This document shows, piece after piece, positions 1-64,000 of a DNA stretch of 64,000 nucleotides; position 1 is the stretch's first letter, and each line of letters opens with the position of its first letter. The translations under genes and the position numbers were made by a program. Source of the DNA: an uncultured Bacteroidia bacterium (lineage in GTDB: Bacteria > Bacteroidota > Bacteroidia > Bacteroidales > UBA932); the NCBI GenBank assembly GCA_902790635.1, contig CADASN010000006.1, positions 28,784 through 92,783 on the forward strand, given 5' to 3'. The notes beneath the pieces were generated by a model. That model was given only the letters and a program-made list of their open reading frames with translations. It was not told where the DNA came from and made no database searches.

Positions 1-988
1 GCCGGCTCGCTGCGAACCGCAGCGGAATGCCTGCCCGCTCCGCATGGTCCTCGATCAGGTGCATGATCCCGTGCAGGCAGCGGTGAACCGCCCCGCCGTG
101 GTCATCCTTGTCGCAGAAATCCTGACGCGCGGGCCGCTCCTGGTACCGCGCCACGTGGACCGCGTGCTCGACGAGCTCGTCAATGCCTTCATTGCGCGAA
201 GCGGAAATCGGCAGGACCGGCAGGCCAAGGATCTCCTCCATCTCGTTGACGCGGATGGAGCCGCCGTTGTTGCGGACCTCGTCCATCATGTTGAGTGCCA
301 GCACCATCGGGATGTTCAGCTCCATCAGCTGCATGGTTAGGTAGAGGTTGCGTTCGATGTTGCCCGCATCCACGATGTTGATGATGCCGAAGGGCTTTTC
401 ATGCAGGATGAAATCGCGGGAAACGATCTCTTCGGAGGTATAGGGCGAGAGCGAATAGATGCCCGGCAGGTCGGTAACGAGCGTGTCGGCATGGCCGCGG
501 ATCACGCCGTCCTTGCGGTCCACCGTCACGCCCGGGAAGTTGCCGACATGCTGGTTGGCACCGGTCAGCTGGTTGAAGAGCGTGGTCTTGCCGCAGTTCT
601 GGTTGCCCGCCAGGGCAAAAGTGAGCATCGTCCCGTCCGGGAGCGGATGCTCGTGGGTCTTGTCGTGGTATTTGCCGGCTTCGCCGAAGCCCGGGTGGGC
701 GTCGGGATCGACGGAATGGACGGATGTGTCTTCCGCCAGGCCGGAGGCCGGCTCCGGCAGGTCCTCTGTCGGTTCGATGCCGATCTGTGCGGCATCCGCG
801 AGGCGCAGCGTCAGGGCGTAGCCGTTGATGAGCAATTCCATCGGGTCGCCGAGCGGGGCGTATTTGACAAGTTTGACGTGGGCCCCGGGGATGAGACCCA
901 TATCCAGGAAATGCTGGCGCAGGGTGCCTGTGCCGCCAACAGTCAGGATGACGGCATGGCCGCCGACCGGAAGTTCTCGAAGTGTCAT
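1..988 (-). CDS. feoB: FeoA-FeoB fusion ferrous iron transporter (3' end cut by window edge)
   Basis: Translation of the complement from the ATG at 988 gives an N-terminal FeoA-like SH3 domain (about residues 1-75) joined to the FeoB G domain. The GTPase motifs are visible: G1 GNQNCGKT, G3 DLPG, G4 NMMD and G5-like SASRNEG. FeoB is the inner-membrane ferrous iron permease, and FeoA is its small cytosolic partner; such fusions are common in Bacteroidetes. The membrane permease part lies beyond the left edge, so at least 329 residues are encoded here. A near-consensus -7 box (CATCTTTG) lies 22 nt upstream. The gene is transcribed away from the glycosyltransferase genes and is probably a single transcription unit. 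Confidence 0.93.
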   Translation of the reverse strand, partial: MTLRELPVGGHAVILTVGGTGTLRQHFLDMGLIPGAHVKLVKYAPLGDPMELLINGYALTLRLADAAQIGIEPTEDLPEPASGLAEDTSVHSVDPDAHPGFGEAGKYHDKTHEHPLPDGTMLTFALAGNQNCGKTTLFNQLTGANQHVGNFPGVTVDRKDGVIRGHADTLVTDLPGIYSLSPYTSEEIVSRDFILHEKPFGIINIVDAGNIERNLYLTMQLMELNIPMVLALNMMDEVRNNGGSIRVNEMEEILGLPVLPISASRNEGIDELVEHAVHVARYQERPARQDFCDKDDHGGAVHRCLHGIMHLIEDHAERAGIPLRFAASR

Positions 989-1010
989 CGTTTGCCTTTA
1001 ATCCAATTTG

Positions 1011-1018
1011 CAAAGATG
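1011..1018 (-). promoter_or_regulatory. -7 box of feoAB
   Basis: On the complement the sequence is CATCTTTG, one mismatch from TAnnTTTG. A TTG lies about 20 nt upstream, as expected for the Bacteroidetes -33 element. No Fur-type operator could be recognised with certainty. Confidence 0.5.
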
Positions 1019-1099
1019 GTACTTCTGCGCGGTTATTTCAATCCCTATTAATGGGGATTTGGTCCGGCGGGCGGAGTCTTCCAGACGGGCGGACGGAAA

Positions 1100-2026
1100 T
1101 TATTTTTCGGACAGGTTTGCCGAAAAACCAATTTCCGCTCCGCTGTCCGCCGCCGAACTTAAAAAGGCGCCCGTTTGGATAGAGGCTTCGCGGAGCGCTT
1201 CGATCTCCGGGAAGCGGGAGATCAGTTCGGGGATGAAGCGCCAGGGTACGGCGGAGAAGTTCTTGAGCCCCATGCCGACAAGCTCGAGCACCTCGCGGAT
1301 GCGAACCCGGCGCCAGGAGCGGTTCGGGTCGCAGGCCTTGACCACGGTGGCGATGCACTTGAGCTGCAGCTTCTTGTCGCGGCTGAGGCGACGGCCGCCG
1401 CGGTCGTGGACCGCCCGTGCCGCCGGCACCACGCCGCAGTACAGCTTGTGCCAGTGCAGCCGGTGGATCCAGTTGTCATCCTCGCCGTATTGCTTGAAGG
1501 CCGGCGAGAAACCGCCGACGGTCTCGATGGCCTTGCGGCTCACCAGCCAGTGCGCCGCCATCACGAAGGGCACCTCCACGACCAGTTGGTCGTTGTGGTA
1601 TCCGCGGATCGCGGCGTCGATGTATTTGCCGCATTTCTTGTCGAAGCGCTTGTCCCGCCGCCCGCCTGCATTCAGCTGCATCGGGCTGAGGATCCCCCAT
1701 TCGGGCTTGTGGGCCGCGAGGAGCTTCTCCAGCGTGTCCTTCTCCAGCCAGGCATCCTGGTTGAGCAGGTAGGCGAAGCCGTAGCCTTCGTCCAGGGCGA
1801 TGCGCAGGCCGAGGTTGTTGGCAGCGCCGAATCCGAGATTCTCCCCCGTCTCGATGATCCGGGTGCCCGGGAAATCGGTGCGGATCAGCGGGAGGGTGCC
1901 GTCCGTGGAGCCGTTGTCGATCACGACGACATCTGCCGGAAACGTGGACTTCTCCACGCTCCGCAGGCAGCGCTGGATCCATTTCAACGCATTGTAGGTC
2001 ACGATGATGACGAGGACGTTAGCCAT
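1100..2026 (-). CDS. family 2 glycosyltransferase
   Basis: This 308-residue protein starts with the GT-A nucleotide-binding strand LVIIVTYNALKW, followed by VVVIDNGSTDGT and ENLGFGAANNLG, the usual GT2 motifs. LLNQDAW stands where the metal-binding DxD normally is. It probably transfers a sugar, rhamnosyltransferase-like, onto a surface polysaccharide at the cytoplasmic face of the inner membrane; donor and acceptor cannot be read from sequence. The ATG overlaps the last 8 nt of the upstream GT2 gene, so the two are translationally coupled. No hydrophobic anchor is seen. It belongs to a small glycosyltransferase group rather than a complete O-antigen locus. Confidence 0.88.
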   Translation of the reverse strand: MANVLVIIVTYNALKWIQRCLRSVEKSTFPADVVVIDNGSTDGTLPLIRTDFPGTRIIETGENLGFGAANNLGLRIALDEGYGFAYLLNQDAWLEKDTLEKLLAAHKPEWGILSPMQLNAGGRRDKRFDKKCGKYIDAAIRGYHNDQLVVEVPFVMAAHWLVSRKAIETVGGFSPAFKQYGEDDNWIHRLHWHKLYCGVVPAARAVHDRGGRRLSRDKKLQLKCIATVVKACDPNRSWRRVRIREVLELVGMGLKNFSAVPWRFIPELISRFPEIEALREASIQTGAFLSSAADSGAEIGFSANLSEK

Positions 2027-2969
2027 GGTAGTAGCGAAGGAAAAGCTGTTTCGGGGTCTCCCGGGTGAAGATGCTGCGCGAGATGTTGCGGAAGGTCTCC
2101 CAGGCGATGCGGTTCGCCTCCGAGGGGTCGCGGCGCAGGCGCAGCGCGGCCTTGGCGCGCTTGCTGCTCTCCGCGAGCCAGACGGGCAGCGCGAGCAGGA
2201 AATATTTCACGCGGCTTCCGCCGCTGAAGAACAGGAGCGACCCGCGTACGGCGGCCGGACGGATGGCCGGGGACATGCGCGTGGCCGTAGTGCGCCACTT
2301 GTGCACGATCGTCACGGCGCGGTCCACGTAGACGCCGTAGCCCTTTTTCCGCGCCAGCGTGGAAAGGGCGATGTCCTCCGGGGTGAAGAAATAGGTCTCG
2401 TCGAACCAGCCCAGCTCCCGGAACACCTCCGTCCGGATCAGGAAAGCGGCGCCGGTGATGTTGGAACTGCGGAAGACTTCGCCGAAGAGCGGCGTTTTCC
2501 CGACGGTGTCGTCGATCGGCTCCCGGTGCAGGTGCCACTGCTGCAGCACATAGAAACGGGCGGGGTAAGGCGGGCGGCCGCAGAGCTGGAGGGAGCCGTC
2601 GGCGTTGAGCAGGCGCGGACTGACGATCGCCGCGTCGGGTGGAAGCCGGTCGAGATCGCGCACCAGCGCCCCGATCACGTCTTCGTGCATCTCCGTGTCG
2701 TCATTGACCACGAAGCAATAGCGCCCGCGCGCCTGCCGGAGGGCCAGGTTGTTGTTCTCGCTGAAGCCGCGGATCTCGTCGCTGACCACCCAGCGCACCC
2801 AGGGGAAATCGGCCTGCGCCCTCGCAAGATTCTCCGGACTGAAGCGGTAGGCCACGACGAAGCACTCGCAGGGCACGGTCGTATGCGCCTGCAGCCCCTC
2901 CAGGCAGGGGTACAGGTTGTCCAGGCGGTTCATGCAGACAATGACGATACTGACCAACGGTGCTTCCAT
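2019..2969 (-). CDS. family 2 glycosyltransferase
   Basis: The 316-residue product begins MEAPLVSIVIVCMNRLDNL and carries GT2 motifs: RGFSENNNLALRQA, a DxD-type VNDDTEMH and an ED motif FFTPEDIAL near residue 210. The open frame runs much further upstream, but the ATG at 2969 is chosen because it begins the GT-A fold and a perfect -7 box (TATATTTG) lies 5 nt before it. It forms a two-gene unit with the downstream GT2 gene, which starts inside its 3' end. Its role is presumably assembly of lipopolysaccharide or capsule side chains; the specific linkage is unknown. Confidence 0.87.
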   Translation of the reverse strand: MEAPLVSIVIVCMNRLDNLYPCLEGLQAHTTVPCECFVVAYRFSPENLARAQADFPWVRWVVSDEIRGFSENNNLALRQARGRYCFVVNDDTEMHEDVIGALVRDLDRLPPDAAIVSPRLLNADGSLQLCGRPPYPARFYVLQQWHLHREPIDDTVGKTPLFGEVFRSSNITGAAFLIRTEVFRELGWFDETYFFTPEDIALSTLARKKGYGVYVDRAVTIVHKWRTTATRMSPAIRPAAVRGSLLFFSGGSRVKYFLLALPVWLAESSKRAKAALRLRRDPSEANRIAWETFRNISRSIFTRETPKQLFLRYYHG

Positions 2970-2974
2970 CAGCA

Positions 2975-2982
2975 CAAATATA
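2975..2982 (-). promoter_or_regulatory. -7 box of the GT2 pair
   Basis: Complement reads TATATTTG, a perfect TAnnTTTG, ending 5 nt before the ATG at 2969. Transcription would start at or next to the start codon, so the mRNA is probably leaderless. Confidence 0.65.
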
Positions 2983-3071
2983 AGGATTATTTCCCATTGC
3001 TGCTTCTCCGCGGGACGAATCATCCGGCAGGCCGGGAGCGGCGGGTACTTGGCCGGGCTCCGGATAATTAT

Positions 3072-3079
3072 TATATTTG
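3072..3079 (+). promoter_or_regulatory. -7 box of the DUF616 glycosyltransferase
   Basis: TATATTTG, with TTG at 3049-3051 giving a 20-nt spacer. It is divergent from the GT2 promoter, so both glycosyltransferase units share a short control region. Confidence 0.65.
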
Positions 3080-3089
3080 CCAGACCAAT

Positions 3090-3779
3090 ATGGACAGGAT
3101 AGCGATCTATACGTGCATCATCGGCGGCTACGACGAGCTGCAGCAGCCCCGCGTGCTGGAGGAGGGCTTCGATTTCATCTGCTATGTGGGCCCAGGGGAG
3201 AAGACGCAGGAGCGCATCGGCGTGTGGGAAATCCGGGAACTGCCGGAGAGCCTGGGCGAGCCGGCGCTCGACGCCCGCTGGCCCAAGATGCACCCGCACC
3301 TGCTCCTGCCGGAGTACGAGTACAGCGTCTGGATCGACGGCAACATCGCCCTGCTGGACGGCACGCTCTACCGCGCGGCACACATCAAGGCCGCGGCGGG
3401 CGTGAAGTACAGCGGCGTGACGCATCCCGACCGGGACTGCTCGTATGAGGAAGCACGCAAGTGCTTCGACATGAAGTACCTGACGGCTTTCGGCCTGCTC
3501 CGGGTGTGGCTGTTCCTGGCCCTGCACGGCCTGCCGCGCCATGCAGGCCTCAATGAGAACAACATCATCTTCCGGCGCCACGGCGATCCGGACGTCGTGG
3601 CCCTGGATGAGCTGTGGTGGGACCGGGTGCTGCACCTGAGCCGCCGCGACCAGCTCTCGCTGATGTGGTGCCTGCGCCGCACCGGCCTCCCGCGGGACTA
3701 CCTGCTGCCCCCCGGCCAGAACGCCCGCAACCACCCGGGATTCCGCTATCTGCTGCATCCCGGAAAAAAGAATGCATAA
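3090..3779 (+). CDS. DUF616/TOD1-like glycosyltransferase
   Basis: The 229-residue protein starts MDRIAIYTCIIGGYDEL, typical of the DUF616 (TOD1/MUCI70 glycosyltransferase-like) family. It contains the diagnostic WIDGNIAL (about residue 80), and NENNIIFRRH (about residue 155) matches the second conserved block. Known bacterial members are cytosolic glycosyltransferases in surface-polysaccharide loci; the substrate is unknown. The start at 3090 follows a -7 box by 10 nt. The stop-free frame upstream overlaps the divergent GT2 gene and is not coding. It lies head to head with the GT2 pair, suggesting one glycan pathway. Confidence 0.78.
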   Translation: MDRIAIYTCIIGGYDELQQPRVLEEGFDFICYVGPGEKTQERIGVWEIRELPESLGEPALDARWPKMHPHLLLPEYEYSVWIDGNIALLDGTLYRAAHIKAAAGVKYSGVTHPDRDCSYEEARKCFDMKYLTAFGLLRVWLFLALHGLPRHAGLNENNIIFRRHGDPDVVALDELWWDRVLHLSRRDQLSLMWCLRRTGLPRDYLLPPGQNARNHPGFRYLLHPGKKNA

Positions 3780-3806
3780 ATATTTGTGTATTCGGAGGTT
3801 TTGCCT

Positions 3807-3814
3807 TATCTTTG
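3807..3814 (+). promoter_or_regulatory. -7 box of rpsP-rimM
   Basis: TATCTTTG, a perfect match to the Bacteroidetes -7 consensus, 57 nt before the rpsP ATG. The leader is long compared with most genes in the window. Confidence 0.6.
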
Positions 3815-3820
3815 CCGTCC

Positions 3821-3837
3821 GCTCCTCGAGAAGGAGC
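3821..3837 (+). promoter_or_regulatory. stem-loop in rpsP leader
   Basis: GCTCCT and AGGAGC form a perfect 6-bp stem around a 5-nt loop, shortly after the predicted transcription start. It may be a stabilising or regulatory leader structure; no known ribosomal-protein leader motif was recognised. Confidence 0.35.
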
Positions 3838-3871
3838 CATTCAGGTTTAATTTTAAAACAACAGATTCACA

Positions 3872-4411
3872 ATGGCTGTTAAGATTCGTTTACAGCGCCA
3901 CGGTAAGAAGAATTTCGCATTCTTCCACATTGTAGTGGCAGATTCGCGCTCCCCGCGCGATGGTCGTTTCATCGAGCAACTCGGCTCCTACAACCCCAAC
4001 ACCAACCCGGCTACGATTATCGTCAACTTCGAGCGTGCCCTGGCTTGGCTGAAGGTGGGTGCCGAACCGACCCTCACCGCCCGCCGCATCCTCTCCTATG
4101 AGGGTGTGATGCTTCGCCACCACCTCGACGGCGGTGTCGCCAAGGGTGCCCTGACCCAGGCTGAGGCCGACAAGAAGTGGAACGATTGGAAGGCACAGCG
4201 TGACGCCAAGATCGAGGCCAAGAAGTCCGGCATCAAAGCCGCTGACATCGAAGCCCGCAAGGCTGCCAAGGCTGAGGAAGCCAAGGTCAACGAGGCCCGC
4301 GCCGAGGCGCTCGCCAAGAAGGCCGCTGAGCTCGCCGCCCAGAAGGCTGCCGAGGCTGCCGCCGCCGAGGCTCCGGCCGAAGAGGCTGCAGAGGCACCTG
4401 CCGAGGCGTAA
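3872..4411 (+). CDS. rpsP: 30S ribosomal protein S16
   Basis: Residues 1-80 ([20 protein letters not shown]...) are classic bS16, a small-subunit assembly protein. The remaining part is a charged, Ala/Glu/Lys-rich low-complexity tail ending in EAPAEA, giving 179 residues rather than the 80-90 of E. coli; such extensions are normal in Bacteroidetes. The stop codon overlaps the rimM start by one base (TAATG), so S16 and its ribosome-maturation partner are co-translated. Regulation is presumably growth-rate linked, through a promoter with a 57-nt leader. Confidence 0.97.
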
Positions 4412-4899
4412 TGCTCCAGATCGCCAAGATCCTCAAATCCAACGGCACCGATGGCGGCCTCCTCATCGGAGTGCGCGACATCGAAGTCGGGCAGATCGAC
4501 CTTCAGGAACCGGTGTTCATCGAATTCGATGGACTGCCGGTTCCCTTTTTTATCCAGTCCCTCCAGCAGCGCGGCACGTCCAAGGCCATCATCCATCTCA
4601 ACGACATCGACTCCCTGGCGGATGCCGAGGAGGTCGTCGGACGCGCCCTGTATATCGAGGGCGAATGGGAAGAAGAGGAGGAGCTGGATTTCACCGGCTG
4701 GACCCTGCTGAACCGCGGCGAGCGGGTCGGCACCGTCACCGGCATGGAGCCCATCCCCGGCAATCTCTGCCTGTATGTCAAGCCATCCTCCGGCAACCCG
4801 GCCGGCGAATCCCTCGTCCCGCTCCACGAAGACCTGATCCTGTCGATGGATCCGGACAGCCGCACCCTCGACCTGAACCTGCCCGACGGCCTGCTCTGA
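4411..4899 (+). CDS. rimM: ribosome maturation factor RimM
   Basis: The 162-residue protein has the RimM N-terminal beta-barrel (LQIAKILKSNGTDGGLLIG), the linker with ADAEEVVGRALYIE, and a C-terminal PRC-barrel-like part with LVPLHEDLI. RimM binds S19 in the head of the 30S subunit during 16S rRNA maturation. The gene directly follows rpsP with a one-base overlap, the usual rpsP-rimM pairing. It converges on the flippase fusion gene with only 13 bp between stop codons. Confidence 0.93.
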   Translation: MLQIAKILKSNGTDGGLLIGVRDIEVGQIDLQEPVFIEFDGLPVPFFIQSLQQRGTSKAIIHLNDIDSLADAEEVVGRALYIEGEWEEEEELDFTGWTLLNRGERVGTVTGMEPIPGNLCLYVKPSSGNPAGESLVPLHEDLILSMDPDSRTLDLNLPDGLL

Positions 4900-4912
4900 G
4901 GATGACCGGCAA

Positions 4913-7258
4913 TTATCTATAGGGTATCTTGAAATAGTTTCCCAGCCGGACATCCATCTCGTCCGGCTCGAAGGGCACGAACCCGCTCCAGTGGTAGAAA
5001 GTGTACTCGCCGAAGAACACGCGCCCGTCGGGGGTTTCGTAGAAATCGATGCGCACCTGCGGGAAATCTTCCGCTAGCTGCCGGGCCAGCGAGAGCATCT
5101 GGTCGAAATGCGCCGGCTTCTCCGGCGGCCGGGCCGCGTTGGGGTGGCCGTTGCGCACATCCAGGTGATTCCACGATGTGTCGAAGAAGTCGAATTTCGT
5201 CTCCTCAGCGGGGTTGTCGCGGTCCGTCGCCACGAAAAGGAAGCGCGGCTCTCCCCCGAAGCAGAAGATCTTGTAGTCCGCCAGCCCGGCACCCAGATAA
5301 GCCTCGGCGATGATCCGCGGCGGCACGCCCTTGTAGGCCCATTCGCGGTCCCGCCGCCAGTATTCGCCCTTCAGGGCGGCGGAGAGTTTCGCACAGGCGG
5401 ACGCCCGGTCGAAGGAGGCCTTGTCCGTGCAGATGAGGGTGCTGCCGCTGTCGTGTGTGCATTTCAGCACGAACTGCTCCGGGAGCGCCTCCCAGTCGAT
5501 CTGCTCCGGCCGCTCCCAGACGCCGAGCGTCGGGACGACGTGCTCCGCGCCGATACGTTCCGCGACGCAAGGCTTCACCGCCGCCTTGTCCACCAACGTG
5601 TGGTAACGGGGATTGCGGTCGCGCAGCTTCTGCCACTGGATCTTCGCGTTGAAGCCGACGGGGCCGCTCACAGACAGCGGCCGGTCGAACACGACCTGGT
5701 ATTTGGCCCGCAGGAAGGGCCCGTCCGGCAGCCATTTCCCGATCTTGCGGAGGATCAGGCCGCGTTCTCCGGCCGTCAGCAGGATGTACCAGGTATAGTG
5801 CGCGACGGTGAGCCACCCGTACAACGTCCCGAGCAGCAGGCGCCAGAAGGGAGCCATCGTCGTCAAGTGCAGCACGATGGATACCGTCATGGACAGGCAT
5901 CCCGTCCCCAGGAACATCCCCAGCAAGCGCAGGAAAGGCCGCACCGGGAACGCAGCCAGCCGCTGCGCGAACACGATGCGCTGCGCCAGGACGGCCAGAT
6001 AGACTGCGATGAAGATGACATAGGCCACGGCCGGGCCGGCGCCCAGCTTGAACGCCAGCCACACCAGCGGCAGGCCCAGATAGGAAGTCAGGCCGGTGAC
6101 CAGGTAATAGTGCTTAACCTTGCCCGTGGCCTGCACCAGCGTCAGCAGCGGATTGCCCACCAGGTCCACCAGCAGGCCGACCAGCGTCAGGCGCAGGAAA
6201 TCCGCGGCATGCGGCGGCACCTTGTCGGGGCCCAGCCACAGGTCCAGCAGCCACTCCGCCTCGCCCATCACCGGGATGAGAAAGATCATGATCACCAGCC
6301 AGGAATACTTTGCTCCCTTGCGGACCAGCTCGAAACAATAAGCCCGCTCGCCGGCCGCCCACGACTTGGTGATCTGGGGGTTCACGGCCGTCAGGAAATT
6401 GGACACGAACTGCTTGACGATATTCTCCACCTGCAGGGCCACCCCGCGCGCGGCATTCACCGTCACACCGAAGAACAGGTTGGTCACCTGGTTGACGCCC
6501 TGCGTGTTGAAGACATAGGCACTGGAGCCGAAGAAGCTCCAGCCCGCGAAGGCAGTCATCTCCCGCACCAGCGCGCCGTCCCAGGCCAGCGGGCCGCGGC
6601 TTTCCGCGAAATGCCTCCGGCAATAGAAGCCATAGGCGAGCCGCACCAGCACGGCCACCGCCAGCATCAGTACGGCATAGCTGACCAGCTTGTCCGCCGG
6701 CGAGATGTAGAGCAGCAGCGCGACACCCAGTTTGAGCAGCGCTTCGCCGAGGCTGATCACGGCAAAGGCCGACATGCGCTCGTGGGCGATGATCGTCGCG
6801 TTGTAGGGCACCGAGAGCAGGCTCACCACCAGCACGCCCAGCGAGCAATGGAGCACCCACCGGGCAGCCTCCATGCGTCCGTCCGGAATGTCCAGCCGGT
6901 GGCCGAGCCACCAGGCTCCGGCCGTCTCCACGAGCACGACGAGCAGCAGGGCCAGCCCCAGCTGGATGATGATCCCCGTCGAGAAAATGCGGCGCAGACG
7001 CACCGGATCGTCCTCGTCCATGTGCGTGGCCAGGTAGCGGCTGATCGCCGCGGACAGCGAGGTCGTCAGGAAGGTGAACACGGTCACCACCCCACCCACG
7101 ACATTATAGACACCATAGTCGTCGATACCCAGCGTCCTGAGCACCACACGCGAGGTGAACAGGCCGATGAGCATCAGCAGGAACATGCGGAAATAGAGCA
7201 GAAGGGTATTGCGAGCGATCCTCCTGCTGTTCTCCGAGAGTTGTCCTGCGGCAGGCAT
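4913..7258 (-). CDS. Wzx-like flippase fused to TupA-like ATP-grasp domain
   Basis: One 781-residue frame encodes two proteins' worth of sequence. Residues 1 to about 480 are a multi-helix MATE/Wzx-type polysaccharide flippase (RNTLLLYFRMFLLMLIGLFT, GIDDYGVYNVVGGVVTVFTF). From about 490 comes a TupA-like ATP-grasp domain (FNAKIQWQKLRDRNPRYH, FVLKCTHDSGST, RIIAEAYLG, VRIDFYETPDGRVFFGEYTF), a family linked to surface-polymer modification. The first half should move lipid-linked sugars across the inner membrane; the second probably forms an amide or other bond on the same polymer in the cytoplasm. Its start overlaps the ispE stop (TAATG). No frameshift or stop interrupts the junction. Confidence 0.85.
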   Translation of the reverse strand: MPAAGQLSENSRRIARNTLLLYFRMFLLMLIGLFTSRVVLRTLGIDDYGVYNVVGGVVTVFTFLTTSLSAAISRYLATHMDEDDPVRLRRIFSTGIIIQLGLALLLVVLVETAGAWWLGHRLDIPDGRMEAARWVLHCSLGVLVVSLLSVPYNATIIAHERMSAFAVISLGEALLKLGVALLLYISPADKLVSYAVLMLAVAVLVRLAYGFYCRRHFAESRGPLAWDGALVREMTAFAGWSFFGSSAYVFNTQGVNQVTNLFFGVTVNAARGVALQVENIVKQFVSNFLTAVNPQITKSWAAGERAYCFELVRKGAKYSWLVIMIFLIPVMGEAEWLLDLWLGPDKVPPHAADFLRLTLVGLLVDLVGNPLLTLVQATGKVKHYYLVTGLTSYLGLPLVWLAFKLGAGPAVAYVIFIAVYLAVLAQRIVFAQRLAAFPVRPFLRLLGMFLGTGCLSMTVSIVLHLTTMAPFWRLLLGTLYGWLTVAHYTWYILLTAGERGLILRKIGKWLPDGPFLRAKYQVVFDRPLSVSGPVGFNAKIQWQKLRDRNPRYHTLVDKAAVKPCVAERIGAEHVVPTLGVWERPEQIDWEALPEQFVLKCTHDSGSTLICTDKASFDRASACAKLSAALKGEYWRRDREWAYKGVPPRIIAEAYLGAGLADYKIFCFGGEPRFLFVATDRDNPAEETKFDFFDTSWNHLDVRNGHPNAARPPEKPAHFDQMLSLARQLAEDFPQVRIDFYETPDGRVFFGEYTFYHWSGFVPFEPDEMDVRLGNYFKIPYR

Positions 7259-8013
7259 TACTTTCTGAATAAGCCGAATACGGCTGAGCCGGAGCCGGAC
7301 ATCGAGGCATAGACCGCCCCTTCGGCATAGAAGCGCTCCTTGAGCCGCTCCACCTCCGGGTGGATCGGGAACACGGAAGCCTCGAAATCATTGAACAGCA
7401 CGTCCGGCCACATCTCCACCGGGTAGCGGAGCGCTTCGCGGAGCGGAGGCAGGGCGAGCCGTTCGCGCGGCGTCACGCGCGAATAAGCCTCACTCGTGCT
7501 CACGCGCACCCCTTCAGGCACCTCAACGCGGAGTTCGTAGGGCGACAGGTCGATCTCGTACTCGGAAAGGACATCCCCCCGTCCCTCGCCGAACATCGGA
7601 CGGTTGTAGATGAAGAAAGAGCAGTCAGATCCCAGGCAGGCGGCATAGTCCGCCAGCTGCCAGTCTTCGAGGCCCAGGTGGAACATCTCCGTCAGGGCCA
7701 TCAGCGTGAAAGCGGCGTCCGCGGAGCCGCCGCCGAGGCCGGCACCCACGGCGGAGCGCTTCTCCAGGCGGATCTCCACCGGCGGCAGGTCGAAATCCGA
7801 CTTGAGCAGGTGGTATGCACGCAGGGTCAGGTCGTCATCCCAGGTCACATTGTCGGAGGCGACGAAGCGAAGCGTGTCCGACGGCACGATCTCGAGCGAG
7901 TCCGACATCCCGAAATACGGGACGAACAGCGTCTCGATATCATGGTAACCGTCCGGGCGGCGTCTCAGGACACTGAGTCCGAGGTTGATCTTGACATTAG
8001 GGAAGACTTGCAT
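7258..8013 (-). CDS. ispE: 4-diphosphocytidyl-2-C-methyl-D-erythritol kinase
   Basis: IspE phosphorylates CDP-methylerythritol in the MEP isoprenoid pathway. The 251-residue protein shows PNVKINLGLSVLRRRPDGYH at its N terminus, with the catalytic Lys and substrate-binding His. The GHMP-kinase ATP loop is AVGAGLGGGSADAA (about residues 87-100), and the C-terminal motif is SMSGSGSAVFGLF. It overlaps the end of sufD by 17 nt and the flippase start by 1 nt, so it is deep inside the suf operon. The partner gene ispD is elsewhere in the window (34.5 kb). Confidence 0.96.
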   Translation of the reverse strand: MQVFPNVKINLGLSVLRRRPDGYHDIETLFVPYFGMSDSLEIVPSDTLRFVASDNVTWDDDLTLRAYHLLKSDFDLPPVEIRLEKRSAVGAGLGGGSADAAFTLMALTEMFHLGLEDWQLADYAACLGSDCSFFIYNRPMFGEGRGDVLSEYEIDLSPYELRVEVPEGVRVSTSEAYSRVTPRERLALPPLREALRYPVEMWPDVLFNDFEASVFPIHPEVERLKERFYAEGAVYASMSGSGSAVFGLFRK

Positions 8014-8593
8014 GGATCTCTTCAGCTATTTCGGCGGGCAGGCGGCGGAGCACCGGAGCGAGGAAGGCCTGCATCTGGAGATGCCGGGCTTCCGCCTCGG
8101 GGATGCCGCGCGAACGCAGGTAAAACAATTCGTCAGGATTCAGATAGCCGGTCGTGGCGCCATGCGAACACTGCACGTCGTCGGCATAGATCTCCAGCTG
8201 CGGCCGGGTCTCCACCCGGGCCGTGTCGCTGAGCAGCAGGGTATGGTTCTCCTGATACGCCTCCGTCTTCTGGGCGTCCGGAGCCACGTAGATGAGACCG
8301 TCGAAGGCGGCGCGGGCCGTCCCGCCGACAATCCCCTTGAAGAGCTGGCGCGAGCTGCAGCCGCCCGTCGCATGACGGACGAGCACCCGCAGGTCCACCC
8401 GCTCCGCCCCGGGACAAAGATACACGCCGGCCAGGTCCAACCGGGCACCGGGGCCGGCCAGATCCACCTCCATCGACAGCCCGGCGTCCGTGCCGGGCGG
8501 GATCACCAGGGTCATGGACAACTCCTCCCCGGCGTCCAGCCGGAGAAATTGCGGCGCACAGTCGCGTCCGATGACATAGATTCTGCTATCCAT
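7997..8593 (-). CDS. sufD: SufD, short form (core domain only)
   Basis: SufD pairs with SufB in the SufBC2D Fe-S scaffold. This product has only 198 residues, where the family usually has 400 or more; the N-terminal helical domain is missing. What remains is the beta-helix core and the conserved C-terminal signature DDVQCSHGATTGYL, then ELFYLRSRGI. Thus the Cys and His at the SufB interface are kept. The start at 8593 is chosen because it overlaps the sufC stop by 8 nt, as elsewhere in this operon. Its position after sufC supports the call. Confidence 0.85.
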   Translation of the reverse strand: MDSRIYVIGRDCAPQFLRLDAGEELSMTLVIPPGTDAGLSMEVDLAGPGARLDLAGVYLCPGAERVDLRVLVRHATGGCSSRQLFKGIVGGTARAAFDGLIYVAPDAQKTEAYQENHTLLLSDTARVETRPQLEIYADDVQCSHGATTGYLNPDELFYLRSRGIPEAEARHLQMQAFLAPVLRRLPAEIAEEIHASLP

Positions 8594-9338
8594 GGATGCT
8601 CTCGTAGCCTTCTTTTTCAATCCGGTCCACCAGCTCCCGGCCGCCCGTGAGCACGATGCGGCCGTCCTTGAGCACGTGGACGATGTCGGGAACGATGTAT
8701 TCCAGCAGGCGCTGGTAGTGGGTGATCACGATGGCGGCGTTCTCCGGAGTCCGGAGCTTCTGCACGCCCTCGGCCACGATCCGCAGGGCATCCACGTCGA
8801 GGCCGGAATCCGTCTCGTCGAGGATGCTGAGGGTCGGCTCGAGCATCGCCATCTGGAACACTTCATTGCGCTTCTTCTCTCCGCCGGAGAAGCCGACATT
8901 GACCTCCCGCTTGGCAAACTCGCCTTTCATCTGCACGAGCGCCATCTTCTCTTTCAGCAACTTGAGGTATTCGCCCGGGGTCAGCTCCGGGAGCCCCTGC
9001 GCCTTGCGCCGGGCGGCCACCGCCGATTTCATGAAATTGGTGATGCTGACGCCGGGGATCTCCACCGGATACTGGAAACTCAGGAAAAGCCCCGCCCACG
9101 AACGCTCCTCCGGGCTGAGGGCGAGCAGGTCACGCCCGTCGTACAGGACGCTGCCGGCGGTGACCGTGTAGTTGGGGCGTCCGGCCAGGACGGCGCCGAG
9201 CGTGCTCTTGCCGGCTCCGTTGGGTCCCATCACGGCATGTACTTCGCCGCGGCGGATGGTCAGGTCCACCCCCTTGAGGATCTCCTTCCCCTCCACGGAG
9301 GCATGCAGATTCTTGATTTCCAGTAAGACTTTATTCAT
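8586..9338 (-). CDS. sufC: Fe-S assembly ATPase SufC
   Basis: The 250-residue ABC ATPase has Walker A GPNGAGKST (about 38-46), the SufC-type signature VGFSGGEKKRNE, Walker B LSILDETDSGLDVD and the H-loop VITHYQR. SufC hydrolyses ATP to open the SufB-SufD heterodimer during cluster assembly in the cytosol. It overlaps pnuC upstream (8 nt) and sufD downstream (8 nt), indicating tight translational coupling. Confidence 0.97.
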   Translation of the reverse strand: MNKVLLEIKNLHASVEGKEILKGVDLTIRRGEVHAVMGPNGAGKSTLGAVLAGRPNYTVTAGSVLYDGRDLLALSPEERSWAGLFLSFQYPVEIPGVSITNFMKSAVAARRKAQGLPELTPGEYLKLLKEKMALVQMKGEFAKREVNVGFSGGEKKRNEVFQMAMLEPTLSILDETDSGLDVDALRIVAEGVQKLRTPENAAIVITHYQRLLEYIVPDIVHVLKDGRIVLTGGRELVDRIEKEGYESIHG

Positions 9339-9936
9339 GTTTGTTGTACAGTTTTTTCCACGAGATGAGGGACCAGATGCCGTTGGCCAGGTAGAGCAGG
9401 CTTACGATCGGCATCAGATAGAGTCCGGAGATGATGTAGAGGACGATGTTGGCGGCGTTGACGACCAGCCACACGATCCAGCACTCCCAGCACTTCTGGG
9501 CGCTGAGGTACTGGGCCAGCAGCGTGAACATCAGCAGGTAGGAGTCGAGCCAGGGAGAGGGATCCGCCTGGAACACGTCCGGCCACTTGACGGGCAGCCA
9601 GTCCAGGCACATGGCCCAGACGGCGCCGAACACGCAGACGATCAGGATGAGCCCGGGCCATTGCTCCTTCGTGATGCGGCCGACCTTGAGGCGGCCCTCG
9701 TCGGAAGCGCTGCGCTCATTCTCCCGGGGATGCGTCCAGCGCCAGTGCCCGAAGGCATTGATGGCGAAGGACACCGGCTGCAGCAGCATCGCGCTGTAGA
9801 GATGCTGCCGCCAGAACAGGACAAACAGGAACACGTTGTACACGTATCCCACCCAGAAGTTATACTTCGAGTTGCGTCCCGCGAGGACGACGCAGGACAG
9901 GCCCAGGGCAGCCGATATGATTTCGATCCAACTCAT
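9331..9936 (-). CDS. pnuC: PnuC-family vitamin-precursor transporter
   Basis: The 201-residue membrane protein has the PnuC/SWEET-like pattern: [17 protein letters not shown] in the first half and [20 protein letters not shown] then [13 protein letters not shown] in the second, matching the W/N/Q-rich substrate pocket of PnuC. Members import nicotinamide riboside (PnuC), thiamine (PnuT) or riboflavin (PnuX) by facilitated diffusion; which one applies here cannot be decided. The gene lies between sufB and sufC, overlapping both (4 and 8 nt), an unusual place that ties it to Fe-S biogenesis at least transcriptionally. Confidence 0.85.
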
Positions 9937-11384
9937 CCTACGGCACCTTCAAGTGAGACGGAAAGGAGTTTCTGCGCCTCCACGGCGAATTCCATCGGGA
10001 GGCGGGAGAGGACTTCGCGGGCATAGCCGCCCACGATGAGCGCGACGGCGTCCTCCGGGGCGATGCCGCGCTGGGTGCAGTAGAAGAGCTGGTCTTCGCT
10101 GATCTTGGAGGTCGTGGCCTCATGCTCCACGACGGCGTGCGGGTTCTGGCTGCGGATCACCGGGAAGGTATGCGCGCCGCAGCTGCTGCCGATCAGCAGC
10201 GAGTCGCACTGCGAATAATTGCGGGCGCCCTCCGCCGCAGGCCCCATCTGCACGAGACCGCGGTAACTGTTCTCGCTGTGGCCGGCGGAAATGCCTTTGG
10301 ACACCACCCGGCTGCGCGTGCCGCGCCCGAGGTGGATCATCTTGGTGCCCGTGTCGGCCTGCTGGTAATTGTTGGTCATCGCGACGCTGTAGAACTCGGA
10401 GGAGGAGTAATCCCCCTTGAGGATGGTGCTGGGGTATTTCCAGGTAATGGCGGAGCCGGTCTCCACCTGGGTCCAGCTCAGGTGCGAGCCGCTGCCCTTG
10501 CAGATGCCGCGCTTGGTCACCAGGTTGAGGATGCCGCCGCGTCCCTGCGCATCGCCGGGATACCAGTTCTGGACGGTGCTGTATTTGACGTCCGCGTCCT
10601 TCTCCACGATGATCTCCACCACGGCGGCATGCAGCTGGTTCTCATCGCGCATCGGGGCCGTGCAGCCCTCCATGTAGCTCACCTGGGAGCCTTCGTCCGC
10701 GATGATCAGCGTACGCTCGAACTGGCCGGTGCCGGAGGCGTTGATCCGGAAATAGCTGGACAGGTCCATCGGGCACTTGACCCCCTTGGGAATGTAGCAG
10801 AAGGAGCCGTCGGAGAAGACGGCGGAGTTGAGGGCCGCGTAGAAATTGTCCCCCACGGGGACGACCGAAGCCAGATGCCGTCGCACCAGGTCGGGATGCT
10901 CGCGGACCGCCTCGGAGAAGGAGCAGAAGATGATGCCCTGCTCTGCGAGGGTCTTGCGGAAGGTCGTGGTCACGCTCACGGAGTCGAAGACCGCGTCCAC
11001 CGCCACCTCGCCCTTCGGCTTGACCCCGGCCAGCACTTCCCGCTCGCGCAGGGGAATGCCCAGCTTGTCGAAAGTCTCCATCAGGGCCGGGTCGATCGTG
11101 TCCGGACGGTCTTCGTCACGCTTGGGGGCAGCCCAATAGATAATATCCTGGAAGTCAATCCGCGGCAGCTTGAGATGGCCCCACTGCGGCGGAGTCATCC
11201 GCTGCCACTTGCGGAAAGCGTCGAGGCGGAAATCCAGCAGCCACTCCGGCTCCTGCTTCTTGGCGGAGATGAGCCGGATGATATCTTCGTTCAGCCCTTT
11301 GGGCACATATTCCTGGTCGACTTCGGTCACGAAGCCTTCCTTGTACTCCTGGGCGGAGGAGAGGTCTTTGATCAGTTCGTCCAT
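9933..11384 (-). CDS. sufB: Fe-S cluster assembly protein SufB
   Basis: The 483-residue protein matches SufB from [18 protein letters not shown] to the C-terminal [19 protein letters not shown] and [18 protein letters not shown]. Family hallmarks such as YMEGCTAPM and the Cys-containing core are present. SufB is the scaffold on which [Fe-S] clusters are built with SufC and SufD. It is the first gene of sufB-pnuC-sufC-sufD-ispE-flippase. No cysteine desulfurase SufS or SufE follows, so sulfur must come from a gene outside the window. A perfect -7 box lies 8 nt upstream of the ATG. Confidence 0.97.
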
Positions 11385-11392
11385 TGAAATGT

Positions 11393-11400
11393 CAAAGATA
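11393..11400 (-). promoter_or_regulatory. -7 box of the suf operon
   Basis: Complement reads TATCTTTG, perfect TAnnTTTG, ending 8 nt before the sufB ATG. The mRNA would have almost no leader. Confidence 0.65.
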
Positions 11401-11477
11401 ACGATTCTATCCTAAATCCGCAAGCGGTGCACTTTGGCAGGGGATTTGTTGTAGGATGGGACCAAAAACATGCAGAC

Positions 11478-12470
11478 ATGAATCGACTTCACCTCCCGGT
11501 CCTGACGGCCGTCATCCTGCTGCTGTGCGCAGCCGGTGCCGCCCGGGCCCAATCCATCTGCTTCTGGACCGACGATGCCGACGTCGTCCCGGTCCGCATC
11601 TATGTCGATCAGGAATACATCGGCGACGTGACCGCCGCCTTCTCCCAACAACCGGTTCTGGACACCGAGGGCACCCTAAGCGTGGACACTACGCCCCAGC
11701 GCCACGAACTCACCGCCGTGGACAAGTACGGACGCGTCTATAAAGGCTGGTCCGGCCATGTCAATCCCCGCGAAGGAGAGATCCTGTACCTGCGCATCCG
11801 GGGCGGACGCTTCCGCGAAGTGGACCGTGCGGACTACAATTTCGTCTTCCTGGACTGGGCGCCGCTCTTCCTGTACACCCGCCCCCACCGCCACTACCAT
11901 CTCCCCGACCTCAGCCCGCTGGAGGACAACGGGCCGCTGATCGGGATGGCCGTAGCCGCCGTGGGCGCATCGGCCGCGATGGGCGTGGCCACCGCCAAGA
12001 ACTGGGACCAGCCGGACAGCCGCTTCCCGTATTTCGCCATCGGGCTGGGCACGGAGTATTTCTCCACCCTGAAGAACTGGCGCAACGTGGTGCAGATGAA
12101 AGCCCGCTTCGGCGGACTGGGCGGCCTGTCCCTGCTGGCCGACGCCGGTTTCTCTTATTTCCCGTATACGGGCATTTCCTCCTACGGCGCCGGGTACGAG
12201 GAGCTGCGCCTGCGCGGCGACACCGCTTTCACCTGGAGCATCGGAGCGACGCTGGACTACGGCGGATTCAACTTCGGCGTCCGCTACAAACCGGCGTTCG
12301 GGACCTCGGACGACACCTTCCTGATGGGCCGCGTGGCCTATGACTGGTGGGTCTCGAAGCACTTCGGGCTCGACTTCCATGCCGGATTCGGCGTGGGCGG
12401 CTACGGCACGGAAGGCTTGATGGATCACTACGATTTCCCGTTCGGGATCGGCTTCCTGGTCAGGCTGTAG
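11478..12470 (+). CDS. secreted protein of unknown function, probably outer-membrane associated
   Basis: The 330-residue product starts with a signal peptide (MNRLHLPVLTAVILLLCAAGAARAQ). Next comes a small beta-rich segment (VRIYVDQEYIGDVTAAF), a hydrophobic stretch near residue 160 (IGMAVAAVGASAAMGVATA), and a C-terminal half with alternating aromatic strands ending in GIGFLVRL, suggestive of an outer-membrane beta-barrel. No family was recognised with confidence. The ATG at 11478 is preferred over the in-frame one at 11427 because it starts the signal peptide. The sodium symporter gene begins 4 nt after its stop, so the two are probably co-transcribed. Confidence 0.65.
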   Translation: MNRLHLPVLTAVILLLCAAGAARAQSICFWTDDADVVPVRIYVDQEYIGDVTAAFSQQPVLDTEGTLSVDTTPQRHELTAVDKYGRVYKGWSGHVNPREGEILYLRIRGGRFREVDRADYNFVFLDWAPLFLYTRPHRHYHLPDLSPLEDNGPLIGMAVAAVGASAAMGVATAKNWDQPDSRFPYFAIGLGTEYFSTLKNWRNVVQMKARFGGLGGLSLLADAGFSYFPYTGISSYGAGYEELRLRGDTAFTWSIGATLDYGGFNFGVRYKPAFGTSDDTFLMGRVAYDWWVSKHFGLDFHAGFGVGGYGTEGLMDHYDFPFGIGFLVRL

Positions 12471-12473
12471 CGG

Positions 12474-13988
12474 ATGTCCCCGGTCGTTCTCCTGCTTGCC
12501 GTCGCACTCTACCTCGCCGCCGTCATCGGCGTCGGGTGGCGGATCGCGCGGCAGCCGCAGGGGAGCGCCGACTTTTTCCGCGGCGGGCGGAAGTCCCCCT
12601 GGTGGGCCGTGGCCGTGGCGATGGTCAGTACCTCCATCTCGGGGATCACTTTCGTGTCCGTGCCCGGCATGGTCGAGGCCTCGCAATGGTCCTACCTGCA
12701 GATGGCCGTGGGCTTCGTCGCCGGCTATGCCGTCATCGCTTACGTGCTGCTGCCGCTCTACTACCGCCTCAACCTGAGCAGCCTCTACACTTGGCTGGAG
12801 GAGCGCTTCGGCGCCTGGAGCCACCGCGCCGGTGCGGCTTTTTTCCTGCTCTCCAAAGTGCTCATCTGCGGGGTGCGCATGTACCTGACGGCCATCGTGC
12901 TGCAATTGGTGGTCTTCGATCCGCTGGGCATCCCCTTCGCGGTCAACGTGGCCGCCACGATGCTCTGCGTCTGGCTCTACACCTTCCGCGGCGGGGTGCG
13001 TTCGCTGGTCTGGACCGACATGATCCAGACGCTGGCGCTGATCACCGTGGTGGTGCTCTGCCTGGTGCAGATCGGACGCGTGATGGGGATGGACTTCGGG
13101 GCGATGTGCGGAAGCATCCCGGATTCCGGGATGAGCCGGATCTGGTTCTTCGACGACTGGCGGGACAAGCGCTTCTTCTGGAAGCAGTTCTTCGCCGGGA
13201 TGTTTACCACCATCGCGATGACGGGCCTGGATCAGGACATGATGCAGAAGAACTTGTCCTGCAGGACCTTGCGTGAGAGCCAGCGGAATATGATGAGCTA
13301 CGGGGCCGCCTTCATCCCCGTGAACCTGCTCTTCCTCGCCCTGGGCGTGCTGCTTTACCGCTTCGCCGCCTCGTCCGGCTTGTCCGTCGCGCAGCCGGAT
13401 GACCTGTTCCCGGCGATCGCCTGCGGGCGGGATGCCGCCGGGCAGGCCTGGATGCCGCCCGTGGTCAGCCTGCTGTTCGTGCTGGGGCTGACCGCCTCCG
13501 CATTCAGCAGCTCCGGCTCCGCCCTCAACGCGCTGACCACCACCTTCACCCTGGACTTCCTGCATGCCGACAAGCGGCAGGACGAAGCGGGACTGCTGCG
13601 CACCCGGCGGCGGGTGCATGCCGCGACCGCCGTCGTGCTCGGGCTCGTGATCCTGGGCTTCGGCGCTATCCGCGACGGGAGTGTGATCAACGCCATCTAT
13701 ACCGTCGCGGGCTACACCTACGGTCCCCTGCTGGGGCTCTTCTTCTTCGGCATCCTGACGCGGCGGCGCGTGCGCGACCGCTGGGTCCCCGTGATCTGCC
13801 TGCTGTCTCCTGTACTATGCTACATCCTGTCCGCCCACAGTGCCGAATGGCTGGGCGGCTACCGGATCGGTTTCGAACTGCTGCTGATCAATGCCGGCCT
13901 CACCTGGCTCGGCCTGTGGCTGAGCGGGACCGGACTGGGGAAAATGGAGTCCGCGATGATCAGATCCGGATCATCAGCCCGGCGTTGA
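12474..13988 (+). CDS. sodium:solute symporter (SSS family)
   Basis: The 504-residue integral membrane protein has the SSS pattern of about 13 helices, beginning with LLLAVALYLAAVIGVGW and SADFFRGGRKSPWWAVAVAM. The family motif region appears as WTDMIQTLALIT, followed by TTIAMTGLDQDMMQKNLSCR and TASAFSSSGSALNALTT, which contains the sodium-site serines. It imports a solute with sodium across the inner membrane; sugars or sialic-acid-like compounds are typical for this branch, but the substrate is not readable. It follows the secreted protein gene closely, and its 3' end overlaps the convergent TonB-receptor gene by 29 bp. Confidence 0.9.
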   Translation: MSPVVLLLAVALYLAAVIGVGWRIARQPQGSADFFRGGRKSPWWAVAVAMVSTSISGITFVSVPGMVEASQWSYLQMAVGFVAGYAVIAYVLLPLYYRLNLSSLYTWLEERFGAWSHRAGAAFFLLSKVLICGVRMYLTAIVLQLVVFDPLGIPFAVNVAATMLCVWLYTFRGGVRSLVWTDMIQTLALITVVVLCLVQIGRVMGMDFGAMCGSIPDSGMSRIWFFDDWRDKRFFWKQFFAGMFTTIAMTGLDQDMMQKNLSCRTLRESQRNMMSYGAAFIPVNLLFLALGVLLYRFAASSGLSVAQPDDLFPAIACGRDAAGQAWMPPVVSLLFVLGLTASAFSSSGSALNALTTTFTLDFLHADKRQDEAGLLRTRRRVHAATAVVLGLVILGFGAIRDGSVINAIYTVAGYTYGPLLGLFFFGILTRRRVRDRWVPVICLLSPVLCYILSAHSAEWLGGYRIGFELLLINAGLTWLGLWLSGTGLGKMESAMIRSGSSARR

Positions 13989-15858
13989 GCCAGAGACCGG
14001 GCATCAACAAGCCTCCGTAGTCGAAATAGACCGTATTGGCGAGATTCTCCGCTTCGACATACAAGCGCAGCGAGCCCTGCCGGATCCAGCCCGTCTCGAA
14101 TCCCAGGTTGGCATTCAGCAGGAAGTACGGCTTGTAGGGCTGCGTCGTGTGGTCGGCGGCCGCATAATTGCCGGCCCGGTCGTAGAGCGTACCGCTGAGC
14201 TCCAGCTCGAGCCGGTCGGTCCAGGGAGAGAGTAACAAATTGAGCGAAAACTTGTTGCGCATGAAATCCAACGCATACTCCGAGATGAGCCCGGCGCTCC
14301 CCTTGCTGGACCAGAGATGTCCGTAGAGCAGCGTAACACCGCGAAGCCAGGTCTCGCTCCGGTACTCTGCCCGCAGGTCTCCGCCCCAAGTATCCAGCCG
14401 GGTCAGCTGCATGCACTGCCAGTCGGCGTCTGCAGACTCCCGCACCCAGTCGATCACATTCCGGCTGCGCCGGTAGAAGCCCGTTGCGCCCAGCGTGAAC
14501 GACCCCGCTCCCCAGACAGCTCCCGCCTTGAGCGTCAGCGCCTTTTCCGGATGCAGGTCCGGGTTGCCCTTGTGGCCGGGCGCCGTATAATAGAGGTCCG
14601 TGAAGGTGGGCAGCCGCATGGATTGGGACACACCCGCATCCAGATGCCAGTTCCGGGACGGGCGCCAGTCCAGGTGCGCATTCCACAGCGGCGCAGCCCC
14701 GTAAGGAGACAGCGCGATGCCGGCGGAAGCCTGGATGCCCAGCCGCTCGCCGTCCCAGCTATGCCGCAGGAAGATGTCTCCCGCATGCCGGATTTTCATC
14801 TTCGTGTAGCTCCGGTCATAGCCCGGCACCTGCAACCGCTGCGCAGGCACGGCTCCGGCCTGGATCGCATCGCCCAGGACCGTGCTGAGGAGGTAGTTGC
14901 AGGCATAGTCGGCCACCAGGCTGGTCGTGCCGGCGCTCCAGCGGAGAGCCGCCGTCGCATGCGCGCCGTAATTGTCGGTCTGGTGGTGGTTGTAGGGCAC
15001 TTTCGCTTCGCTGCCGCGGATCAGCTGGAAGCAGTCGAAATTCTTGCGGTAGGACACCCACGCGGCCAGGGACCAGGGGCCCGCCGTCTTCATCCAGCGC
15101 AGCGAGGCCAGTGCCGTGGAGGTCCGTTCGTACTGCTCCGGATAGGCCAGCGAATAGAATCCGGCTGCGCCGAAATCCCGCTTCTGCCAGCCCGCCTGCG
15201 CATCGAAGGTGCCCGCTTTCCCCGCCTCAAAGAGGATGCGGCCGTAGGCGTTGTAGTTCGTGAAATCCGTACACGGCCGGTAGCCGTCGCTCCGCCGCAG
15301 CGAGCCCGCGCCAAACAGCGTGAGCCGTTCGCCAGCGGTACGCAGGGCGCCGCTCAGGTTGGCGTAGGCGTAGCCGTGGCTCCCGCCGGTCAGGTTGGCG
15401 CGCAGGTAGTTGCCGTCGCTCATCCGGGTCCGCACATTCACCGCGCCGGTCAGGCCGGTATTGCCGCCGATGCCCTCGATCAGGTCCATGCCGCCGATGA
15501 TGTCGGAGTCCACCGGCAGGCTGTGGCTCTGGTGGCCCGTCCGCGCGTCCGTGAAATCGACGCCGTTCAGCTGGATCATCGTCTGGTCGGGGCTGCCGCC
15601 CCGGATCCCGATGTCGGTCTGGACGCTCTTGCCTCCGCGTTCGCGGATGTCGATGGAAGGGCAGAGCCGCAGCAGCTGCTCCAGCGTCCGCGCCTGGGCG
15701 GCCGGGATGCGCGAAGCCGTCACCAGTTCGTCCTGCGTGGTCAGGGCCTGCAGTGCCGTACGGCGCTCCGAAGAGACCACCACCAGGTTTAGGGTATCCT
15801 GCGCCGGGAGTGGAGCTGCCGTCAGGAAGCCCCAAAACAATAATGCACTGATTGTCAT
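13960..15858 (-). CDS. TonB-dependent outer-membrane receptor (BtuB/FepA-like size)
   Basis: The 632-residue protein has a signal peptide, then a plug domain (RTLEQLLRLCPSIDIRERGG, GIRGGSPDQTMIQLNGVDF, MDLIEGIGGN) and a 22-strand-type barrel of short amphipathic segments. A barrel motif PTFTDLYYTAPGHKGNPDL is present, and the end is AGLMIRI. It lacks the carboxypeptidase-like N-terminal domain of SusC proteins and has no SusD partner, so it more likely takes up a vitamin, siderophore or metal complex than a glycan. It is the last gene of a four-gene minus-strand operon, 9 nt after the M28 peptidase stop. Confidence 0.9.
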   Translation of the reverse strand: MTISALLFWGFLTAAPLPAQDTLNLVVVSSERRTALQALTTQDELVTASRIPAAQARTLEQLLRLCPSIDIRERGGKSVQTDIGIRGGSPDQTMIQLNGVDFTDARTGHQSHSLPVDSDIIGGMDLIEGIGGNTGLTGAVNVRTRMSDGNYLRANLTGGSHGYAYANLSGALRTAGERLTLFGAGSLRRSDGYRPCTDFTNYNAYGRILFEAGKAGTFDAQAGWQKRDFGAAGFYSLAYPEQYERTSTALASLRWMKTAGPWSLAAWVSYRKNFDCFQLIRGSEAKVPYNHHQTDNYGAHATAALRWSAGTTSLVADYACNYLLSTVLGDAIQAGAVPAQRLQVPGYDRSYTKMKIRHAGDIFLRHSWDGERLGIQASAGIALSPYGAAPLWNAHLDWRPSRNWHLDAGVSQSMRLPTFTDLYYTAPGHKGNPDLHPEKALTLKAGAVWGAGSFTLGATGFYRRSRNVIDWVRESADADWQCMQLTRLDTWGGDLRAEYRSETWLRGVTLLYGHLWSSKGSAGLISEYALDFMRNKFSLNLLLSPWTDRLELELSGTLYDRAGNYAAADHTTQPYKPYFLLNANLGFETGWIRQGSLRLYVEAENLANTVYFDYGGLLMPGLWLNAGLMIRI

Positions 15859-15867
15859 TCCTTTTCC

Positions 15868-17334
15868 TTACTCCTTGTAGAGTCCCTCCCGGGAGAGGAG
15901 GTGGCCCAGGTTGGCGATGCCGTAGGCCGTCACCGCCTGAACGACGGCAGAGTGCTCCAGATATACGGGAATGAGTTTGTCATACAGGTCGTCCTCCGTG
16001 TGCCAGATGTCCCGGTAGTTGAAATCGTAGCCGAACACGTCGCTCTCGCGGAAAGAGATGGCCGGCACGCCGTTCATGGCGAAATAGGCGTGGTCGGAGC
16101 CTCCGGCGCTGGTCGGACGGGGGCGTGCCTCCTCCTGCTTCATGACGGTGAACGGGATCTCCGGGTTGTAATCCGCGAGCGGTTTGCAAGCCTCCACGAA
16201 ATCATCGTACATCGCCGGCGGGACGGTGATGGAACTCGCCGCCAGCGGACCGCCGTCGCGGTTGAAATAATTGGAAATCTTGTCCCAGGGCACGGTCTTG
16301 TTCAGCACGAAATACTTCGATCCCAGCAGGCCGTATTCTTCGGCCGTCCAGATGCAGAACATGATGGAGCGCTTGGGTTTCGCACCGGCTGCGGCGAGCA
16401 GGCGGGCGGCCTCCATCGTTACGCAGACGCCCTGTCCGTCGTCCGTGGAGCCGGTGGCGATGTCGTAGGCATCCAGGTGGCTGCCCATCAGCACATACTC
16501 ATCCGGATATTTCGTCCCCTTGATGACGGCGAGGATGTTGTGGTACTTCATCGGGCCCGGGAAGAAATGGTTGCGGATATCGAACTCCAGCTGGAAGTCC
16601 TGCCGGTCCACCACTTTCTGCCGGATCAGGGCGAACTGGTGCTCGTCGAGCAGGATGTCGCAGGCCGTCGGCAGCGTGTCCATCGTCAGATTGAAGCACA
16701 TGGCCCGGTTGTAGAGCACCTGCATCGGGAGCTTGGCCGGACGGATGAAGCCGAGCACGCCGGCATCGACCATCTGCCGGTACATCGGGACCTGAACCTC
16801 TTTGTTGCCTTCGGCCAGCTGCGCGGCGCGCGTGGAGTCCGCCTTGGCGCTGGCATCGAGGGCCAGTCCGCTGGTCGGACCGGTCTCGATCAGCACCCAG
16901 GCGCCTTTCAGAGCGCCTTTGACGCGGTCGAACTCCCGCTGGTTCTTAGGCTCCAGCAGCACGCGTCCCTTCTGGGGACCGCGGGTGCCCGCGGTGTAGG
17001 CGGGCGTCCCGAAATGCAGCACCATGCCGTCCTCCGACAGCATGCGGCCGGACCAGGGCCCCCGGTCGAAGCCGACTCCGATCTCGACAGCCTCCTGGAC
17101 CGTCACTTCCAGGCCCCAGGAGCGGAACTGCTGCACGACCCAGTCTTCAGCGTGGTGCAACATGTGGGTGCCGACAAGCCGCCCGCCGATGTTGCGGGCG
17201 ATGTAGTCGGCATGCTCCATGGTACGGTTGTCCGTGCGGCCCATTTCGAGCACGGCCTTGACGGTCTTGTCCTGCGCGTTCACGGCCAGGGAGACGGTCA
17301 GGAACAGCATGAGGAGGGAAAAGCTATGTTTCAT
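15868..17334 (-). CDS. M28-family zinc aminopeptidase, secreted
   Basis: A signal peptide (MKHSFSLLMLFLTVSLAVNA) precedes a 488-residue peptidase with an inserted PA-like domain and the complete M28 metal site: GSHLDAYDIATG (His, Asp), STDDGQG (bridging Asp), WTAEEYGLLGS (catalytic Glu and ligand), FNRDGG (Asp) and IWHTEDD (His). It should remove N-terminal residues from peptides in the periplasm or at the cell surface. It sits between the DUF3108 gene (12-nt gap) and the TonB receptor (9-nt gap), so peptide degradation and uptake may be linked; that link is inference. Confidence 0.93.
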   Translation of the reverse strand: MKHSFSLLMLFLTVSLAVNAQDKTVKAVLEMGRTDNRTMEHADYIARNIGGRLVGTHMLHHAEDWVVQQFRSWGLEVTVQEAVEIGVGFDRGPWSGRMLSEDGMVLHFGTPAYTAGTRGPQKGRVLLEPKNQREFDRVKGALKGAWVLIETGPTSGLALDASAKADSTRAAQLAEGNKEVQVPMYRQMVDAGVLGFIRPAKLPMQVLYNRAMCFNLTMDTLPTACDILLDEHQFALIRQKVVDRQDFQLEFDIRNHFFPGPMKYHNILAVIKGTKYPDEYVLMGSHLDAYDIATGSTDDGQGVCVTMEAARLLAAAGAKPKRSIMFCIWTAEEYGLLGSKYFVLNKTVPWDKISNYFNRDGGPLAASSITVPPAMYDDFVEACKPLADYNPEIPFTVMKQEEARPRPTSAGGSDHAYFAMNGVPAISFRESDVFGYDFNYRDIWHTEDDLYDKLIPVYLEHSAVVQAVTAYGIANLGHLLSREGLYKE

Positions 17335-17346
17335 GATTCTAACGGT

Positions 17347-18096
17347 TTATTCTTGGATGGTGACGGACATGAACCCGGAACTCAGCGCGGCTTCCAGGAT
17401 GAGGATGCGACGGTCGTCGCCGCAGGAGCGCCAGATATGGAGTTCGTTGCCGCTCCCGTTCTCCATCAGGCCGCGTTCGGTGAGTTTCACCACGAACTCC
17501 TCGGACTCCCGGTCAGGGACCTTGTCCGGGTCCGGCCCGGCGCAGGAGAGCGTAGCGGCAAAGGACTTGCCGCCCATCAGGACATGCATCTGAATGGGAG
17601 CGTCCGAAGGGGAGAGCTTGCGGAAGCGCACGTCGTGCAGCAGCGAGAGCAGGTCCATGGTGCGCCCGTCCAGCGGGAACGTGGTCCGGACGCTGTCCTG
17701 CGGACTGGTGACCGCCAGGGATTCGATGGTGCGGCTGTCCGCATCATAGTCGTATTCGAAGACCCCGGCGAATTTCTTCTTCGTGAACGGGTTGACAAAA
17801 TGCACCGGCGCCAGATCCCGCCGGTCCAGCCAGGTCTCGGCGACATAGTCCGACCCCAGGAACAGGCGGAAGACGGGGGTCGTCTTGATAGAGGCTTTGG
17901 AGTGATAGACTTCCTCGTCATCCCACTCCCCCTTTTCGAACGAGATGGAGGCCGTGGCCACCTTCGTGTTGAGGGCACCCATTTTGTACCGGACTGCGTA
18001 TTTGACCGTCCCCAGCGCCTCCGGCGCAAGGCTCCGGGCGCCGCAGACAGCCCCGGACGCAAACAGGACGGACAGGATGAGCAGGAATCTTTTCAT
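17347..18096 (-). CDS. DUF3108 periplasmic protein
   Basis: The 249-residue protein starts with a signal peptide (MKRFLLILSVLFASGAVCGA), followed by the DUF3108 pattern: LGTVKYAVRYKMGALNTKVA, then LGSDYVAETWLDRRDLAPVH, FEYDYDADSR and LDGRTMDLLSLLHDVRF. DUF3108 proteins are common envelope proteins of Bacteroidetes, with a lipocalin/LolA-like look but no settled function. The ATG at 18096 follows the upstream stop by one base (TGAGATG), so it is second in the four-gene operon. The earlier in-frame start would run into the preceding gene. Confidence 0.8.
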   Translation of the reverse strand: MKRFLLILSVLFASGAVCGARSLAPEALGTVKYAVRYKMGALNTKVATASISFEKGEWDDEEVYHSKASIKTTPVFRLFLGSDYVAETWLDRRDLAPVHFVNPFTKKKFAGVFEYDYDADSRTIESLAVTSPQDSVRTTFPLDGRTMDLLSLLHDVRFRKLSPSDAPIQMHVLMGGKSFAATLSCAGPDPDKVPDRESEEFVVKLTERGLMENGSGNELHIWRSCGDDRRILILEAALSSGFMSVTIQE

Positions 18097-18097
18097 C

Positions 18098-19336
18098 TCA
18101 GAAACGGACATTGAATTGGACCCGGGTCGTGACGTTGTAGAAACTGCCCCGGGCGACGGTCTTATAGAGCCAGTTGTCGTACGAATCCAGGCTGGTGGTT
18201 TCCACTCCCTTGAACCCGAATCGTTCGAAGTCAGCCGTCAGGCAGATGAAGTACCGCTTCCAGGAGTAGATGAAACCGGCATGGGCGGACAAGGTCAGCG
18301 CCGGCTTGAAGAAACTGTATTCCCGGGACGGAGCCCCCTCCCAGGCTTTTTCCAGCCGGTAGTCGTATATCACGGCGTCCAGGTCTTTTTCATCCGGGAG
18401 ATGACCGAACTCTTTCTGGTACATCTTTACTGCCTCATCCGGGTTCGGGTAGCCGTACTGCGTCACGAAGAGGTGGTTGTACAGCGTAACACGCGGCACG
18501 AAGGTCAGGTTGAAGGTCAGGTTGCGGAATCCGTCGAGGCCATCACCGCCGGGATCCCGGTGGTAAGGGACCCAGTTGAAGGAGTAGCCGCCGCCGAGGG
18601 ACAGGGCGCCGGTCCGGAGCACTCCGATATGATCCGGGAAATCCAGCACGATGGCGTCCGTCCGTTTGTAACCATATTCGCCCTGGGAATAGCAGACCGA
18701 AGCGAGCCAGCTGCCGCCGGAACGGCGCTGGACGACATTGCGGCCGGTCGTGGCCAGGTAGGAAAAACGCTCCGGATTGAAGAAATAGAACCCGTCCACG
18801 ACGAGATGCCGCATCTGCCCGGGCTCCCCGCTCTCCAGCGTCATTTCGAAATCCGGGATCTCGGGAATCCGGTAAACCCCCGCCATGTATTCGTGGATGC
18901 GGTAATACTGGAAACTGATGCCGAACCGGGGCCGGACGAAAGAGAAATTGTTGTATTTGTTGCGCTGGGTACCGTTGCGGGCGAGCTCGACCGTGTAGCC
19001 GAAAGCCAGGGATCCGTAGCTGAGCCCGAGTCCGGCTTTCTCGAACAGCCGCCGGGCCAGGTGGGTGTCGACGGTGGAAAAACCCTGGAAGTCTCCCGTC
19101 CCCTCCTTGTAGGAGATATCCCGGTGCAGATTGATCCCGGTCCAGATCAGGTCCGCCGTCGGGGAGACGACTCCGGGCATGTCCAGTTTAAAGACATAGG
19201 TCGTGTCATAGACTTTGTTGAGCCTCGTCAACATGTTGCCCAATTTACGGATAAGTCCGTCTTCCTGCGCCTGCAGGGCGGGGCAGGTGCAGAAAAGCAG
19301 GGCCGTCAGGACGGCAAGGCGAGAAAAAGCCTTCAT
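18098..19336 (-). CDS. DUF4421-like outer-membrane protein
   Basis: The 412-residue product begins with a signal peptide ending at ALQAQ. It then shows strand-rich sequence typical of a barrel: GLGLSYGSLAFGYTVEL, FVRPRFGISFQYYRIHEY, LSLGGGYSFNWVPYHRD, and a terminal aromatic RVQFNVRF. The order of blocks resembles DUF4421, a Bacteroidetes family of about 350-400 residues with no known function; this assignment is moderate. It heads the operon DUF4421-DUF3108-M28-TonB receptor. Its promoter is divergent from the M13 peptidase gene. The ATG at 19336 begins the signal peptide. Confidence 0.65.
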   Translation of the reverse strand: MKAFSRLAVLTALLFCTCPALQAQEDGLIRKLGNMLTRLNKVYDTTYVFKLDMPGVVSPTADLIWTGINLHRDISYKEGTGDFQGFSTVDTHLARRLFEKAGLGLSYGSLAFGYTVELARNGTQRNKYNNFSFVRPRFGISFQYYRIHEYMAGVYRIPEIPDFEMTLESGEPGQMRHLVVDGFYFFNPERFSYLATTGRNVVQRRSGGSWLASVCYSQGEYGYKRTDAIVLDFPDHIGVLRTGALSLGGGYSFNWVPYHRDPGGDGLDGFRNLTFNLTFVPRVTLYNHLFVTQYGYPNPDEAVKMYQKEFGHLPDEKDLDAVIYDYRLEKAWEGAPSREYSFFKPALTLSAHAGFIYSWKRYFICLTADFERFGFKGVETTSLDSYDNWLYKTVARGSFYNVTTRVQFNVRF

Positions 19337-19357
19337 CGCAAGTCGGGAATGAATATG

Positions 19358-19365
19358 CAAATATA
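19358..19365 (-). promoter_or_regulatory. -7 box of the DUF4421 operon
   Basis: Complement reads TATATTTG, 21 nt before the ATG at 19336. Confidence 0.6.
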
Positions 19366-19406
19366 AGCTTTTGCGGGCTGATTTGCGATATGTACATGAT
19401 AATTTG

Positions 19407-19414
19407 TACATTTG
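19407..19414 (+). promoter_or_regulatory. -7 box of the M13 peptidase gene
   Basis: TACATTTG, with a TTG at 19383-19385 giving a 21-nt spacer; 17-nt leader. It is divergent from the promoter at 19358-19365. Confidence 0.6.
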
Positions 19415-19431
19415 CAAATCAAACTGAGACA

Positions 19432-21252
19432 ATGACCAGATACCTGTTTATTCTTCTTACAGCATCGGCATTGATGTTTGCCGGATGCAGGAAAGAGCCG
19501 GTCAGCGCTACTGACCCGCTGCCGATGCCCGCCGACATGGAGACCGGCAAAGACCTTTCCGTCAAGCCCGGAGACAGTTTTTACGATTACTGCAACGGTT
19601 CCTGGCTCAAGGCTACCCCCATTCCCGCCACGGGCGCCGTCGGCGGCATATATGAGCAGACGGATGCCATGAAGCAGCGCGTGGAAGAGCTGAAGTCCAA
19701 GGCCCCCGATATCGCCCGCTTCTATGAGCTGAAGGATGCTCCGTCGGGACAACCGGAGCTTACCGAGGCTTTTGTCCAGACCCTGTCAGCCCGTTTCCCC
19801 ACGCCAGCCACCAGGGAAGAAGCTTTCATCACCATAGGCAAGATGATCGCTGAAGGATGTCCTATGTGGGGGAATCCGCTAATGCCGGTCTGGTGTCTGG
19901 TCTGGAAAGATGGACGTCTGTTTGGTGCAATCCTTCCGGATGTTACTTCTGGTCTGCAACCGCCGCCGACACCCCCTACCGAATGGGACCCGTCCAGCTT
20001 CGTACGCCTTTCCGAGACGAAGGCCGACCGCTGTTCGGCCGAATCGCTCATCATCCAGGGTATGGGACAGGACCCTTCCCTGTTCGTGACCGACCCGAAC
20101 TGGGCACCCTACTGGGAACAAATAGATAAGCTCTCGCTGGAGGAACTGCTCGATTGCATCCAGCAAGGATGGGCTGAATATCAGAAGTTCGGGATGGCGG
20201 AACTCAAGGAGGAGACACGCATTGCTTCTACCTTCTCCAACGCATACACCCTGTCCTATCATTTTGCGCAGCACTTCCTGACGCCTGAATTCAAGGAAAA
20301 ATACCTTGGTATCACCCGGGAAATACAGGCTTCGCTGCGCAACCGCATCCAGAATGTGGAATGGATGAGCGAAACCACCAAAGCCAACGCCCTGGAGAAG
20401 CTGGATTTCTGCGGCCTCAACGTGGCGTATCCTGACCAGTGGTATATGGACTGCGTGACCAAGCTCACCGACTGCAAGACCCTCGCGGAAGCTGTTTACC
20501 GCGGCAACCGCGACATCGCCCTGCTGAAAAGCCATCTGATAGGAGGGACCGATGTGTTCAGCTACTTCCTTACCCAGTCCCTCTTGTCAAACAGCGGCCT
20601 GACCCCGTGCGACTTGACGCTGCCCAACGCCATGTACTCCCCCGCATACAACTGCGTCTTAATCTATCCGGCCTTCCTGCTTCCGCCCACCATGCCAGAG
20701 AATGTGAGCATGGCCTATGAATATGCCATGTTCATCATCATCGGCCATGAATTCACCCACGGTTTCGACAGCGCCGGCTCACAGTATGACAAGTTCGGCA
20801 ACAAAGACAACTGGTGGACGATAGCGGACAAGATGAGTTTCGAAGACCGCCGGGATTTGCTTGTGCAGTGCTACGACCATCTGCAGATCGATCCTGCACG
20901 CGCTCCCGGCGTCTATTCGGATGGGGACGGCACCCAGGCGGAAAACATTGCCGACCTGGGAGGATTCCTTACGGCCATGGACGCCTACAAGCGGCATCTG
21001 GATGCTGACGGCTATACCGGGGAAAACTTCAACGAACAGCTGCGCAAATTCTACGAGAGCTATGCCTATATGTGGCGGGTACAGTACAGTGACGCGAAGT
21101 TCGCCACCTTCCCCAAGAAGGATGTACACTCGCACGCACGCCTCCGGGTGAATGGTGTCGTCATGAACACCGACCTGTGGTATGAGCTCTACGACGTTGA
21201 CCGCAATAATATGCTATACCTGCCTCCCGAGCGGAGAACCAAGATCTGGTAG
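19432..21252 (+). CDS. M13 (neprilysin-like) zinc metallopeptidase lipoprotein
   Basis: The 606-residue protein starts with a lipoprotein signal (ASALMFAGC) and shows the M13 layout: FYDYCNGSWLKATPIPA near residue 50, a long helical lobe, VYSPAYNCV-like YSPAYNC before the active site, HEFTHGFD (H439, E440, H443) and ENIADLGG (E504), the third zinc ligand. M13 enzymes cut oligopeptides; Bacteroidetes versions are usually periplasmic lipoproteins of about 670 residues, so this one is slightly short. The ATG at 19432 is chosen over 19390 because it starts the lipoprotein signal and follows a -7 box. It opens the more AT-rich stretch. Confidence 0.93.
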   Translation: MTRYLFILLTASALMFAGCRKEPVSATDPLPMPADMETGKDLSVKPGDSFYDYCNGSWLKATPIPATGAVGGIYEQTDAMKQRVEELKSKAPDIARFYELKDAPSGQPELTEAFVQTLSARFPTPATREEAFITIGKMIAEGCPMWGNPLMPVWCLVWKDGRLFGAILPDVTSGLQPPPTPPTEWDPSSFVRLSETKADRCSAESLIIQGMGQDPSLFVTDPNWAPYWEQIDKLSLEELLDCIQQGWAEYQKFGMAELKEETRIASTFSNAYTLSYHFAQHFLTPEFKEKYLGITREIQASLRNRIQNVEWMSETTKANALEKLDFCGLNVAYPDQWYMDCVTKLTDCKTLAEAVYRGNRDIALLKSHLIGGTDVFSYFLTQSLLSNSGLTPCDLTLPNAMYSPAYNCVLIYPAFLLPPTMPENVSMAYEYAMFIIIGHEFTHGFDSAGSQYDKFGNKDNWWTIADKMSFEDRRDLLVQCYDHLQIDPARAPGVYSDGDGTQAENIADLGGFLTAMDAYKRHLDADGYTGENFNEQLRKFYESYAYMWRVQYSDAKFATFPKKDVHSHARLRVNGVVMNTDLWYELYDVDRNNMLYLPPERRTKIW

Positions 21253-21287
21253 TCCCGGGCAGGTTTCCGGAAAAAAACGACAAGACT

Positions 21288-22469
21288 ATGTACAACGGTG
21301 TAAAAGGGATGAAAATCAGACTTGAAAGACCGGAAGATTACCGTGCGGTTGAGATTCTCACCCGCGAGGCTTTTTGGAATGTGTATCGTCCCGGATGCAC
21401 GGAGCACTTTGTGTTGCATTGTTATAGGGGCAATCCGGACTTCATTCCGGAACTGGACTTTGTGATGGAGGAGAATGGCCTGTTGATAGGCCACGTAATG
21501 TTCTCCAAGGCGGAACTGCTGCTGCCTGACGGTACGCGAAAGCCGTCCTGGACCTTCGGCCCCATCTGCATCCATCCGGACTATAAACGCAAAGGATATG
21601 GTCTAAAACTATTGAGTTTTGCGTTGGACAGGGCTCGCGAAACGGGGGTCGGGTTTCTTTGTATGGAGGGTAACATCGATTTCTACAGTCATGCCGGATT
21701 CTCGCTGGCAAGCGGCTTCGGTATCCACTATCACGACTTTCCCAAAGAGGATCCGGTTCCCTTCTTTCTGGCTCAGGAGCTGATTCCCGGTTGGCTTAAG
21801 ACCAACGGTATAGAAGAAGCAACATACTGTCCCCCCAAGGGATATTTCGTTGCGGATGAGAATCCGGAGGCATTTGAAGCCTTTGAGGCTACCTTTCCTG
21901 TAAAGGAGAAGAAGCGCCTTCCCGGACAACTGTTTTACGACGGAGTGATGGAAACAGGCCGCATCATTCTCCGCCCCTGGCGTGACAGCGATGCTCCTGC
22001 GTTATTTAAGTGGGCATCAGATCCAGATGTAGGCCCCCGGGCCGGCTGGGCTCCGCATCAGAACGTCGAGGAGAGTCTGGAGGTTATCCGGACGGTCTTT
22101 TGCGATGCCACCAACACCTGGGCCATAGAGCTGAAGGAGGCCGGAGAAGCTATTGGAGCAATGGGCTACGGCCCGTCTTGCGAGTGCAAGCTGCCGGCCC
22201 GTGACGGCGAGCCTCTTATCGGCTATTGGATAGCAAAGCCCTATTGGAACAGAGGTATTTGCACAGAAGCGCTGGGGTTGATGATTGAGCATATCCGGTG
22301 TATGACCGATATCAAATCCCTTATATCCGGACACTATATCGACAACCCGGCCAGCGGGCGCGTAATGGAGAAGTGCGGATTCATCCCCACCGGAGAAACC
22401 GTAATCGATGAAACCCAGTATCAGGGTGCCGACCGGCCCATCAGAGTGATGCGGCTGACAGTTAGATAA
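21288..22469 (+). CDS. tandem GNAT acetyltransferase
   Basis: The 393-residue protein contains two N-acetyltransferase domains. The first (about 10-170) has the acetyl-CoA loop ICIHPDYKRKGYGLKLL. The second starts at METGRIILRPWRDSD (about 225) and has YWNRGICTEALGLM plus NPASGRVMEKCGF, a RimJ/RimL-type pattern. They were probably once separate genes. Substrates are unknown; the second domain resembles enzymes that acetylate protein N-termini or small molecules. The start could also be the ATG at 21309. A 7-bp stem-loop with a T tract follows the gene. It lies in the AT-rich accessory stretch. Confidence 0.85.
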   Translation: MYNGVKGMKIRLERPEDYRAVEILTREAFWNVYRPGCTEHFVLHCYRGNPDFIPELDFVMEENGLLIGHVMFSKAELLLPDGTRKPSWTFGPICIHPDYKRKGYGLKLLSFALDRARETGVGFLCMEGNIDFYSHAGFSLASGFGIHYHDFPKEDPVPFFLAQELIPGWLKTNGIEEATYCPPKGYFVADENPEAFEAFEATFPVKEKKRLPGQLFYDGVMETGRIILRPWRDSDAPALFKWASDPDVGPRAGWAPHQNVEESLEVIRTVFCDATNTWAIELKEAGEAIGAMGYGPSCECKLPARDGEPLIGYWIAKPYWNRGICTEALGLMIEHIRCMTDIKSLISGHYIDNPASGRVMEKCGFIPTGETVIDETQYQGADRPIRVMRLTVR

Positions 22470-22480
22470 GATGGAAGATT

Positions 22481-22500
22481 TCAGACCACGGTCTGATTTT
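22481..22500 (+). terminator. stem-loop terminator after GNAT gene
   Basis: TCAGACC and GGTCTGA form a perfect 7-bp stem (tight loop) followed by TTTT, 12 nt after the GNAT stop codon. Confidence 0.5.
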
Positions 22501-22533
22501 AGGTCAACGGTGCTTTATCGGGTGGTCAAGTTA

Positions 22534-22572
22534 TTTAGCCAAATCTCGCAAAAATGTTTGGTTTTGGCTAAA
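22534..22572 (+). repeat. inverted repeat TTTAGCCAAA / TTTGGCTAAA
   Basis: Perfect 10-bp arms at 22534-22543 and 22563-22572 are separated by 19 nt, just upstream of the decayed ATPase frame. It could be an operator or a boundary of the inserted segment. The 22470-22604 gap otherwise holds only the stem-loop terminator. Confidence 0.5.
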
Positions 22573-22604
22573 AATTTTCATTGCATTTGTAAAAACATGA
22601 CACC

Positions 22605-22739
22605 ATGCTGATAGGAAGAATAGCAGAACAAGAGATGCTCCGTGAGGCCCTTCGAAAAGACCAGTCTATGGGCTACGCCGTTCCCAACTACGGCAACGTG
22701 TACAGCTGCTCCATGACGGAGTTTTTATTCAGCAAGTGA
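22605..22739 (+). pseudogene. small frame, probable remnant of a Bacteroidales AAA ATPase gene
   Basis: A 44-residue frame begins MLIGRIAEQEMLREALRKDQ, which resembles the first residues of the DUF234/archaeal-type AAA ATPases widespread in Bacteroidales. Where those continue into the P-loop, this frame jumps to GYAVPNYGNVYSCSMTEF and stops, so a large internal deletion is inferred. No Walker motif is present. It may instead be an intact small gene. The similarity is judged from memory of the family. Confidence 0.4.
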
Positions 22740-22751
22740 CCGAAAAAAGAG

Positions 22752-22759
22752 TATCTTTG
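22752..22759 (+). promoter_or_regulatory. -7 box of the membrane-anchored unknown gene
   Basis: TATCTTTG ends 8 nt before the ATG at 22768; near-leaderless arrangement. Confidence 0.6.
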
Positions 22760-22767
22760 TATCCGTT

Positions 22768-23967
22768 ATGGAAAAGAAAACCAAAAGAAGATTTGACTGG
22801 AGCAGGCTTTTTGTGACCGTCCTGGGTACTGCCATCGGCGTAGCGCTCACCTTTATCGTAAGCGGAATACTGGAGCGCCGTAGCAAGGCGCAAGCCCAGC
22901 GGCTCACGGCCATCATGGTTATTCACGACATAGACAATTCCGTCGAGATTATGAAAAACATGAAGGCGGAAGAAGAACGGAATGGCGAATTGCTGCGCTC
23001 AGCCCTGAAACAAAGGGACCATCTGGAAGGGATGCCGTTCGACTCGCTTTACAGCGTCCTGAGCATTCTGGCTGCTTCCCATTCGGATTTCAACTTCGAT
23101 ACATCCAAGGAGAAGATTTTCAACAGCGACCTGGACACCTGGCAGAATCTGGGCAACATGGCGTTTCTGGACAATGCCCAGAATTTTTATCATTACAGAA
23201 AAAGGGCTCAGGATGACATGAACGAGTCAACGGTGTGGGAGAGACCCCTTCCCAACGAAGAGTACATGCAATTAATCATGGGTTCCGGATGGGTGACGGA
23301 GGAAGAGTTTGCTGCCATCTTACAGCCGTTCCTGGAAGAGAAACTCCACGAAAACAGGGTTGTCTACTACATCAATGTTTCTTCTAGCCGACTGGACTAT
23401 CTGACGCAACTGATTGACTATTGGACCGGGTTGAATGATGAGAACAAGTTCCTGATGGGCATCTCGGACCGGGAGTTGGAAGACTATGTCAACAATATCA
23501 ACAAGAAGGGTGTTTTCTTGAACCGGTCGAGACTGCTGGGCCATTGGGTTTTGAATGTAGGGGATCAAACCAACGAATATGACTTCCACTCAGACCGCGG
23601 TTATGACTTTTCCAGTGACTACGCGCCTGCTTTCGTAAAGTCGATGTTCTTTTCCGGCAAGCTGAAGATTAGGTTCTCCTATCGTGGAAAATGGGCTTTC
23701 CAGGGTGATTCGCTGGTTTTGACCCCCGACTTCAATACGACGGATGTGATCGTGGATCCGAGCGCCCTGGTGCCGGAAGAAAACATGCAGGACAGCCTGG
23801 ACGCCTGGGTAATCCGATATCGGGAGCAGTCGATAAACAACTTCAAGGAAAAGGCAGACAAAGGGGAAAAATATACCGTCAAACCTCTCCTGGACTCTTC
23901 CCACGACAAAATGGAATGGACCGAACCCGACGGGAAGGTGCGTTACCTGAAGCGAAAGGAAGAATAA
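22768..23967 (+). CDS. membrane-anchored protein of unknown function
   Basis: The 399-residue product has a basic N terminus, one transmembrane helix at about 15-35 (LFVTVLGTAIGVALTFIVSG), and then a long mostly helical, charged extracytoplasmic region (AIMVIHDIDNSVEIMKNMKA). A C-terminal beta-rich segment (LLGHWVLNVG, LKIRFSYRGKWAFQGDSLVL) recalls lipocalin-like domains. No known family was recognised. It is monocistronic by appearance, with its own -7 box, and is followed 27 nt later by another gene with its own promoter. Base composition is more AT-rich than the housekeeping genes, in keeping with an accessory region. Confidence 0.75.
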   Translation: MEKKTKRRFDWSRLFVTVLGTAIGVALTFIVSGILERRSKAQAQRLTAIMVIHDIDNSVEIMKNMKAEEERNGELLRSALKQRDHLEGMPFDSLYSVLSILAASHSDFNFDTSKEKIFNSDLDTWQNLGNMAFLDNAQNFYHYRKRAQDDMNESTVWERPLPNEEYMQLIMGSGWVTEEEFAAILQPFLEEKLHENRVVYYINVSSSRLDYLTQLIDYWTGLNDENKFLMGISDRELEDYVNNINKKGVFLNRSRLLGHWVLNVGDQTNEYDFHSDRGYDFSSDYAPAFVKSMFFSGKLKIRFSYRGKWAFQGDSLVLTPDFNTTDVIVDPSALVPEENMQDSLDAWVIRYREQSINNFKEKADKGEKYTVKPLLDSSHDKMEWTEPDGKVRYLKRKEE

Positions 23968-23979
23968 TGGCCGTTGTTT

Positions 23980-23987
23980 TATCTTTG
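23980..23987 (+). promoter_or_regulatory. -7 box of the HEVFH lipoprotein gene
   Basis: TATCTTTG ends 7 nt before the ATG at 23995; predicted leaderless transcript. Confidence 0.6.
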
Positions 23988-23994
23988 TTTTGAT

Positions 23995-25065
23995 ATGATA
24001 AAGATTACTAGCCACGCAGCCCTATGCTGCATAATGCTGGTGGCGGGCCTGGCCGCATGCACCAGCCGGCAACCATCCGCCCTGAAGTATCGCTTTGCCT
24101 CGCAGGAAGAAGGACAGCAGTTGAAATTGGTTAACACCTCCTATTTCGAGGCTTTGACGCAGAACGATATTGATTGGAAGTTGCAATCTTCCGGCCAGTC
24201 GTTGGAAGAATTCAAGGCCGTTGCCGCAGAGCAGATAAGGGAGTTTTCCGAAGAGGAAAAGAAAGCCATCAGCAAGGTCATGGACTTCATTGAAGGCCGC
24301 GCGGCCGAGTTGGGCTTCCGCCTGCCTGTGTCCGGAGAAATAATCTTTATCAAAACCGACATGGGGGATGAGGGGCACATGGGCGGATATACGCAAAAGA
24401 ACGAGATTTACCTCAGTGCCGATGAAGCCGAGTATATGGCCCGCGCATTTCAGGCAGATCCGGAATTTGACGCCGACTACCTGGAATACCTCATCCATTT
24501 CGGCCGCGGGCTCATATCCCACGAAGTCTTCCATTGCCTGACCAGAAATAATGCTGAGTTCCGGGAGGCGATGTATGGCCTGATTGGCTTCAAGGTGATG
24601 GACCATGATGTGGCGTTCGGGCCCACCGTCCGCAACCTGCTGCTGCAGAACCCGGACGTAGAGCATAATGACTGCTGGGGAGAGTTTACTATCGATGGGC
24701 AGAAACGCCGCTGCGCCCTGGTTGCCGTTTATCCCGGCACCTACGCAGAGGCTGCCGCGGATGACCCCGACGCAAACTTCTATGCCTGTATGCAAAGCGT
24801 TCTGGTGCCGCTTGACGCTCCTGATACCATGATCCCGATTGAGGATGTGCCCGGTTTCTATGATGTGATGGGCCGTAACACCGACTACATCTGTGTGCCG
24901 GAAGAATGCCTGGCCGAGAACTTTTCCTTCCTGATTTCCTACGGCTTCTTCGGCCGCTACGACCTCACCCCCGACACCCGCAAAGTCCTATTCGTCCCCT
25001 ACATCACCCCGGCTCTCATCCGTAACATTCATGCTACGCTTCTGGAACACTTCCCCGGGCGTTAG
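23995..25065 (+). CDS. putative zincin-type lipoprotein with HExxH motif
   Basis: The 356-residue protein has a lipoprotein signal (LCCIMLVAGLAAC) and a HEVFH motif (H176, E177, H180) in LISHEVFHCLTRNN, followed by EFREAMYGLIGF. This is the layout of a gluzincin-like metalloprotease, with Glu or Asp residues downstream as candidate third ligands; a family could not be named. Other features are LGFRLPVSGEIIFIKTD in the N-terminal half and HNDCWGEF later on. The ATG at 23995 is used because it begins the signal and follows the -7 box; an upstream in-frame ATG (23974) lies before the box. It probably acts in the periplasm or at the cell surface. Confidence 0.7.
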   Translation: MIKITSHAALCCIMLVAGLAACTSRQPSALKYRFASQEEGQQLKLVNTSYFEALTQNDIDWKLQSSGQSLEEFKAVAAEQIREFSEEEKKAISKVMDFIEGRAAELGFRLPVSGEIIFIKTDMGDEGHMGGYTQKNEIYLSADEAEYMARAFQADPEFDADYLEYLIHFGRGLISHEVFHCLTRNNAEFREAMYGLIGFKVMDHDVAFGPTVRNLLLQNPDVEHNDCWGEFTIDGQKRRCALVAVYPGTYAEAAADDPDANFYACMQSVLVPLDAPDTMIPIEDVPGFYDVMGRNTDYICVPEECLAENFSFLISYGFFGRYDLTPDTRKVLFVPYITPALIRNIHATLLEHFPGR

Positions 25066-25125
25066 ATGTTTTCGTATTCTTAGAAGAAAAAATGCCGCCC
25101 AGAGTGGCTATGAGTAGCAGTGGAA

Positions 25126-26259
25126 TTAATATTGCTCCATTGCTAAATATCTGGACAGGAACACATTATATACGGAATACGAAGTTCGGTCTTCCTCGGT
25201 TGTGGCTAGAACAAGTTCTTTGTCAATAAGGGCTTTTATATTCCTTAACGCCGTTGGTCCTGAGGTGATGCCATATTTTGATAGGAATGCAGAAGACGTT
25301 ATCTGCAAAACGCTGTCTTCCTTTGCAATCGCGCTGAGCATCTTCCATTGAGCACGTGTAATCAGCCGTCGGATTTCCCTGAATCTCTCCCGCTCGCCGT
25401 CAAGAATTGCCTGTATGGCCTTAAGCACGATATCCCTATCGACTTTGCTATCGGATAGTGAGAATACTTCATTGCAAAGACGTTGTGTGTAATATGTGTG
25501 TACCCGGGTCCATTCCAGGATATAGTCAATAGATTCGCTGTCGATGTTTTTTCCGGCTGATTCGAACTTCTCCCGAATAAATGCGCCATAAACCTTCACG
25601 GGCAGCTTCGTCAGATAGCAAAAGGATGTGCTCTCGTAAAAAGGCTTCTTGGCGTTGGTGAACATATCGGTCATCGTGTGCTTCTTGCTACCACAGTAGA
25701 TGAATCGGACATTGTGCAGATGCTGGATATGTTTCCTAAGGATTGCCTCCATGTTAATACCTTCGTATTCCTGTATTTGCTGGAACTCGTCAATGGCAAA
25801 GACAATCATCTGCGGATAGCTCTCGAGATAACCCAGAACATCTTTTAATGTGTTTTGTTGTTGATTCTCATCGGCAAAAGAAAAAGAGACTTGAGGCGAA
25901 CCAGTCATTGGGTCTAACCCAAGTAATGGCCTGACACTTTTTAAGGACTTGAAGAAGGCGGATATCCGATGCTGTTTCTTTAGTTTGGATACAACCGCAT
26001 CAGAAAGGGCCTTTATGAATTCTTCTAGGGAGAGCGTGTCACTGATATCTGCATAGATGGTTTCATAAGGTAGTTGTCGTTCTTTTATCTCTTCAAACAC
26101 GCGGAATATTAATCCGGTCTTACCCAACCTGCGAGGTGAGATAAGTGTGGTATTGCGCCCGTTTGTGATATTGCGGAGGATTTCTTCCGACTCTTTTTCC
26201 CGGTCGCAAAAGTACTTCTTTGATTTGAAGGGTTCCAGTATAAAAGGATTCTCAAGCAT
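25126..26259 (-). CDS. AAA-type (archaeal ATPase family) ATP-binding protein
   Basis: The 377-residue protein starts MLENPFILEPFKSKKYFCDR and has Walker A SPRRLGKT (about residues 39-46), Walker B IVFAIDEFQQI (about 150) and a sensor-like FIYCGSKKH. A C-terminal winged-helix part (FLSKYGITSGPTALRNIKAL) follows. This family is common in Bacteroidales accessory DNA; proposed roles are STAND-like signalling or mobile-element functions, none established. It is AT-rich relative to the window. A perfect -7 box lies 16 nt upstream. A decayed relative may lie at 22605-22739. Confidence 0.85.
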   Translation of the reverse strand: MLENPFILEPFKSKKYFCDREKESEEILRNITNGRNTTLISPRRLGKTGLIFRVFEEIKERQLPYETIYADISDTLSLEEFIKALSDAVVSKLKKQHRISAFFKSLKSVRPLLGLDPMTGSPQVSFSFADENQQQNTLKDVLGYLESYPQMIVFAIDEFQQIQEYEGINMEAILRKHIQHLHNVRFIYCGSKKHTMTDMFTNAKKPFYESTSFCYLTKLPVKVYGAFIREKFESAGKNIDSESIDYILEWTRVHTYYTQRLCNEVFSLSDSKVDRDIVLKAIQAILDGERERFREIRRLITRAQWKMLSAIAKEDSVLQITSSAFLSKYGITSGPTALRNIKALIDKELVLATTEEDRTSYSVYNVFLSRYLAMEQY

Positions 26260-26275
26260 AGGTCTCTTGTTTTTG

Positions 26276-26283
26276 CAAATATA
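26276..26283 (-). promoter_or_regulatory. -7 box of the AAA ATPase gene
   Basis: Complement reads TATATTTG, 16 nt before the ATG at 26259, within an AT-rich segment. Confidence 0.6.
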
Positions 26284-26404
26284 ATTAACATAATGTTAAT
26301 AACAAATTGTTTTCGCAAAAACCATGGTTAAATCTGCCGTAAGGAGACTAAAAGTGACCGTGAAAATGTCGTTTATTTGTATTCGATAAATCGGGAAATT
26401 GCAT

Positions 26405-26477
26405 GTCTTGCCCGACCTGATCGGGCATCTCTAACAGGGTGATTAGCAAAGAGATTCCCGGTCAGGCCGGGAATGAC
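26405..26477. repeat. nested palindromic repeat, intergenic copy
   Basis: Two arms (26405-26431 and 26451-26477) are each hairpins by themselves (GCCCGA..TCGGGC; TTCCCGG..CCGGGAA) and are also near-complementary to each other, with a 19-nt spacer. The arm core is GAGAT..CCGGTC..GCCGG..ATGAC. A related copy sits inside the U32 gene at 43923-44026. The 26260-26582 gap holds the AAA ATPase promoter, this repeat and the tRNA terminator; no gene was seen. Confidence 0.7.
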
Positions 26478-26526
26478 GGATGTCTGGAAGAAAAATGTGA
26501 CCAAATGCGACCAAATTTTGGGGATA

Positions 26527-26582
26527 CAAAAAACAAGACTTTGTAAAGTGTTTGAAAATCAACAACTTACAAAGTCTTGTTG
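26527..26582 (-). terminator. rho-independent terminator of the tRNA-Leu unit
   Basis: On the complement, 15-bp perfect arms (plus-strand 26532-26546 and 26567-26581) enclose a 20-nt loop and run into a T tract, immediately after the tRNA 3' end. Confidence 0.85.
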
Positions 26583-26633
26583 TGCCTCGGGCGGGACTCG
26601 AACCCGCACGGCCGTTTCGGGCCAAGGGATTTT

Positions 26634-27358
26634 CTTGCCACTATGGCTTTCGCCACCATTCACTGTTTGTGGTCCGGACTATTCCTTCACCATGGATCTG
26701 AGATCTTTAGGTGTGTCGTGTCTAGTCTCTGCACCTTCCTCCCGTAGGAGGCTTGGCTCAAGATTACCATCGGCATGACCCGTTAAGGTTTCCTTGAATT
26801 TACGACATTCTACATCGTTCTTTTCAGAACGCGCACTCATTCGTGCTCTTCCTCGATAATTACTTGTAAGTGCATGGCAATTGGGGCAAAGTAATTGGAG
26901 ATTCTCAAGTCGATTATCTGAATTTAATCCATTTATATGATGAATCTCCAATGGAATTGGCTTATCCTGCCATGTATCAAGACCACATTTTTCACATCGG
27001 CATATCCCTGTAGTTCTTTTATAATGCTCGCGAAGCCTCCACGAACATTTATATGAAGAATTCTCTATAAAGATATCTTGATCTGAAAAACCACTCTTGG
27101 GTTTGAAAGCAAGGCCAACATTCCAGCCTTGACCTGTAAAATGGGAACTATCCATTCCGTTATCGATTATTAATCGCTTAATAGTTCGATAGTTTCCACC
27201 AATAGGTTTAAGCCCTAATTGTCGCAAAACACCGGCAACGGATTTGTTATCTGCAACCGCTTGTTTTACATCATCAATCGTGTAGCCTACTCTGCTCATA
27301 TTGCAAAGTTAAGCTTTACTCTCACGTTTTACAAATAATTATGTCAAAGAACTAGCAT
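26634..27358 (-). ncRNA. group I intron (self-splicing ribozyme) in tRNA-Leu(UAA)
   Basis: The 725-nt intron can be folded on the complement. P3 pairs TGTCGT (26802-26807) with ACGACA (26714-26719). P4 pairs TCAAG (26793-26797) with CTTGA (26758-26762). P5 pairs ACC (26787-26789) with GGT (26766-26768). P6a is a perfect CCTCC-TACG-GGAGG hairpin (26738-26751). P7 pairs GACTA (26723-26727) with TAGTC (26677-26681), within R-like GCAGAGACTAGAC and S-like AAGGAATAGTCC. P8 uses CACC/GGTG (26710-26713, 26688-26691). A GAAA-capped hairpin (26644-26655) fits P9. The intron ends in G (26634), as required. The first 59 nt hold P1/P2 candidates, then an HNH gene. A subgroup IC-like core is inferred. Confidence 0.93.
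26679..27299 (-). CDS. intron-encoded HNH homing endonuclease
   Basis: The 206-residue protein has an N-terminal helical DNA-recognition part (DDVKQAVADNKSVAGVLRQL). The zinc-stabilised HNH domain follows: C102/C105 (CEKC), LEIHHINGL with H120/H121, DNRLENLQLLC with N129, and CPNCH with C138, C141, H142. Such enzymes cut intronless alleles and spread the intron by homing. The start lies 59 nt inside the intron. From about residue 164 the frame runs through P3, P4-P6, P7 and P8, and the TAG stop (26679-26681) is part of the P7 3' strand. The C-terminal 40 residues therefore probably reflect ribozyme constraint rather than enzyme function. Confidence 0.9.
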   Translation of the reverse strand: MSRVGYTIDDVKQAVADNKSVAGVLRQLGLKPIGGNYRTIKRLIIDNGMDSSHFTGQGWNVGLAFKPKSGFSDQDIFIENSSYKCSWRLREHYKRTTGICRCEKCGLDTWQDKPIPLEIHHINGLNSDNRLENLQLLCPNCHALTSNYRGRARMSARSEKNDVECRKFKETLTGHADGNLEPSLLREEGAETRHDTPKDLRSMVKE

Positions 27359-27399
27359 AAGTCCCTCGTGTCTACCATTCCACCACCAAGGCGTGGTTG

Positions 27400-27407
27400 C
27401 AAAGGTA
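27400..27407 (-). promoter_or_regulatory. -7 box of tRNA-Leu
   Basis: Complement reads TACCTTTG, ending 7 nt before the tRNA 5' end; a TTG (plus-strand 27427-27429) lies 19 nt upstream. Confidence 0.65.
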
Positions 27408-27440
27408 GTTATTTTTTGCCAACTACCAATGCACCGGAAA

Positions 27441-28955
27441 CTACTGCGGACGCGGGCCGCCGGGACGGCCGCCGCCCATGCCGAAGAAGCCGCGCTGTTC
27501 GGTCTTGGCGTTCGGGTCGATGGCCTTGGCAACGATCTCGGCGATCTTGCGGGCGCCCTGCTGGGTCGGATGGATGCCATCCGCCTGATAGAGAGCATCC
27601 TGGCCGGTGAAGGCCGTATGGAGATCGATGATCTCCAGCTTGTTCTTCTTTGCGGCAGCTTCGATGGCGGGGATCTCCTCCCCGGCAATCAGCTGCTCAT
27701 TGATGGTCCAGCTGTCCTTGATGGCGGGAATCGGCGTGCAGAGCAGGATCCGCGGCTTCGAAGGCAGGGCCTTCAGCGCATCGATCATCTTCTGCAGGTC
27801 GGCGGCGAAAGCCTTCCGGTCCTTCCAGTTGTGCGACTTGGTGTCGTTGGTGCCCAGCTTGATCACGACCACGTCCGGCTGGAACGCCAGCGCATCCTGC
27901 CAGGCCAGTTCGTTCGTGTACGGCAGGTCGCCGGTCGTCATCAGCGTACGGGCGGATACGCCCAGGTTCTTCACGAAATAGCCGTCTCCCAGCATCGTCT
28001 GCATCTGGGCGGGATAGCCGTTGGTGCTGCGCAGGTCGATGCCGTGGCCGTCCGTGATGCTGTCGCCGATGCAGGCCACGCGGACGGCGTCCTGCCGGGG
28101 CGCCTTCAGGTTCTCCAGCCAGGCCGAGAGGTCGGAGACCATCTGGTCATGGTAGGCGAAGAACGGCATGTAGCCGTAGCCATGCCCGCCGGTCGGATAG
28201 ATGTGGATCGAGCAGCTGTTGCCGGCATTGCGCATCGCGGTGTAGTAGGCGATCGCGTTCGGCACGGGCGGCACGAGGTTGTCGTCGCTCGAGAGCACGA
28301 GGAAGGCGGGCGGGGTGATGTGGCTGCGCACCTGGCGCTCATTGCTGTACAGCGCCACCAGCGCCGGGTCCTTCTGTCCCTCTTCGCCGAGCAGGCCATC
28401 CAGGGAGCCCTGGTGCGTGCCGCGTCCCATCGTGATCACCGGATAGACCAGGATCTGGAAATCGGGACGCAGCTCATAGGGTGTGTGCGTAGCAATCGTG
28501 GAGGCGAGGTGACCGCCGGCGGAGGAGCCCATGATGCCGATGTCGCGGGGATTCAGTTTCCACACGGCAGCACTGTCGCGCACGATGCGCATGGCCGTCT
28601 CGACGTCCGTGATGGGCAGGGTCCGGTCCCCGTGGGGGATGCGGTAGTTCACGAGCATGAATGCGATGCCACGCTCATTGAAAAACGGTGCCCAGGCCGA
28701 TCCTTCATGGGTATTGGACAGCACGGCATAGCCGCCGCCCGGGCAGTCGACGACCGCGCGTCCGGTCGGCTCCTGAGGCAGATATACCACCATCTGCGCC
28801 GCCCCGTCGGGGGTCAGGTCCAGCGTGAACTGACGCGCCGGCACGGCCAGCCCTTCGAGGACGGGCGCCTGGCCGAAGCCGAAACCCGGCTGTGCGCCGG
28901 CGGTCAGCGCAACCGCCAGCAGCAGGGAGATGAATACAAACTTTTTCATATCCAT
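27441..28955 (-). CDS. two-domain secreted esterase: alpha/beta hydrolase plus SGNH/GDSL hydrolase
   Basis: After a signal peptide (KFVFISLLLAVALTAGA), residues of about 40-290 form an alpha/beta hydrolase of the acetyl-xylan-esterase/BD-FAE type with nucleophile motif GSSAGGH and a catalytic-His region PTGGHGYGY. From about 295 an SGNH hydrolase follows with block I CIGDSITDGHG, block III KLGTNDTKSH and block V QADGIHPT. Both domains typically remove acetyl or other acyl groups from polysaccharides, so it is likely a bifunctional carbohydrate deacetylase in the periplasm. It begins 4 nt after the rodA stop and is the last gene of the rod-shape operon. A second ATG at 28949 is possible. Confidence 0.85.
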   Translation of the reverse strand: MDMKKFVFISLLLAVALTAGAQPGFGFGQAPVLEGLAVPARQFTLDLTPDGAAQMVVYLPQEPTGRAVVDCPGGGYAVLSNTHEGSAWAPFFNERGIAFMLVNYRIPHGDRTLPITDVETAMRIVRDSAAVWKLNPRDIGIMGSSAGGHLASTIATHTPYELRPDFQILVYPVITMGRGTHQGSLDGLLGEEGQKDPALVALYSNERQVRSHITPPAFLVLSSDDNLVPPVPNAIAYYTAMRNAGNSCSIHIYPTGGHGYGYMPFFAYHDQMVSDLSAWLENLKAPRQDAVRVACIGDSITDGHGIDLRSTNGYPAQMQTMLGDGYFVKNLGVSARTLMTTGDLPYTNELAWQDALAFQPDVVVIKLGTNDTKSHNWKDRKAFAADLQKMIDALKALPSKPRILLCTPIPAIKDSWTINEQLIAGEEIPAIEAAAKKNKLEIIDLHTAFTGQDALYQADGIHPTQQGARKIAEIVAKAIDPNAKTEQRGFFGMGGGRPGGPRPQ

Positions 28956-28959
28956 AAAA

Positions 28960-30273
28960 TTAGAAATATTTCTTCTCCTGGCGGTCCAGGGCGATGAAAA
29001 TGAAGATCATCACCGAGAACGCCCACAACGACGACCCGCCGTAGCTGAGCAGCGGCAGCGGGATGCCGATCACCGGCATCAGTCCGATGGTCATGCCGAT
29101 ATTGATGAACAGGTGCATGAAAAGGCACGCCGCCAGACAATAGCCGTAGATCCGGGTGAAGGCCTCCCGGCTCTTGTCCGCATCCGAGATGATGCGCCAG
29201 ATCATGACGACATAGAGCAGGATCACAAGCAGGCAGCCGAAGAATCCCCATTCTTCGCCCACCGTGCAGAAAATGAAATCCGTACTTTGCTCCGGCACGA
29301 AGCCGTAAGTGGTCTGCGTCCCCTGGAGGAAACCCTTGCCGAACATCCCGCCGGAGCCGATGGCAATCATCGACTGACGCACGTTGTAGCCCACGCCCGA
29401 AGGATCCTCCTTGAGGCCGAGCAGCACCTCGATGCGCTTGCGCTGGTGGTCCTGCAGGACGTTTTCGAAGATGAACCCGGTGGCGAGCACCATCACCACG
29501 CCTGCGGCGAAAGCCAGCAGCGTGCGCCGCAGCGCGAGCCGCCGGTAGTTGATCGCTTCGCGGCGGGAGTGGCGCAACACCCGGACGTAGAAAGCCACGC
29601 AGACGGCGAACAGCACGGCGATGGACACCCAGGTGTGCGTGACCAGGGTCAGGATGAACAGCAGGATCGCCATCCCCATCAGGAGCAGCCACCAGCCCGA
29701 CAGCCCCTCCCGGTACAAGACGAACAGGAAGCCGACATACACCAGCGCGGAGCCCGTCTCGCTCTCTCCCAAGATCGCCAGCATGGGCAGGGCGATGATC
29801 GCCGCTACCGCCAGGGCGTCCTTCCGCCGGGCCAGGCGGAAATTCGGATTGCTCATCACCATGGCCAGGAGCAGCGAGGTCGTGATCTTCGAGATCTCGG
29901 CAGGCTGGAACTTGACCGGTCCCAGTTCAAACCACGAATGCGAGCCCTTCACGTCCTTGCTGACGAAGATGACCAGCACCAGCAGGAACAGCACAAAGAC
30001 ATAGGCATACGGCGAAATGACCTCCCACAGACGCGGATTGATCACGAACAGGATGAGGATGTCCAGCACGAAGGCCGTCAGGATCCAGACGAACTGCTTG
30101 CCGCTGCGCGCCGACCAGTCGATGATGGACGCCGGCTCCATCGAATGGATGGAGGCGTAGATGTTGATCCAGCCGATCAGGACCAGCAGCAGGTAGCAGC
30201 CTACCAGATACCAGTCCACGGTCTTGCCCAGACCCCTGTCGAAAGAACCCGGAGTGCCGTCAATTCCTCTCAT
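28960..30273 (-). CDS. rodA: peptidoglycan glycosyltransferase RodA
   Basis: RodA is the SEDS-family glycan polymerase of the elongasome. The 437-residue protein has about ten membrane helices and the family motifs KFQPAEISK, GESETGSALV, YNVRQSMIAIGSGG, FVPEQSTDFIF (with the catalytically important Asp region) and GLMPVIGIPLPLLSYGGSS. It overlaps the mrdA stop by 14 nt, consistent with the RodA-PBP2 complex being made stoichiometrically. Length is slightly above the usual 380-420. Confidence 0.96.
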   Translation of the reverse strand: MRGIDGTPGSFDRGLGKTVDWYLVGCYLLLVLIGWINIYASIHSMEPASIIDWSARSGKQFVWILTAFVLDILILFVINPRLWEVISPYAYVFVLFLLVLVIFVSKDVKGSHSWFELGPVKFQPAEISKITTSLLLAMVMSNPNFRLARRKDALAVAAIIALPMLAILGESETGSALVYVGFLFVLYREGLSGWWLLLMGMAILLFILTLVTHTWVSIAVLFAVCVAFYVRVLRHSRREAINYRRLALRRTLLAFAAGVVMVLATGFIFENVLQDHQRKRIEVLLGLKEDPSGVGYNVRQSMIAIGSGGMFGKGFLQGTQTTYGFVPEQSTDFIFCTVGEEWGFFGCLLVILLYVVMIWRIISDADKSREAFTRIYGYCLAACLFMHLFINIGMTIGLMPVIGIPLPLLSYGGSSLWAFSVMIFIFIALDRQEKKYF

Positions 30274-32098
30274 CCCTGAAGAATCTGGTGTTCAACAGAC
30301 GGTCTTCCAAGTACTTGCGCTCCTGGGAGATCTCCCCGGTGAGGTACTTCTCCAGCATCAGCGAAGCCACCGGGAGCGCCCAGGTGGCGCCAAATCCGGC
30401 GTTCTCGACATACGCGGCCACGGCAATCTTGGGATTGTCCTTGGGCGCGAAACAGATAAAGACGGAATTGTCCTTGCCGTGCGGGTTCTGGGCCGTGCCG
30501 GTCTTGCCGCACACGTCCAGACCCGGGATCCGGGCGGCGAAGGCGGTGCCTCCCGCCGAGCCTCCGCCGTTGACGGCCATGTACATCCCTTCGACCGCCG
30601 TCTTGAAATGGGTCGTGTCCACCATCGTGTACTGGCGCTCCTTGTATTTCGGATCGATCTCGATCCCGTCGGAGTCTTTGACGATGTGGGGGATGTAGTA
30701 GTAGCCGCGGTTGGCCATCGTGGCCGCCAGGTTCGCGATCTGAAGCGGCGTAGCGCCGATCTCACCCTGCCCGATGGACAGCGAGATGATGGTCTGGAAG
30801 CGCCAGCGGCCAGCCCCGTACACCTTGTCGTAGAAAGCGGAGGTCGGGATGTTCCCGCCCAGTTCGGAGGGAAAATCGCTGCCCAGCTTGCGGCCGAAAC
30901 CGAAACTCAGCACATGCTCGCGCCAGGCGTCGAAGGCTTCAGCAGTGGTCTTGTATCGCTTGTTGTCCAGGATGTTACGGAAGACGTAGCAGAAATAGCC
31001 GTTGCACGAAGTGGCGATGGCGCTCAGCAGGTTGAGCGGCGAGGCATGACCGTGGCAGCCGAGCCGGTGGTTCCCGCCGTACGGGAAACCGTGGGCGCAG
31101 GGGTAGCTGTTGGATGGCACCAGCGTACCCTCCTGCAGGCCGATCAGTCCGTTGACGAGCTTGAAGACGGAGCCGGGCGGGTAGGAAGCCATCACCGTGC
31201 GGTTGAACATCGGTTTGCGCGGATTGCGCGCGATCTCGGCGTAATGCTTGCCGATGTCGCTGAGCACGTCCACGTCGATACCCGGACTGGACACCATCGC
31301 CAGGATCTCGCCGGTGGACGGCTCGATCGCCACAACGGAGCCCACTTTCCCCTCCATCAGCTGCTGTCCGTACTGCTGGAGATGGGCGTCGATCGTGGAG
31401 ACGACATCCTTGCCGGGCTCGGCTTCCTTGTCCTCCTGCCCGTCCATATAGGGCGACTGGATGCGGTTGCGCGAGTCGCGCAGGTAGATGTGGTAGCCCT
31501 TGACGCCGCGCAGCTTCTCCTCCATCGCGGCTTCCAGGCCGGTCTTGCCGACATAGTCGCCGGAGCGGTACTCCGGGTGCTTCTGGATGTAGTCCGCATC
31601 CACCTCGGAGATGTAGCCGAGCAGGTTGCCGCCGGCGTTGAAGGGGTATTGGCGCACGCTGCGCACCTCGGCCTTGAAGCCGGGGAAACGGTACGCCTCC
31701 TCGGCGAACTTGATGTAGTTCTCGGGCGTGATGTGCTTGATGAACGAGAGCGTCTGCCAGCCGATGCGCGTACGGTACTGGCGGTAGTAGGCCATCCGCT
31801 CGCGGATGAAATCGACACTCGTCCCCAGCGCGTTCGCCAGGGCGAGCGTGTCGAAGGGCTGCACGTCGCGCGGGGTCACGGAGATGTCGTAGCAGACTTC
31901 ATTGCCGACCAGGATCTCCCCGTTGCGGTCGTAGATCACGCCGCGGGGCGGGTAGATGTAGTTGTACACCATCGAGTTGTTGGACGCATCGACCTTGTAC
32001 TTGTCGTTGACGATCTGGATATAGAACAACTTCCCCAGCAGGATGGCCGCCACGGCCACCAGCCCGATCTGCAGCTTGTTTTTCCGGGTTATTTCCAT
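30260..32098 (-). CDS. mrdA: penicillin-binding protein 2 (class B transpeptidase)
   Basis: The 612-residue protein has an N-terminal membrane anchor (IGLVAVAAILLGKLFYIQI), a pedestal domain (YPPRGVIYDRNGEILVGN) and a transpeptidase domain. The catalytic SxxK lies in YPPGSVFKL, SCN in ATSCNGYFC, and KTGTAQNPHG forms the KTG triad. PBP2 cross-links peptidoglycan during side-wall growth together with RodA and MreC. It overlaps mreD by 10 nt upstream and rodA by 14 nt downstream. Confidence 0.96.
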   Translation of the reverse strand: MEITRKNKLQIGLVAVAAILLGKLFYIQIVNDKYKVDASNNSMVYNYIYPPRGVIYDRNGEILVGNEVCYDISVTPRDVQPFDTLALANALGTSVDFIRERMAYYRQYRTRIGWQTLSFIKHITPENYIKFAEEAYRFPGFKAEVRSVRQYPFNAGGNLLGYISEVDADYIQKHPEYRSGDYVGKTGLEAAMEEKLRGVKGYHIYLRDSRNRIQSPYMDGQEDKEAEPGKDVVSTIDAHLQQYGQQLMEGKVGSVVAIEPSTGEILAMVSSPGIDVDVLSDIGKHYAEIARNPRKPMFNRTVMASYPPGSVFKLVNGLIGLQEGTLVPSNSYPCAHGFPYGGNHRLGCHGHASPLNLLSAIATSCNGYFCYVFRNILDNKRYKTTAEAFDAWREHVLSFGFGRKLGSDFPSELGGNIPTSAFYDKVYGAGRWRFQTIISLSIGQGEIGATPLQIANLAATMANRGYYYIPHIVKDSDGIEIDPKYKERQYTMVDTTHFKTAVEGMYMAVNGGGSAGGTAFAARIPGLDVCGKTGTAQNPHGKDNSVFICFAPKDNPKIAVAAYVENAGFGATWALPVASLMLEKYLTGEISQERKYLEDRLLNTRFFRDERN

Positions 32099-32604
32099 CG
32101 CTCGCCGGATTCGTTAAGCATCACCAGGGCGACCAGCACGGACAGCGCCGAACTGGCCAGCAGGGAGAGGACGAACTTCAGCGCGCAGAACCAGAACGGC
32201 CGGGTGCCGGCGTTGTCCACCCAGATGAAAAGGACGAGGAAAACCGCCGTCAGCAGCAGGATGGCGGGCACGAATTTCTGCCAGCCCTGCCGCTCGAACG
32301 ACAGTTCTTCGCCCCGCGCGAAAATCTCCGAGCCGAACACCAGGGAGATCACCGGCCGGCGCAGCAGGGCCACCGGCACCAGCGCGAAGGACGTGAGCCC
32401 CAGCTGCCCGCTCACGATGAAATCGAGCGCCAGCCCGGTCAGGAAGGCGGTCAGCATCATACGGATTGTACCCCGCTCCTGCGGCAGGCACAGCAGCATC
32501 GCGGGCAGGAAGACCAGGGTCAGGTGCTGCGAGAACGGGAAGAAGTTCCACAGGATGGCCTGCGCCAGGAAAAGCAGGATGTATTTGAGTGTCGTCCTCC
32601 TCAT
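32089..32604 (-). CDS. mreD: rod-shape determining membrane protein MreD
   Basis: The 171-residue protein has five or so hydrophobic helices (YILLFLAQAILWNFF, MMLTAFLTGLALDFIVSGQL, FVPAILLLTAVFLVLFI). MreD proteins are poorly conserved; the call relies on size, topology and position between mreC (4-nt ATGA overlap) and mrdA (10-nt overlap). Confidence 0.85.
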   Translation of the reverse strand: MRRTTLKYILLFLAQAILWNFFPFSQHLTLVFLPAMLLCLPQERGTIRMMLTAFLTGLALDFIVSGQLGLTSFALVPVALLRRPVISLVFGSEIFARGEELSFERQGWQKFVPAILLLTAVFLVLFIWVDNAGTRPFWFCALKFVLSLLASSALSVLVALVMLNESGERWK

Positions 32605-33434
32605 GGCCGGCCCTCCCCTGCGGCCTCCAGGGCCATCATCTCACTGCGTTCAAGATTCTCCACCACGGTCACGTAGCGGACCGTGGAGAAATCCTGGAAG
32701 AGGTGCACGTCCACCTGCCGCGTGGAGCCGTCCACCAGGCGGGTGCCGCCCGTGACGCCGATGGGCAGGTCCGGCGGGAAAATCGAAGAGTAGCCGCTCG
32801 TCCGGACCGTATCGCCCGGCTCGATGTTGAAGTGCGGCGGAATGTTGCGGACCACGGCCACGCCGGATGTGCGGCCGTCCCAGGAGAGCGGGGCGACGAT
32901 CTCGGTCCGCCCGACGCGGGCGCCGACGCTCATCTGCGGATTCATCAGGGTCAGCCCGTAGGAATAATGCCGGTCCACGGCCTCCACGATTCCGACCACC
33001 CCGCGGTCCGAGATGATCCCGCTCTGGGGCCGGATCCCGTCCTCAGAACCTTTGTTGAGGATGATGTAGTTGTGCGTCAGGTTGCGGCTCATCTTGACGA
33101 CGGTCGCCGGCGTGTAACGGTAGCCCGCCGCCTCGCGCGCCGCCATCCGCGCCAGCTCTTCCTGGTCGGCTTCCAGCCGCTCATAGGCCCGCAGGCGCTC
33201 CTGCAGCGCGGCGTTCTCCGCCTGCAGCTCCTGATTGAGCCGCTCCAGCTGGAAATGGCTGCGTATCGTCTCGCTGCCGCCCCAGAGCAGGGCCATGGTC
33301 CGGTGCGAAGCCCGGTTCAGCCAGATGTTCTGCAGGGTGGAACTGGCGTGCAACATGCCAAGTGCAGCAACCTCCAACAGTATGAAGATTGCCGCACCTG
33401 CCAGGAATGACACCGGTTTCTGTCCGCGGGGCAT
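32601..33434 (-). CDS. mreC: rod-shape determining protein MreC
   Basis: The 277-residue bitopic protein has an N-terminal helix (SFLAGAAIFILLEVAALGM) and a coiled coil (FQLERLNQELQAENAALQER), followed by the MreC beta domains. Typical motifs are NYIILNKGSEDGIRPQSGII, GVVGIVEAVDRHYS and IEPGDTVRTSGYSSIFPPDL. MreC assembles in the periplasm and stimulates PBP2-RodA. The start abuts the mreB stop directly. Confidence 0.94.
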   Translation of the reverse strand: MPRGQKPVSFLAGAAIFILLEVAALGMLHASSTLQNIWLNRASHRTMALLWGGSETIRSHFQLERLNQELQAENAALQERLRAYERLEADQEELARMAAREAAGYRYTPATVVKMSRNLTHNYIILNKGSEDGIRPQSGIISDRGVVGIVEAVDRHYSYGLTLMNPQMSVGARVGRTEIVAPLSWDGRTSGVAVVRNIPPHFNIEPGDTVRTSGYSSIFPPDLPIGVTGGTRLVDGSTRQVDVHLFQDFSTVRYVTVVENLERSEMMALEAAGEGRP

Positions 33435-34463
33435 CTATCGCATCAGGAAGGAGTAGCGGTCCGTGTGCTTGAGGGCATCGCACGTGCCGCGCGCCACTGC
33501 GTGGAGCGGATCGTCGGCGACGTGGAACTTGATGTTGACCTTGTCCTGGAAGCGTCTCGCCAGGCCGCGGAGCAGGGCGCCGCCGCCGGAGAGATAGATG
33601 CCGTTCTCCACGATATCGGCGTAGAGCTCCGGCGGAGTGTTCTCCAGGACATGGAGGATGGAGGTCTCGACCTTGGCGATGGACTTGTCCAGGCAGTGGG
33701 CGATCTCCTGGTGGGAGATCGTAGCTTCGACGGGATGCGCCGTCATCAGGTTCGGTCCGCGCACGATGAAGGGCTCCGGCTCTTCCTCTTCGGTCAGGTC
33801 GGGAATCACCGCGCCCACGGCCATTTTGATCTTCTCGGCCGTGATCTCGCCCACCTTGATGTTGTGCTGCTGGCGGAGATAGTACTGGATGTCGCTCGTG
33901 AACACGTCACCGGCCGTACGGATGCTGTCCTGGACCACCAGGCCGCCCAGCGAGATCACGGCGATCTCGGTGGTGCCGCCACCGATGTCCACGACCATGT
34001 TGCCCTGCGGGGCCACCACGTTCAGGCCGATACCGAGGGCCGCAGCCATCGGTTCGAAGATGAGATAGACGTCCCGGCCGCCGGCGTGCTCGGTGGAGTC
34101 GCGCACGGCGCGGATCTCCACTTCCGTGGAGCCGGAAGGGATGCCTACCACCACCTTGAGGTTGGGGGTGAAGAGCTGGTGCCTGCGTCCGCCCGCCTGC
34201 TTGATGAAGCCGCGGATCATCATCTCCGCAGCATTGAAGTCGGCGATCACGCCGTCCCGCAGCGGCCGGACGGTCTTGACGCCCGGACTGGTCCTTTCGT
34301 GCATCAGTTTGGCCTGGGTGCCGAGGGCGATGCACTTGCCCGTATTATTGTCGATGGCCACGATGCTCGGCTCGTCCAGCACGATCTGGTCATTCTGGTA
34401 AATGACGGTGTTGGCGGTGCCGAGGTCGATAGCCAGTTCCTGATTCAAGAATGAGAAGGCCAT
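33435..34463 (-). CDS. mreB: rod-shape determining protein MreB
   Basis: MreB is the actin-like filament protein that orients side-wall synthesis under the inner membrane. The 342-residue product shows ELAIDLGTANTVIYQNDQ (phosphate 1), VVGIPSGSTEVE, MVVDIGGGTTEIAVISLGG (phosphate 2) and YLSGGGALLRGLARRF. The ATG at 34463 gives the canonical start; the upstream in-frame residues fall in the leader. It heads mreB-mreC-mreD-mrdA-rodA-esterase, with a -7 box 26 nt upstream that is divergent from the ispD promoter. Confidence 0.97.
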   Translation of the reverse strand: MAFSFLNQELAIDLGTANTVIYQNDQIVLDEPSIVAIDNNTGKCIALGTQAKLMHERTSPGVKTVRPLRDGVIADFNAAEMMIRGFIKQAGGRRHQLFTPNLKVVVGIPSGSTEVEIRAVRDSTEHAGGRDVYLIFEPMAAALGIGLNVVAPQGNMVVDIGGGTTEIAVISLGGLVVQDSIRTAGDVFTSDIQYYLRQQHNIKVGEITAEKIKMAVGAVIPDLTEEEEPEPFIVRGPNLMTAHPVEATISHQEIAHCLDKSIAKVETSILHVLENTPPELYADIVENGIYLSGGGALLRGLARRFQDKVNIKFHVADDPLHAVARGTCDALKHTDRYSFLMR

Positions 34464-34489
34464 ATCTTTTCCTGTTTCTGATTGAATCA

Positions 34490-34497
34490 CAAAATTA
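34490..34497 (-). promoter_or_regulatory. -7 box of the mreB operon
   Basis: Complement reads TAATTTTG, 26 nt before the mreB ATG. Confidence 0.55.
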
Positions 34498-34509
34498 AAT
34501 AAAAATCCG

Positions 34510-34517
34510 TAATTTTG
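34510..34517 (+). promoter_or_regulatory. -7 box of ispD
   Basis: TAATTTTG, 19 nt before the ispD ATG; divergent from and 12 bp away from the mreB box, so the two promoters overlap. Confidence 0.55.
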
Positions 34518-34536
34518 TGGAAAGAACCTGTTGATT

Positions 34537-35247
34537 ATGCGCAGAAATATTTACGGAATTTTCGTAGCCGGCGGCAGCGGCACCCGGATGGGCGGCGAGC
34601 TGCCCAAGCAGTTTCTGCTGCTGGACGGACGCCCGATCCTCCAATGCACCATCGAGCGCTTCCTCGAGGCCGAGCCCGCCATGAAGGTCATCACGGTCCT
34701 GCCCAGGGGCCATTTCGAGACCTGGAAAGACCTCTGCGCCATCTATTCCTTCCATTGCCCCCAGACGCTCGTGGCCGGCGGGCTGACGCGTTTCCATTCC
34801 GTGCAGAACGCCCTCCGGAAAGTGCCCGAAGGCGCCATCGTCTCCATCCATGACGGCGTGCGCCCCCTGCTCACCCCCGCGCTGATCCGCCGGATGCTCG
34901 ACCGCATGGAAGACGACGGCTGCCGCGCGCTGCTGCCCGTCGTGCCGGTCGTGGATACACTGCGCTCCACGGACCCAGGCACGCCGGATCCCGACCGCTC
35001 CCGGACCGTCGCCGTCCAGACGCCGCAGATCTTCCGCTCCGAAGACATCAAGGCGGCCTACACCCAGGCCTATGAGCTGTCGTTCACGGATGACGCGTCC
35101 GTAGCCGCACGCAAAGGAATACCGCTCACCTTCGAGGAAGGAGAGCGGTTCAATCTGAAGATCACGACGCCCGAGGACCTCGTCCTCGCGGAAGCGATCC
35201 TTACACGCCAGAAATCGAGTGAAAACTCGTCGTCTTGTAATCCTTGA
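34537..35247 (+). CDS. ispD: 2-C-methyl-D-erythritol 4-phosphate cytidylyltransferase
   Basis: IspD makes CDP-methylerythritol in the MEP pathway, the step just before the IspE reaction encoded at 7.3 kb. The 236-residue protein has the nucleotidyltransferase loop VAGGSGTRMGGELPKQF, ending in the catalytic Lys. VAGGLTRFHSVQNAL, IHDGVRPLLTP and VQTPQIFRSEDI follow, and the C-terminal block is FNLKITTPEDLVLAE. The ATG at 34537 is used. Its 3' end overlaps the convergent Lrp-type gene by 47 bp, which is unusual. Confidence 0.96.
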   Translation: MRRNIYGIFVAGGSGTRMGGELPKQFLLLDGRPILQCTIERFLEAEPAMKVITVLPRGHFETWKDLCAIYSFHCPQTLVAGGLTRFHSVQNALRKVPEGAIVSIHDGVRPLLTPALIRRMLDRMEDDGCRALLPVVPVVDTLRSTDPGTPDPDRSRTVAVQTPQIFRSEDIKAAYTQAYELSFTDDASVAARKGIPLTFEEGERFNLKITTPEDLVLAEAILTRQKSSENSSSCNP

Positions 35248-35701
35248 CCCAGACTTCGCGCTCGAAGGACTGGTCCAGGGAGATCATCGTGTCCGTTGAC
35301 TGGATGTACGGGATACGCTGGATCGTGTTCAGCAGGATGTTCATCAGGTGCTCGTTGTCAAAGCAATACACCTTCAGGAACAATGCAGCCTTGCCGGTAA
35401 CGAAGTGGCACTCCACGATCTCGGGGATGTGCTTGAGCGCAGCGACCACATCCGGGTATTTGTTGTCTTCGGAGAGGTTCACGCTGATGAAAGCGCAGAC
35501 ATTGAGCCCGAGGGCTCCCGGCTTCACCACCATCCGGGATCCGGAGATGACGCCGTTGTTTTCCATCTTGCGGACGCGCTGGTGGATCGCGGCTCCCGAA
35601 ATCCCGCATTCGCGGGCAATCTCCAGGAAGGGCATCCGGGCGTTGTTCACCAGATAGGAGAGGATTTTCCGGTCGATAGCATCAATCTGGTAGTTGGACA
35701 T
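35201..35701 (-). CDS. Lrp/AsnC-family transcriptional regulator
   Basis: The 166-residue protein has the AsnC-type helix-turn-helix (AIDRKILSYLVNNARMPFLE then ISGAAIHQRVRKMENNGVI). The C-terminal RAM ligand domain (VCAFISVNLSED, VECHFVTGKAALFLKVYC) probably binds an amino acid. Bacteroidetes encode many paralogues; the regulon is unknown. It starts 3 nt after the topA stop and so is probably co-transcribed with topA. Its last 47 bp overlap the end of ispD on the other strand. Confidence 0.92.
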   Translation of the reverse strand: MSNYQIDAIDRKILSYLVNNARMPFLEIARECGISGAAIHQRVRKMENNGVISGSRMVVKPGALGLNVCAFISVNLSEDNKYPDVVAALKHIPEIVECHFVTGKAALFLKVYCFDNEHLMNILLNTIQRIPYIQSTDTMISLDQSFEREVWVKDYKTTSFHSISGV

Positions 35702-35704
35702 ACT

Positions 35705-38017
35705 CTATGATCTTTTTTTGTATTTTTTCGTCTTGGAGGCATCCGGCGCCGGAGCGTTGTCGATGATCTCGCGGCAGTCCGCCTCGGTCAGGGCGGCGGC
35801 ATCCTTGCCGCGCGGGATCCGGTAGTTGCGATCGCCATATTTGATGTACGGACCGTAACGGCCGTTCAGTACGGAGATACCCGCTTCGGAGAATTCGCGG
35901 ATCACCGGACTGGCCGAGGCGCCCGAGAGGGCCTCCTGGACAATCTTCGTGCTCTGTTCCAACCCGATATGGAGCGGGTCCACCCCACGGGGCAGGGAAA
36001 TGTTCTTGTCGCCGTATTTGATATACGGGCCGAAACGGCCCTTGAGGATCAGGATGTCCGTGTCTTCGTAGCGGCCGACATTGCGCGGGAACTCCAGCAG
36101 CTTGAGCGCCTCTTCCAGCGTGATGGTCTCGATGAGCTGGCCCTTGGCCAGGCTCGCAGACTGCTTGTCCTCGCCTTCGCCTTTCGTGACATACGCCCCG
36201 AACTGGCCGTAGCGTGCGATCACCGTGCGGCCGTCCGCGGGATCCACGCCGAGCACGCGCTCCACGTGGTTGAACTGCCCGTTGCCCAGGGTGGACTCCA
36301 CCTTCTTGTGGAAGTCGCCGTAGAAAGAGGCGATGACGTCGTTCCAGACCAGTCCGCCTTCGGCGATGCTGTCGAAATCCTTCTCCACGTTGGCCGTGAA
36401 ATCGTAGTCCATGATCTGCGGGAAGTTCTCGACCAGGTAGTCCGTGACGATCATCCCGATCTCCTGCGGGATCAGTTTGCCCCGCTCGGCGCCGATCGTT
36501 TCCATTTTCGAGGACTCGGTGATCGTGTTCCCCCGGAGGGATAGGTTGGCCACGGGCTGCTTCTGCCCTTCGATATCCCCCTTGAAGAGGTAGCCGCGCC
36601 CGGTGGTCAGCGTCGAGATGGTCGGGGCATAGGTGGACGGGCGTCCGATGCCGAGCTCTTCGAGCTTCTTGACCAGGGTGGCCTCGGAGTAGCGGAACGG
36701 CGGCTGGGTGAACTTGCACTCGGCCGAGATGCCTTTCTCCGTCAAGGCGTCACCGACATTCAGCGTCGGAAGGATGGTGTTGTCATCCTCCTGCTCCTCG
36801 TCGTCGCTGCTCTCCATGTAGAGCTTGAGGAAGCCGTCGAAGAGCACCTCCGTGGCCTGGATGCCGTATTGTTCGCTGCGCTTGTCGGAGGCGACCTTGA
36901 TGGAGGTACCCATCACCCGGGCCTCGGACATCTGGGAGGCGACCGTGCGCTTCCAGATCAGGTTGTAGAGTTTCTTTTCCTGGGCCGTGCCTTCGATGTC
37001 GGTGTTGGAGATGAAGGTCGGGCGGATGGCCTCGTGCGCCTCCTGGGCGCCCTTGGTGCGGGTCTTGTACTGGCGCGGATGCGAGTATTCCGGCCCGAAA
37101 TTGTCGAGGATGAACTGCTTGGACGTACCGAGTGCCAGGGCCGACAGGTTGGTGGAGTCGGTACGCATGTAGGTGATCAGACCGCGCTCATAGAGACTCT
37201 GCGCCAGGCGCATCGTGACGCTGACCGGATAATGGAGCTTGCGCGATGCCTCCTGCTGCAGGGTGGAAGTGGTGAACGGCGCCGCCGGATAACGGACGGC
37301 TTCCTTCTTCTCGATGGACGCGACCTGGTAGCGGGCGCCGATGCTGTCCTGCAGGAAGGCGCGGGCCTTCTCCAGCGTGTCGAAGCGGGTGTCCAACAGA
37401 CCCTTGACCTTGACGCCGCCGGCGACGAAAGTCCCTTCTACCTTGTAATAAGGTGTACTCTTGAAAGCGATGATCTCCTTTTCGCGGTCCACGACCAGGC
37501 GGAGCGCGACGGACTGGACGCGGCCGGCGGAGAGGCCCCGCTGAATCTTGCGCCAGAGGATGGGAGAAAGCTCGAAACCGACCAGACGGTCCAGGACGCG
37601 GCGTGCCTGCTGGGCATTGACCAGGTTGTCATCGATGTCCCGCGGAGTCTTGATGGCGTTCAGGATGGCGTCTTTGGTGATCTCGTGGAAGACGATGCGG
37701 CGCGTGCGGCTGCGGTCCAGGCCGAGCGTTTCGACCAGGTGCCAGGAGATGGCTTCTCCCTCACGGTCCTCATCGGAAGCCAGCCAGACAAGCTTCGCGG
37801 TGTCGGCTGCCTTCTTGAGTTCGGAAACGACCTTCTTCTTGCTTGCGGGCACGACATATTCCGGCTTGAAACCGTCAGCGACATCGACGCTGAGTTTCTT
37901 GTCCTGCAAGTCCCGGATATGCCCGAAGCTGGACTTGACGGTATATTCTTTTCCCAGATACTTCTGTATGGTCTTCGCCTTGGCGGGCGACTCGACGATA
38001 ACTAAATTCCCCTCCAT
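35705..38017 (-). CDS. topA: DNA topoisomerase I (type IA)
   Basis: TopA relaxes negative supercoils. The 770-residue protein has the Toprim domain (NLVIVESPAKAKTIQKYLG, LASDEDREGEAISWHL) and the active-site tyrosine motif YERGLITYMRTDSTNLS. The C terminus carries three glycine/aromatic repeats (ARYGQFGAYVTKG, KGRFGPYIKYGDKNI, NGRYGPYIKYGDRNY) instead of the zinc fingers found in E. coli TopA; this is the usual Bacteroidetes form. The lysine-rich end KKYKKRS fits DNA contact. The Lrp-type gene follows after 3 nt. Confidence 0.97.
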   Translation of the reverse strand: MEGNLVIVESPAKAKTIQKYLGKEYTVKSSFGHIRDLQDKKLSVDVADGFKPEYVVPASKKKVVSELKKAADTAKLVWLASDEDREGEAISWHLVETLGLDRSRTRRIVFHEITKDAILNAIKTPRDIDDNLVNAQQARRVLDRLVGFELSPILWRKIQRGLSAGRVQSVALRLVVDREKEIIAFKSTPYYKVEGTFVAGGVKVKGLLDTRFDTLEKARAFLQDSIGARYQVASIEKKEAVRYPAAPFTTSTLQQEASRKLHYPVSVTMRLAQSLYERGLITYMRTDSTNLSALALGTSKQFILDNFGPEYSHPRQYKTRTKGAQEAHEAIRPTFISNTDIEGTAQEKKLYNLIWKRTVASQMSEARVMGTSIKVASDKRSEQYGIQATEVLFDGFLKLYMESSDDEEQEDDNTILPTLNVGDALTEKGISAECKFTQPPFRYSEATLVKKLEELGIGRPSTYAPTISTLTTGRGYLFKGDIEGQKQPVANLSLRGNTITESSKMETIGAERGKLIPQEIGMIVTDYLVENFPQIMDYDFTANVEKDFDSIAEGGLVWNDVIASFYGDFHKKVESTLGNGQFNHVERVLGVDPADGRTVIARYGQFGAYVTKGEGEDKQSASLAKGQLIETITLEEALKLLEFPRNVGRYEDTDILILKGRFGPYIKYGDKNISLPRGVDPLHIGLEQSTKIVQEALSGASASPVIREFSEAGISVLNGRYGPYIKYGDRNYRIPRGKDAAALTEADCREIIDNAPAPDASKTKKYKKRS

Positions 38018-38116
38018 TTCGTACGACAGTTTTAAATCCGGACCGCAAATGTCCGAACTTTGCGGTTTCGAACTGCAAAGAAAATCAGAAACTCGGTAAT
38101 TTTCAAAATTTAATCG

Positions 38117-38124
38117 TAATTTTG
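38117..38124 (+). promoter_or_regulatory. -7 box of the PBP1a-ddl-prmC unit
   Basis: TAATTTTG, 49 nt before the ATG at 38174; a TTTCAAAATTTAA stretch lies just upstream. Confidence 0.5.
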
Positions 38125-38173
38125 CGTCCGTTAAGCAGGGGTCATAATTTTATTATGACAAATTTTTGTGCCG

Positions 38174-40552
38174 ATGAAAGAGAACACCAAGAAGAAGATT
38201 GTCAAATGGTTTTGGATCCTGGTCACGGCTCCGTTCGCCCTTGTGCTCCTGCTCCTCCTGCTGGTGGGCATCTTCGCGAAGATTCCCTCCTTTGAGGAAT
38301 TGGAGCACCCGGACAACAAGCTGGCCACCCAGGTCATTGCCGAAAACGGCGAAGTACTCGCCACCTTCCATATCGAGAACCGCACGTATGTCAGTTATGA
38401 CGAGTTGTCCCCGAACCTGGTGCATGCCGCAGTGGCCACCGAGGACGCCCGCTTCTACCGGCATTCCGGGATCGATATGAAGGGCCTTGCCCGCGTGCTG
38501 GTCAAGACGCTGCTGATGCGCGACTCCAGCCAGGGCGGCGGCAGTACCATCACCCAGCAGCTCGCCAAGACGCTCTACCCCCGAAGCGAGATCCGCAACA
38601 AGTTCCAGATGGTGTTCACCAAGCTCAAGGAGTGGATCACCGCCGTCAAGATCGAGCGGGACTACACCAAGAACGAGATTGTGGACATGTACCTCAACTC
38701 CATCTTTTTCGGCAGCAGCGCCTACGGCATCAAGGCCGCATCGGAGACCTTCTTCGCCAAGGAGCCGGCGGACCTGACCGTCGAGGAGGCGGCGATGCTC
38801 GTCGGCATGGTCAACAAACCGACCCGCTACAACCCGGTCCTCAACCCCGACCTCGCCCTGGAGCGCCGCAACTTCGTCATCGGCCAGATGGAGCGCAACG
38901 GCTACCTGACCCGCGCCGAGCGGGATTCCATCCGACAGATCCCCATCGTCCTGGACTACCAGGTGCAGGACCACAACGCCGGCCGCGCCCCGTATTTCCG
39001 GGACATGCTGCGCCGGGACATGTCCGCCACCAAGCCCAGACGGGCGGATTACCAGTGGCCGGAAGACTTCACCCGCGATTCCCTGCGCTGGCGGGACGAT
39101 CCGATCTACGGCTGGCTCAACAAAAACAAGAAATCCGACGGCAGTCCCTACGACCTCGACCGCGACGGCCTGCGCATCTACACCACCATCAACTACAAGA
39201 TGCAGCAATACGCCGAAGAAGCCGTGGCAGAGCACCTGAGCAAGAACCTCCAGCCGAGCTTCGACAAAGAGCTGAAGTACAAGCGCAACAAGCCTTTCGC
39301 CAACGACGTGGACACCAAGACGGCGGAGTTGCTGATGAACCAGGCGCGCAAGTGGAGCGACCGCTACCGGCTCCAGCACAAGGCCGGCAAGAGCGACGCC
39401 GAGATCATGGCCCAGTTCTCCAAGCCAGAGAAGATGCGCGTCTTTGCGTGGAACGCCAAGGGCTACGTGGACACCACGATGACCCCGGACGACTCCATCC
39501 GCTACTACAAGGGCATCCTGCGCTGCGGATTCATGGCCATCGAGCCCAACACCGGCTACATCAAGGCCTATGTCGGCGGCCCCAACTACCGCTATTTCAA
39601 ATATGACAACGTCAGCCAGGGCAAGCGGCAGGTCGGCTCGACCATCAAGCCCTATCTCTATACCCTGGCCATGCAGGAAGGCATGACGCCCTGCGACCGG
39701 GTGGTGCTCTTCCCGCAGTCGTTCGTCCTGCCGGACGGCAAGGTGTGGACCCCCCGCAGTACTGACAAGGCGGAGATGATCGGGCAGACCGTCACGCTCC
39801 GCTGGGGCCTCGCCCACAGTTCCAACAACGTCTCGGCCTTCCTGATGAAGGAGCTCGGCCCCGCCGCCCTGGTGCGGATGATCCACCAGATGGGCGTCCA
39901 GACGCATCTGGATGAGGTCTATTCCCTGTGCGTGGGTGCGGCGGAAGTCCCGGTCTTCGATATGGTGGCCGCCTACAACACCTTCCCCTCGCACGGCACC
40001 TACATCACGCCGCAGTATGTTTACCGGATCACGGACAGCGACGGCCGGACCATCGACGAATTCTCCAACCAGAAGCGGGATGTCATCTCCGAGCAGACCG
40101 CCTACCTGATGGTGAACCTGATGCGCGGCGTGGTCAATGAAGGCACCGGCAACCGCCTGCGCAGCGTCTATGGCCTGCGCGGCGAGATCGCCGGCAAGAC
40201 CGGCACGACCAACGACAACTCCGACGGCTGGTTCATCGGCTACACACCCAACATCACGGCCGGCGTATGGGTGGGCGGAGAAGACCGCCATGTCCACTTC
40301 AACTCCACGGCCCTCGGCCAGGGCGCCAACGCATCCCTGCCGATCTGGGGTATCTGGATGAAGAAGTGCCTCGCGGACCCGACCATCGGCTGGTCGATGG
40401 AGGGGGACCATTTCCTCGCACCGACCGGCGGGGCGCTGGAGTACGACTGCTCCCGCGACGGTTCCTTCCTGGGCGGCTACGGTGACGATTATTCCGGCTC
40501 CGGGAGTTCGACCGGCGTCCGCAACGAAGAAGAAGAATACTATTTCAACTAG
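38174..40552 (+). CDS. class A penicillin-binding protein 1 (bifunctional)
   Basis: The 792-residue protein has an N-terminal helix (WFWILVTAPFALVLLLLLLV), a GT51 glycosyltransferase domain (ATEDARFYRHSGIDMKG with the catalytic Glu, then GGGSTITQQLAKTLYPR) and a transpeptidase domain with STIKPYLY, SSNN and KTGTTND. It polymerises and cross-links peptidoglycan from lipid II. The tail is acidic (EEEEYYFN). The ATG at 38174 is preferred to a GTG 6 nt upstream. ddl begins 3 nt after its stop and prmC follows, giving a small cell-wall operon. Confidence 0.95.
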   Translation: MKENTKKKIVKWFWILVTAPFALVLLLLLLVGIFAKIPSFEELEHPDNKLATQVIAENGEVLATFHIENRTYVSYDELSPNLVHAAVATEDARFYRHSGIDMKGLARVLVKTLLMRDSSQGGGSTITQQLAKTLYPRSEIRNKFQMVFTKLKEWITAVKIERDYTKNEIVDMYLNSIFFGSSAYGIKAASETFFAKEPADLTVEEAAMLVGMVNKPTRYNPVLNPDLALERRNFVIGQMERNGYLTRAERDSIRQIPIVLDYQVQDHNAGRAPYFRDMLRRDMSATKPRRADYQWPEDFTRDSLRWRDDPIYGWLNKNKKSDGSPYDLDRDGLRIYTTINYKMQQYAEEAVAEHLSKNLQPSFDKELKYKRNKPFANDVDTKTAELLMNQARKWSDRYRLQHKAGKSDAEIMAQFSKPEKMRVFAWNAKGYVDTTMTPDDSIRYYKGILRCGFMAIEPNTGYIKAYVGGPNYRYFKYDNVSQGKRQVGSTIKPYLYTLAMQEGMTPCDRVVLFPQSFVLPDGKVWTPRSTDKAEMIGQTVTLRWGLAHSSNNVSAFLMKELGPAALVRMIHQMGVQTHLDEVYSLCVGAAEVPVFDMVAAYNTFPSHGTYITPQYVYRITDSDGRTIDEFSNQKRDVISEQTAYLMVNLMRGVVNEGTGNRLRSVYGLRGEIAGKTGTTNDNSDGWFIGYTPNITAGVWVGGEDRHVHFNSTALGQGANASLPIWGIWMKKCLADPTIGWSMEGDHFLAPTGGALEYDCSRDGSFLGGYGDDYSGSGSSTGVRNEEEEYYFN

Positions 40553-40555
40553 CAT

Positions 40556-41572
40556 ATGGGCAAATACAAGACAATCGCCGTGGTCTACGGCAGCGACTCC
40601 TCCGAATGGGAGGTCTCCTGCCGCAGCGGGGAATTCGTCGCCTCCCGGATTGACGGCAACGAATACGACATCTACGAGATTTTCGCGCGCTTCGGCAAAT
40701 GGTCGCTCGTAGCTGCCAAGAAGCGCAATTCGATGCGGATGCTCTTCCCTGAAGAGGCCCGTCCGGAGATCGACAAGACCGATTTCTCCGTCCAGGTCCT
40801 GGGTGAGCGGGTCCGCTTCGACTTCGCCTACATCGTCCAGCACGGCGCCCCCGGCGAGACGGGGCAGATCGAGGGCTACCTCGAGATGCTCGGGATCCCC
40901 TGCAGCACCTGCGATTCGAGCGTCTGCTCTATCGTCTTCGACAAATACGCCTGCAAGTGCTACATCCGCTCCCTGGGGCTTGCGAAATGCGCTCCGGATG
41001 TCTATATCCGCCACGGCATGGACCACGAGGAGACGAAAGCCTCCGTGCTGAGCAAGCTGCAGTTCCCCGTGTTCGTGAAGCCGACCCAGGGCGGATCGAG
41101 CTTCGGCGTGACCCGCGTCACCACGCCGGAAGACCTCGGCCAGGCCATCCAATATGCTTTCAGTGAGAACCATACGGTGCTCATCGAGCAGGGTGTCCAG
41201 GGCCGGGAGCTGACCTGCGCCGCGTATTTCGACGGCGAAAAGGTTGCGACCCTGCCTCTCATCGAAATTGTCTCAGACAACGAATATTTCGACTACGACG
41301 CCAAGTACAACGGTCACAGCCAGGAGATCTGCCCGGCTCCGGTCTCTGACGAGATCCGGGAACAGGTGCAGCAGACCACCGCGAAGATCTACTTCCGCCT
41401 GGGCTGCCGGGGCGTGGTCCGGATGGACTACATCCTTGCCGAAGACGGACTCTACTTCCTGGAGATCAACACCATCCCGGGCATGACAAGCGCTTCGCTC
41501 GTACCCAAGATGGTCCGCACAGCCGGGCTGGATATGACCGAATTCCTGACCACCCTCATCGAGAACTCGTAG
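40556..41572 (+). CDS. ddl: D-alanine--D-alanine ligase
   Basis: Ddl makes the D-Ala-D-Ala dipeptide for peptidoglycan precursors. The 338-residue ATP-grasp enzyme shows the N-terminal KTIAVVYGSDSSEWEVS, KYACKCYIRSLGLAKC, the ATP-binding VFVKPTQGGSSFGVTRV, and metal-binding YFLEINTIPGMTSASLVPKM. It directly follows the PBP gene and overlaps the prmC GTG start by one base (TAGTG). The downstream KYNGHSQEICPAPV matches the family omega-loop region. Confidence 0.96.
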   Translation: MGKYKTIAVVYGSDSSEWEVSCRSGEFVASRIDGNEYDIYEIFARFGKWSLVAAKKRNSMRMLFPEEARPEIDKTDFSVQVLGERVRFDFAYIVQHGAPGETGQIEGYLEMLGIPCSTCDSSVCSIVFDKYACKCYIRSLGLAKCAPDVYIRHGMDHEETKASVLSKLQFPVFVKPTQGGSSFGVTRVTTPEDLGQAIQYAFSENHTVLIEQGVQGRELTCAAYFDGEKVATLPLIEIVSDNEYFDYDAKYNGHSQEICPAPVSDEIREQVQQTTAKIYFRLGCRGVVRMDYILAEDGLYFLEINTIPGMTSASLVPKMVRTAGLDMTEFLTTLIENS

Positions 41573-42426
41573 TGCTGCTCGCCGATTTCATCCGGAACGG
41601 CATCGCACGTCTGGAACCCCTCTACCCTTCGCCCGAGGCGAGGGGTTTGGTTTTGATGCTGTGCGAAGAGCGGCTCGGCGTGCGGAGTTACACGCATATC
41701 ATCGAGCCGCAGACCCCGGTCCCGGCCGATCGCGAAGCAGACCTGCTGCAGGATCTGGAGCGGCTCTGCCAGGGCGAGCCCATCCAGTATGTCCTGGGCG
41801 TGACGGAATTCTGCGGCCGGCGTTTCGCCGTGGGGCCGGGCGTGCTCATCCCCAGGCCGGAGACGGAACTGCTGGTCGCCGAGGGGGTCCGGACGCTGCA
41901 GGAGATGGATCTGCCGCGTGCGCCCCGGGTGCTCGACCTGTGCACCGGCTCCGGCTGCATCGCCTGGAGCATCGCCCTGGATGTCCGGGATGCGGAAGTC
42001 CTCGGGGTCGATCTTTCGGAAACCGCCCTGGACTACGCCAGAAGCCAGTTTAACGCCGGCGCACCTGTTTTTTTGCAGGCCAACGTATTAGATACCGAGC
42101 AGGATTTCCCGTACGGGCCGTTTGACCTGATCATCAGCAATCCGCCGTACGTTCGGGAGAGCGAGCGGGCGCAGATGCGGCGCAATGTGCTGCAGTACGA
42201 GCCGGAGATGGCGCTGTTCGTGCCGGACGACGACCCGCTCCGCTTCTACCGCGCCGTTGCCCGCTGGGCACAGCGCGTCCTGCGGTCCGACGGGGTCGGC
42301 ATCGTCGAGATCAATGAAGCCCTCGGCCCCGAAACCGCCGCGCTCTTCCGCTCCGCGGGATTAAATAATGTCCAAATTCACCGCGATTTCTTCGAAAAAG
42401 AGCGCTTTATCCGTTTTACCCGTTAA
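41572..42426 (+). CDS. prmC: release factor glutamine methyltransferase PrmC
   Basis: PrmC methylates the GGQ glutamine of RF1/RF2. The 284-residue protein has IQYVLGVTEFCGRRFAVGPG, VLIPRPETELLVAEG, the SAM loop VLDLCTGSGCIAWSIAL and the substrate-binding ISNPPYVRESE. It starts with GTG, overlapping the ddl TAG by one base; no better ATG is available. It ends the PBP-ddl-prmC unit, and a large stem-loop follows. Confidence 0.95.
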   Translation: MLLADFIRNGIARLEPLYPSPEARGLVLMLCEERLGVRSYTHIIEPQTPVPADREADLLQDLERLCQGEPIQYVLGVTEFCGRRFAVGPGVLIPRPETELLVAEGVRTLQEMDLPRAPRVLDLCTGSGCIAWSIALDVRDAEVLGVDLSETALDYARSQFNAGAPVFLQANVLDTEQDFPYGPFDLIISNPPYVRESERAQMRRNVLQYEPEMALFVPDDDPLRFYRAVARWAQRVLRSDGVGIVEINEALGPETAALFRSAGLNNVQIHRDFFEKERFIRFTR

Positions 42427-42429
42427 AGT

Positions 42430-42488
42430 TCGCGGCAGGCGCAGGTGAGGCAGGCAGTTGCCTGAGCAAACCGTAGCTGCTGCCGCGA
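42430..42488 (+). repeat. stem-loop element after prmC
   Basis: Arms TCGCGGCAG (42430-42438) and CTGCCGCGA (42480-42488) are perfectly complementary, with an inner perfect hairpin CAGGCA-GT-TGCCTG (42451-42464). It lacks a following T tract, so it is not a classic terminator; it may be an RNA-stabilising structure or another dispersed repeat. Confidence 0.5.
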
Positions 42489-42504
42489 CATTTAGAATAA
42501 TGTG

Positions 42505-42535
42505 AAACGTTTAAGTAGAGGAATTAAACGTTTAA
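42505..42535. promoter_or_regulatory. paired operator-like sites AAACGTTTAA
   Basis: Two identical 10-mers (42505-42514 and 42526-42535), each centred on the palindrome AAACGTTT, are spaced exactly 21 bp start to start, two helical turns. They lie upstream of the lipoprotein gene at 42594, as expected for a dimer-of-dimers repressor or activator site. Confidence 0.45.
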
Positions 42536-42593
42536 TTCGGCCGGAAAACGGATAATTGTCCGTCACTTTGCAGCGAACCAAAACGTATGCAAA

Positions 42594-43769
42594 ATGAACG
42601 CGAAAAAACTTCTCTCCTTGGGCTTGCTGCTTTCCCTGTTCGCATCGTGCGAAGAAGTAGATGTCATCGGCGAATATCCCGCTGAAGACAGGCTGTTTTC
42701 CCTTTCCGACGTAGCCAAGATCCTCTCCGACCTTCCGCTGGAAGCAGAACATCTGGCTGAAGTCCACGACGCCGTGAGTTCCTCCTCCGGCAACGGCTAC
42801 GACGAAGAGTATCTCCTCCATGACCTTTTCCATGCTCCCGGCGCCGGTGTCGGTGACGGCGGACAAGCCACCAAGGCGGCAAACTACCAGAATCCGCTGC
42901 GCGACCTCTTCGCCGACTATCTGGCCCGGCACTACGGCACCAAGGCCGGCGCCGCGGATGTCGAGACCTACCTCAACGCCCTCAGCGAGTCTGACATGCA
43001 GATTTATTGGCCGTTTTCCGAGGAATGGGATGGCCGCAGCTATCCCATCGTGACCTTCGATCCCGGATTCGGGGCAGAATCCAACTATGGATACGAGATC
43101 CGGATCGACCAGCATGGCGCGCACGTCGTGGACTCCGTGCTCGTGACCGAGCAAGTGGCCATGGAGCGCCCCGTCTGGGTGATCAACAGCAACGACGACG
43201 CAGCGTTCACGCCCCTCGAGCTCTTCAAGGAAGGCGACGGGACCAAGGCCGGCAAAACAACGACCCCGCCCAAAGACGAGAAAGAATTCATCCTCAGTAT
43301 CCGGGATTTCAAAATGCTCCGCAACTACGACTCCTGGTTCTCCGGGGCCTCGGAGTTCTTCGTCAAAATCGGGGCCGTGGACGGGTTCAAAGCAACCAAA
43401 GACGACGACCTGAAAAACTACTCGCCCAGCCTGACGGACTTCATGATCGTCGTGAAGCGGAGCCAGGTCAACCGGAAAGTCCCCTTCAACGCGGTCCTGC
43501 TGACCAACTTCACCCAACAGATGGAAAAGGTCGCCTTCATGGTCATCGAGGACGACGGGGGCACCACCACCAGCTGGAAGTGCAGCGCCGTGGTCAAATA
43601 CAACTCCAAACAATATGGCTTCGAGCTGGAGATCCCCTATAAAGACAAGGATGACGTCGTCTGGCGCGGCCAGCTCACGCGCAATTTCTTCAACGAAGTA
43701 CTCGAAAAGGGAGGGGGCACCCTCACCGGCCGCTTCGGTGACGTCGAGATCACTTTCGGTCTGGAGTGA
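42594..43769 (+). CDS. lipoprotein of unknown function
   Basis: The 391-residue product begins with a lipoprotein signal (KLLSLGLLLSLFASC). No family was recognised. Visible features are an acidic N-terminal part, a Gly-rich stretch (HAPGAGVGDGGQ), KTTTPPKDEKEF in the middle, and a beta-rich C-terminal region (MIVVKRSQVNRKVPFNAVLL) ending ITFGLE. It is probably tethered to the inner leaflet of the outer membrane or exposed at the surface. It is a single-gene unit, preceded by paired AAACGTTTAA sites, so it may be specifically regulated. Its 3' end overlaps the convergent U32 gene by 20 bp. Confidence 0.75.
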   Translation: MNAKKLLSLGLLLSLFASCEEVDVIGEYPAEDRLFSLSDVAKILSDLPLEAEHLAEVHDAVSSSSGNGYDEEYLLHDLFHAPGAGVGDGGQATKAANYQNPLRDLFADYLARHYGTKAGAADVETYLNALSESDMQIYWPFSEEWDGRSYPIVTFDPGFGAESNYGYEIRIDQHGAHVVDSVLVTEQVAMERPVWVINSNDDAAFTPLELFKEGDGTKAGKTTTPPKDEKEFILSIRDFKMLRNYDSWFSGASEFFVKIGAVDGFKATKDDDLKNYSPSLTDFMIVVKRSQVNRKVPFNAVLLTNFTQQMEKVAFMVIEDDGGTTTSWKCSAVVKYNSKQYGFELEIPYKDKDDVVWRGQLTRNFFNEVLEKGGGTLTGRFGDVEITFGLE

Positions 43770-45546
43770 CGCTCATCTCGCACGCGGCACAGTCGAAATG
43801 GAGTGCAAGGCGGCGGCCGTTGTTCAGGAGGAACAGGTCCTTCGGGGGTTTGGCGCCCTGGTATTTCGGGCAAAGCCCGAGTTCGTAGCGGACACAGTAC
43901 TTGCTCCGCATCAGTTCGCTCGGAGATCCGCCGGTCAAGCCGGCGGATGACACCGGGGGGACGGCGGATGACGCCAGAGGGCCGGTCACGGCTTCCCCCG
44001 TCATCCCGGGATCGACCCGGGATTTCTTTTCACGCGGCAGCGAATCCAGATCCTCCGCCACCAGGCGGCGCATGCTGTTGATGGTCGCGGCGGACAACAG
44101 CGGCAGCTTGCCGCCGGCCGTCTCCACGGACAATTCTTCTACGGAGAAACGGTAGCAGCCGCTCCGCTTGCCCAACTGCTCGCGCAGCATCGCCTCGGCG
44201 CGTTCGCGGTTCTCCGCCGTCTCCACGTCGGTGTGGAACGGGCTGAGCACTTCGCGCCCGTCCTGCGTCACGGCATGCAGTTCGAGGACATATCGGCCAT
44301 GCACCCGCACCGACAGGCGCACCGGAATCTCCCGGCGGCAGGCCTGCGCCTCCAGAGCCTTCTCAAAGGCAGCATTGATGTTGCGGTAGAGCGTCATCCC
44401 CTCGCGCAGGTCGGGGACATCCTTGCAGTGGACCTGCAGGCCGTCACATACGTCTCCGCGGAAGCCGGTCACGCCGTCCGCGGTCGTGATGGCGAAACCG
44501 TCGCCGTTGCGAAGCACCAGGTCGCGCCGGAGCGGCTTGACGCTGAACTGCATCGCCTGGCCGGGCAAGCGGCGGATCCGCTGAACCGTGCCGATCTCCT
44601 CGCCCATCGACTTGGGCGCATCCATCGAAGACCAGCGGCCGCGCTTTCCATCCAGGAACAGTTCGGTGTAGCCCCGGTTGAAGGTTTTCGCCGTATCGGG
44701 CACGAAACCGCCCGTCACCTCGCCGAACGAAGCGCGACAGTAGCGGTCGGGATACTTCGCGACCAGCGCGTCCAGCGCCAGGGAGTAGTCCCGGACCACG
44801 TTCTTGACATAGGAAGCGTTCTTGAGGCGTCCCTCGATCTTGAACGAGCACACGCCGGCATCTGCCAGGTCCTCCAGGCGCGCCTTGAGATTGAAATCCT
44901 TCAGCGACAGGATCGCCTTCTTGCGGAGCAGGACGCGGCCGTCGCCGTCCACAAGGTCGTAGAGCGAGCGGCAGGCCTGGATGCACTCGCCCCGGTCCGC
45001 GCTCCGGCCGTCAAGGTACTCCGACAGGCGGCACTCTCCGCTGTAGCCCACGCAAAGCGCTCCGTGGACGAAAAACTCCAGTTCGCAACCCACGGCCGCG
45101 CCGATCTCCCGAATCTGCTCCAGGGACAGCTCCCGCTCCAAGATGATGCGCGAGCAGCCCAGCGATTCGAAATACCGCGCCCGCTCCACGTCACGGATCG
45201 CACACTGCGTCGAGGCGTGGAGCGGCACCGTGATGTCCTTCCAGGCGGCGATCCGCGGCTCCCGGATGATGAACGCATCCGCTCCGGCAGCCTGGGCACG
45301 GAGCAGCTGCGCATGGGCTTCCTCTTCTTCGCCCTCCTGCCACAAGGTATTGAAGGTAACGAAGATCCGGACACCGAAGCGATGTGCGTAGGCGCACAAC
45401 TCGGCGATGTCCTCAAAACTGTTGCCCGCCGCCTTGCGGGCCCCGAAATCCGGCCCGGCAATATATACGGCATCGGCACCGCAGTCGATGGCTGCGATGC
45501 CGATATCCTTGTTCCTGGCGGGAGCCAGCAGCTCGAGGGCCTGCAT
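43750..45546 (-). CDS. U32-family protein (TrhP/RlhA-like tRNA or rRNA hydroxylation) with repeat insertion
   Basis: The 598-residue protein starts LELLAPARNKDIGIAAIDCG and carries the U32 signature ELEFFVHGALCVGYSGECRL plus the Cys-rich cluster that binds an Fe-S centre (DRGECIQACRSLY). U32 proteins such as TrhP and RlhA take part in hydroxylation of tRNA or 23S rRNA rather than proteolysis. Near the C terminus, between LDSLPRE and LMRSKYCVRYELGLC, about 37 residues (from KSRVDPGMTG to GLTGGSPSE) are encoded by a nested palindromic repeat and have no family counterpart; the frame stays open. The gene is co-transcribed with the TPR gene upstream (1-nt overlap). Confidence 0.9.
   Translation of the reverse strand: MQALELLAPARNKDIGIAAIDCGADAVYIAGPDFGARKAAGNSFEDIAELCAYAHRFGVRIFVTFNTLWQEGEEEEAHAQLLRAQAAGADAFIIREPRIAAWKDITVPLHASTQCAIRDVERARYFESLGCSRIILERELSLEQIREIGAAVGCELEFFVHGALCVGYSGECRLSEYLDGRSADRGECIQACRSLYDLVDGDGRVLLRKKAILSLKDFNLKARLEDLADAGVCSFKIEGRLKNASYVKNVVRDYSLALDALVAKYPDRYCRASFGEVTGGFVPDTAKTFNRGYTELFLDGKRGRWSSMDAPKSMGEEIGTVQRIRRLPGQAMQFSVKPLRRDLVLRNGDGFAITTADGVTGFRGDVCDGLQVHCKDVPDLREGMTLYRNINAAFEKALEAQACRREIPVRLSVRVHGRYVLELHAVTQDGREVLSPFHTDVETAENRERAEAMLREQLGKRSGCYRFSVEELSVETAGGKLPLLSAATINSMRRLVAEDLDSLPREKKSRVDPGMTGEAVTGPLASSAVPPVSSAGLTGGSPSELMRSKYCVRYELGLCPKYQGAKPPKDLFLLNNGRRLALHFDCAACEMSVTPDRK
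43923..44026. repeat. nested palindromic repeat inserted in frame in the U32 gene
   Basis: Left arm 43923-43951 and right arm 44000-44026 are hairpins by themselves and inverted relative to each other, with the same arm pattern (GAGATCC..GGTC..GGATGAC) as the intergenic copy at 26405-26477. An extra GGCGGATGAC lies at 43963-43972. The unit is a multiple of three in effect, since the U32 frame is uninterrupted. Confidence 0.75.
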
Positions 45547-46478
45547 TACTTCAGGGCGTCAAGCATCTTCTTAGCCTCGGCGCCGTACTTGGGATCGCTG
45601 GCGGCCTTGGTGTAGTACTCTTTGGCTTTGGCGTTGTTCTTGGCCTGCTGGTAGAGGGCACCGACCGTGTAGGCGATGGCACCGGCGTTGCTGGCGTTCG
45701 GGGAAGCCTCCAGGTACTTCTCGAAGTACTTGATGGCGTCGTTGTTCTTGCTGGCGAGCTGGGAAGCCTGACCGGCGATCTGCCAGGCCTGGGCATTCTC
45801 GGTGTAGTCGTTCACCTTGACGGCGGCGGCCACGGCGTCGGCATACTTCTTGGCCTTCAGGGCGGCGGCGGCCTCCTTTAGGTAGATGTTGCCCAGCTGC
45901 TTGTTGGCGGTAGCCTCCTGGCCGTTGGCGGCAGCGGTCTCGAAAGCAGCCTTGGCCTCAGCGAGCTTGCCGGCACCGTTGAGGGCGACACCGAGACGGA
46001 GCGCGGCGGCGCCGTTCGCGGGATCCGCATCAAGCACTTCCTTGTAGGCGGCGGCAGCGGCATCGTATTCCTTGGCGTTCAGCAAGTTGCCGGCTTTGGA
46101 CATCTTGACCTGGGGGATCAGCTCCTTGGCTTCTTCGAGGACTTCCTCCGAGGCATATTTCTCGGCGACAGCGGCAGCGTCACCCAACTTGGCGATCGCT
46201 TCGTCGAACTTGGACTCCTTCACCAGGTCCTTGGCCATGGAGAGCACCAGGTTCGGAATGATATTCTTGCAATTCGTCACGACTTCCTCGCCTTCTTCAC
46301 CGAGGGCCGTGGCCATTTCGAGGGCCTTTTCAAAAGAGGAGAGTGCGCTTGCCTTGTCTCCGGCGGAAACAGCCTCCGCACCGGCATTGTAGATTTCGGT
46401 CACCGCGGCCAGATCCTGCGCGTAAGCGGCACCGAGGGCAACTACGAGAGCTGCAACAGAAGCGATTAATTTTTTCAT
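45546..46478 (-). CDS. secreted tetratricopeptide-repeat protein
   Basis: The 310-residue protein has a signal peptide (MKKLIASVAALVVALGAAYA) and then TPR-type helical repeats: AGDKASALSSFEKALEM, AKEYDAAAAAYKEVLDADP, AGKLAEAKAAFETAAANG, NNDAIKYFEKYLEASP and NNAKAKEYYTKAASDPKYG. The very Ala/Lys-rich composition fits a periplasmic scaffold. TPR proteins mediate protein-protein contacts; the partner is unknown. The start at 46478 gives the signal peptide, and a -7 box lies 38 nt upstream. Its stop overlaps the U32 start (TAATG). Confidence 0.88.
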   Translation of the reverse strand: MKKLIASVAALVVALGAAYAQDLAAVTEIYNAGAEAVSAGDKASALSSFEKALEMATALGEEGEEVVTNCKNIIPNLVLSMAKDLVKESKFDEAIAKLGDAAAVAEKYASEEVLEEAKELIPQVKMSKAGNLLNAKEYDAAAAAYKEVLDADPANGAAALRLGVALNGAGKLAEAKAAFETAAANGQEATANKQLGNIYLKEAAAALKAKKYADAVAAAVKVNDYTENAQAWQIAGQASQLASKNNDAIKYFEKYLEASPNASNAGAIAYTVGALYQQAKNNAKAKEYYTKAASDPKYGAEAKKMLDALK

Positions 46479-46516
46479 AATGCTATTATAGTTTATCAGA
46501 TTTAGCGCGTTAACGA

Positions 46517-46524
46517 CAAATATA
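46517..46524 (-). promoter_or_regulatory. -7 box of TPR-U32 operon
   Basis: Complement reads TATATTTG, 38 nt before the ATG at 46478; divergent from the box at 46539-46546. Confidence 0.6.
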
Positions 46525-46538
46525 ATCATTTTCTTTTT

Positions 46539-46546
46539 TACTTTTG
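46539..46546 (+). promoter_or_regulatory. -7 box of the M16-like gene
   Basis: TACTTTTG ends 9 nt before the ATG at 46556; short-leader arrangement. Confidence 0.5.
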
Positions 46547-46555
46547 CAAATACGA

Positions 46556-49135
46556 ATGCTGAAGTTCTGTAAACACATATCGTGCCTAATTGGCCTGCTG
46601 CTTGTTTTTGGTGCTTACGGACAGGATCTTCCGACGCTCGGACTGGACTCCGGGATCAAGCGGGGGGACCTTCCTGACGGCATCCGTTTCTATCTGGTCA
46701 CCCATCCGGCGAAGAAAGGCTTTGCCGATTTCGCGCTGGTGCAGCGGGGCGTCCGGGACGTCTCCGAGGCACGCGCCGCGCTGGAAAAACTGCCGCATTT
46801 CGGGACGCGCAAACCCTACCGCTTCCTCGCCGACCACGGTGTCGGCTACGCTGAAGAAGGATTCATTTCCCTGCCCGGGGATGCTGCCCTTTTCACTTTC
46901 CATGATGTTCCGACCTACGAAGAGAGCGTGGCGGATTCGACCCTGCTGATGCTCTTCGACATCGCGGCGCAGTATCGGAAGCCGCAGGCCGTCATCGTCT
47001 GCGGCGACATCGACGCCGCCCGCCTCCGGGAACGGATGGAGCTCTTGTCGATGATGGTGCCCACGCTGGAGAAGGATTTCAAAGGTACGGAGTACCGCTG
47101 GACCCCCCGCGACTCCGTCTCGCTGCTCATGACGCTCAATACGACGGCGGACGTCGCCGCGATCAATGCCATTTTCAGCACGCAGCGCCTACCGGCGGAG
47201 GTGATGAACACCCCGCAGCCGCTGGTCTCCAAGGTCTATTCCGACCAGCTCGGAGACATCGTCCGCACGCGCGTGGAGCGGAGCTTCCGCCTGGCGGGCA
47301 TCCCGCTTGCCGACTTCCAGTACCGCTATATCGACAGCGCCATGGGGGCCGGGGACGAGCGGCATTCCTTCACGGTCTATACGTCTGCCCGCCAGTTGGA
47401 TGCGGCTACGCGCCAATTCGCATCCGTGCTCTCCTCACTGGACAAGGAAGGTGCCGGCGAAGCGGAATTCCGCGACACCAAGGCGCGCCTGATCTCCGAG
47501 GCCAAGCGCCACCGGGACGGCCGCCGGCTCACCAACCGCGACTACGTCGACAAATGCGTCTCGTCCTACCTGTACGGCGCGAATCTCGCGTCCGAATCCA
47601 CCCTCAACGACTTCATCGTGAACCGCCGGCTCGACGACGAGCGGGAGCGCGGGCTGTTCAACAATTTCGCGCAGGCCCTGCTCGACTCGGCCCGCAACCT
47701 GACCCTGCGTTACGACATCCCCGACCGGGGCTGGAGCGAGCAAGGCATCCTACGTTCCTTCAACGAAGCCTGGGCACGGCCGGCACCCGCCGCTGCGTTC
47801 AAGGCCAATTTCGGCGACACGCTCAGCCTCTTCCAGCCCAAGGCCAAGGTCCGCTTGCGCTCGGAGACGGCGGAACCCATCTCCGGCGGACGCCTGTGGA
47901 CCTTCTCCAACGGGATTAAGGTCATCTATAAGAAAATGGCCGGGCAGGGCGAATTCCGCTATGCGATGCTGCTGCGCGGAGGTGTGGCCGATGTCCCATC
48001 CCTGCAGGCCGGAGAAAGTGCATTCGTCAGCGACATGCTGCCGCTGAGCGCAGTCGCCGGGCTGGGCGGATCCGATTTCCGCGATATGCTGCAGGCCAAC
48101 GGGATCACCTTGGAGCAGACTGCCACCCTCTCCGACCTGCGCATCACCGGACTGGCTCCCAAGTCCAAGCTTCCGCTGCTGATGCGCGCCCTCCTGTCGA
48201 TCGCGGACACCAGGCAGCCCGAGGCGGCCGCCTTCGACTACTACAAATCCGGCGAGACTCTCCGGATCGACATGGAAGCTCTCTCGCCGCGAGATGTCAA
48301 TTCGCTGATGGACAGCCTGATGCGACCGGATTATTTCTATACGGAGCGCAAGCAGGTCTCCCGGCTTCGCGATGACCTGCCGGCCCGTGCCGAATCGTAT
48401 TTCGCCACGCTTTTCGACAAGGTGGGAGACGGGATTTTCATCTTCATGGGCGACCTGGACGAGGATGTCCTCAAGCGCGAACTCACCCGGACGCTCGGGG
48501 ATTTCCGGACCGGAAAGCAGATCTCACAACGGCCGCGCGTGGACAGCCGCTTCGCGACGGGCTCGGTATTCCGCACCGATGAATCCGCGCCGGGCGTGGT
48601 CGGAGGTGGCGAGATCGGGGTGAACGTGGCAATGTCCGCCGCCATCCCCTTCAGCATGGAGAACTACATGACTTTCCAGGTGGCCTGCGCAGTCATCCGG
48701 GAGCATCTGACCGCGGCGCTGGCGGACCGCGGCGCCTTTGCGGAGCTGTCCGACCGGCTCGAACTCTTCCCCGAAGAACGGCTGTCCGTCTATATCAACT
48801 GCCACCCCTGCCGGGCGGATGGCCTGCCCGCCGGAATCAGCCCCGCCGATCCGCTGGAGTTGCTGGACGCCGTCCGAAGCGTGACCCGGCAGCTCGACGG
48901 GCTGCAACTCGACGAGAGCGGCATCAAAGCATATAAAGACCTGTTGCTCAAACAAATGGATAGCCAGATGAGCGATCCGGAAGCGCTGGTCCGCAGCGTG
49001 CTCACCCGCTACGGTGAAGGCAAGGACCTGGTCACCGGCTACAAGGCGGCCATCCAGCACGTCACGGCCGCGGGCGTGGCGGATATCCTGGCACGGCTCC
49101 GGGCCGGAGCGGAAGTGGAATACGTGATTATCTGA
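46556..49135 (+). CDS. M16-like protein without zinc-binding motif, secreted
   Basis: The 859-residue protein has a signal peptide (ISCLIGLLLVFGAYG) and two M16-like halves. In the first, DLPDGIRFYLVTHPAKKGFA matches the strand before the active site, but where HxxEH should stand the sequence is ALEKLPHFGTRKPYRFLADH, so the metal site is lost. The second half starts near LWTFSNGIKVIYKK and contains MLLRGGVADVPS. Inactive M16 subunits usually pair with active ones or bind peptides without cutting. The start at 46556 follows the -7 box by 9 nt. The DUF3109 gene overlaps its stop codon (TGATG). Confidence 0.75.
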   Translation: MLKFCKHISCLIGLLLVFGAYGQDLPTLGLDSGIKRGDLPDGIRFYLVTHPAKKGFADFALVQRGVRDVSEARAALEKLPHFGTRKPYRFLADHGVGYAEEGFISLPGDAALFTFHDVPTYEESVADSTLLMLFDIAAQYRKPQAVIVCGDIDAARLRERMELLSMMVPTLEKDFKGTEYRWTPRDSVSLLMTLNTTADVAAINAIFSTQRLPAEVMNTPQPLVSKVYSDQLGDIVRTRVERSFRLAGIPLADFQYRYIDSAMGAGDERHSFTVYTSARQLDAATRQFASVLSSLDKEGAGEAEFRDTKARLISEAKRHRDGRRLTNRDYVDKCVSSYLYGANLASESTLNDFIVNRRLDDERERGLFNNFAQALLDSARNLTLRYDIPDRGWSEQGILRSFNEAWARPAPAAAFKANFGDTLSLFQPKAKVRLRSETAEPISGGRLWTFSNGIKVIYKKMAGQGEFRYAMLLRGGVADVPSLQAGESAFVSDMLPLSAVAGLGGSDFRDMLQANGITLEQTATLSDLRITGLAPKSKLPLLMRALLSIADTRQPEAAAFDYYKSGETLRIDMEALSPRDVNSLMDSLMRPDYFYTERKQVSRLRDDLPARAESYFATLFDKVGDGIFIFMGDLDEDVLKRELTRTLGDFRTGKQISQRPRVDSRFATGSVFRTDESAPGVVGGGEIGVNVAMSAAIPFSMENYMTFQVACAVIREHLTAALADRGAFAELSDRLELFPEERLSVYINCHPCRADGLPAGISPADPLELLDAVRSVTRQLDGLQLDESGIKAYKDLLLKQMDSQMSDPEALVRSVLTRYGEGKDLVTGYKAAIQHVTAAGVADILARLRAGAEVEYVII

Positions 49136-49731
49136 TGGGAAAAGGAAAATTCGGGACAATCATCCAGATCGGAGACATCCTCGTGTCCGAGGACCTGGTG
49201 CTGGAGTATTTTGCCTGCGACTACGCCGTCTGCCGCGGCGCCTGCTGCATCGCGGGCGACAGCGGCGCGCCGCTGGACGAGAGCGAACTGGAAGGGCTGG
49301 AGCGGGACTACCCGGCCTACCGGGAGCACATGACCCCGGAGGGCTGCGCGGCGGTGGACGCGAAAGGATTTTTCGAAGTGGACCGGGACAACGACATCGT
49401 CACACCGCTGATGCCGCCCCTGGAGGAGTCGCAGGACTGCCCCTGCGCTTTCTGCCATTTCGGCCCTGCGGGCGAATGCCTCTGTGCCATCGAGATGGCC
49501 GGCCGGACCAAACCGGCTTCCTGCTCGCTTTATCCCGTCCGCGTCACCCGGCTCACCGGAGGCGGCCTGGCGCTCAACGTCCATCATTGGGATATCTGCA
49601 AGCCGGCTTTCGAAAAGGGCCGGCGCGAAAGGATCCGGGTCTATCAATTTCTGAAAAATCCCCTCACGAAGTCATTCGGAGAGGATTTCTATGAGGCGCT
49701 CGACGCGGCGGCTAAACATCTTCGCGGGTAG
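49135..49731 (+). CDS. DUF3109 family cysteine-rich protein
   Basis: The 198-residue protein has the DUF3109 layout: FGTIIQIGDILVSEDLVLEY, the first Cys group CDYAVCRGACC (about 28-38), the second CPCAFCHFGPAGECLC (about 102-117), and SCSLYPVRVTRL. The cysteine pattern suggests an Fe-S or zinc site, but no function is established for the family. It is translationally coupled to the M16-like gene and overlaps the convergent small membrane protein by 20 bp. Confidence 0.85.
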   Translation: MGKGKFGTIIQIGDILVSEDLVLEYFACDYAVCRGACCIAGDSGAPLDESELEGLERDYPAYREHMTPEGCAAVDAKGFFEVDRDNDIVTPLMPPLEESQDCPCAFCHFGPAGECLCAIEMAGRTKPASCSLYPVRVTRLTGGGLALNVHHWDICKPAFEKGRRERIRVYQFLKNPLTKSFGEDFYEALDAAAKHLRG

Positions 49732-50173
49732 CTTCCAGCCCGGAGACGATCCGGGTGAGATCCCGGGTCAGGCCTTCAATCTCCAAGCCCGCTCCCGACG
49801 GGGAGATCGTGATCCTGTCCTCCCACATCTTCAAGGCGCGGGACAGCCCGGAGCGGCGCAGGAAGCAGAAACTGCCCCCGTCTTCGCTTTCCAGCCGGTA
49901 GCCCAGGCCTTCCATGACCTTCACGATGGTGGGGCGCAGTTCCTCGGGAGAGCCGTAGAGATGCGCCGTGCGCTTCGAGAAGCCGAAGCGGGGATAGATT
50001 GCAGCAAATACCAGCATGACCAGGGCGATCTGCCACAGGGAATCGTAACCGTTGATGAACATCTTGGAGAGGTCCGCCTCGACAAACCCCGTCAGGACCA
50101 GGGCCAGGATGAGGACGGCCAGCAAAACCATCAAATAGCAAAAATACTTGAGTGAACGGATGATGTATTTCAT
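49712..50173 (-). CDS. small membrane protein of unknown function
   Basis: The 153-residue protein has two transmembrane helices (YLMVLLAVLILALVLTGFV and WQIALVMLVFAAIYPRFGF) and a cytosolic C-terminal alpha/beta part (LRPTIVKVMEGLGYRLESED). No family recognised. A -7 box lies 8 nt upstream of the ATG, divergent from the coiled-coil gene. Composition and codon use match the core genome. Confidence 0.7.
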   Translation of the reverse strand: MKYIIRSLKYFCYLMVLLAVLILALVLTGFVEADLSKMFINGYDSLWQIALVMLVFAAIYPRFGFSKRTAHLYGSPEELRPTIVKVMEGLGYRLESEDGGSFCFLRRSGLSRALKMWEDRITISPSGAGLEIEGLTRDLTRIVSGLEATREDV

Positions 50174-50181
50174 ATCAAAGA

Positions 50182-50189
50182 CAAAATTA
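50182..50189 (-). promoter_or_regulatory. -7 box of the small membrane protein gene
   Basis: Complement reads TAATTTTG, 8 nt before the ATG at 50173. Confidence 0.5.
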
Positions 50190-50202
50190 GCACAAAAATT
50201 GC

Positions 50203-50210
50203 TATTTTTG
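50203..50210 (+). promoter_or_regulatory. -7 box of the coiled-coil gene and hemW
   Basis: TATTTTTG, 27 nt before the ATG at 50238. Confidence 0.5.
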
Positions 50211-50237
50211 CACGATGTTTACTAAATCAGCAGTTTT

Positions 50238-51152
50238 ATGGTAAAAGAAGATCCTATCGAGAAGCTTGAGAGAAAGCAAGCCGAGAAGAAGGCCAACGGG
50301 GGCCTGAAAGCCGTCATGATCACCATGATCATCGTCGCCCTGGGCCTGGCCGCCGCCCTCTACTATGTCATGACTTCGAAGAACAAGCTCGTGGACGAGC
50401 TCAATCAGGAAAAGGCCGACCTGACCGAACAGATCCAGGCCCTGCAAAGCGACTACGAGAACCTGTCCTCAGAATACGACTCCATCAACGCACAGCTCGA
50501 CTCCTCCCGCGAGGAGATCGCCCAGCTGGTGGACCGGGTCAAGAAGACCGAGGCGACGGACCGCGCAAAGATCCGCCAGTATGAGAAGGAACTGGGCACC
50601 CTGCGCTCCATCATGCGCAGCTACATCACCCAGATCGACTCGCTCAACACCCTCAACCACCGTCTGACCGAGGAGGCCGCCACGGCCCGCAAGGAAGCAG
50701 AGGAGACCAAGCAGATCAATACCCAGCTGACCCAGCAGGTCGAGGACCTGACCAGCCGCGTGACCGCCGGTTCCGTCCTCAAGGCCCACAACTTCGTGAT
50801 GTACGCCTACAACAACAGCGACAAGATCACGGACAAGGCCAACCGCGTCGTCCGCTTCCTGGTGAACCTCAGCCTCAATGAGAACGAACTCGCGGCCCGC
50901 GGCCCGGTGCGCATCTACGTGCGCGTCACGGATCCGGACGGCATCCTTCTCTCCGACGGCCACGGCACCACCTTCACCTTCAACGGCGAGACGCTGGAAG
51001 CCACGGCCTCCCGCGAGGTGGACTACCAGGGCAAGGAAGTGGACCTGGGCATCTATGTCAACAACGTGGAGTCCTTCAAGAAGGGCATCTACACCGTCAA
51101 CGCCTACACGACCCAGGCACAGCTCGGCCACGGAGAGCTCCTGCTCCGCTAA
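50238..51152 (+). CDS. membrane-anchored coiled-coil protein
   Basis: The 304-residue protein has a charged cytosolic N terminus, one transmembrane helix at about 24-44 (AVMITMIIVALGLAAALYYV), a long heptad coiled coil to about residue 170 (KADLTEQIQALQSDYENLSS), and a C-terminal beta domain (VRFLVNLSLNENELAARGPV, GKEVDLGIYVNNVESFKKGI). Similar anchored coiled-coil proteins are common in Bacteroidales; no function is assigned. The hemW start overlaps its stop by one base (TAATG), so they form one transcript. Confidence 0.78.
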   Translation: MVKEDPIEKLERKQAEKKANGGLKAVMITMIIVALGLAAALYYVMTSKNKLVDELNQEKADLTEQIQALQSDYENLSSEYDSINAQLDSSREEIAQLVDRVKKTEATDRAKIRQYEKELGTLRSIMRSYITQIDSLNTLNHRLTEEAATARKEAEETKQINTQLTQQVEDLTSRVTAGSVLKAHNFVMYAYNNSDKITDKANRVVRFLVNLSLNENELAARGPVRIYVRVTDPDGILLSDGHGTTFTFNGETLEATASREVDYQGKEVDLGIYVNNVESFKKGIYTVNAYTTQAQLGHGELLLR

Positions 51153-52258
51153 TGGTCTATCTGCACGTCCCGTTCTGCAGGAGCTTCTGCTCCTACTGTG
51201 ATTTCTATTCTGAAATCGCCTGCAAGGAACGGGACGTGTTGTTGTTTGAGGCCTACACGGAAGCGGTCTGCGCCGAAGCGGCCCGCCGCAGGGACGAGAT
51301 CGAGGCCACCCGCGACCTGGATACCTTCTACATCGGAGGCGGCACACCTTCAGTGCTGCCTCTTGCGCTTTTACGGCACCTTGTATGCTCCATCGGCCAG
51401 CCCGCAACCCCGCGGGCGCCAACACGCGGCCATGCACAGTTTGTCGAATTCACCGTCGAGGTGAATCCGGAGGACATCGTGGAAAAGGGGGAGGAATACG
51501 TCCGCGGTCTGCTGGACCTCGGCGTCAACCGCATCAGCATGGGCGTGCAGTCGCTCGACGACGGGATCCTCCGCTGGATGAACCGGCGCCACGATGCGGC
51601 GCGCGCCCGGCAGGCTTTCCGCATCCTGCGCGATGCCGGGGCACGCAACATCAGCGTCGATCTGATCTTCGGCCTTTCCCAGCTCACGGAGGACATTTTC
51701 TCCCGAACCCTGGACGAAGTGCTGGCCTGGCGGCCGGAGCACATCAGCGCTTATCAGCTGAGCATCGAGGAGGGCAGCGCCCTGGGACGGCTCGTGCGTG
51801 AAGGGCGCTATACCGAAGCGCCGCAGGAGCAGTGCGCGGCGCAGTATGCCCTGCTCTGCGAGCGGCTGCGGGCGGCCGGATATGTGCATTATGAGATTTC
51901 GAACTGGGCCCTGCCCGGACGGGAGGCCGTGCACAACAGTGCCTACTGGACCCGCCACCCCTACGTTGGCCTCGGCCCCAGCGCCCATTCGTTTGACGGC
52001 ACCGTCCGCTCCTGGAACAGTTGTCACCCCCCGCGCAGCGGCGCCGGGGGAAGCGAGCAACTATCAGCAGCGGAAGCCCGGGAAGAGGAAATCTTCCTGG
52101 GGCTGCGGACGGCGCGCGGCGTAACGGAGGATCTGCTGCCCAAAGAAAAAGCCGCCGGAATGCTCGCCGACGGACGCCTGGTGCGGGTCGAAGACCGCCT
52201 GCGCATCCCCGAAGGCTACTGGTTCGTCAGTGACGGCATCATCGCCGAACTGCTCTGA
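51152..52258 (+). CDS. hemW: HemW-like radical SAM heme chaperone with two insertions
   Basis: The 368-residue protein has the radical-SAM motif VPFCRSFCSYCDFY, FYIGGGTPSVLP, NRISMGVQSLDDGILRWMNR and YEISNWALPG, followed by VGLGPSAHSF. HemW was long called an oxygen-independent coproporphyrinogen oxidase, but it acts as a heme-insertion chaperone and lacks the extra HemN Cys. Two short segments look foreign: about residues 76-92 (CSIGQPATPRAPTRGH) and about 290-303 (SCHPPRSGAGGSEQ). Each is encoded by GC-rich imperfectly palindromic DNA (about 51380-51440 and 52020-52061). The frame stays open throughout. Confidence 0.9.
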   Translation: MVYLHVPFCRSFCSYCDFYSEIACKERDVLLFEAYTEAVCAEAARRRDEIEATRDLDTFYIGGGTPSVLPLALLRHLVCSIGQPATPRAPTRGHAQFVEFTVEVNPEDIVEKGEEYVRGLLDLGVNRISMGVQSLDDGILRWMNRRHDAARARQAFRILRDAGARNISVDLIFGLSQLTEDIFSRTLDEVLAWRPEHISAYQLSIEEGSALGRLVREGRYTEAPQEQCAAQYALLCERLRAAGYVHYEISNWALPGREAVHNSAYWTRHPYVGLGPSAHSFDGTVRSWNSCHPPRSGAGGSEQLSAAEAREEEIFLGLRTARGVTEDLLPKEKAAGMLADGRLVRVEDRLRIPEGYWFVSDGIIAELL

Positions 52259-52283
52259 CCCCGCCTCGTTTCAGCTATCCGGA

Positions 52284-53072
52284 TCAGTCCTGATAGGGAA
52301 GGCCGTCCGGCAGGTGGGTGTGGACGACCGCCAGCAGGGCACCGAGCGATTCGGGACGGTTGGCGGCAATAACCAGGGAAGGCCGGACAAGCGACGGCGC
52401 GCCGCCGTTCCAACCGGCGATGCAGCCACCCGCTTCGTGGAGGATCAACATCGCGGCAGCATAGTCCCAGGGCTGGAGCCGCATCTCGAAATACAGCTCA
52501 ATATCCCCGGCGGCCAGCAGGCAGAGTTCTACGGCCGCGGAGCCCCAGCGGCGCAAGTCATTGCTCTGCATATAGATATCATAGATGATCTCCGAGCAGG
52601 TCCGGGCGTACTCCTTCCGATAGGTACTCATGGCCGTGCAGAAGAGTCCGTCCGCGAGCGGTCGCTCCGACACATGGATGGGCTTGCCGTTGCAGCAGGC
52701 GCCCCGGCCCAGTTCGGCGGTATAGAGCTCGCCGCGGCCCGGACTATAGACGACACCGAGTTGCAGCGCACCCTGGCGGGCCAGGGCCACGGAGATGCAG
52801 CAGTCAGCGATGCCGCGGGCGTAATTGGCCGTACCGTCGATCGGGTCGATGATCCAGACGTACTCTTCTTCCAGGTCCCGGAAATCCTCCTCCTCGCAGA
52901 GGAAGCCGCAGCCGGGCAGCAGCGCGGCCAGTCTCTCCGTCAGGAAATGCTGGACCGCGAGGTCCGAAGAGGTCACAAGGTTGGCGAGGCCGTCTTTCTG
53001 GGTCACGCTGAGCGGCTCCGCAACCATCAGTGCAGAAGCCTCTTTCACGATATCGACTACTTGTTGGAGCAT
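52284..53072 (-). CDS. inositol-monophosphatase-family phosphatase
   Basis: The 262-residue protein has the complete lithium-sensitive phosphatase metal site: CEEEDF, WIIDPIDGTANYARG (about 80-95) and QPWDYAAAMLILHEAGG (about 200). Family members hydrolyse inositol-1-phosphate, 3'-phosphoadenosine phosphates (CysQ) or fructose bisphosphate; this one is closest in pattern to SuhB/CysQ-type enzymes, but the substrate is not certain. It is monocistronic, with a near-consensus -7 box (TATCTTCG, complement of 53093-53100) 20 nt upstream, divergent from the M24 peptidase. Confidence 0.85.
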   Translation of the reverse strand: MLQQVVDIVKEASALMVAEPLSVTQKDGLANLVTSSDLAVQHFLTERLAALLPGCGFLCEEEDFRDLEEEYVWIIDPIDGTANYARGIADCCISVALARQGALQLGVVYSPGRGELYTAELGRGACCNGKPIHVSERPLADGLFCTAMSTYRKEYARTCSEIIYDIYMQSNDLRRWGSAAVELCLLAAGDIELYFEMRLQPWDYAAAMLILHEAGGCIAGWNGGAPSLVRPSLVIAANRPESLGALLAVVHTHLPDGLPYQD

Positions 53073-53113
53073 GGCAATCGGGTTTGAGTCCGCGAAGATA
53101 CACAGAATTTTGC

Positions 53114-53121
53114 TATCTTTG
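53114..53121 (+). promoter_or_regulatory. -7 box of the M24 peptidase gene
   Basis: TATCTTTG ends 8 nt before the ATG at 53130; near-leaderless arrangement. Confidence 0.65.
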
Positions 53122-53129
53122 TCTTTACT

Positions 53130-54542
53130 ATGTTTGAGAAAAAGGTATATATCGAGCGCCGCAAGGCTCTGCTGGAGCGGCTCCGGGGACAGAAGGGCAT
53201 CGCCCTGTTCCTCGGCAACGTAGAATCTCCCGCCCAATACGGGGACAATTGCTACAAATGGCGTCAGGACAGCACCTGGCTCTACTACTTCGGGATCGAC
53301 GAACCCCGCTTCGCGGCGACCATCGACCTGGAGACCGGGGATGAGGTCCTCTACGCCGACGATTTCAGCATCGACGACATCATCTGGATGGGACCGATGC
53401 CCACCGTCCGCTCGCTGGCGGACCGGGTCGGCGTGGCCAACACGGCACCGTACGATGCCCTGGCAGCGGGGCTGAAAGGCCGTCAGGTGCATTTCCTGCC
53501 GGCATCCCGCTACTACAACCGTCTCAAACTGGCCTCCTTGCTCGGAATCGATCCGGACGAGACCGTGAGCGCCGGCAAGGCCGGTTGCGCGAAGGCTTCC
53601 GCCCCGCTGGTGCGTGCCGTCATCGCCATGCGCCTCGTCAAGGAACCGCGCGAGATCGCCCTGATCGACGACGCCTGCGACCTTGGCTACAAGATGCACT
53701 CCGTCGCCCGGCGGGGCATCCGCCCGGGCCGTATCGAGCAGGAGATTGTGGGCGAGATGGAGAGCGTAGCCCTCACCAAGGGATGGGGGGTGAGTTTCGC
53801 GACCATCCTCACCCAGCACGGGGAGATTTTCCATTGCCATAGCCACGCGCTGCCCGTCGAACCCGGTAAACTGATGGTCGTCGATGCCGGCGTGGAGAAC
53901 AACGAGCACTATGCTTCCGACTTCACCCGCACCTATCCGACCGCCGGCCGCTTCACGCAGAAGCAGCGTGATATCTACCAGATTGTCTATGAATGCAATG
54001 AACTCGCCTTCTCGCTGACCCGCCCGGGCGTTCCCTACCGAGACGTCCACCTGGCCGTGGCGGCCCGCATGCTGGACCGTCTCGGGCAGCTGGGACTGGT
54101 GCAGGGCGACGTGGACGAGATGGTCGCGGACGGCCTCGCCGGCCTGTTCATGCCGCACGGCCTGGGCCACAACATGGGTATGGACGTGCATGACATGGAA
54201 GACCTGGGCGAGAACCTGGTCGGCTACAGCGACGACCAGATCCGCTCCTCCCAGCTGGGTCTGGGTAGCCTGCGGATGGCCCGTAAGCTGGTGCCGGGCA
54301 ATGTCATCACCGATGAGCCGGGCATCTATTTCATCCCGGCGCTCATCGAGCAGTGGAAGCGCGAAGGCACCGACGGCGGCCGCATCAACTACGCGCTGCT
54401 GGAGAAATACTACGATTTCGGCGGCATCCGCCTTGAGGACGACGTGCTCGTCACGGAGGACGGCGCCCGCCGGCTCGGCCGCCTGCGCCTGCCCATCGCA
54501 CCCGATGAGGTGGAGACCATCATGGCCATCGAACAACTTTAA
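53130..54542 (+). CDS. pepP: Xaa-Pro aminopeptidase (M24, aminopeptidase P)
   Basis: The 470-residue protein has the creatinase-like N-terminal domain (FLGNVESPAQYGDNCYKWRQ) and the pita-bread fold with all five metal ligands: VVDAGVE and DFTRTYP (two Asp), HGLGHNMGMDVHD (His), TDEPGIYFIP (Glu) and IRLEDDVLVTEDGAR (Glu). It removes N-terminal residues preceding proline in the cytosol. The absence of a signal peptide supports a cytosolic location. The next gene, fabG, starts 32 nt downstream and may be co-transcribed. Confidence 0.94.
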   Translation: MFEKKVYIERRKALLERLRGQKGIALFLGNVESPAQYGDNCYKWRQDSTWLYYFGIDEPRFAATIDLETGDEVLYADDFSIDDIIWMGPMPTVRSLADRVGVANTAPYDALAAGLKGRQVHFLPASRYYNRLKLASLLGIDPDETVSAGKAGCAKASAPLVRAVIAMRLVKEPREIALIDDACDLGYKMHSVARRGIRPGRIEQEIVGEMESVALTKGWGVSFATILTQHGEIFHCHSHALPVEPGKLMVVDAGVENNEHYASDFTRTYPTAGRFTQKQRDIYQIVYECNELAFSLTRPGVPYRDVHLAVAARMLDRLGQLGLVQGDVDEMVADGLAGLFMPHGLGHNMGMDVHDMEDLGENLVGYSDDQIRSSQLGLGSLRMARKLVPGNVITDEPGIYFIPALIEQWKREGTDGGRINYALLEKYYDFGGIRLEDDVLVTEDGARRLGRLRLPIAPDEVETIMAIEQL

Positions 54543-54574
54543 TCCCGGGCCCAGCCCGGAAAACAACGACTATC

Positions 54575-55312
54575 ATGGGATTATTGGAAGGAAAGACCGC
54601 CCTGATCACGGGCGCATCCCGGGGCATCGGCAAGGCCATTGCCCTCAAGTTCGCCTCGGAAGGGGCCGACATCGCATTTACGGATATCCAGATCAATGAA
54701 GATACTGTCCGGGAGCTCGAGGCTTTCGGAGGCAAGGTGCGCGCCTATGCGTCCAACGCCGCCGATTTTGCCCAGACGCACCAGACCGTGGAGCAGATCC
54801 TGGCCGACTTCGGCCGGATCGACATCCTGGTCAACAACGCCGGCATCACCCGCGACGGCCTGATGCTCCGCATGGAGGAGTCCCAGTGGGACGCCGTCAT
54901 CAACGTCAACCTCAAGTCCGCCTACAACTTCATCCATGCCGTCACGCCGGTGATGGCGCGCCAGCGCGGAGGAAGCATCATCAACATGTCCTCCGTGGTA
55001 GGCGTGAGCGGCAACGCCGGCCAGTGCAACTATTCCGCCTCCAAGGCCGGCCTGATCGGCCTGGCGAAATCCATCGCCAAGGAGATGGGACCCCGCGGCA
55101 TCCGTGCCAACTGCATCGCCCCCGGCTTCATCATCTCCGACATGACGGAAAAGCTCCCGCAGGAGGTGCGCGACGCCTGGGTCAAGACCATTCCGCTGCG
55201 CCGCGGCGGGACTGTGGACGAGGTCGCCAAAGTGGCTCTCTTCCTGGCCAGCGACCTTTCTTCCTATGTCAGCGGACAGGTCATCAACTGCTGCGGTGCG
55301 ATGAACTGCTAG
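54575..55312 (+). CDS. fabG: 3-oxoacyl-ACP reductase FabG
   Basis: FabG reduces beta-ketoacyl-ACP with NADPH in fatty-acid elongation. The 245-residue SDR protein shows ALITGASRGIGKAIALKF (cofactor loop), LVNNAGITRDGLMLRM, the catalytic NMSSVVGV serine and YSASKAG (Tyr, Lys), and ends with YVSGQVINCCGAM, typical of FabG. It lies between pepP and comF; the latter starts 1 nt after its stop. A second copy elsewhere in the genome cannot be excluded. Confidence 0.92.
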   Translation: MGLLEGKTALITGASRGIGKAIALKFASEGADIAFTDIQINEDTVRELEAFGGKVRAYASNAADFAQTHQTVEQILADFGRIDILVNNAGITRDGLMLRMEESQWDAVINVNLKSAYNFIHAVTPVMARQRGGSIINMSSVVGVSGNAGQCNYSASKAGLIGLAKSIAKEMGPRGIRANCIAPGFIISDMTEKLPQEVRDAWVKTIPLRRGGTVDEVAKVALFLASDLSSYVSGQVINCCGAMNC

Positions 55313-55313
55313 G

Positions 55314-56057
55314 ATGGACCCCCGCCTGACCGGACTTGACTTGAAAACTTCCCTCTCGGCCCTGCTGGACCTCGTCCTGCCGAGAGTGTGTGTGGTATGC
55401 GGCCGCCCGCTGATGCCCTCTGAGCACCATCTCTGCCTGGAGTGCCTGGGAGACCTGCCGGAAACCCGCTATGCCACCCTCGGCCATAATCCGATGGCCG
55501 ACCGCTTCAACGCCAAGATCCGGGTCGATGAATATGAGCCGTATGCCTATGCTGCGGCTCTTTACCATTATCGGGGGGATGCGGGATACAAACGCATCTC
55601 GCAGGCGCTCAAGTACCACCGGGATTTCGGCACGGGACGCTGGGCCGCGCGCCTGCTGGGCACCCGGCTGGCCGCGTCACCGCTTTTCGCGGACGTAGAC
55701 CTGGTGGTGCCGGTGCCGCTGCACTGGACGCGCCACTGGCAGCGGGGCTACAACCAGGCGGCCGTGATCGCCCGGGAAGTGGGACAGTTGCTGGGGGCGC
55801 CCTGTGCGGCGCATCTGCTGCGACGGGCGCGCCGGACCCGCAGCCAGGCGCACCTGTCCGGCGAGGCCAAGGCCCGCAATGTCTCCGGCGCCTTCTCGCT
55901 CCGGCACGGACGCAAACCTGCCGCCGCCCATATCCTGCTGATTGATGATGTCTTCACCACCGGCGCGACCCTGGCGGCATGCCACGCCGCGCTGCGCCGG
56001 GCCTACGGGCCCCAGGTCCGCATTTCCGTCGCCACGCTCGGTGCCGTCGGGGAATAG
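55314..56057 (+). CDS. ComF-family phosphoribosyltransferase-like protein
   Basis: The 247-residue protein has the N-terminal zinc-binding pattern CVVCGRPL ... CLECLGDLP (about 22-46) and a C-terminal type I phosphoribosyltransferase fold with the PRPP motif ILLIDDVFTTGATL (about 205-218). ComF proteins are linked to DNA uptake in Bacillus and to an unknown PRPP-related role in most bacteria. The gene ends exactly where the convergent NlpC/P60 gene ends: the two stop codons are adjacent with no base between them. Confidence 0.9.
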   Translation: MDPRLTGLDLKTSLSALLDLVLPRVCVVCGRPLMPSEHHLCLECLGDLPETRYATLGHNPMADRFNAKIRVDEYEPYAYAAALYHYRGDAGYKRISQALKYHRDFGTGRWAARLLGTRLAASPLFADVDLVVPVPLHWTRHWQRGYNQAAVIAREVGQLLGAPCAAHLLRRARRTRSQAHLSGEAKARNVSGAFSLRHGRKPAAAHILLIDDVFTTGATLAACHAALRRAYGPQVRISVATLGAVGE

Positions 56058-56927
56058 TTACTGCACCCGGAGACGATCGCCCAGTCGGATGACGGAGCGG
56101 GGCGTGAGGCCGTTCATCTCGCGGAGCGACTCCACGGTGATGTTGAACTGGCGGGCGATCTTGGCAAGGGTGTCGCCGGACTTGACGGTGTAGAACTCGG
56201 CGGACGTGGCTTCGTCAGCCCGCCAGGTAGCATCCGCATTGAGGATGAAATCCCGGTCGCCCGGGGGTGCGACGTACTCCCCGTTCTCGCCGATCATCGC
56301 CCAGGTGCCGTCCGCGAAGAGGACCACGTGACGTTCCTGGATGGCGTTGAGCACCGAATCGCGGGCTGCCGGGCTCCGTCCGGCGAAGAGCTCCTGCAGA
56401 TTGAACAGCCCCTTGCGTTCCCGCTCTTCGGGCGGGAAGTCCGGCAGGATGCGGCGCACGCCGATGAAGCGCTGCGCGTAGTAAGGTTCGTCAATATGGG
56501 AGATGGTCACGCCCGAGTTGCAGGCGTGGATGAAAGTGAAGCTTTTGCCAAGGCTGTCCGCAGCGATGAAGATGCCTACGTGGCCCGGGGTCTTCTTCTG
56601 CGTCCGGCCGCCGAAGATGATCAGGTCCCCTTTCTGCAGCTTGTCGTAGCCGCCTTTGATCTCACGGCCGTTGTGCGCCTGGTCCGCAGAGGTGCGGGAC
56701 AGGTGGTAGCCGGCCACCTTGTTATAGACGTAGCAGGTGAAGCCGGTGCAGTCGAAACTCTGGGGGCCGTTGCCGCCGTAAACATAGGGCTTGCCGAGAT
56801 GCCGGCCGGCCTCCTTGATGATGGCGTCGGCCAGCTTGCGCGGATTCTCCTGCGACTTGTCGGCCTCCTGCGCCGTCGCACACCAGGCGACGGCGAACAG
56901 CACCAGCAGCAACCAAACTTTCTTCAT
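56058..56927 (-). CDS. NlpC/P60 cell-wall hydrolase with LysM domain
   Basis: The 289-residue protein has a signal peptide (KKVWLLLVLFAVAWCATA) and an NlpC/P60 domain with the catalytic Cys in FDCTGFTCYVYNKVAGYHLS, the His in GHVGIFI and a third residue in FIHACNSG. A linker leads to a C-terminal LysM (YTVKSGDTLAKIARQFNITV, NGLTPRSVIRLGDRLRV). It should cut peptidoglycan stem peptides in the periplasm while LysM holds the glycan. It lies 14 nt downstream of the GH43-like gene and may share its transcript. Confidence 0.93.
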   Translation of the reverse strand: MKKVWLLLVLFAVAWCATAQEADKSQENPRKLADAIIKEAGRHLGKPYVYGGNGPQSFDCTGFTCYVYNKVAGYHLSRTSADQAHNGREIKGGYDKLQKGDLIIFGGRTQKKTPGHVGIFIAADSLGKSFTFIHACNSGVTISHIDEPYYAQRFIGVRRILPDFPPEERERKGLFNLQELFAGRSPAARDSVLNAIQERHVVLFADGTWAMIGENGEYVAPPGDRDFILNADATWRADEATSAEFYTVKSGDTLAKIARQFNITVESLREMNGLTPRSVIRLGDRLRVQ

Positions 56928-56941
56928 AAGGCCCGGACCGC

Positions 56942-58588
56942 TTATTTTACATCCGCCCGCCGGACGAAAACAAAGTCCTCCAACTCGCAGAGCGAGCGGT
57001 CCGGCGTGTCGGACTCGAAGACGAAAAAGAGTGCGTGCTTGCCCGTCAGGCTGGGGGCATCGGGCACGCGGACGCATTTCTGCACGATCTCCTGCCGCTC
57101 CCGGCGGCGGAGGCGGATCACGCCGAGCCGCGTACCGTGGTACGGATGGTCAGCCATGATCACGATGCGGCCCTTGACACCCAGCGGTTTCAGCCGGACG
57201 AGCAGCCGGTTCGCCATCAGGCGCGGACGCAGGGTCTTTGCCAGGGTGGGGCGAAGACGGTCGAAGTTGAAATACTTGTAACCCACCACGGAGCCTGCGG
57301 TATTGTTGACCACCGGGTTATGATTGACCGACAGGTCATAGGGATCGGAGACGCCGTCCCAGACCGGCCGGTACGGCTGGACATAGGAACCGGAATAGCG
57401 GTTGCCCAAGCCATCCTTCTCGGCCGGACGGGGCCCCGTGAACCAGCAGGCAATGCCGGCGGAGTGCCGCTCCCTCGGATCCAGTCCGCGGAGTTCGAAG
57501 CCTTCTGAGGTGTATTCCGCCTCGGAGATCTCCACCTTGCCGTCCGGCCCTTCCGTGACCTTCACTTCCACCGGAGCCACCATCGCCTGGCGGTCGAAGC
57601 CGCCCAGGCCGGTCTGCCGGTGGTAGAAAATATACCATTGGTCACCGATCCGGCAGAGGCCGCCGTGCGTATTGCCGCCCGGGGCGGCCGTGCAGATGGT
57701 ATTGCCGGCTTCATCCTTTTCCCGGGCGCGGGCGTCGATGAGGGTGCCGCCGTAGGTCCAGGGACCCAGCGGATGGTTGCTCCAGGCCCAAGCCAGGTTG
57801 CCGTTCGCGGCCGGCAGGCCGAATTCGCCTTCGGCGGTCACGCGGCTGTAAACGAAGATGTATTTGTCGCCCACCTTGCGGATCGAGGAGGCTTCGAAGA
57901 AGCGGAATACACCGTCCTGCTTGCAGCTGGATACCATGTCCTTGACGGCCTGGGTGCCTTGGCGGACGGTGCACATCGTTTCCGGGTCGAGCTCCGCGCC
58001 CCAGGACTCCTGGAAACCCCAATAGCCATAGACCCTGCCGTCATCGTCGACGAAGACGGCCGGATCGAAGCCCAGCACACCCACTGTGCGGGTCGGATCC
58101 TTCGGATCCCAGTTGCAGACGGTGAAGGGACCGTCCGGCCGGTCGGCACGGGCAATCATCGAATTGCGCCCGGGAGCCTGCGTATTGGGATACAGATAGT
58201 ATGTTTTCTTGCCGTCGGGGCCGATCTTTTCGACCACATCGGGCGCATAGAGGATGTCGGCCTTCCCGTCGGCGTTCAGCGGGCGGCCGAGGGCGTCGAA
58301 GTCGGACCTGAAAATCACCCCGTCGAGGCGCCAGCGGGTCAGGTCATCCACCGGAGCGGACCAGACCACCTGGTCGCGGCCGCAGTAGGCGCTCCGTTCG
58401 ATGTCGTGGGAACCGTAGATATAGACGCGGTATTGCCCCGGGTTGTCGGGATCTTCGAAGATATAGGGTTCTCCGTCCGGAATGTACTCCCAGAGGGGCA
58501 GGTAGGGATTGGCCGCCCCGGCAGTGATGCCGGAAAGGCAGAGGGCGGCCACGGAGGCCGCGAGGCGGACAAAGGGCTTCATGGTCAT
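56942..58588 (-). CDS. GH43-like glycoside hydrolase, secreted
   Basis: The 548-residue protein has a signal peptide (VRLAASVAALCLSGITAGAA) and a five-bladed propeller-type catalytic domain. The three acidic positions of GH43 are visible: YIFEDPDNPGQ (base), LGFDPAVFVDDDGRVYG (pKa modulator) and FRFFEASSIRKVG (acid). A C-terminal beta-sandwich-like region (SLTGKHALFFVFESDTPDRS) may bind carbohydrate. GH43 enzymes typically remove arabinose or xylose from plant glycans. The ATG at 58588 (MTMKPF) is favoured by a -7 box 17 nt upstream; 58582 is an alternative. Family assignment is from motif pattern; GH117-like relatives are possible. Confidence 0.8.
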   Translation of the reverse strand: MTMKPFVRLAASVAALCLSGITAGAANPYLPLWEYIPDGEPYIFEDPDNPGQYRVYIYGSHDIERSAYCGRDQVVWSAPVDDLTRWRLDGVIFRSDFDALGRPLNADGKADILYAPDVVEKIGPDGKKTYYLYPNTQAPGRNSMIARADRPDGPFTVCNWDPKDPTRTVGVLGFDPAVFVDDDGRVYGYWGFQESWGAELDPETMCTVRQGTQAVKDMVSSCKQDGVFRFFEASSIRKVGDKYIFVYSRVTAEGEFGLPAANGNLAWAWSNHPLGPWTYGGTLIDARAREKDEAGNTICTAAPGGNTHGGLCRIGDQWYIFYHRQTGLGGFDRQAMVAPVEVKVTEGPDGKVEISEAEYTSEGFELRGLDPRERHSAGIACWFTGPRPAEKDGLGNRYSGSYVQPYRPVWDGVSDPYDLSVNHNPVVNNTAGSVVGYKYFNFDRLRPTLAKTLRPRLMANRLLVRLKPLGVKGRIVIMADHPYHGTRLGVIRLRRRERQEIVQKCVRVPDAPSLTGKHALFFVFESDTPDRSLCELEDFVFVRRADVK

Positions 58589-58605
58589 GCGCTTTTGGGC
58601 TTGGA

Positions 58606-58613
58606 CAAATGTA
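58606..58613 (-). promoter_or_regulatory. -7 box of the GH43-like gene
   Basis: Complement reads TACATTTG, 17 nt before the ATG at 58588. Confidence 0.6.
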
Positions 58614-58636
58614 ATACTTTCCGGGGGATTTTTTGC

Positions 58637-58644
58637 TATCTTAG
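58637..58644 (+). promoter_or_regulatory. -7 box of the transglutaminase lipoprotein gene
   Basis: TATCTTAG (one mismatch at the last T of TTTG) ends only 4 nt before the ATG at 58649; predicted leaderless. Confidence 0.45.
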
Positions 58645-58648
58645 CGGT

Positions 58649-60982
58649 ATGAAAAGGATCCTTTTGTTGCTGTCGGTCCTGCTGGTCTCCGCCTGCGGTG
58701 GCAGCAGGCAGGCCTATGTCGACTGGCTCTACCGTTCGATGCCCCTGCCGGACAGCCTCCAATATCCCCGCAGTTTCTGGGAGGAAAACGTGGCGAAGAC
58801 CCTCGAAGTCCGGCGCCGGATGGGCTGGAACATTCCCGAACGGGAGTTCCGGCACTTCGTGCTGCCGCTTCGCGTCAACAACGAGACGCTGGATGATTTC
58901 CGGACGGTCTATGCCGACACGCTCTGCCGCCGCGTGAAAGGGATGAGCCTGGCCGAGGCGGCGCTGGAGATCAACCACTGGTGCCACGAGCAGGCGACCT
59001 ATCAGCCTTCGGACGGGCGCACCAGCGCGCCGATGGCGACGGTCCGCCGGGGCGTGGGCCGCTGCGGAGAGGAATCCGTACTGGCCGTCGCCGCCCTGCG
59101 CGCGGCCGGCATCCCGGCCCGCCAGGTTTACACCCCGCGCTGGGCACACACCGACGACAACCATGCATGGGTGGAAGTCTGGGTGGACGGCCGCTGGCAC
59201 TTCATGGGGGCCTGCGAACCGGCGGCGACCCTCGACAATGCCTGGTTCAACGCCCCCGTCTCCCGCGCCCTGCTCCTGCACACCAAGGTGTACGGCGACT
59301 ACCAGGGAGACGAAGACATCATCCAGCGAACCCCCTGCTACACGGAGATCAACGTGATCCGCGGCTATGTCCCCGCCCGCCGGAGCGTCGTCACGGTGGT
59401 GGACGGCTGCGAACCGGTCGAGGGCGCTGCGGTCTCTTTCCATATCTACAACTATGCGGAGTTCTATCCCGTGGCCTCGTATGTGACCGGAGCGGATGGA
59501 AAGGCGGCCCTGGACACGGGTCTGGGCGACCTGCTCGTCTGGGCGCGCAAGGGCGACCGTTTCGGTTTCGCCGTCTGCGGCGGCGAGGCGGTCACGCTCT
59601 CGCTGGAGCACCGGCTCGGCGAGCGTTTCAGCACCGACCTGGAGATCATCCCCCCGGCAGAGGATCCCATCCCGGTGACGGCGACGCGCGAGCAGACGGA
59701 GGCCAACGACCGCCGGCTTGCTGCGGAGGATGCCATCCGTGCCGCCCATCCGCACGACAACCCCGACGTTAAGGACTTCGTGGCGGAGTATGGTTTCGCC
59801 GGGGTGGCCCTGGTGGAACTGCTCACGGAGAAGGACCGCGGCGACGTGACCCGCGACGTGCTGGAGGATGCCATGGAGAACCATGCGGACAGCTTTGATC
59901 CCTTTGTTTTCTCCCCGCGGGTGGAGCTGGAGCCCCTGCGGCCTTTCCGGGGCGAGGTACTCGCCTCCGGCCTGGGTGACCGGATGGGCAGTCCGGAGGA
60001 CGTGACCCGCTGGGTACGCGACAGCATCACGCTGGTCGAAGGACGCAACCCGCAGCAGCTCCGTACCGCCCCGGTCGCCGTCTGGCGCGCCCGCCGGGCC
60101 GATGCCCTCGGCCGGGACATCTTCTGGGTCGCCCTCTGCCGGACCTTCGGATTCCCGGCGCGGCTGGATGCGGTGACCGGCAAGACCCAGTACCTGCAGG
60201 ACGGCGCCTGGGTGGACGTGGATTTCGGCGCTTCCGGCCGGGAGCAGGTGGCGCCGCAGGGGACCGTCCGCCTCCAATATGCCTCCGGCGGTCCCGTCCG
60301 CGTCCCGGAATACTACCGGCACTACACCCTCTCGCGGCTGCAGCCGGAGCAGACCCGCCTGATGGAATACGAAGAAAACGGCCCCGCGCGGGATCTTTAT
60401 ACCCTGGACGAAGGCTACTACCTGCTGACCTCCGGCAACCGCCTGGCGGACGGCAGCGCGCTGGTGCACCTTGAATTCTTCTCCGTCACCGAAGGCGCCA
60501 CGACCCCGGTGCCGCTGGTGCTTCGCCGGACGACGGACAAGCTGGCAGTGATCGGCACGATGGACGCCGAAGCGCTCTTCCTGCGCGAAGGGAGCCGGCA
60601 GCCGCAGAGCCTGCTCAGCGCCACCGGGCGCGGGTATTTCCTGCTGGCCGTCCTGGGAGGCCAGGATGAGCCGACCTTGCACGCGGTGCGTGAAATGGCG
60701 GCAGCTGCCGCGGACCTCAACGCCTGGGGGCGTCCGGTGGTCGTGCTGGGCGGCAACCCCGGGACGCTTCGCCTGCTGGGGCATCCCGGCGCAGAACAAC
60801 TCTCCGGCGCCGTCTTCGGCACGGACCCTGACGGACGCATCCGCGCCATGCTCGCCGCGCCCGGCGACGCGCTTCCCCTCGTGGCGATGTGCGACAGTTT
60901 CGGCCGCATCGTCTATCTCTCCAAGGGCTACAACACCTCCCTCGCGGCCGACCTGCGCCGCATCCTGCCGCAATGCCGATGA
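58649..60982 (+). CDS. transglutaminase-like lipoprotein
   Basis: The 777-residue protein has a lipoprotein signal (LLLLSVLLVSAC) and a transglutaminase-like fold with the triad C139 (GRCGEESVLAVAALRAAG), H172 (DDNHAWVEVW) and D180 (VDGRW). Later parts contain an Ig-like segment (GAAVSFHIYNYAEFYPVASY), a second domain with FGFPARLDAVTGK, and a thioredoxin-like C-terminal region lacking a CxxC (GRPVVVLGGNPG). Proteins of this layout are found in Bacteroidetes and are thought to act on peptides or glycopeptides outside the cell; no substrate is established. cutC overlaps its stop by 4 nt (ATGA). Confidence 0.82.
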   Translation: MKRILLLLSVLLVSACGGSRQAYVDWLYRSMPLPDSLQYPRSFWEENVAKTLEVRRRMGWNIPEREFRHFVLPLRVNNETLDDFRTVYADTLCRRVKGMSLAEAALEINHWCHEQATYQPSDGRTSAPMATVRRGVGRCGEESVLAVAALRAAGIPARQVYTPRWAHTDDNHAWVEVWVDGRWHFMGACEPAATLDNAWFNAPVSRALLLHTKVYGDYQGDEDIIQRTPCYTEINVIRGYVPARRSVVTVVDGCEPVEGAAVSFHIYNYAEFYPVASYVTGADGKAALDTGLGDLLVWARKGDRFGFAVCGGEAVTLSLEHRLGERFSTDLEIIPPAEDPIPVTATREQTEANDRRLAAEDAIRAAHPHDNPDVKDFVAEYGFAGVALVELLTEKDRGDVTRDVLEDAMENHADSFDPFVFSPRVELEPLRPFRGEVLASGLGDRMGSPEDVTRWVRDSITLVEGRNPQQLRTAPVAVWRARRADALGRDIFWVALCRTFGFPARLDAVTGKTQYLQDGAWVDVDFGASGREQVAPQGTVRLQYASGGPVRVPEYYRHYTLSRLQPEQTRLMEYEENGPARDLYTLDEGYYLLTSGNRLADGSALVHLEFFSVTEGATTPVPLVLRRTTDKLAVIGTMDAEALFLREGSRQPQSLLSATGRGYFLLAVLGGQDEPTLHAVREMAAAAADLNAWGRPVVVLGGNPGTLRLLGHPGAEQLSGAVFGTDPDGRIRAMLAAPGDALPLVAMCDSFGRIVYLSKGYNTSLAADLRRILPQCR

Positions 60983-61668
60983 TCGATCCCACTGCGCGTG
61001 AAGGCGCGAAATGCCATTTCCGCGAAGCGTGCTGCACTTCGCTGGAAGCCGTGCAGGCTGCCTGGCGGACCGGAGCACGCCGCATCGAACTTTGCGAACG
61101 GCTGGATGTCGGGGGCGTGACACCTTCGGATACCCTGCTGCAGGAGGTGCTGGACTGGACCCGGCAAGCGCAGATTCCCGAGGATGGTGGCAGCCCGTTG
61201 CCCGTCCACGTGCTGGTGCGGCCGCGCGGGGGCAACTTCGTGTATAATGCGGCAGAGGTGAACGCGATGCTGGAGAGCATCGCCCGCAGCCGTGCGCTCG
61301 GCGCCCGGGGCGTGGTCATCGGTGCGCTGACGCCGGAAGGTGCCGTGGATCTGCCGGTGATGCACCGCCTGATGGCCGCAGCCGAGGGTCTGTCGGTGAC
61401 TTTTCACCGCGCTTTCGACGAGACCGCTGATCCGGTGGCTGCCCTGGAAGATATCATCGCCCTCGGCTGCACGCGCCTGCTGACCTCCGGTCACGCCCCC
61501 GACGCGTACACTGGCCGGGAAATGATCGGAACGCTTGTATCCCGCTCCGCCGGGCGTCTGGTTATCCTCGCCGGCTGCGGTGTCCGCCCCGGCAACATCA
61601 CCGCCATCGCCCGCGACAGCGGTGCCCCGGAATTCCACAGCTCCTGCATCTCTCCCGACTGGCCGTAG
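60979..61668 (+). CDS. cutC: CutC-family protein
   Basis: The 229-residue TIM-barrel protein shows EACCTSLEAVQAAWRTGARR, RIELCERLDVGGVTPS, VHVLVRPRGGNFVY, VTFHRAFDE and ILAGCGVRPGNI, the normal CutC blocks. CutC was named for copper homeostasis, but the role is doubtful; family members are often next to glycan genes. The ATG at 60979 overlaps the transglutaminase TGA (ATGA); another ATG lies 6 nt upstream. Downstream, 61669-61755 contains no gene and separates it from the convergent nagB/PIG-L gene. Confidence 0.9.
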   Translation: MIDPTAREGAKCHFREACCTSLEAVQAAWRTGARRIELCERLDVGGVTPSDTLLQEVLDWTRQAQIPEDGGSPLPVHVLVRPRGGNFVYNAAEVNAMLESIARSRALGARGVVIGALTPEGAVDLPVMHRLMAAAEGLSVTFHRAFDETADPVAALEDIIALGCTRLLTSGHAPDAYTGREMIGTLVSRSAGRLVILAGCGVRPGNITAIARDSGAPEFHSSCISPDWP

Positions 61669-61755
61669 TGTTTCACGCAAATCTCTCGTGGTGTCTCCTG
61701 AGCGAATATGTCTGTGCGTGCGCGCGGTATGATCACCGGGCCTGGAAAGCCTCCG

Positions 61756-63681
61756 TCAACAGAGTTTCAGGAAAAGTTCTATCGCCTGGTATTCGGCCAT
61801 GCCGACCTGGTCGTAGAGTTGAGCGGTGTGCTGGGTGCGCTCTTCGGCGCGCTGCCAGAACTCCCGCGAATCCTCGCCCGGGAAGGGGACTATATCCTTC
61901 TGGGATAAGTGGCGGAAAATGGCGTGGCGCTTCTTGACTACCTCTTCCGGGCTCAGCGGCACGGCCATGTCCGCCCGGCCGGGCTCCCACTCCATCCAGG
62001 CGCCGCGATAGAGCCAGATATGGGTGTCGGCCAGCAGACTTGCGTCTTCGGCACGGAGCTGCTCCACCGCTTCCAGCGCCGCTTCCGTACACACGCGGTG
62101 CGTGCCGTGCGGATCGGCCAGATCGCCTGCCATGAAGATCATCTGCGGCTTTAACTGGACGATCAGCGCCTTGATGATATCCACGTCGGCCTGGGTGCTG
62201 GGGTTCTTCTCGATGCCGCCGGACTCGTAGAACGGAAGATTGAGGAAGTGGGCGTTGGTGTTGTCATCCAGGCCCAGGGAGCGTACGGCCGCGCGGGCTT
62301 CGCTGCGGCGGATCGCTGCTTTGAGCCTGAGCAGGTCACGTGGCTCCGGTTCACCGGGTACTTTGCTCTCAATCAGCGCTTTAACTGACTTGAACTGATC
62401 GGCCAGGCCGAGCTGGGAGGCGGCATCCATCTGCTGGAGCACCACGTCGTCGTGGACGGCTACATCGCCGGAGGTCTGGTAGGCTACATGGACGTCGTGC
62501 CCCTGCGAGACGAGGCGGATGAAAGTCCCGCCCATCGAGATCACGTCATCGTCGGGGTGGGGCGAGAGGATCAGCACCGTCTTCGGGAACGGCTTCGCCG
62601 GCACGGGGCGCGTGCTGTCGTCGGCGTTCGGCTTGCCGCCGGGCCAGCCGGTGATCGTATGCTGAAGGTCGTTGAACACGTCGATATTGATCTTGTCGAA
62701 GGTGCCTTCCTTTTCAATCAGTTCGCCCAGGGAGTTCTCCAGATAGTCCTGGTCGGTGAGCTTGAGGATGGGCTTGCCGACGGTCTGGCACAGCCAGACG
62801 ACGGCCTTACGGCGGAGCTTCGGCGTCCAGTCGCAAGGTCCCACCAGCCAGGGCGCAACCACGCGGGTCAGCAGACTGCCCGCCGTGGCATCCACGATGA
62901 AACGGATGTGGTCGTGGCGCTGCATGAGTGAGGCCGGACAGGCGGTCGTCATGTCTCCCTCAACGATGGCGCGGACGGCTTTCGCCTTGTCTTCGCCCCA
63001 GGCCATCAGTACGATGCGGCTGGCCGAGAGCATGGTCCCGAGGCCCATCGTGATGGCGCTCTGGGGCGTGGCGGCAAGGTCGTGGTTGAAGTGGAGGGCC
63101 TGCCGCTTGCGGGAAGAGTAGGACAAGCGCACCGTGCGGGTGCGCGTTTTTTCGTTGCTCCCGGCTTCGTTGAAGCCCAGCTGGCCCTGCTCGCCCACGC
63201 CGAGCACCAGCAGGTCCAGCCCCCTGGCGAGCTTCTCGAAGCGGGCGCAGTACTCCGACACCTGCGCCTGGGGCACGGCGCCGTCAGGGATATGGATGTT
63301 CTCGCGGAGAATATCCACCTGGTCCAGGAGCGTCTCGCGAAGCAGGTGGTTGCGGCTCTGGTACTCGTCCTGCGAAGACGGGTAGTACTCGTCAATCGAG
63401 AAGACTTCCACGTCCTGAAAAGAAACTCCCCCTTCCTGGCAGCGCCGGGCAAGTTCTTCGTAAAGCGTGACCGGCGTCATACCCGTGGAGAGGCCCAGGC
63501 GGAACAGCCGCCCGGAGCAGTCCTTGATGGCAGAGACGATATAATCGGCCACGGCCACGGACGCCTGATGCGACTCGGGATATATCTGGGTCCAGATCTT
63601 CTCGTAATTGTGCAGGATGCCGTCCGGGAGATTCTCCTCGATCAGACCGCCTTCGTAGGGCAGGGTGAAATGCTTTTCCAT
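61756..63681 (-). CDS. NagB-like deaminase/isomerase fused to PIG-L deacetylase
   Basis: The 641-residue protein is the Bacteroidetes two-domain form of glucosamine-6-phosphate deaminase. Residues 1-280 are NagB-like (LGLSTGMTPVTLYEEL, VFSIDEYYP). A linker contains HTITGWPGGKPNADDS, and from about 370 a PIG-L domain with zinc motif SPHPDDDVISMGGT and DLADPHGTH follows. NagB turns glucosamine-6-phosphate into fructose-6-phosphate; PIG-L enzymes deacetylate N-acetylglucosamine compounds. Here the conserved loop usually written GxGxxGHxxFNEPGS reads GVGEQGQLGFNEAGS, so the catalytic His is Gln167. Deaminase activity is therefore doubtful. A -7 box lies 4 nt upstream of the ATG. Confidence 0.88.
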   Translation of the reverse strand: MEKHFTLPYEGGLIEENLPDGILHNYEKIWTQIYPESHQASVAVADYIVSAIKDCSGRLFRLGLSTGMTPVTLYEELARRCQEGGVSFQDVEVFSIDEYYPSSQDEYQSRNHLLRETLLDQVDILRENIHIPDGAVPQAQVSEYCARFEKLARGLDLLVLGVGEQGQLGFNEAGSNEKTRTRTVRLSYSSRKRQALHFNHDLAATPQSAITMGLGTMLSASRIVLMAWGEDKAKAVRAIVEGDMTTACPASLMQRHDHIRFIVDATAGSLLTRVVAPWLVGPCDWTPKLRRKAVVWLCQTVGKPILKLTDQDYLENSLGELIEKEGTFDKINIDVFNDLQHTITGWPGGKPNADDSTRPVPAKPFPKTVLILSPHPDDDVISMGGTFIRLVSQGHDVHVAYQTSGDVAVHDDVVLQQMDAASQLGLADQFKSVKALIESKVPGEPEPRDLLRLKAAIRRSEARAAVRSLGLDDNTNAHFLNLPFYESGGIEKNPSTQADVDIIKALIVQLKPQMIFMAGDLADPHGTHRVCTEAALEAVEQLRAEDASLLADTHIWLYRGAWMEWEPGRADMAVPLSPEEVVKKRHAIFRHLSQKDIVPFPGEDSREFWQRAEERTQHTAQLYDQVGMAEYQAIELFLKLC

Positions 63682-63685
63682 AAAG

Positions 63686-63693
63686 CAAATATA
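63686..63693 (-). promoter_or_regulatory. -7 box of the NagB/PIG-L gene
   Basis: Complement reads TATATTTG, only 4 nt before the ATG at 63681; predicted leaderless transcript. Confidence 0.65.
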
Positions 63694-63753
63694 AGAAAAC
63701 CCTTCAAAAAAAGAACTTGCATTCGTTAATACGACATTATCAAGGGAAAAGCG

Positions 63754-63761
63754 TACCTTTG
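63754..63761 (+). promoter_or_regulatory. -7 box of the right-edge GH43-like gene
   Basis: TACCTTTG ends 4 nt before the ATG at 63766; predicted leaderless transcript, divergent from the NagB/PIG-L gene. Confidence 0.6.
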
Positions 63762-63765
63762 CAAT

Positions 63766-64000
63766 ATGACATTTCTCGCCAAAGCTTTAATCCTGTCGCT
63801 GCTCTGTCAGGGGCATTTCCCGGACAACCATTCCGTACCGTACAACCCTTTCGGCAACCCGCTGATTCCTGATATGGCCGGAGACCCGAGCATCATTGTC
63901 CACGACGGTACATTCTACTGCTACGTTACCACGGATGGCTATGGACAGGGACTGGAAACTTCCGGCCCTCCCGTCGTTTGGAAATCCCGGGATTTCGTCA
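63766..64000 (+). CDS. GH43-like glycosidase (5' part only)
   Basis: The first 78 codons show a short signal-like N terminus (MTFLAKALILSLLCQG) and then NPLIPDMAGDPSIIVHDGTF with YVTTDGYG, matching the first propeller blade of GH43 enzymes; the Asp of DPS is the catalytic-base candidate. WKSRDFV is the usual blade-1 end. The rest lies beyond the right edge. With the GH43-like gene at 57 kb and NagB/PIG-L next door it suggests polysaccharide use. Confidence 0.75.
   Translation, partial: MTFLAKALILSLLCQGHFPDNHSVPYNPFGNPLIPDMAGDPSIIVHDGTFYCYVTTDGYGQGLETSGPPVVWKSRDFV

Follow-up and report, generated by a model that had tools for sequence, protein, structure and literature searches.

Is the tRNA-Leu(UAA) gene of this Bacteroidales genome split by a working group I intron, and, if so, where did the intron come from and does it still move? 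We examined a window of 64,000 nt (the whole stretch of DNA that was analyzed) from a gut bacterium. Its genus is taken to be Cryptobacteroides, since locus L008 of a same-genus genome (G012) lies, letter for letter, within a record titled Candidatus Cryptobacteroides onthequi. The tRNA-Leu(UAA) intron was among the first bacterial group I introns described, and it is part of the debate over vertical descent versus transfer. As far as the accessible portions of the published texts go, it has been used as a marker (PMC4476775), the cyanobacterial and plastid form is given a more ancestral origin in these groups (PMC4033280), tRNA group I introns are recorded for cyanobacteria and for alpha- and beta-proteobacteria (PMC4033280), and bacterial group I introns reside mostly in tRNA and rRNA (PMC3984707). 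We consider it very probable that the locus carries a splicing, homing group I intron that has repeatedly invaded tRNA-Leu(UAA) and has been exchanged with phages; this reading is limited by the lack of RNA or biochemical data, and cleavage of the empty site has not been shown and is inferred.

With introns allowed, ARAGORN called a tRNA-Leu(taa) of 86 bases with an intron of 725 nt inserted at 34-35 (gactt/aaaat), and both exons are intact and fold. Without the intron option, the same program reported no tRNA in the window and missed the split gene; the accessible part of one paper states that tRNAscan-SE was not designed for tRNA group I introns (PMC8450103). The sequence-only reading had joined two tRNA fragments 725 nt apart into a complete class II tRNA-Leu(UAA), and the ARAGORN call gave exactly its coordinates. 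Its placement of the insertion between U34 and A35, the classic position in cyanobacteria and plastids and the defining site of the tRNA-Leu(UAA) intron family, is backed by the exon fold and by exact empty sites in two same-genus loci (L017 and L019), where the gap is 0 and ARAGORN calls tRNA-Leu taa for both. The features of the locus are collected in Table 1. The Bacteroidetes-type reading of TACCTTTG upstream of the tRNA rests on TAnnTTTG, which we take to be the -7 box consensus.

Table 1. Features of the split tRNA-Leu(UAA) locus (window coordinates).
Feature	Position	Strand	Basis
Likely transcription terminator: inverted repeat followed by T run	26528..26580	-	sequence
3' exon of tRNA-Leu(UAA), start AAAATCCC (A35)	26583..26633	-	sequence; ARAGORN
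Group I intron, 725 nt, ATGC start, GGCAAG end	26634..27358	-	Rfam, empty sites, covariation, ARAGORN
P9 and P9b	26638..26672	-	alignment; one P9 pair fails in 4/14
P7 (26729-26723 with 26681-26676), guanosine-binding helix	26676..26729	-	Rfam and alignment; invariant
HNH endonuclease ORF, 206 aa, in P1 loop, running into ribozyme core	26679..27299	-	ORF, Pfam, phrog_10822, alignment
P8 and P8a	26688..26713	-	alignment; two P8a pairs fail in 4 and 2 of 14
P3 (26807-26802 with 26719-26714)	26714..26807	-	compensatory changes at 2/6 pairs
P6a hairpin	26738..26751	-	compensatory changes at 5/5 pairs
P4-P5 (26797-26792 with 26763-26758; 26789-26787 with 26768-26766)	26758..26797	-	Rfam and alignment; P4 invariant; outer P5 pair unpaired in 7/14
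P2 hairpin	26817..26830	-	14-core alignment
Internal guide AU-GAG, pairing partner of exon CUU and intron AU (P1, U34.G wobble)	26836..26840	-	GAGTGC in 132/132 distinct introns
HNH domain, Pfam PF01844, residues 102-143	26871..26996	-	Pfam
Promoter-like TTTG-N20-TAACTTTG, 4 nt before HNH start codon	27304..27335	-	leaders of relatives
5' exon of tRNA-Leu(UAA), 3' end ...GGGACTT (U34)	27359..27392	-	sequence; ARAGORN; empty sites
TACCTTTG, Bacteroidetes-type -7 box just upstream of tRNA	27400..27407	-	sequence

At curated thresholds, Rfam gave no match in the window. With an E-value threshold (search of 26500-27480), Intron_gpI (RF00028) matched at 26877-26659 over the full model (1-253) with 45.2 bits and E 4.3e-10; the proposed Rfam check was thus answered by a significant end-to-end match that lies under the curated gathering score of 50. 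Since the search at the gathering score was empty, the evidence was rebuilt from relatives. In an alignment of 14 relatives' cores (A1), 97.4% of 723 cells are paired under the structure, in which P3/P7 form a pseudoknot; one P6a pair fails in 2 of the 14. Changes on both sides were found at 19 pairs, compared to 9.4 ± 1.8 after shuffling (0/500) and 3-5 when the structure was slid; the number of further pair types was not above that of shuffled alignments (195/500). Covarying helices, our criterion for a group I intron, were found in P2, P3, P6a, P8, and P9, while P4, P6, and P7 never vary and are neutral on covariation. The single-sequence fold has a z of -3.36, and by resemblance the intron is presumably of subgroup IC3 type. 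The complementary P3-P8 segments and terminal G described earlier were right, and the call of a group I intron in tRNA-Leu(UAA) stands on the covariance match, covariation, exact empty sites, and exon fold.

All 132 distinct introns have the guide GAGTGC and a terminal G, so that the criterion of a U.G pair in P1 together with a final G is fulfilled. In 95% of them, the base preceding GAG pairs with the first base of the intron, compared to 77% in shuffles (0/1000); P1 extension at positions +2 to +4 was no better than shuffled over all introns. A hairpin GUAAAG-CUUAA-CUUUGC with the nearer CGUGAG, considered as P2/P1, was ruled out, as the ORF-less introns place the guide after the ORF.

The sequence-only reading was correct on the intron and missed the HNH ORF inside it, its mobility, and the phage link. 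Because the guide GAG (26838-26836) follows the HNH domain, the ORF is placed in the P1 loop, with its 3' end reaching into the core. It scores 24.5 bits against Pfam HNH (cut-off 21.4) and matches phrog_10822 with E 1.6e-43. Thirty-two columns are invariant in 22 HNH sequences, including E118, H120, H121, N123, D128, R130, N133, and four cysteines, so that the criterion for an HNH endonuclease (domain above the curated cut-off, active-site residues conserved) is met. Of 351 pairs, six are in the usable range; their dN/dS of 0.07-0.16 shows purifying selection on the gene, and the four closest pairs give 0.08-0.16. An AF2 prediction of the fold reached pLDDT 84 and pTM 0.54. Foldseek with this model found nothing at E <= 0.001, and its best weaker matches were to HNH nucleases, McrA and Cap5 among them; against solved structures there was no profile sequence match at E 0.01, and the best single-sequence match had E 0.034. 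No HNH relative was found in plasmids. TTTG-N19/20-TAnnTTTR occurs 4-19 nt before the start in 20 of 28 leaders of intact HNH genes, compared to 0.22 expected in shuffles; the leaders are homologous, so these counts are not independent. The internal promoter is inferred from this motif, which we assume follows the Bacteroidetes promoter consensus.

The overlap of ORF and core raises the possibility of true dual coding, in which selection would maintain the overlap of the endonuclease ORF with the ribozyme core. Every one of the 28 intact HNH frames extends at least 31 codons into the core, and five phage loci (L315, L318, L321, L325, and L311) have a frame that passes through the core and goes on into an additional C-terminal region. 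Against this, the frame is open for at least 33 codons in 39 of 64 introns of <=260 nt without HNH, vs 15 of 28. As the same frame is equally often open without HNH, RNA constraint alone explains the overlap in bacteria; selected dual coding was rejected there because the frame is equally open in short HNH-less introns, and as a general explanation we regard it as unlikely. In the five phage introns, the region past the core appears by eye to be cysteine-rich and helix-turn-helix-like; since the HNH frame crosses the core in these introns, the core RNA is also coding there.

If the split gene were a dead pseudogene, a working tRNA-Leu(UAA) would have to lie elsewhere, absent from a draft genome (G000) that is only 83% complete. 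The draft has 36 tRNA matches, and the eight class II loci read are Leu CAA, CAG, and GAG, Tyr, and four Ser, with no tRNA-Leu(UAA) among these eight. With the spliced tRNA as query, only two matches were found in the genome, where only two candidates were scored. The assembly is indeed incomplete, tRNA-Leu(UAG) is likewise not among the class II genes read, and some other MAGs of the genus have both an intact and a split copy, all of which leave room for the pseudogene. Against it, both exons are intact and fold, the ribozyme core covaries, and in the near-complete intron genomes G089, G097, and G172 (98-99%) two matches of split-exon strength were found and none stronger (again with two candidates scored per genome). 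We hold a dead gene to be extremely improbable and prefer a spliced, working tRNA. The claim that the cell would depend on splicing unless a second copy exists is supported to the extent that no second UAA gene was seen, and weakened by the 83% completeness.

The tRNA-Leu(UAG) missing from the class II tRNAs read in G000 is either missing from the draft or also interrupted. Six MAGs (G071, G106, G176, G239, G245, and G264) contain intact and intron-bearing tRNA-Leu(UAA), pointing to two copies or mixed bins. UUA codons are rare in the window, with 28 of 17,105 in 33 ORFs (picked by length, some maybe shadow ORFs), and the HNH ORF has 5 in 207 codons. An ATPase-like ORF (by eye) at 25126-26259, with a GC content of 0.44 vs mostly 0.5-0.66 in other window ORFs, holds 7 of the 28 and is perhaps an acquired gene. 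A palindromic repeat (CCCGGCCTGACCGGGAATCTC ... GAGATGCCCGATCAGGTCGGGC) at 26404-26484 has many copies across the genus.

In a first comparison, 61 genomes (our own and 60 relatives) yielded 20 loci, and the same-genus tRNA-Leu(UAA) genes were uninterrupted or had introns of 210-739 nt. A model built from A1 (R1) matched 150 of 400 genus genomes, and 63 of 150 high-quality ones. In the 134 genomes read with both exons, the intron lies at the same site and ends in G in 134/134; the suggested search of other genomes for the same split thus returned 134 genus introns, all between the same exon ends. The other 16 of the 150 were left out: no tRNA was seen by ARAGORN at L115 (G061) and L117 (G216), a contig end cuts a lineage-A-like intron after a tRNA-Leu 5' half at L116 (G239), the 3' exon is under the limit or off the contig at L101, L125, and L188, contig ends cut the loci of G010 and G015 (L006 and L002), and the loci of G009, G075, G091, G155, G236, G237, G318, and G389 are also outside the 134. 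A second R1 match of G230 (L114) lies outside any tRNA gene seen by ARAGORN. HNH-bearing introns measure about 722-756 nt and ORF-less ones about 210-290 nt, with intermediates in between. Lineage A, defined by core motif, has 110 introns (65 of <=260 nt, 15 intermediate, and 30 of >=700 nt), lineage D has 20 (15 short and 5 with a 160-aa HNH), and lineages B and C have 2 each. In four introns of 384-402 nt (L011, L077, L149, and L172) a different insert, common to the four by reading-frame similarity, replaces the HNH gene in the P1 loop; that of L011 has repeated GTCAACGTGGCAA words.

The presence of the intron, judged from genome sequences, flips between sister species. We built a host tree from PBP2 (one gene, quick search) of 60 genomes chosen by us for completeness, half with an intron and half without. 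Of 32 intron genomes, 30 entered the tree; for G100 and G147 the protein was found but no locus came back. Lineage A needs 15 changes on this tree, 14 of them forced by starred branches; shuffled labels need 19.5 on average and were as low in 6 of 500 cases, so the label is partly clustered. Three rows are doubtful: G239 was labelled intron-free though it also holds the contig-end intron piece L116 beside an intact copy, for G061 there is a weak extra R1 match (L115), and G091 has unread exons. Without these three, lineage A needs 14 changes. Sister pairs that differ are G305/G119, G081/G078, G069/G398, and G190/G351, and G005/G061 with the caveat of the weak G061 match. Tree changes alone cannot separate gain from loss, and one could argue that the intron splices with the HNH gene as a passenger, vertical inheritance and loss alone producing the patchiness. 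Lineage D fits that account, forming one host clade and thus behaving vertically, as do the 65 short introns among the 110 of lineage A. It is strained by the 14-15 lineage A changes with mixed sister pairs on short branches, by the purifying selection on HNH, and by the rejection of a single origin of the genus introns (AU p 0.0006), and we judge it improbable. Our preferred reading of a homing intron has only indirect support, from the host-tree changes, the selection on HNH, and the range of intron sizes.

Relatives were also found in phages. The core motif AAGGTGCAGAGACTMGAC occurs in 20 viral stretches and in at least 118 genome stretches; the 80 of the latter that were listed are mainly from cyanobacteria and Bacteroidales. 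The HNH search gave 169 viral relatives (80 kept), with up to 52% identity in viral contigs. In 28 of 100 viral loci (25 contigs, 19 distinct cores), ARAGORN calls an intron in tRNA-Leu(taa) that encloses an R1 core, and 20 of these 28 have an HNH-like ORF; as the viral loci were fetched by HNH or motif, HNH-bearing ones are over-represented. Two further viral Leu(taa) calls without a core were left uncounted. The junction reads CTT/...G/AAAAT in 12 of the 13 phage junctions printed, and in L308 the 5' border set by ARAGORN lies two bases further on. Introns of this kind are also present in the huge phages LR756511 and LR756501. Two candidates were set aside: crAss-like phage cr111_1 resembled a tRNA-Leu intron carrier by its annotation, yet its HNH follows a complete tRNA-Leu(UAG) rather than lying inside, and cr115_1 has a related core at which the ARAGORN tRNA-Ser call is doubtful. 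In cr111_1 (L407, 1438-1956) a free-standing related HNH gene directly follows tRNA-Leu(UAG) in a tRNA array. In Klebsiella phage Muenster (L410, 1459-1693) a group I core is flanked by tRNA genes and followed immediately by an annotated tRNA-Asn of 84 nt; the record may have overlooked a split tRNA gene here.

To place these introns, we constructed a core tree from 96 loci picked by us (208 columns, 26 of 110 lineage A loci), in which bootstraps are unsettled and some branches are long. Lineage B falls inside a phage clade (100/99), and phage L338 is grouped with lineages C and D (98/92). A fork supported at 85/94 (not starred) unites lineage A with most of the remaining phage introns, as well as with introns from archaea and Omnitrophota. 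AU tests rejected as one clade A+B+C+D (p 0.0006), A+C+D (0.008), and A+B (0.023), and did not reject B+C+D (0.12), A alone (0.46), or C+D (0.50), so that the genus introns have at least two origins by test and three as drawn by the tree. In the HNH tree (SH-aLRT, quick search), the lineage A sequences form a single clade (99) and those of lineage D fall with phages L336, L339, and L346 (94). The direction of transfer between phage and host is inferred.

The resemblance to the cyanobacterial and plastid intron invites the alternative that this intron derives from it, vertically or by transfer. The two share the gene, the insertion in the anticodon, the core motif AAGGTGCAGAGACTMGAC, and, we presume, the CUU/GAG P1. 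The cyanobacterial introns nevertheless form one separate clade (100/100, with Tatlockia L214 inside) apart from the genus lineages, and lineage A with cyanobacteria was rejected as one clade (AU p 0.004), so membership of the cyanobacterial clade was not supported; descent from that intron is very improbable in our estimate. The intron calls at named cyanobacterial tRNA-Leu loci are about 219-390 nt, too short for this HNH, and presence flips between sister species here, in contrast to the ancestral origin stated for the cyanobacterial and plastid intron.

We therefore keep to the mobile intron with phage relatives as the preferred reading, whose proposed life cycle is largely inferred. In self-splicing, the guide GAG would pair with exon CUU, and a guanosine bound in P7 would attack after U34; the freed U34 would then attack after the terminal G, joining the exons into the tRNA. 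The HNH protein, probably expressed from its own promoter inside the intron, may cut or nick intron-less tRNA-Leu(UAA) genes near the anticodon, with repair copying the intron in. After fixation the HNH gene would decay to leave an ORF-less ribozyme that still splices, and such an intron could be lost and the site re-invaded. Phages carrying tRNA-Leu(UAA) would offer the same target, and intron lineages may have crossed between phage and chromosome on more than one occasion. As related introns occupy this position in many sister species and in tRNA genes of viruses, the classic site still seems to be colonised.

Small ribozymes in anticodon loops are also known as the introns of Azoarcus tRNA-Ile and alpha-proteobacterial tRNA-Arg, in which we know of no HNH, and the nuclease of the cyanobacterial tRNA-fMet intron is PD-(D/E)XK, not HNH. 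As described in the available parts of the sources, the former are likewise small anticodon-loop ribozymes in other tRNAs (PMC3984707, PMC8450103, PMC4033280), and the latter likewise carries an endonuclease at the anticodon of a different tRNA (a title cited in PMC3984707). Phage group I introns with HNH share the family phrog_10822, and relatives in viral contigs reach 52% identity. In the portions accessible, phage introns known by 2014 are placed in protein-coding genes (PMC3984707) and crAss-like phage introns in core protein genes (PMC7886860), whereas the host gene here is tRNA-Leu(UAA); for the tRNAs of Lak phages, introns are mentioned without their class (PMC8346664). No description of this element was found in the literature searched, including what was available of PMC10136315 and PMC12386605, and coverage was incomplete; the accessible text of PMC11835236 and PMC6125680 has no word beginning Bacteroid. 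The earlier statement that no tRNA-Leu group I intron had been described in Bacteroidetes met no counterexample in the literature searched, with subscription papers mostly outside. Within a single genus, well over a hundred genomes have the classic site occupied by apparently mobile, endonuclease-bearing relatives. With empty, HNH-bearing, intermediate, and ORF-less stages all present, gain, decay, and loss of a tRNA intron become countable, and a phage route into a probably essential host gene becomes directly testable. More speculatively, tRNA-Leu(UAA) might be a shared homing target of gut bacteria and phages, in which phages carry the tRNA because UUA is rare in such hosts, phage copies act as an intron reservoir, each host genus is repeatedly colonised from phages, and the cyanobacterial and plastid trnL intron is a domesticated relic of the same kind of element; we offer this as a possibility and at present doubt it.

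In the order sample the intron is sparse, with R1 matches in only 3 of 393 genomes (own included), and the phylum sample gave matches in 28 of 345 genomes (own included) and 19 of 155 genera. By ARAGORN, phylum loci L475, L477, L481, and L412 are tRNA-Leu(UAA) with the same junction, and L476 and L478 are tRNA-Leu(UAA) with the junction one base earlier, L476 having an HNH of this family. In other Bacteroidota, L482, L483, and L485-L488 have group I cores in tRNA-Leu called CAA or CAG by ARAGORN, and L489 and L493 have tRNA introns of ~620-670 nt with non-HNH ORFs that resemble PD-(D/E)XK nucleases by eye. Three records titled Candidatus Pacearchaeota archaeon (L190, L193, and L257; assigned by title only) have group I cores with tRNA-Asn(gtt) intron calls by ARAGORN, which would be an unusual place for such introns if the genes are archaeal; an HNH-like ORF is present in L257.
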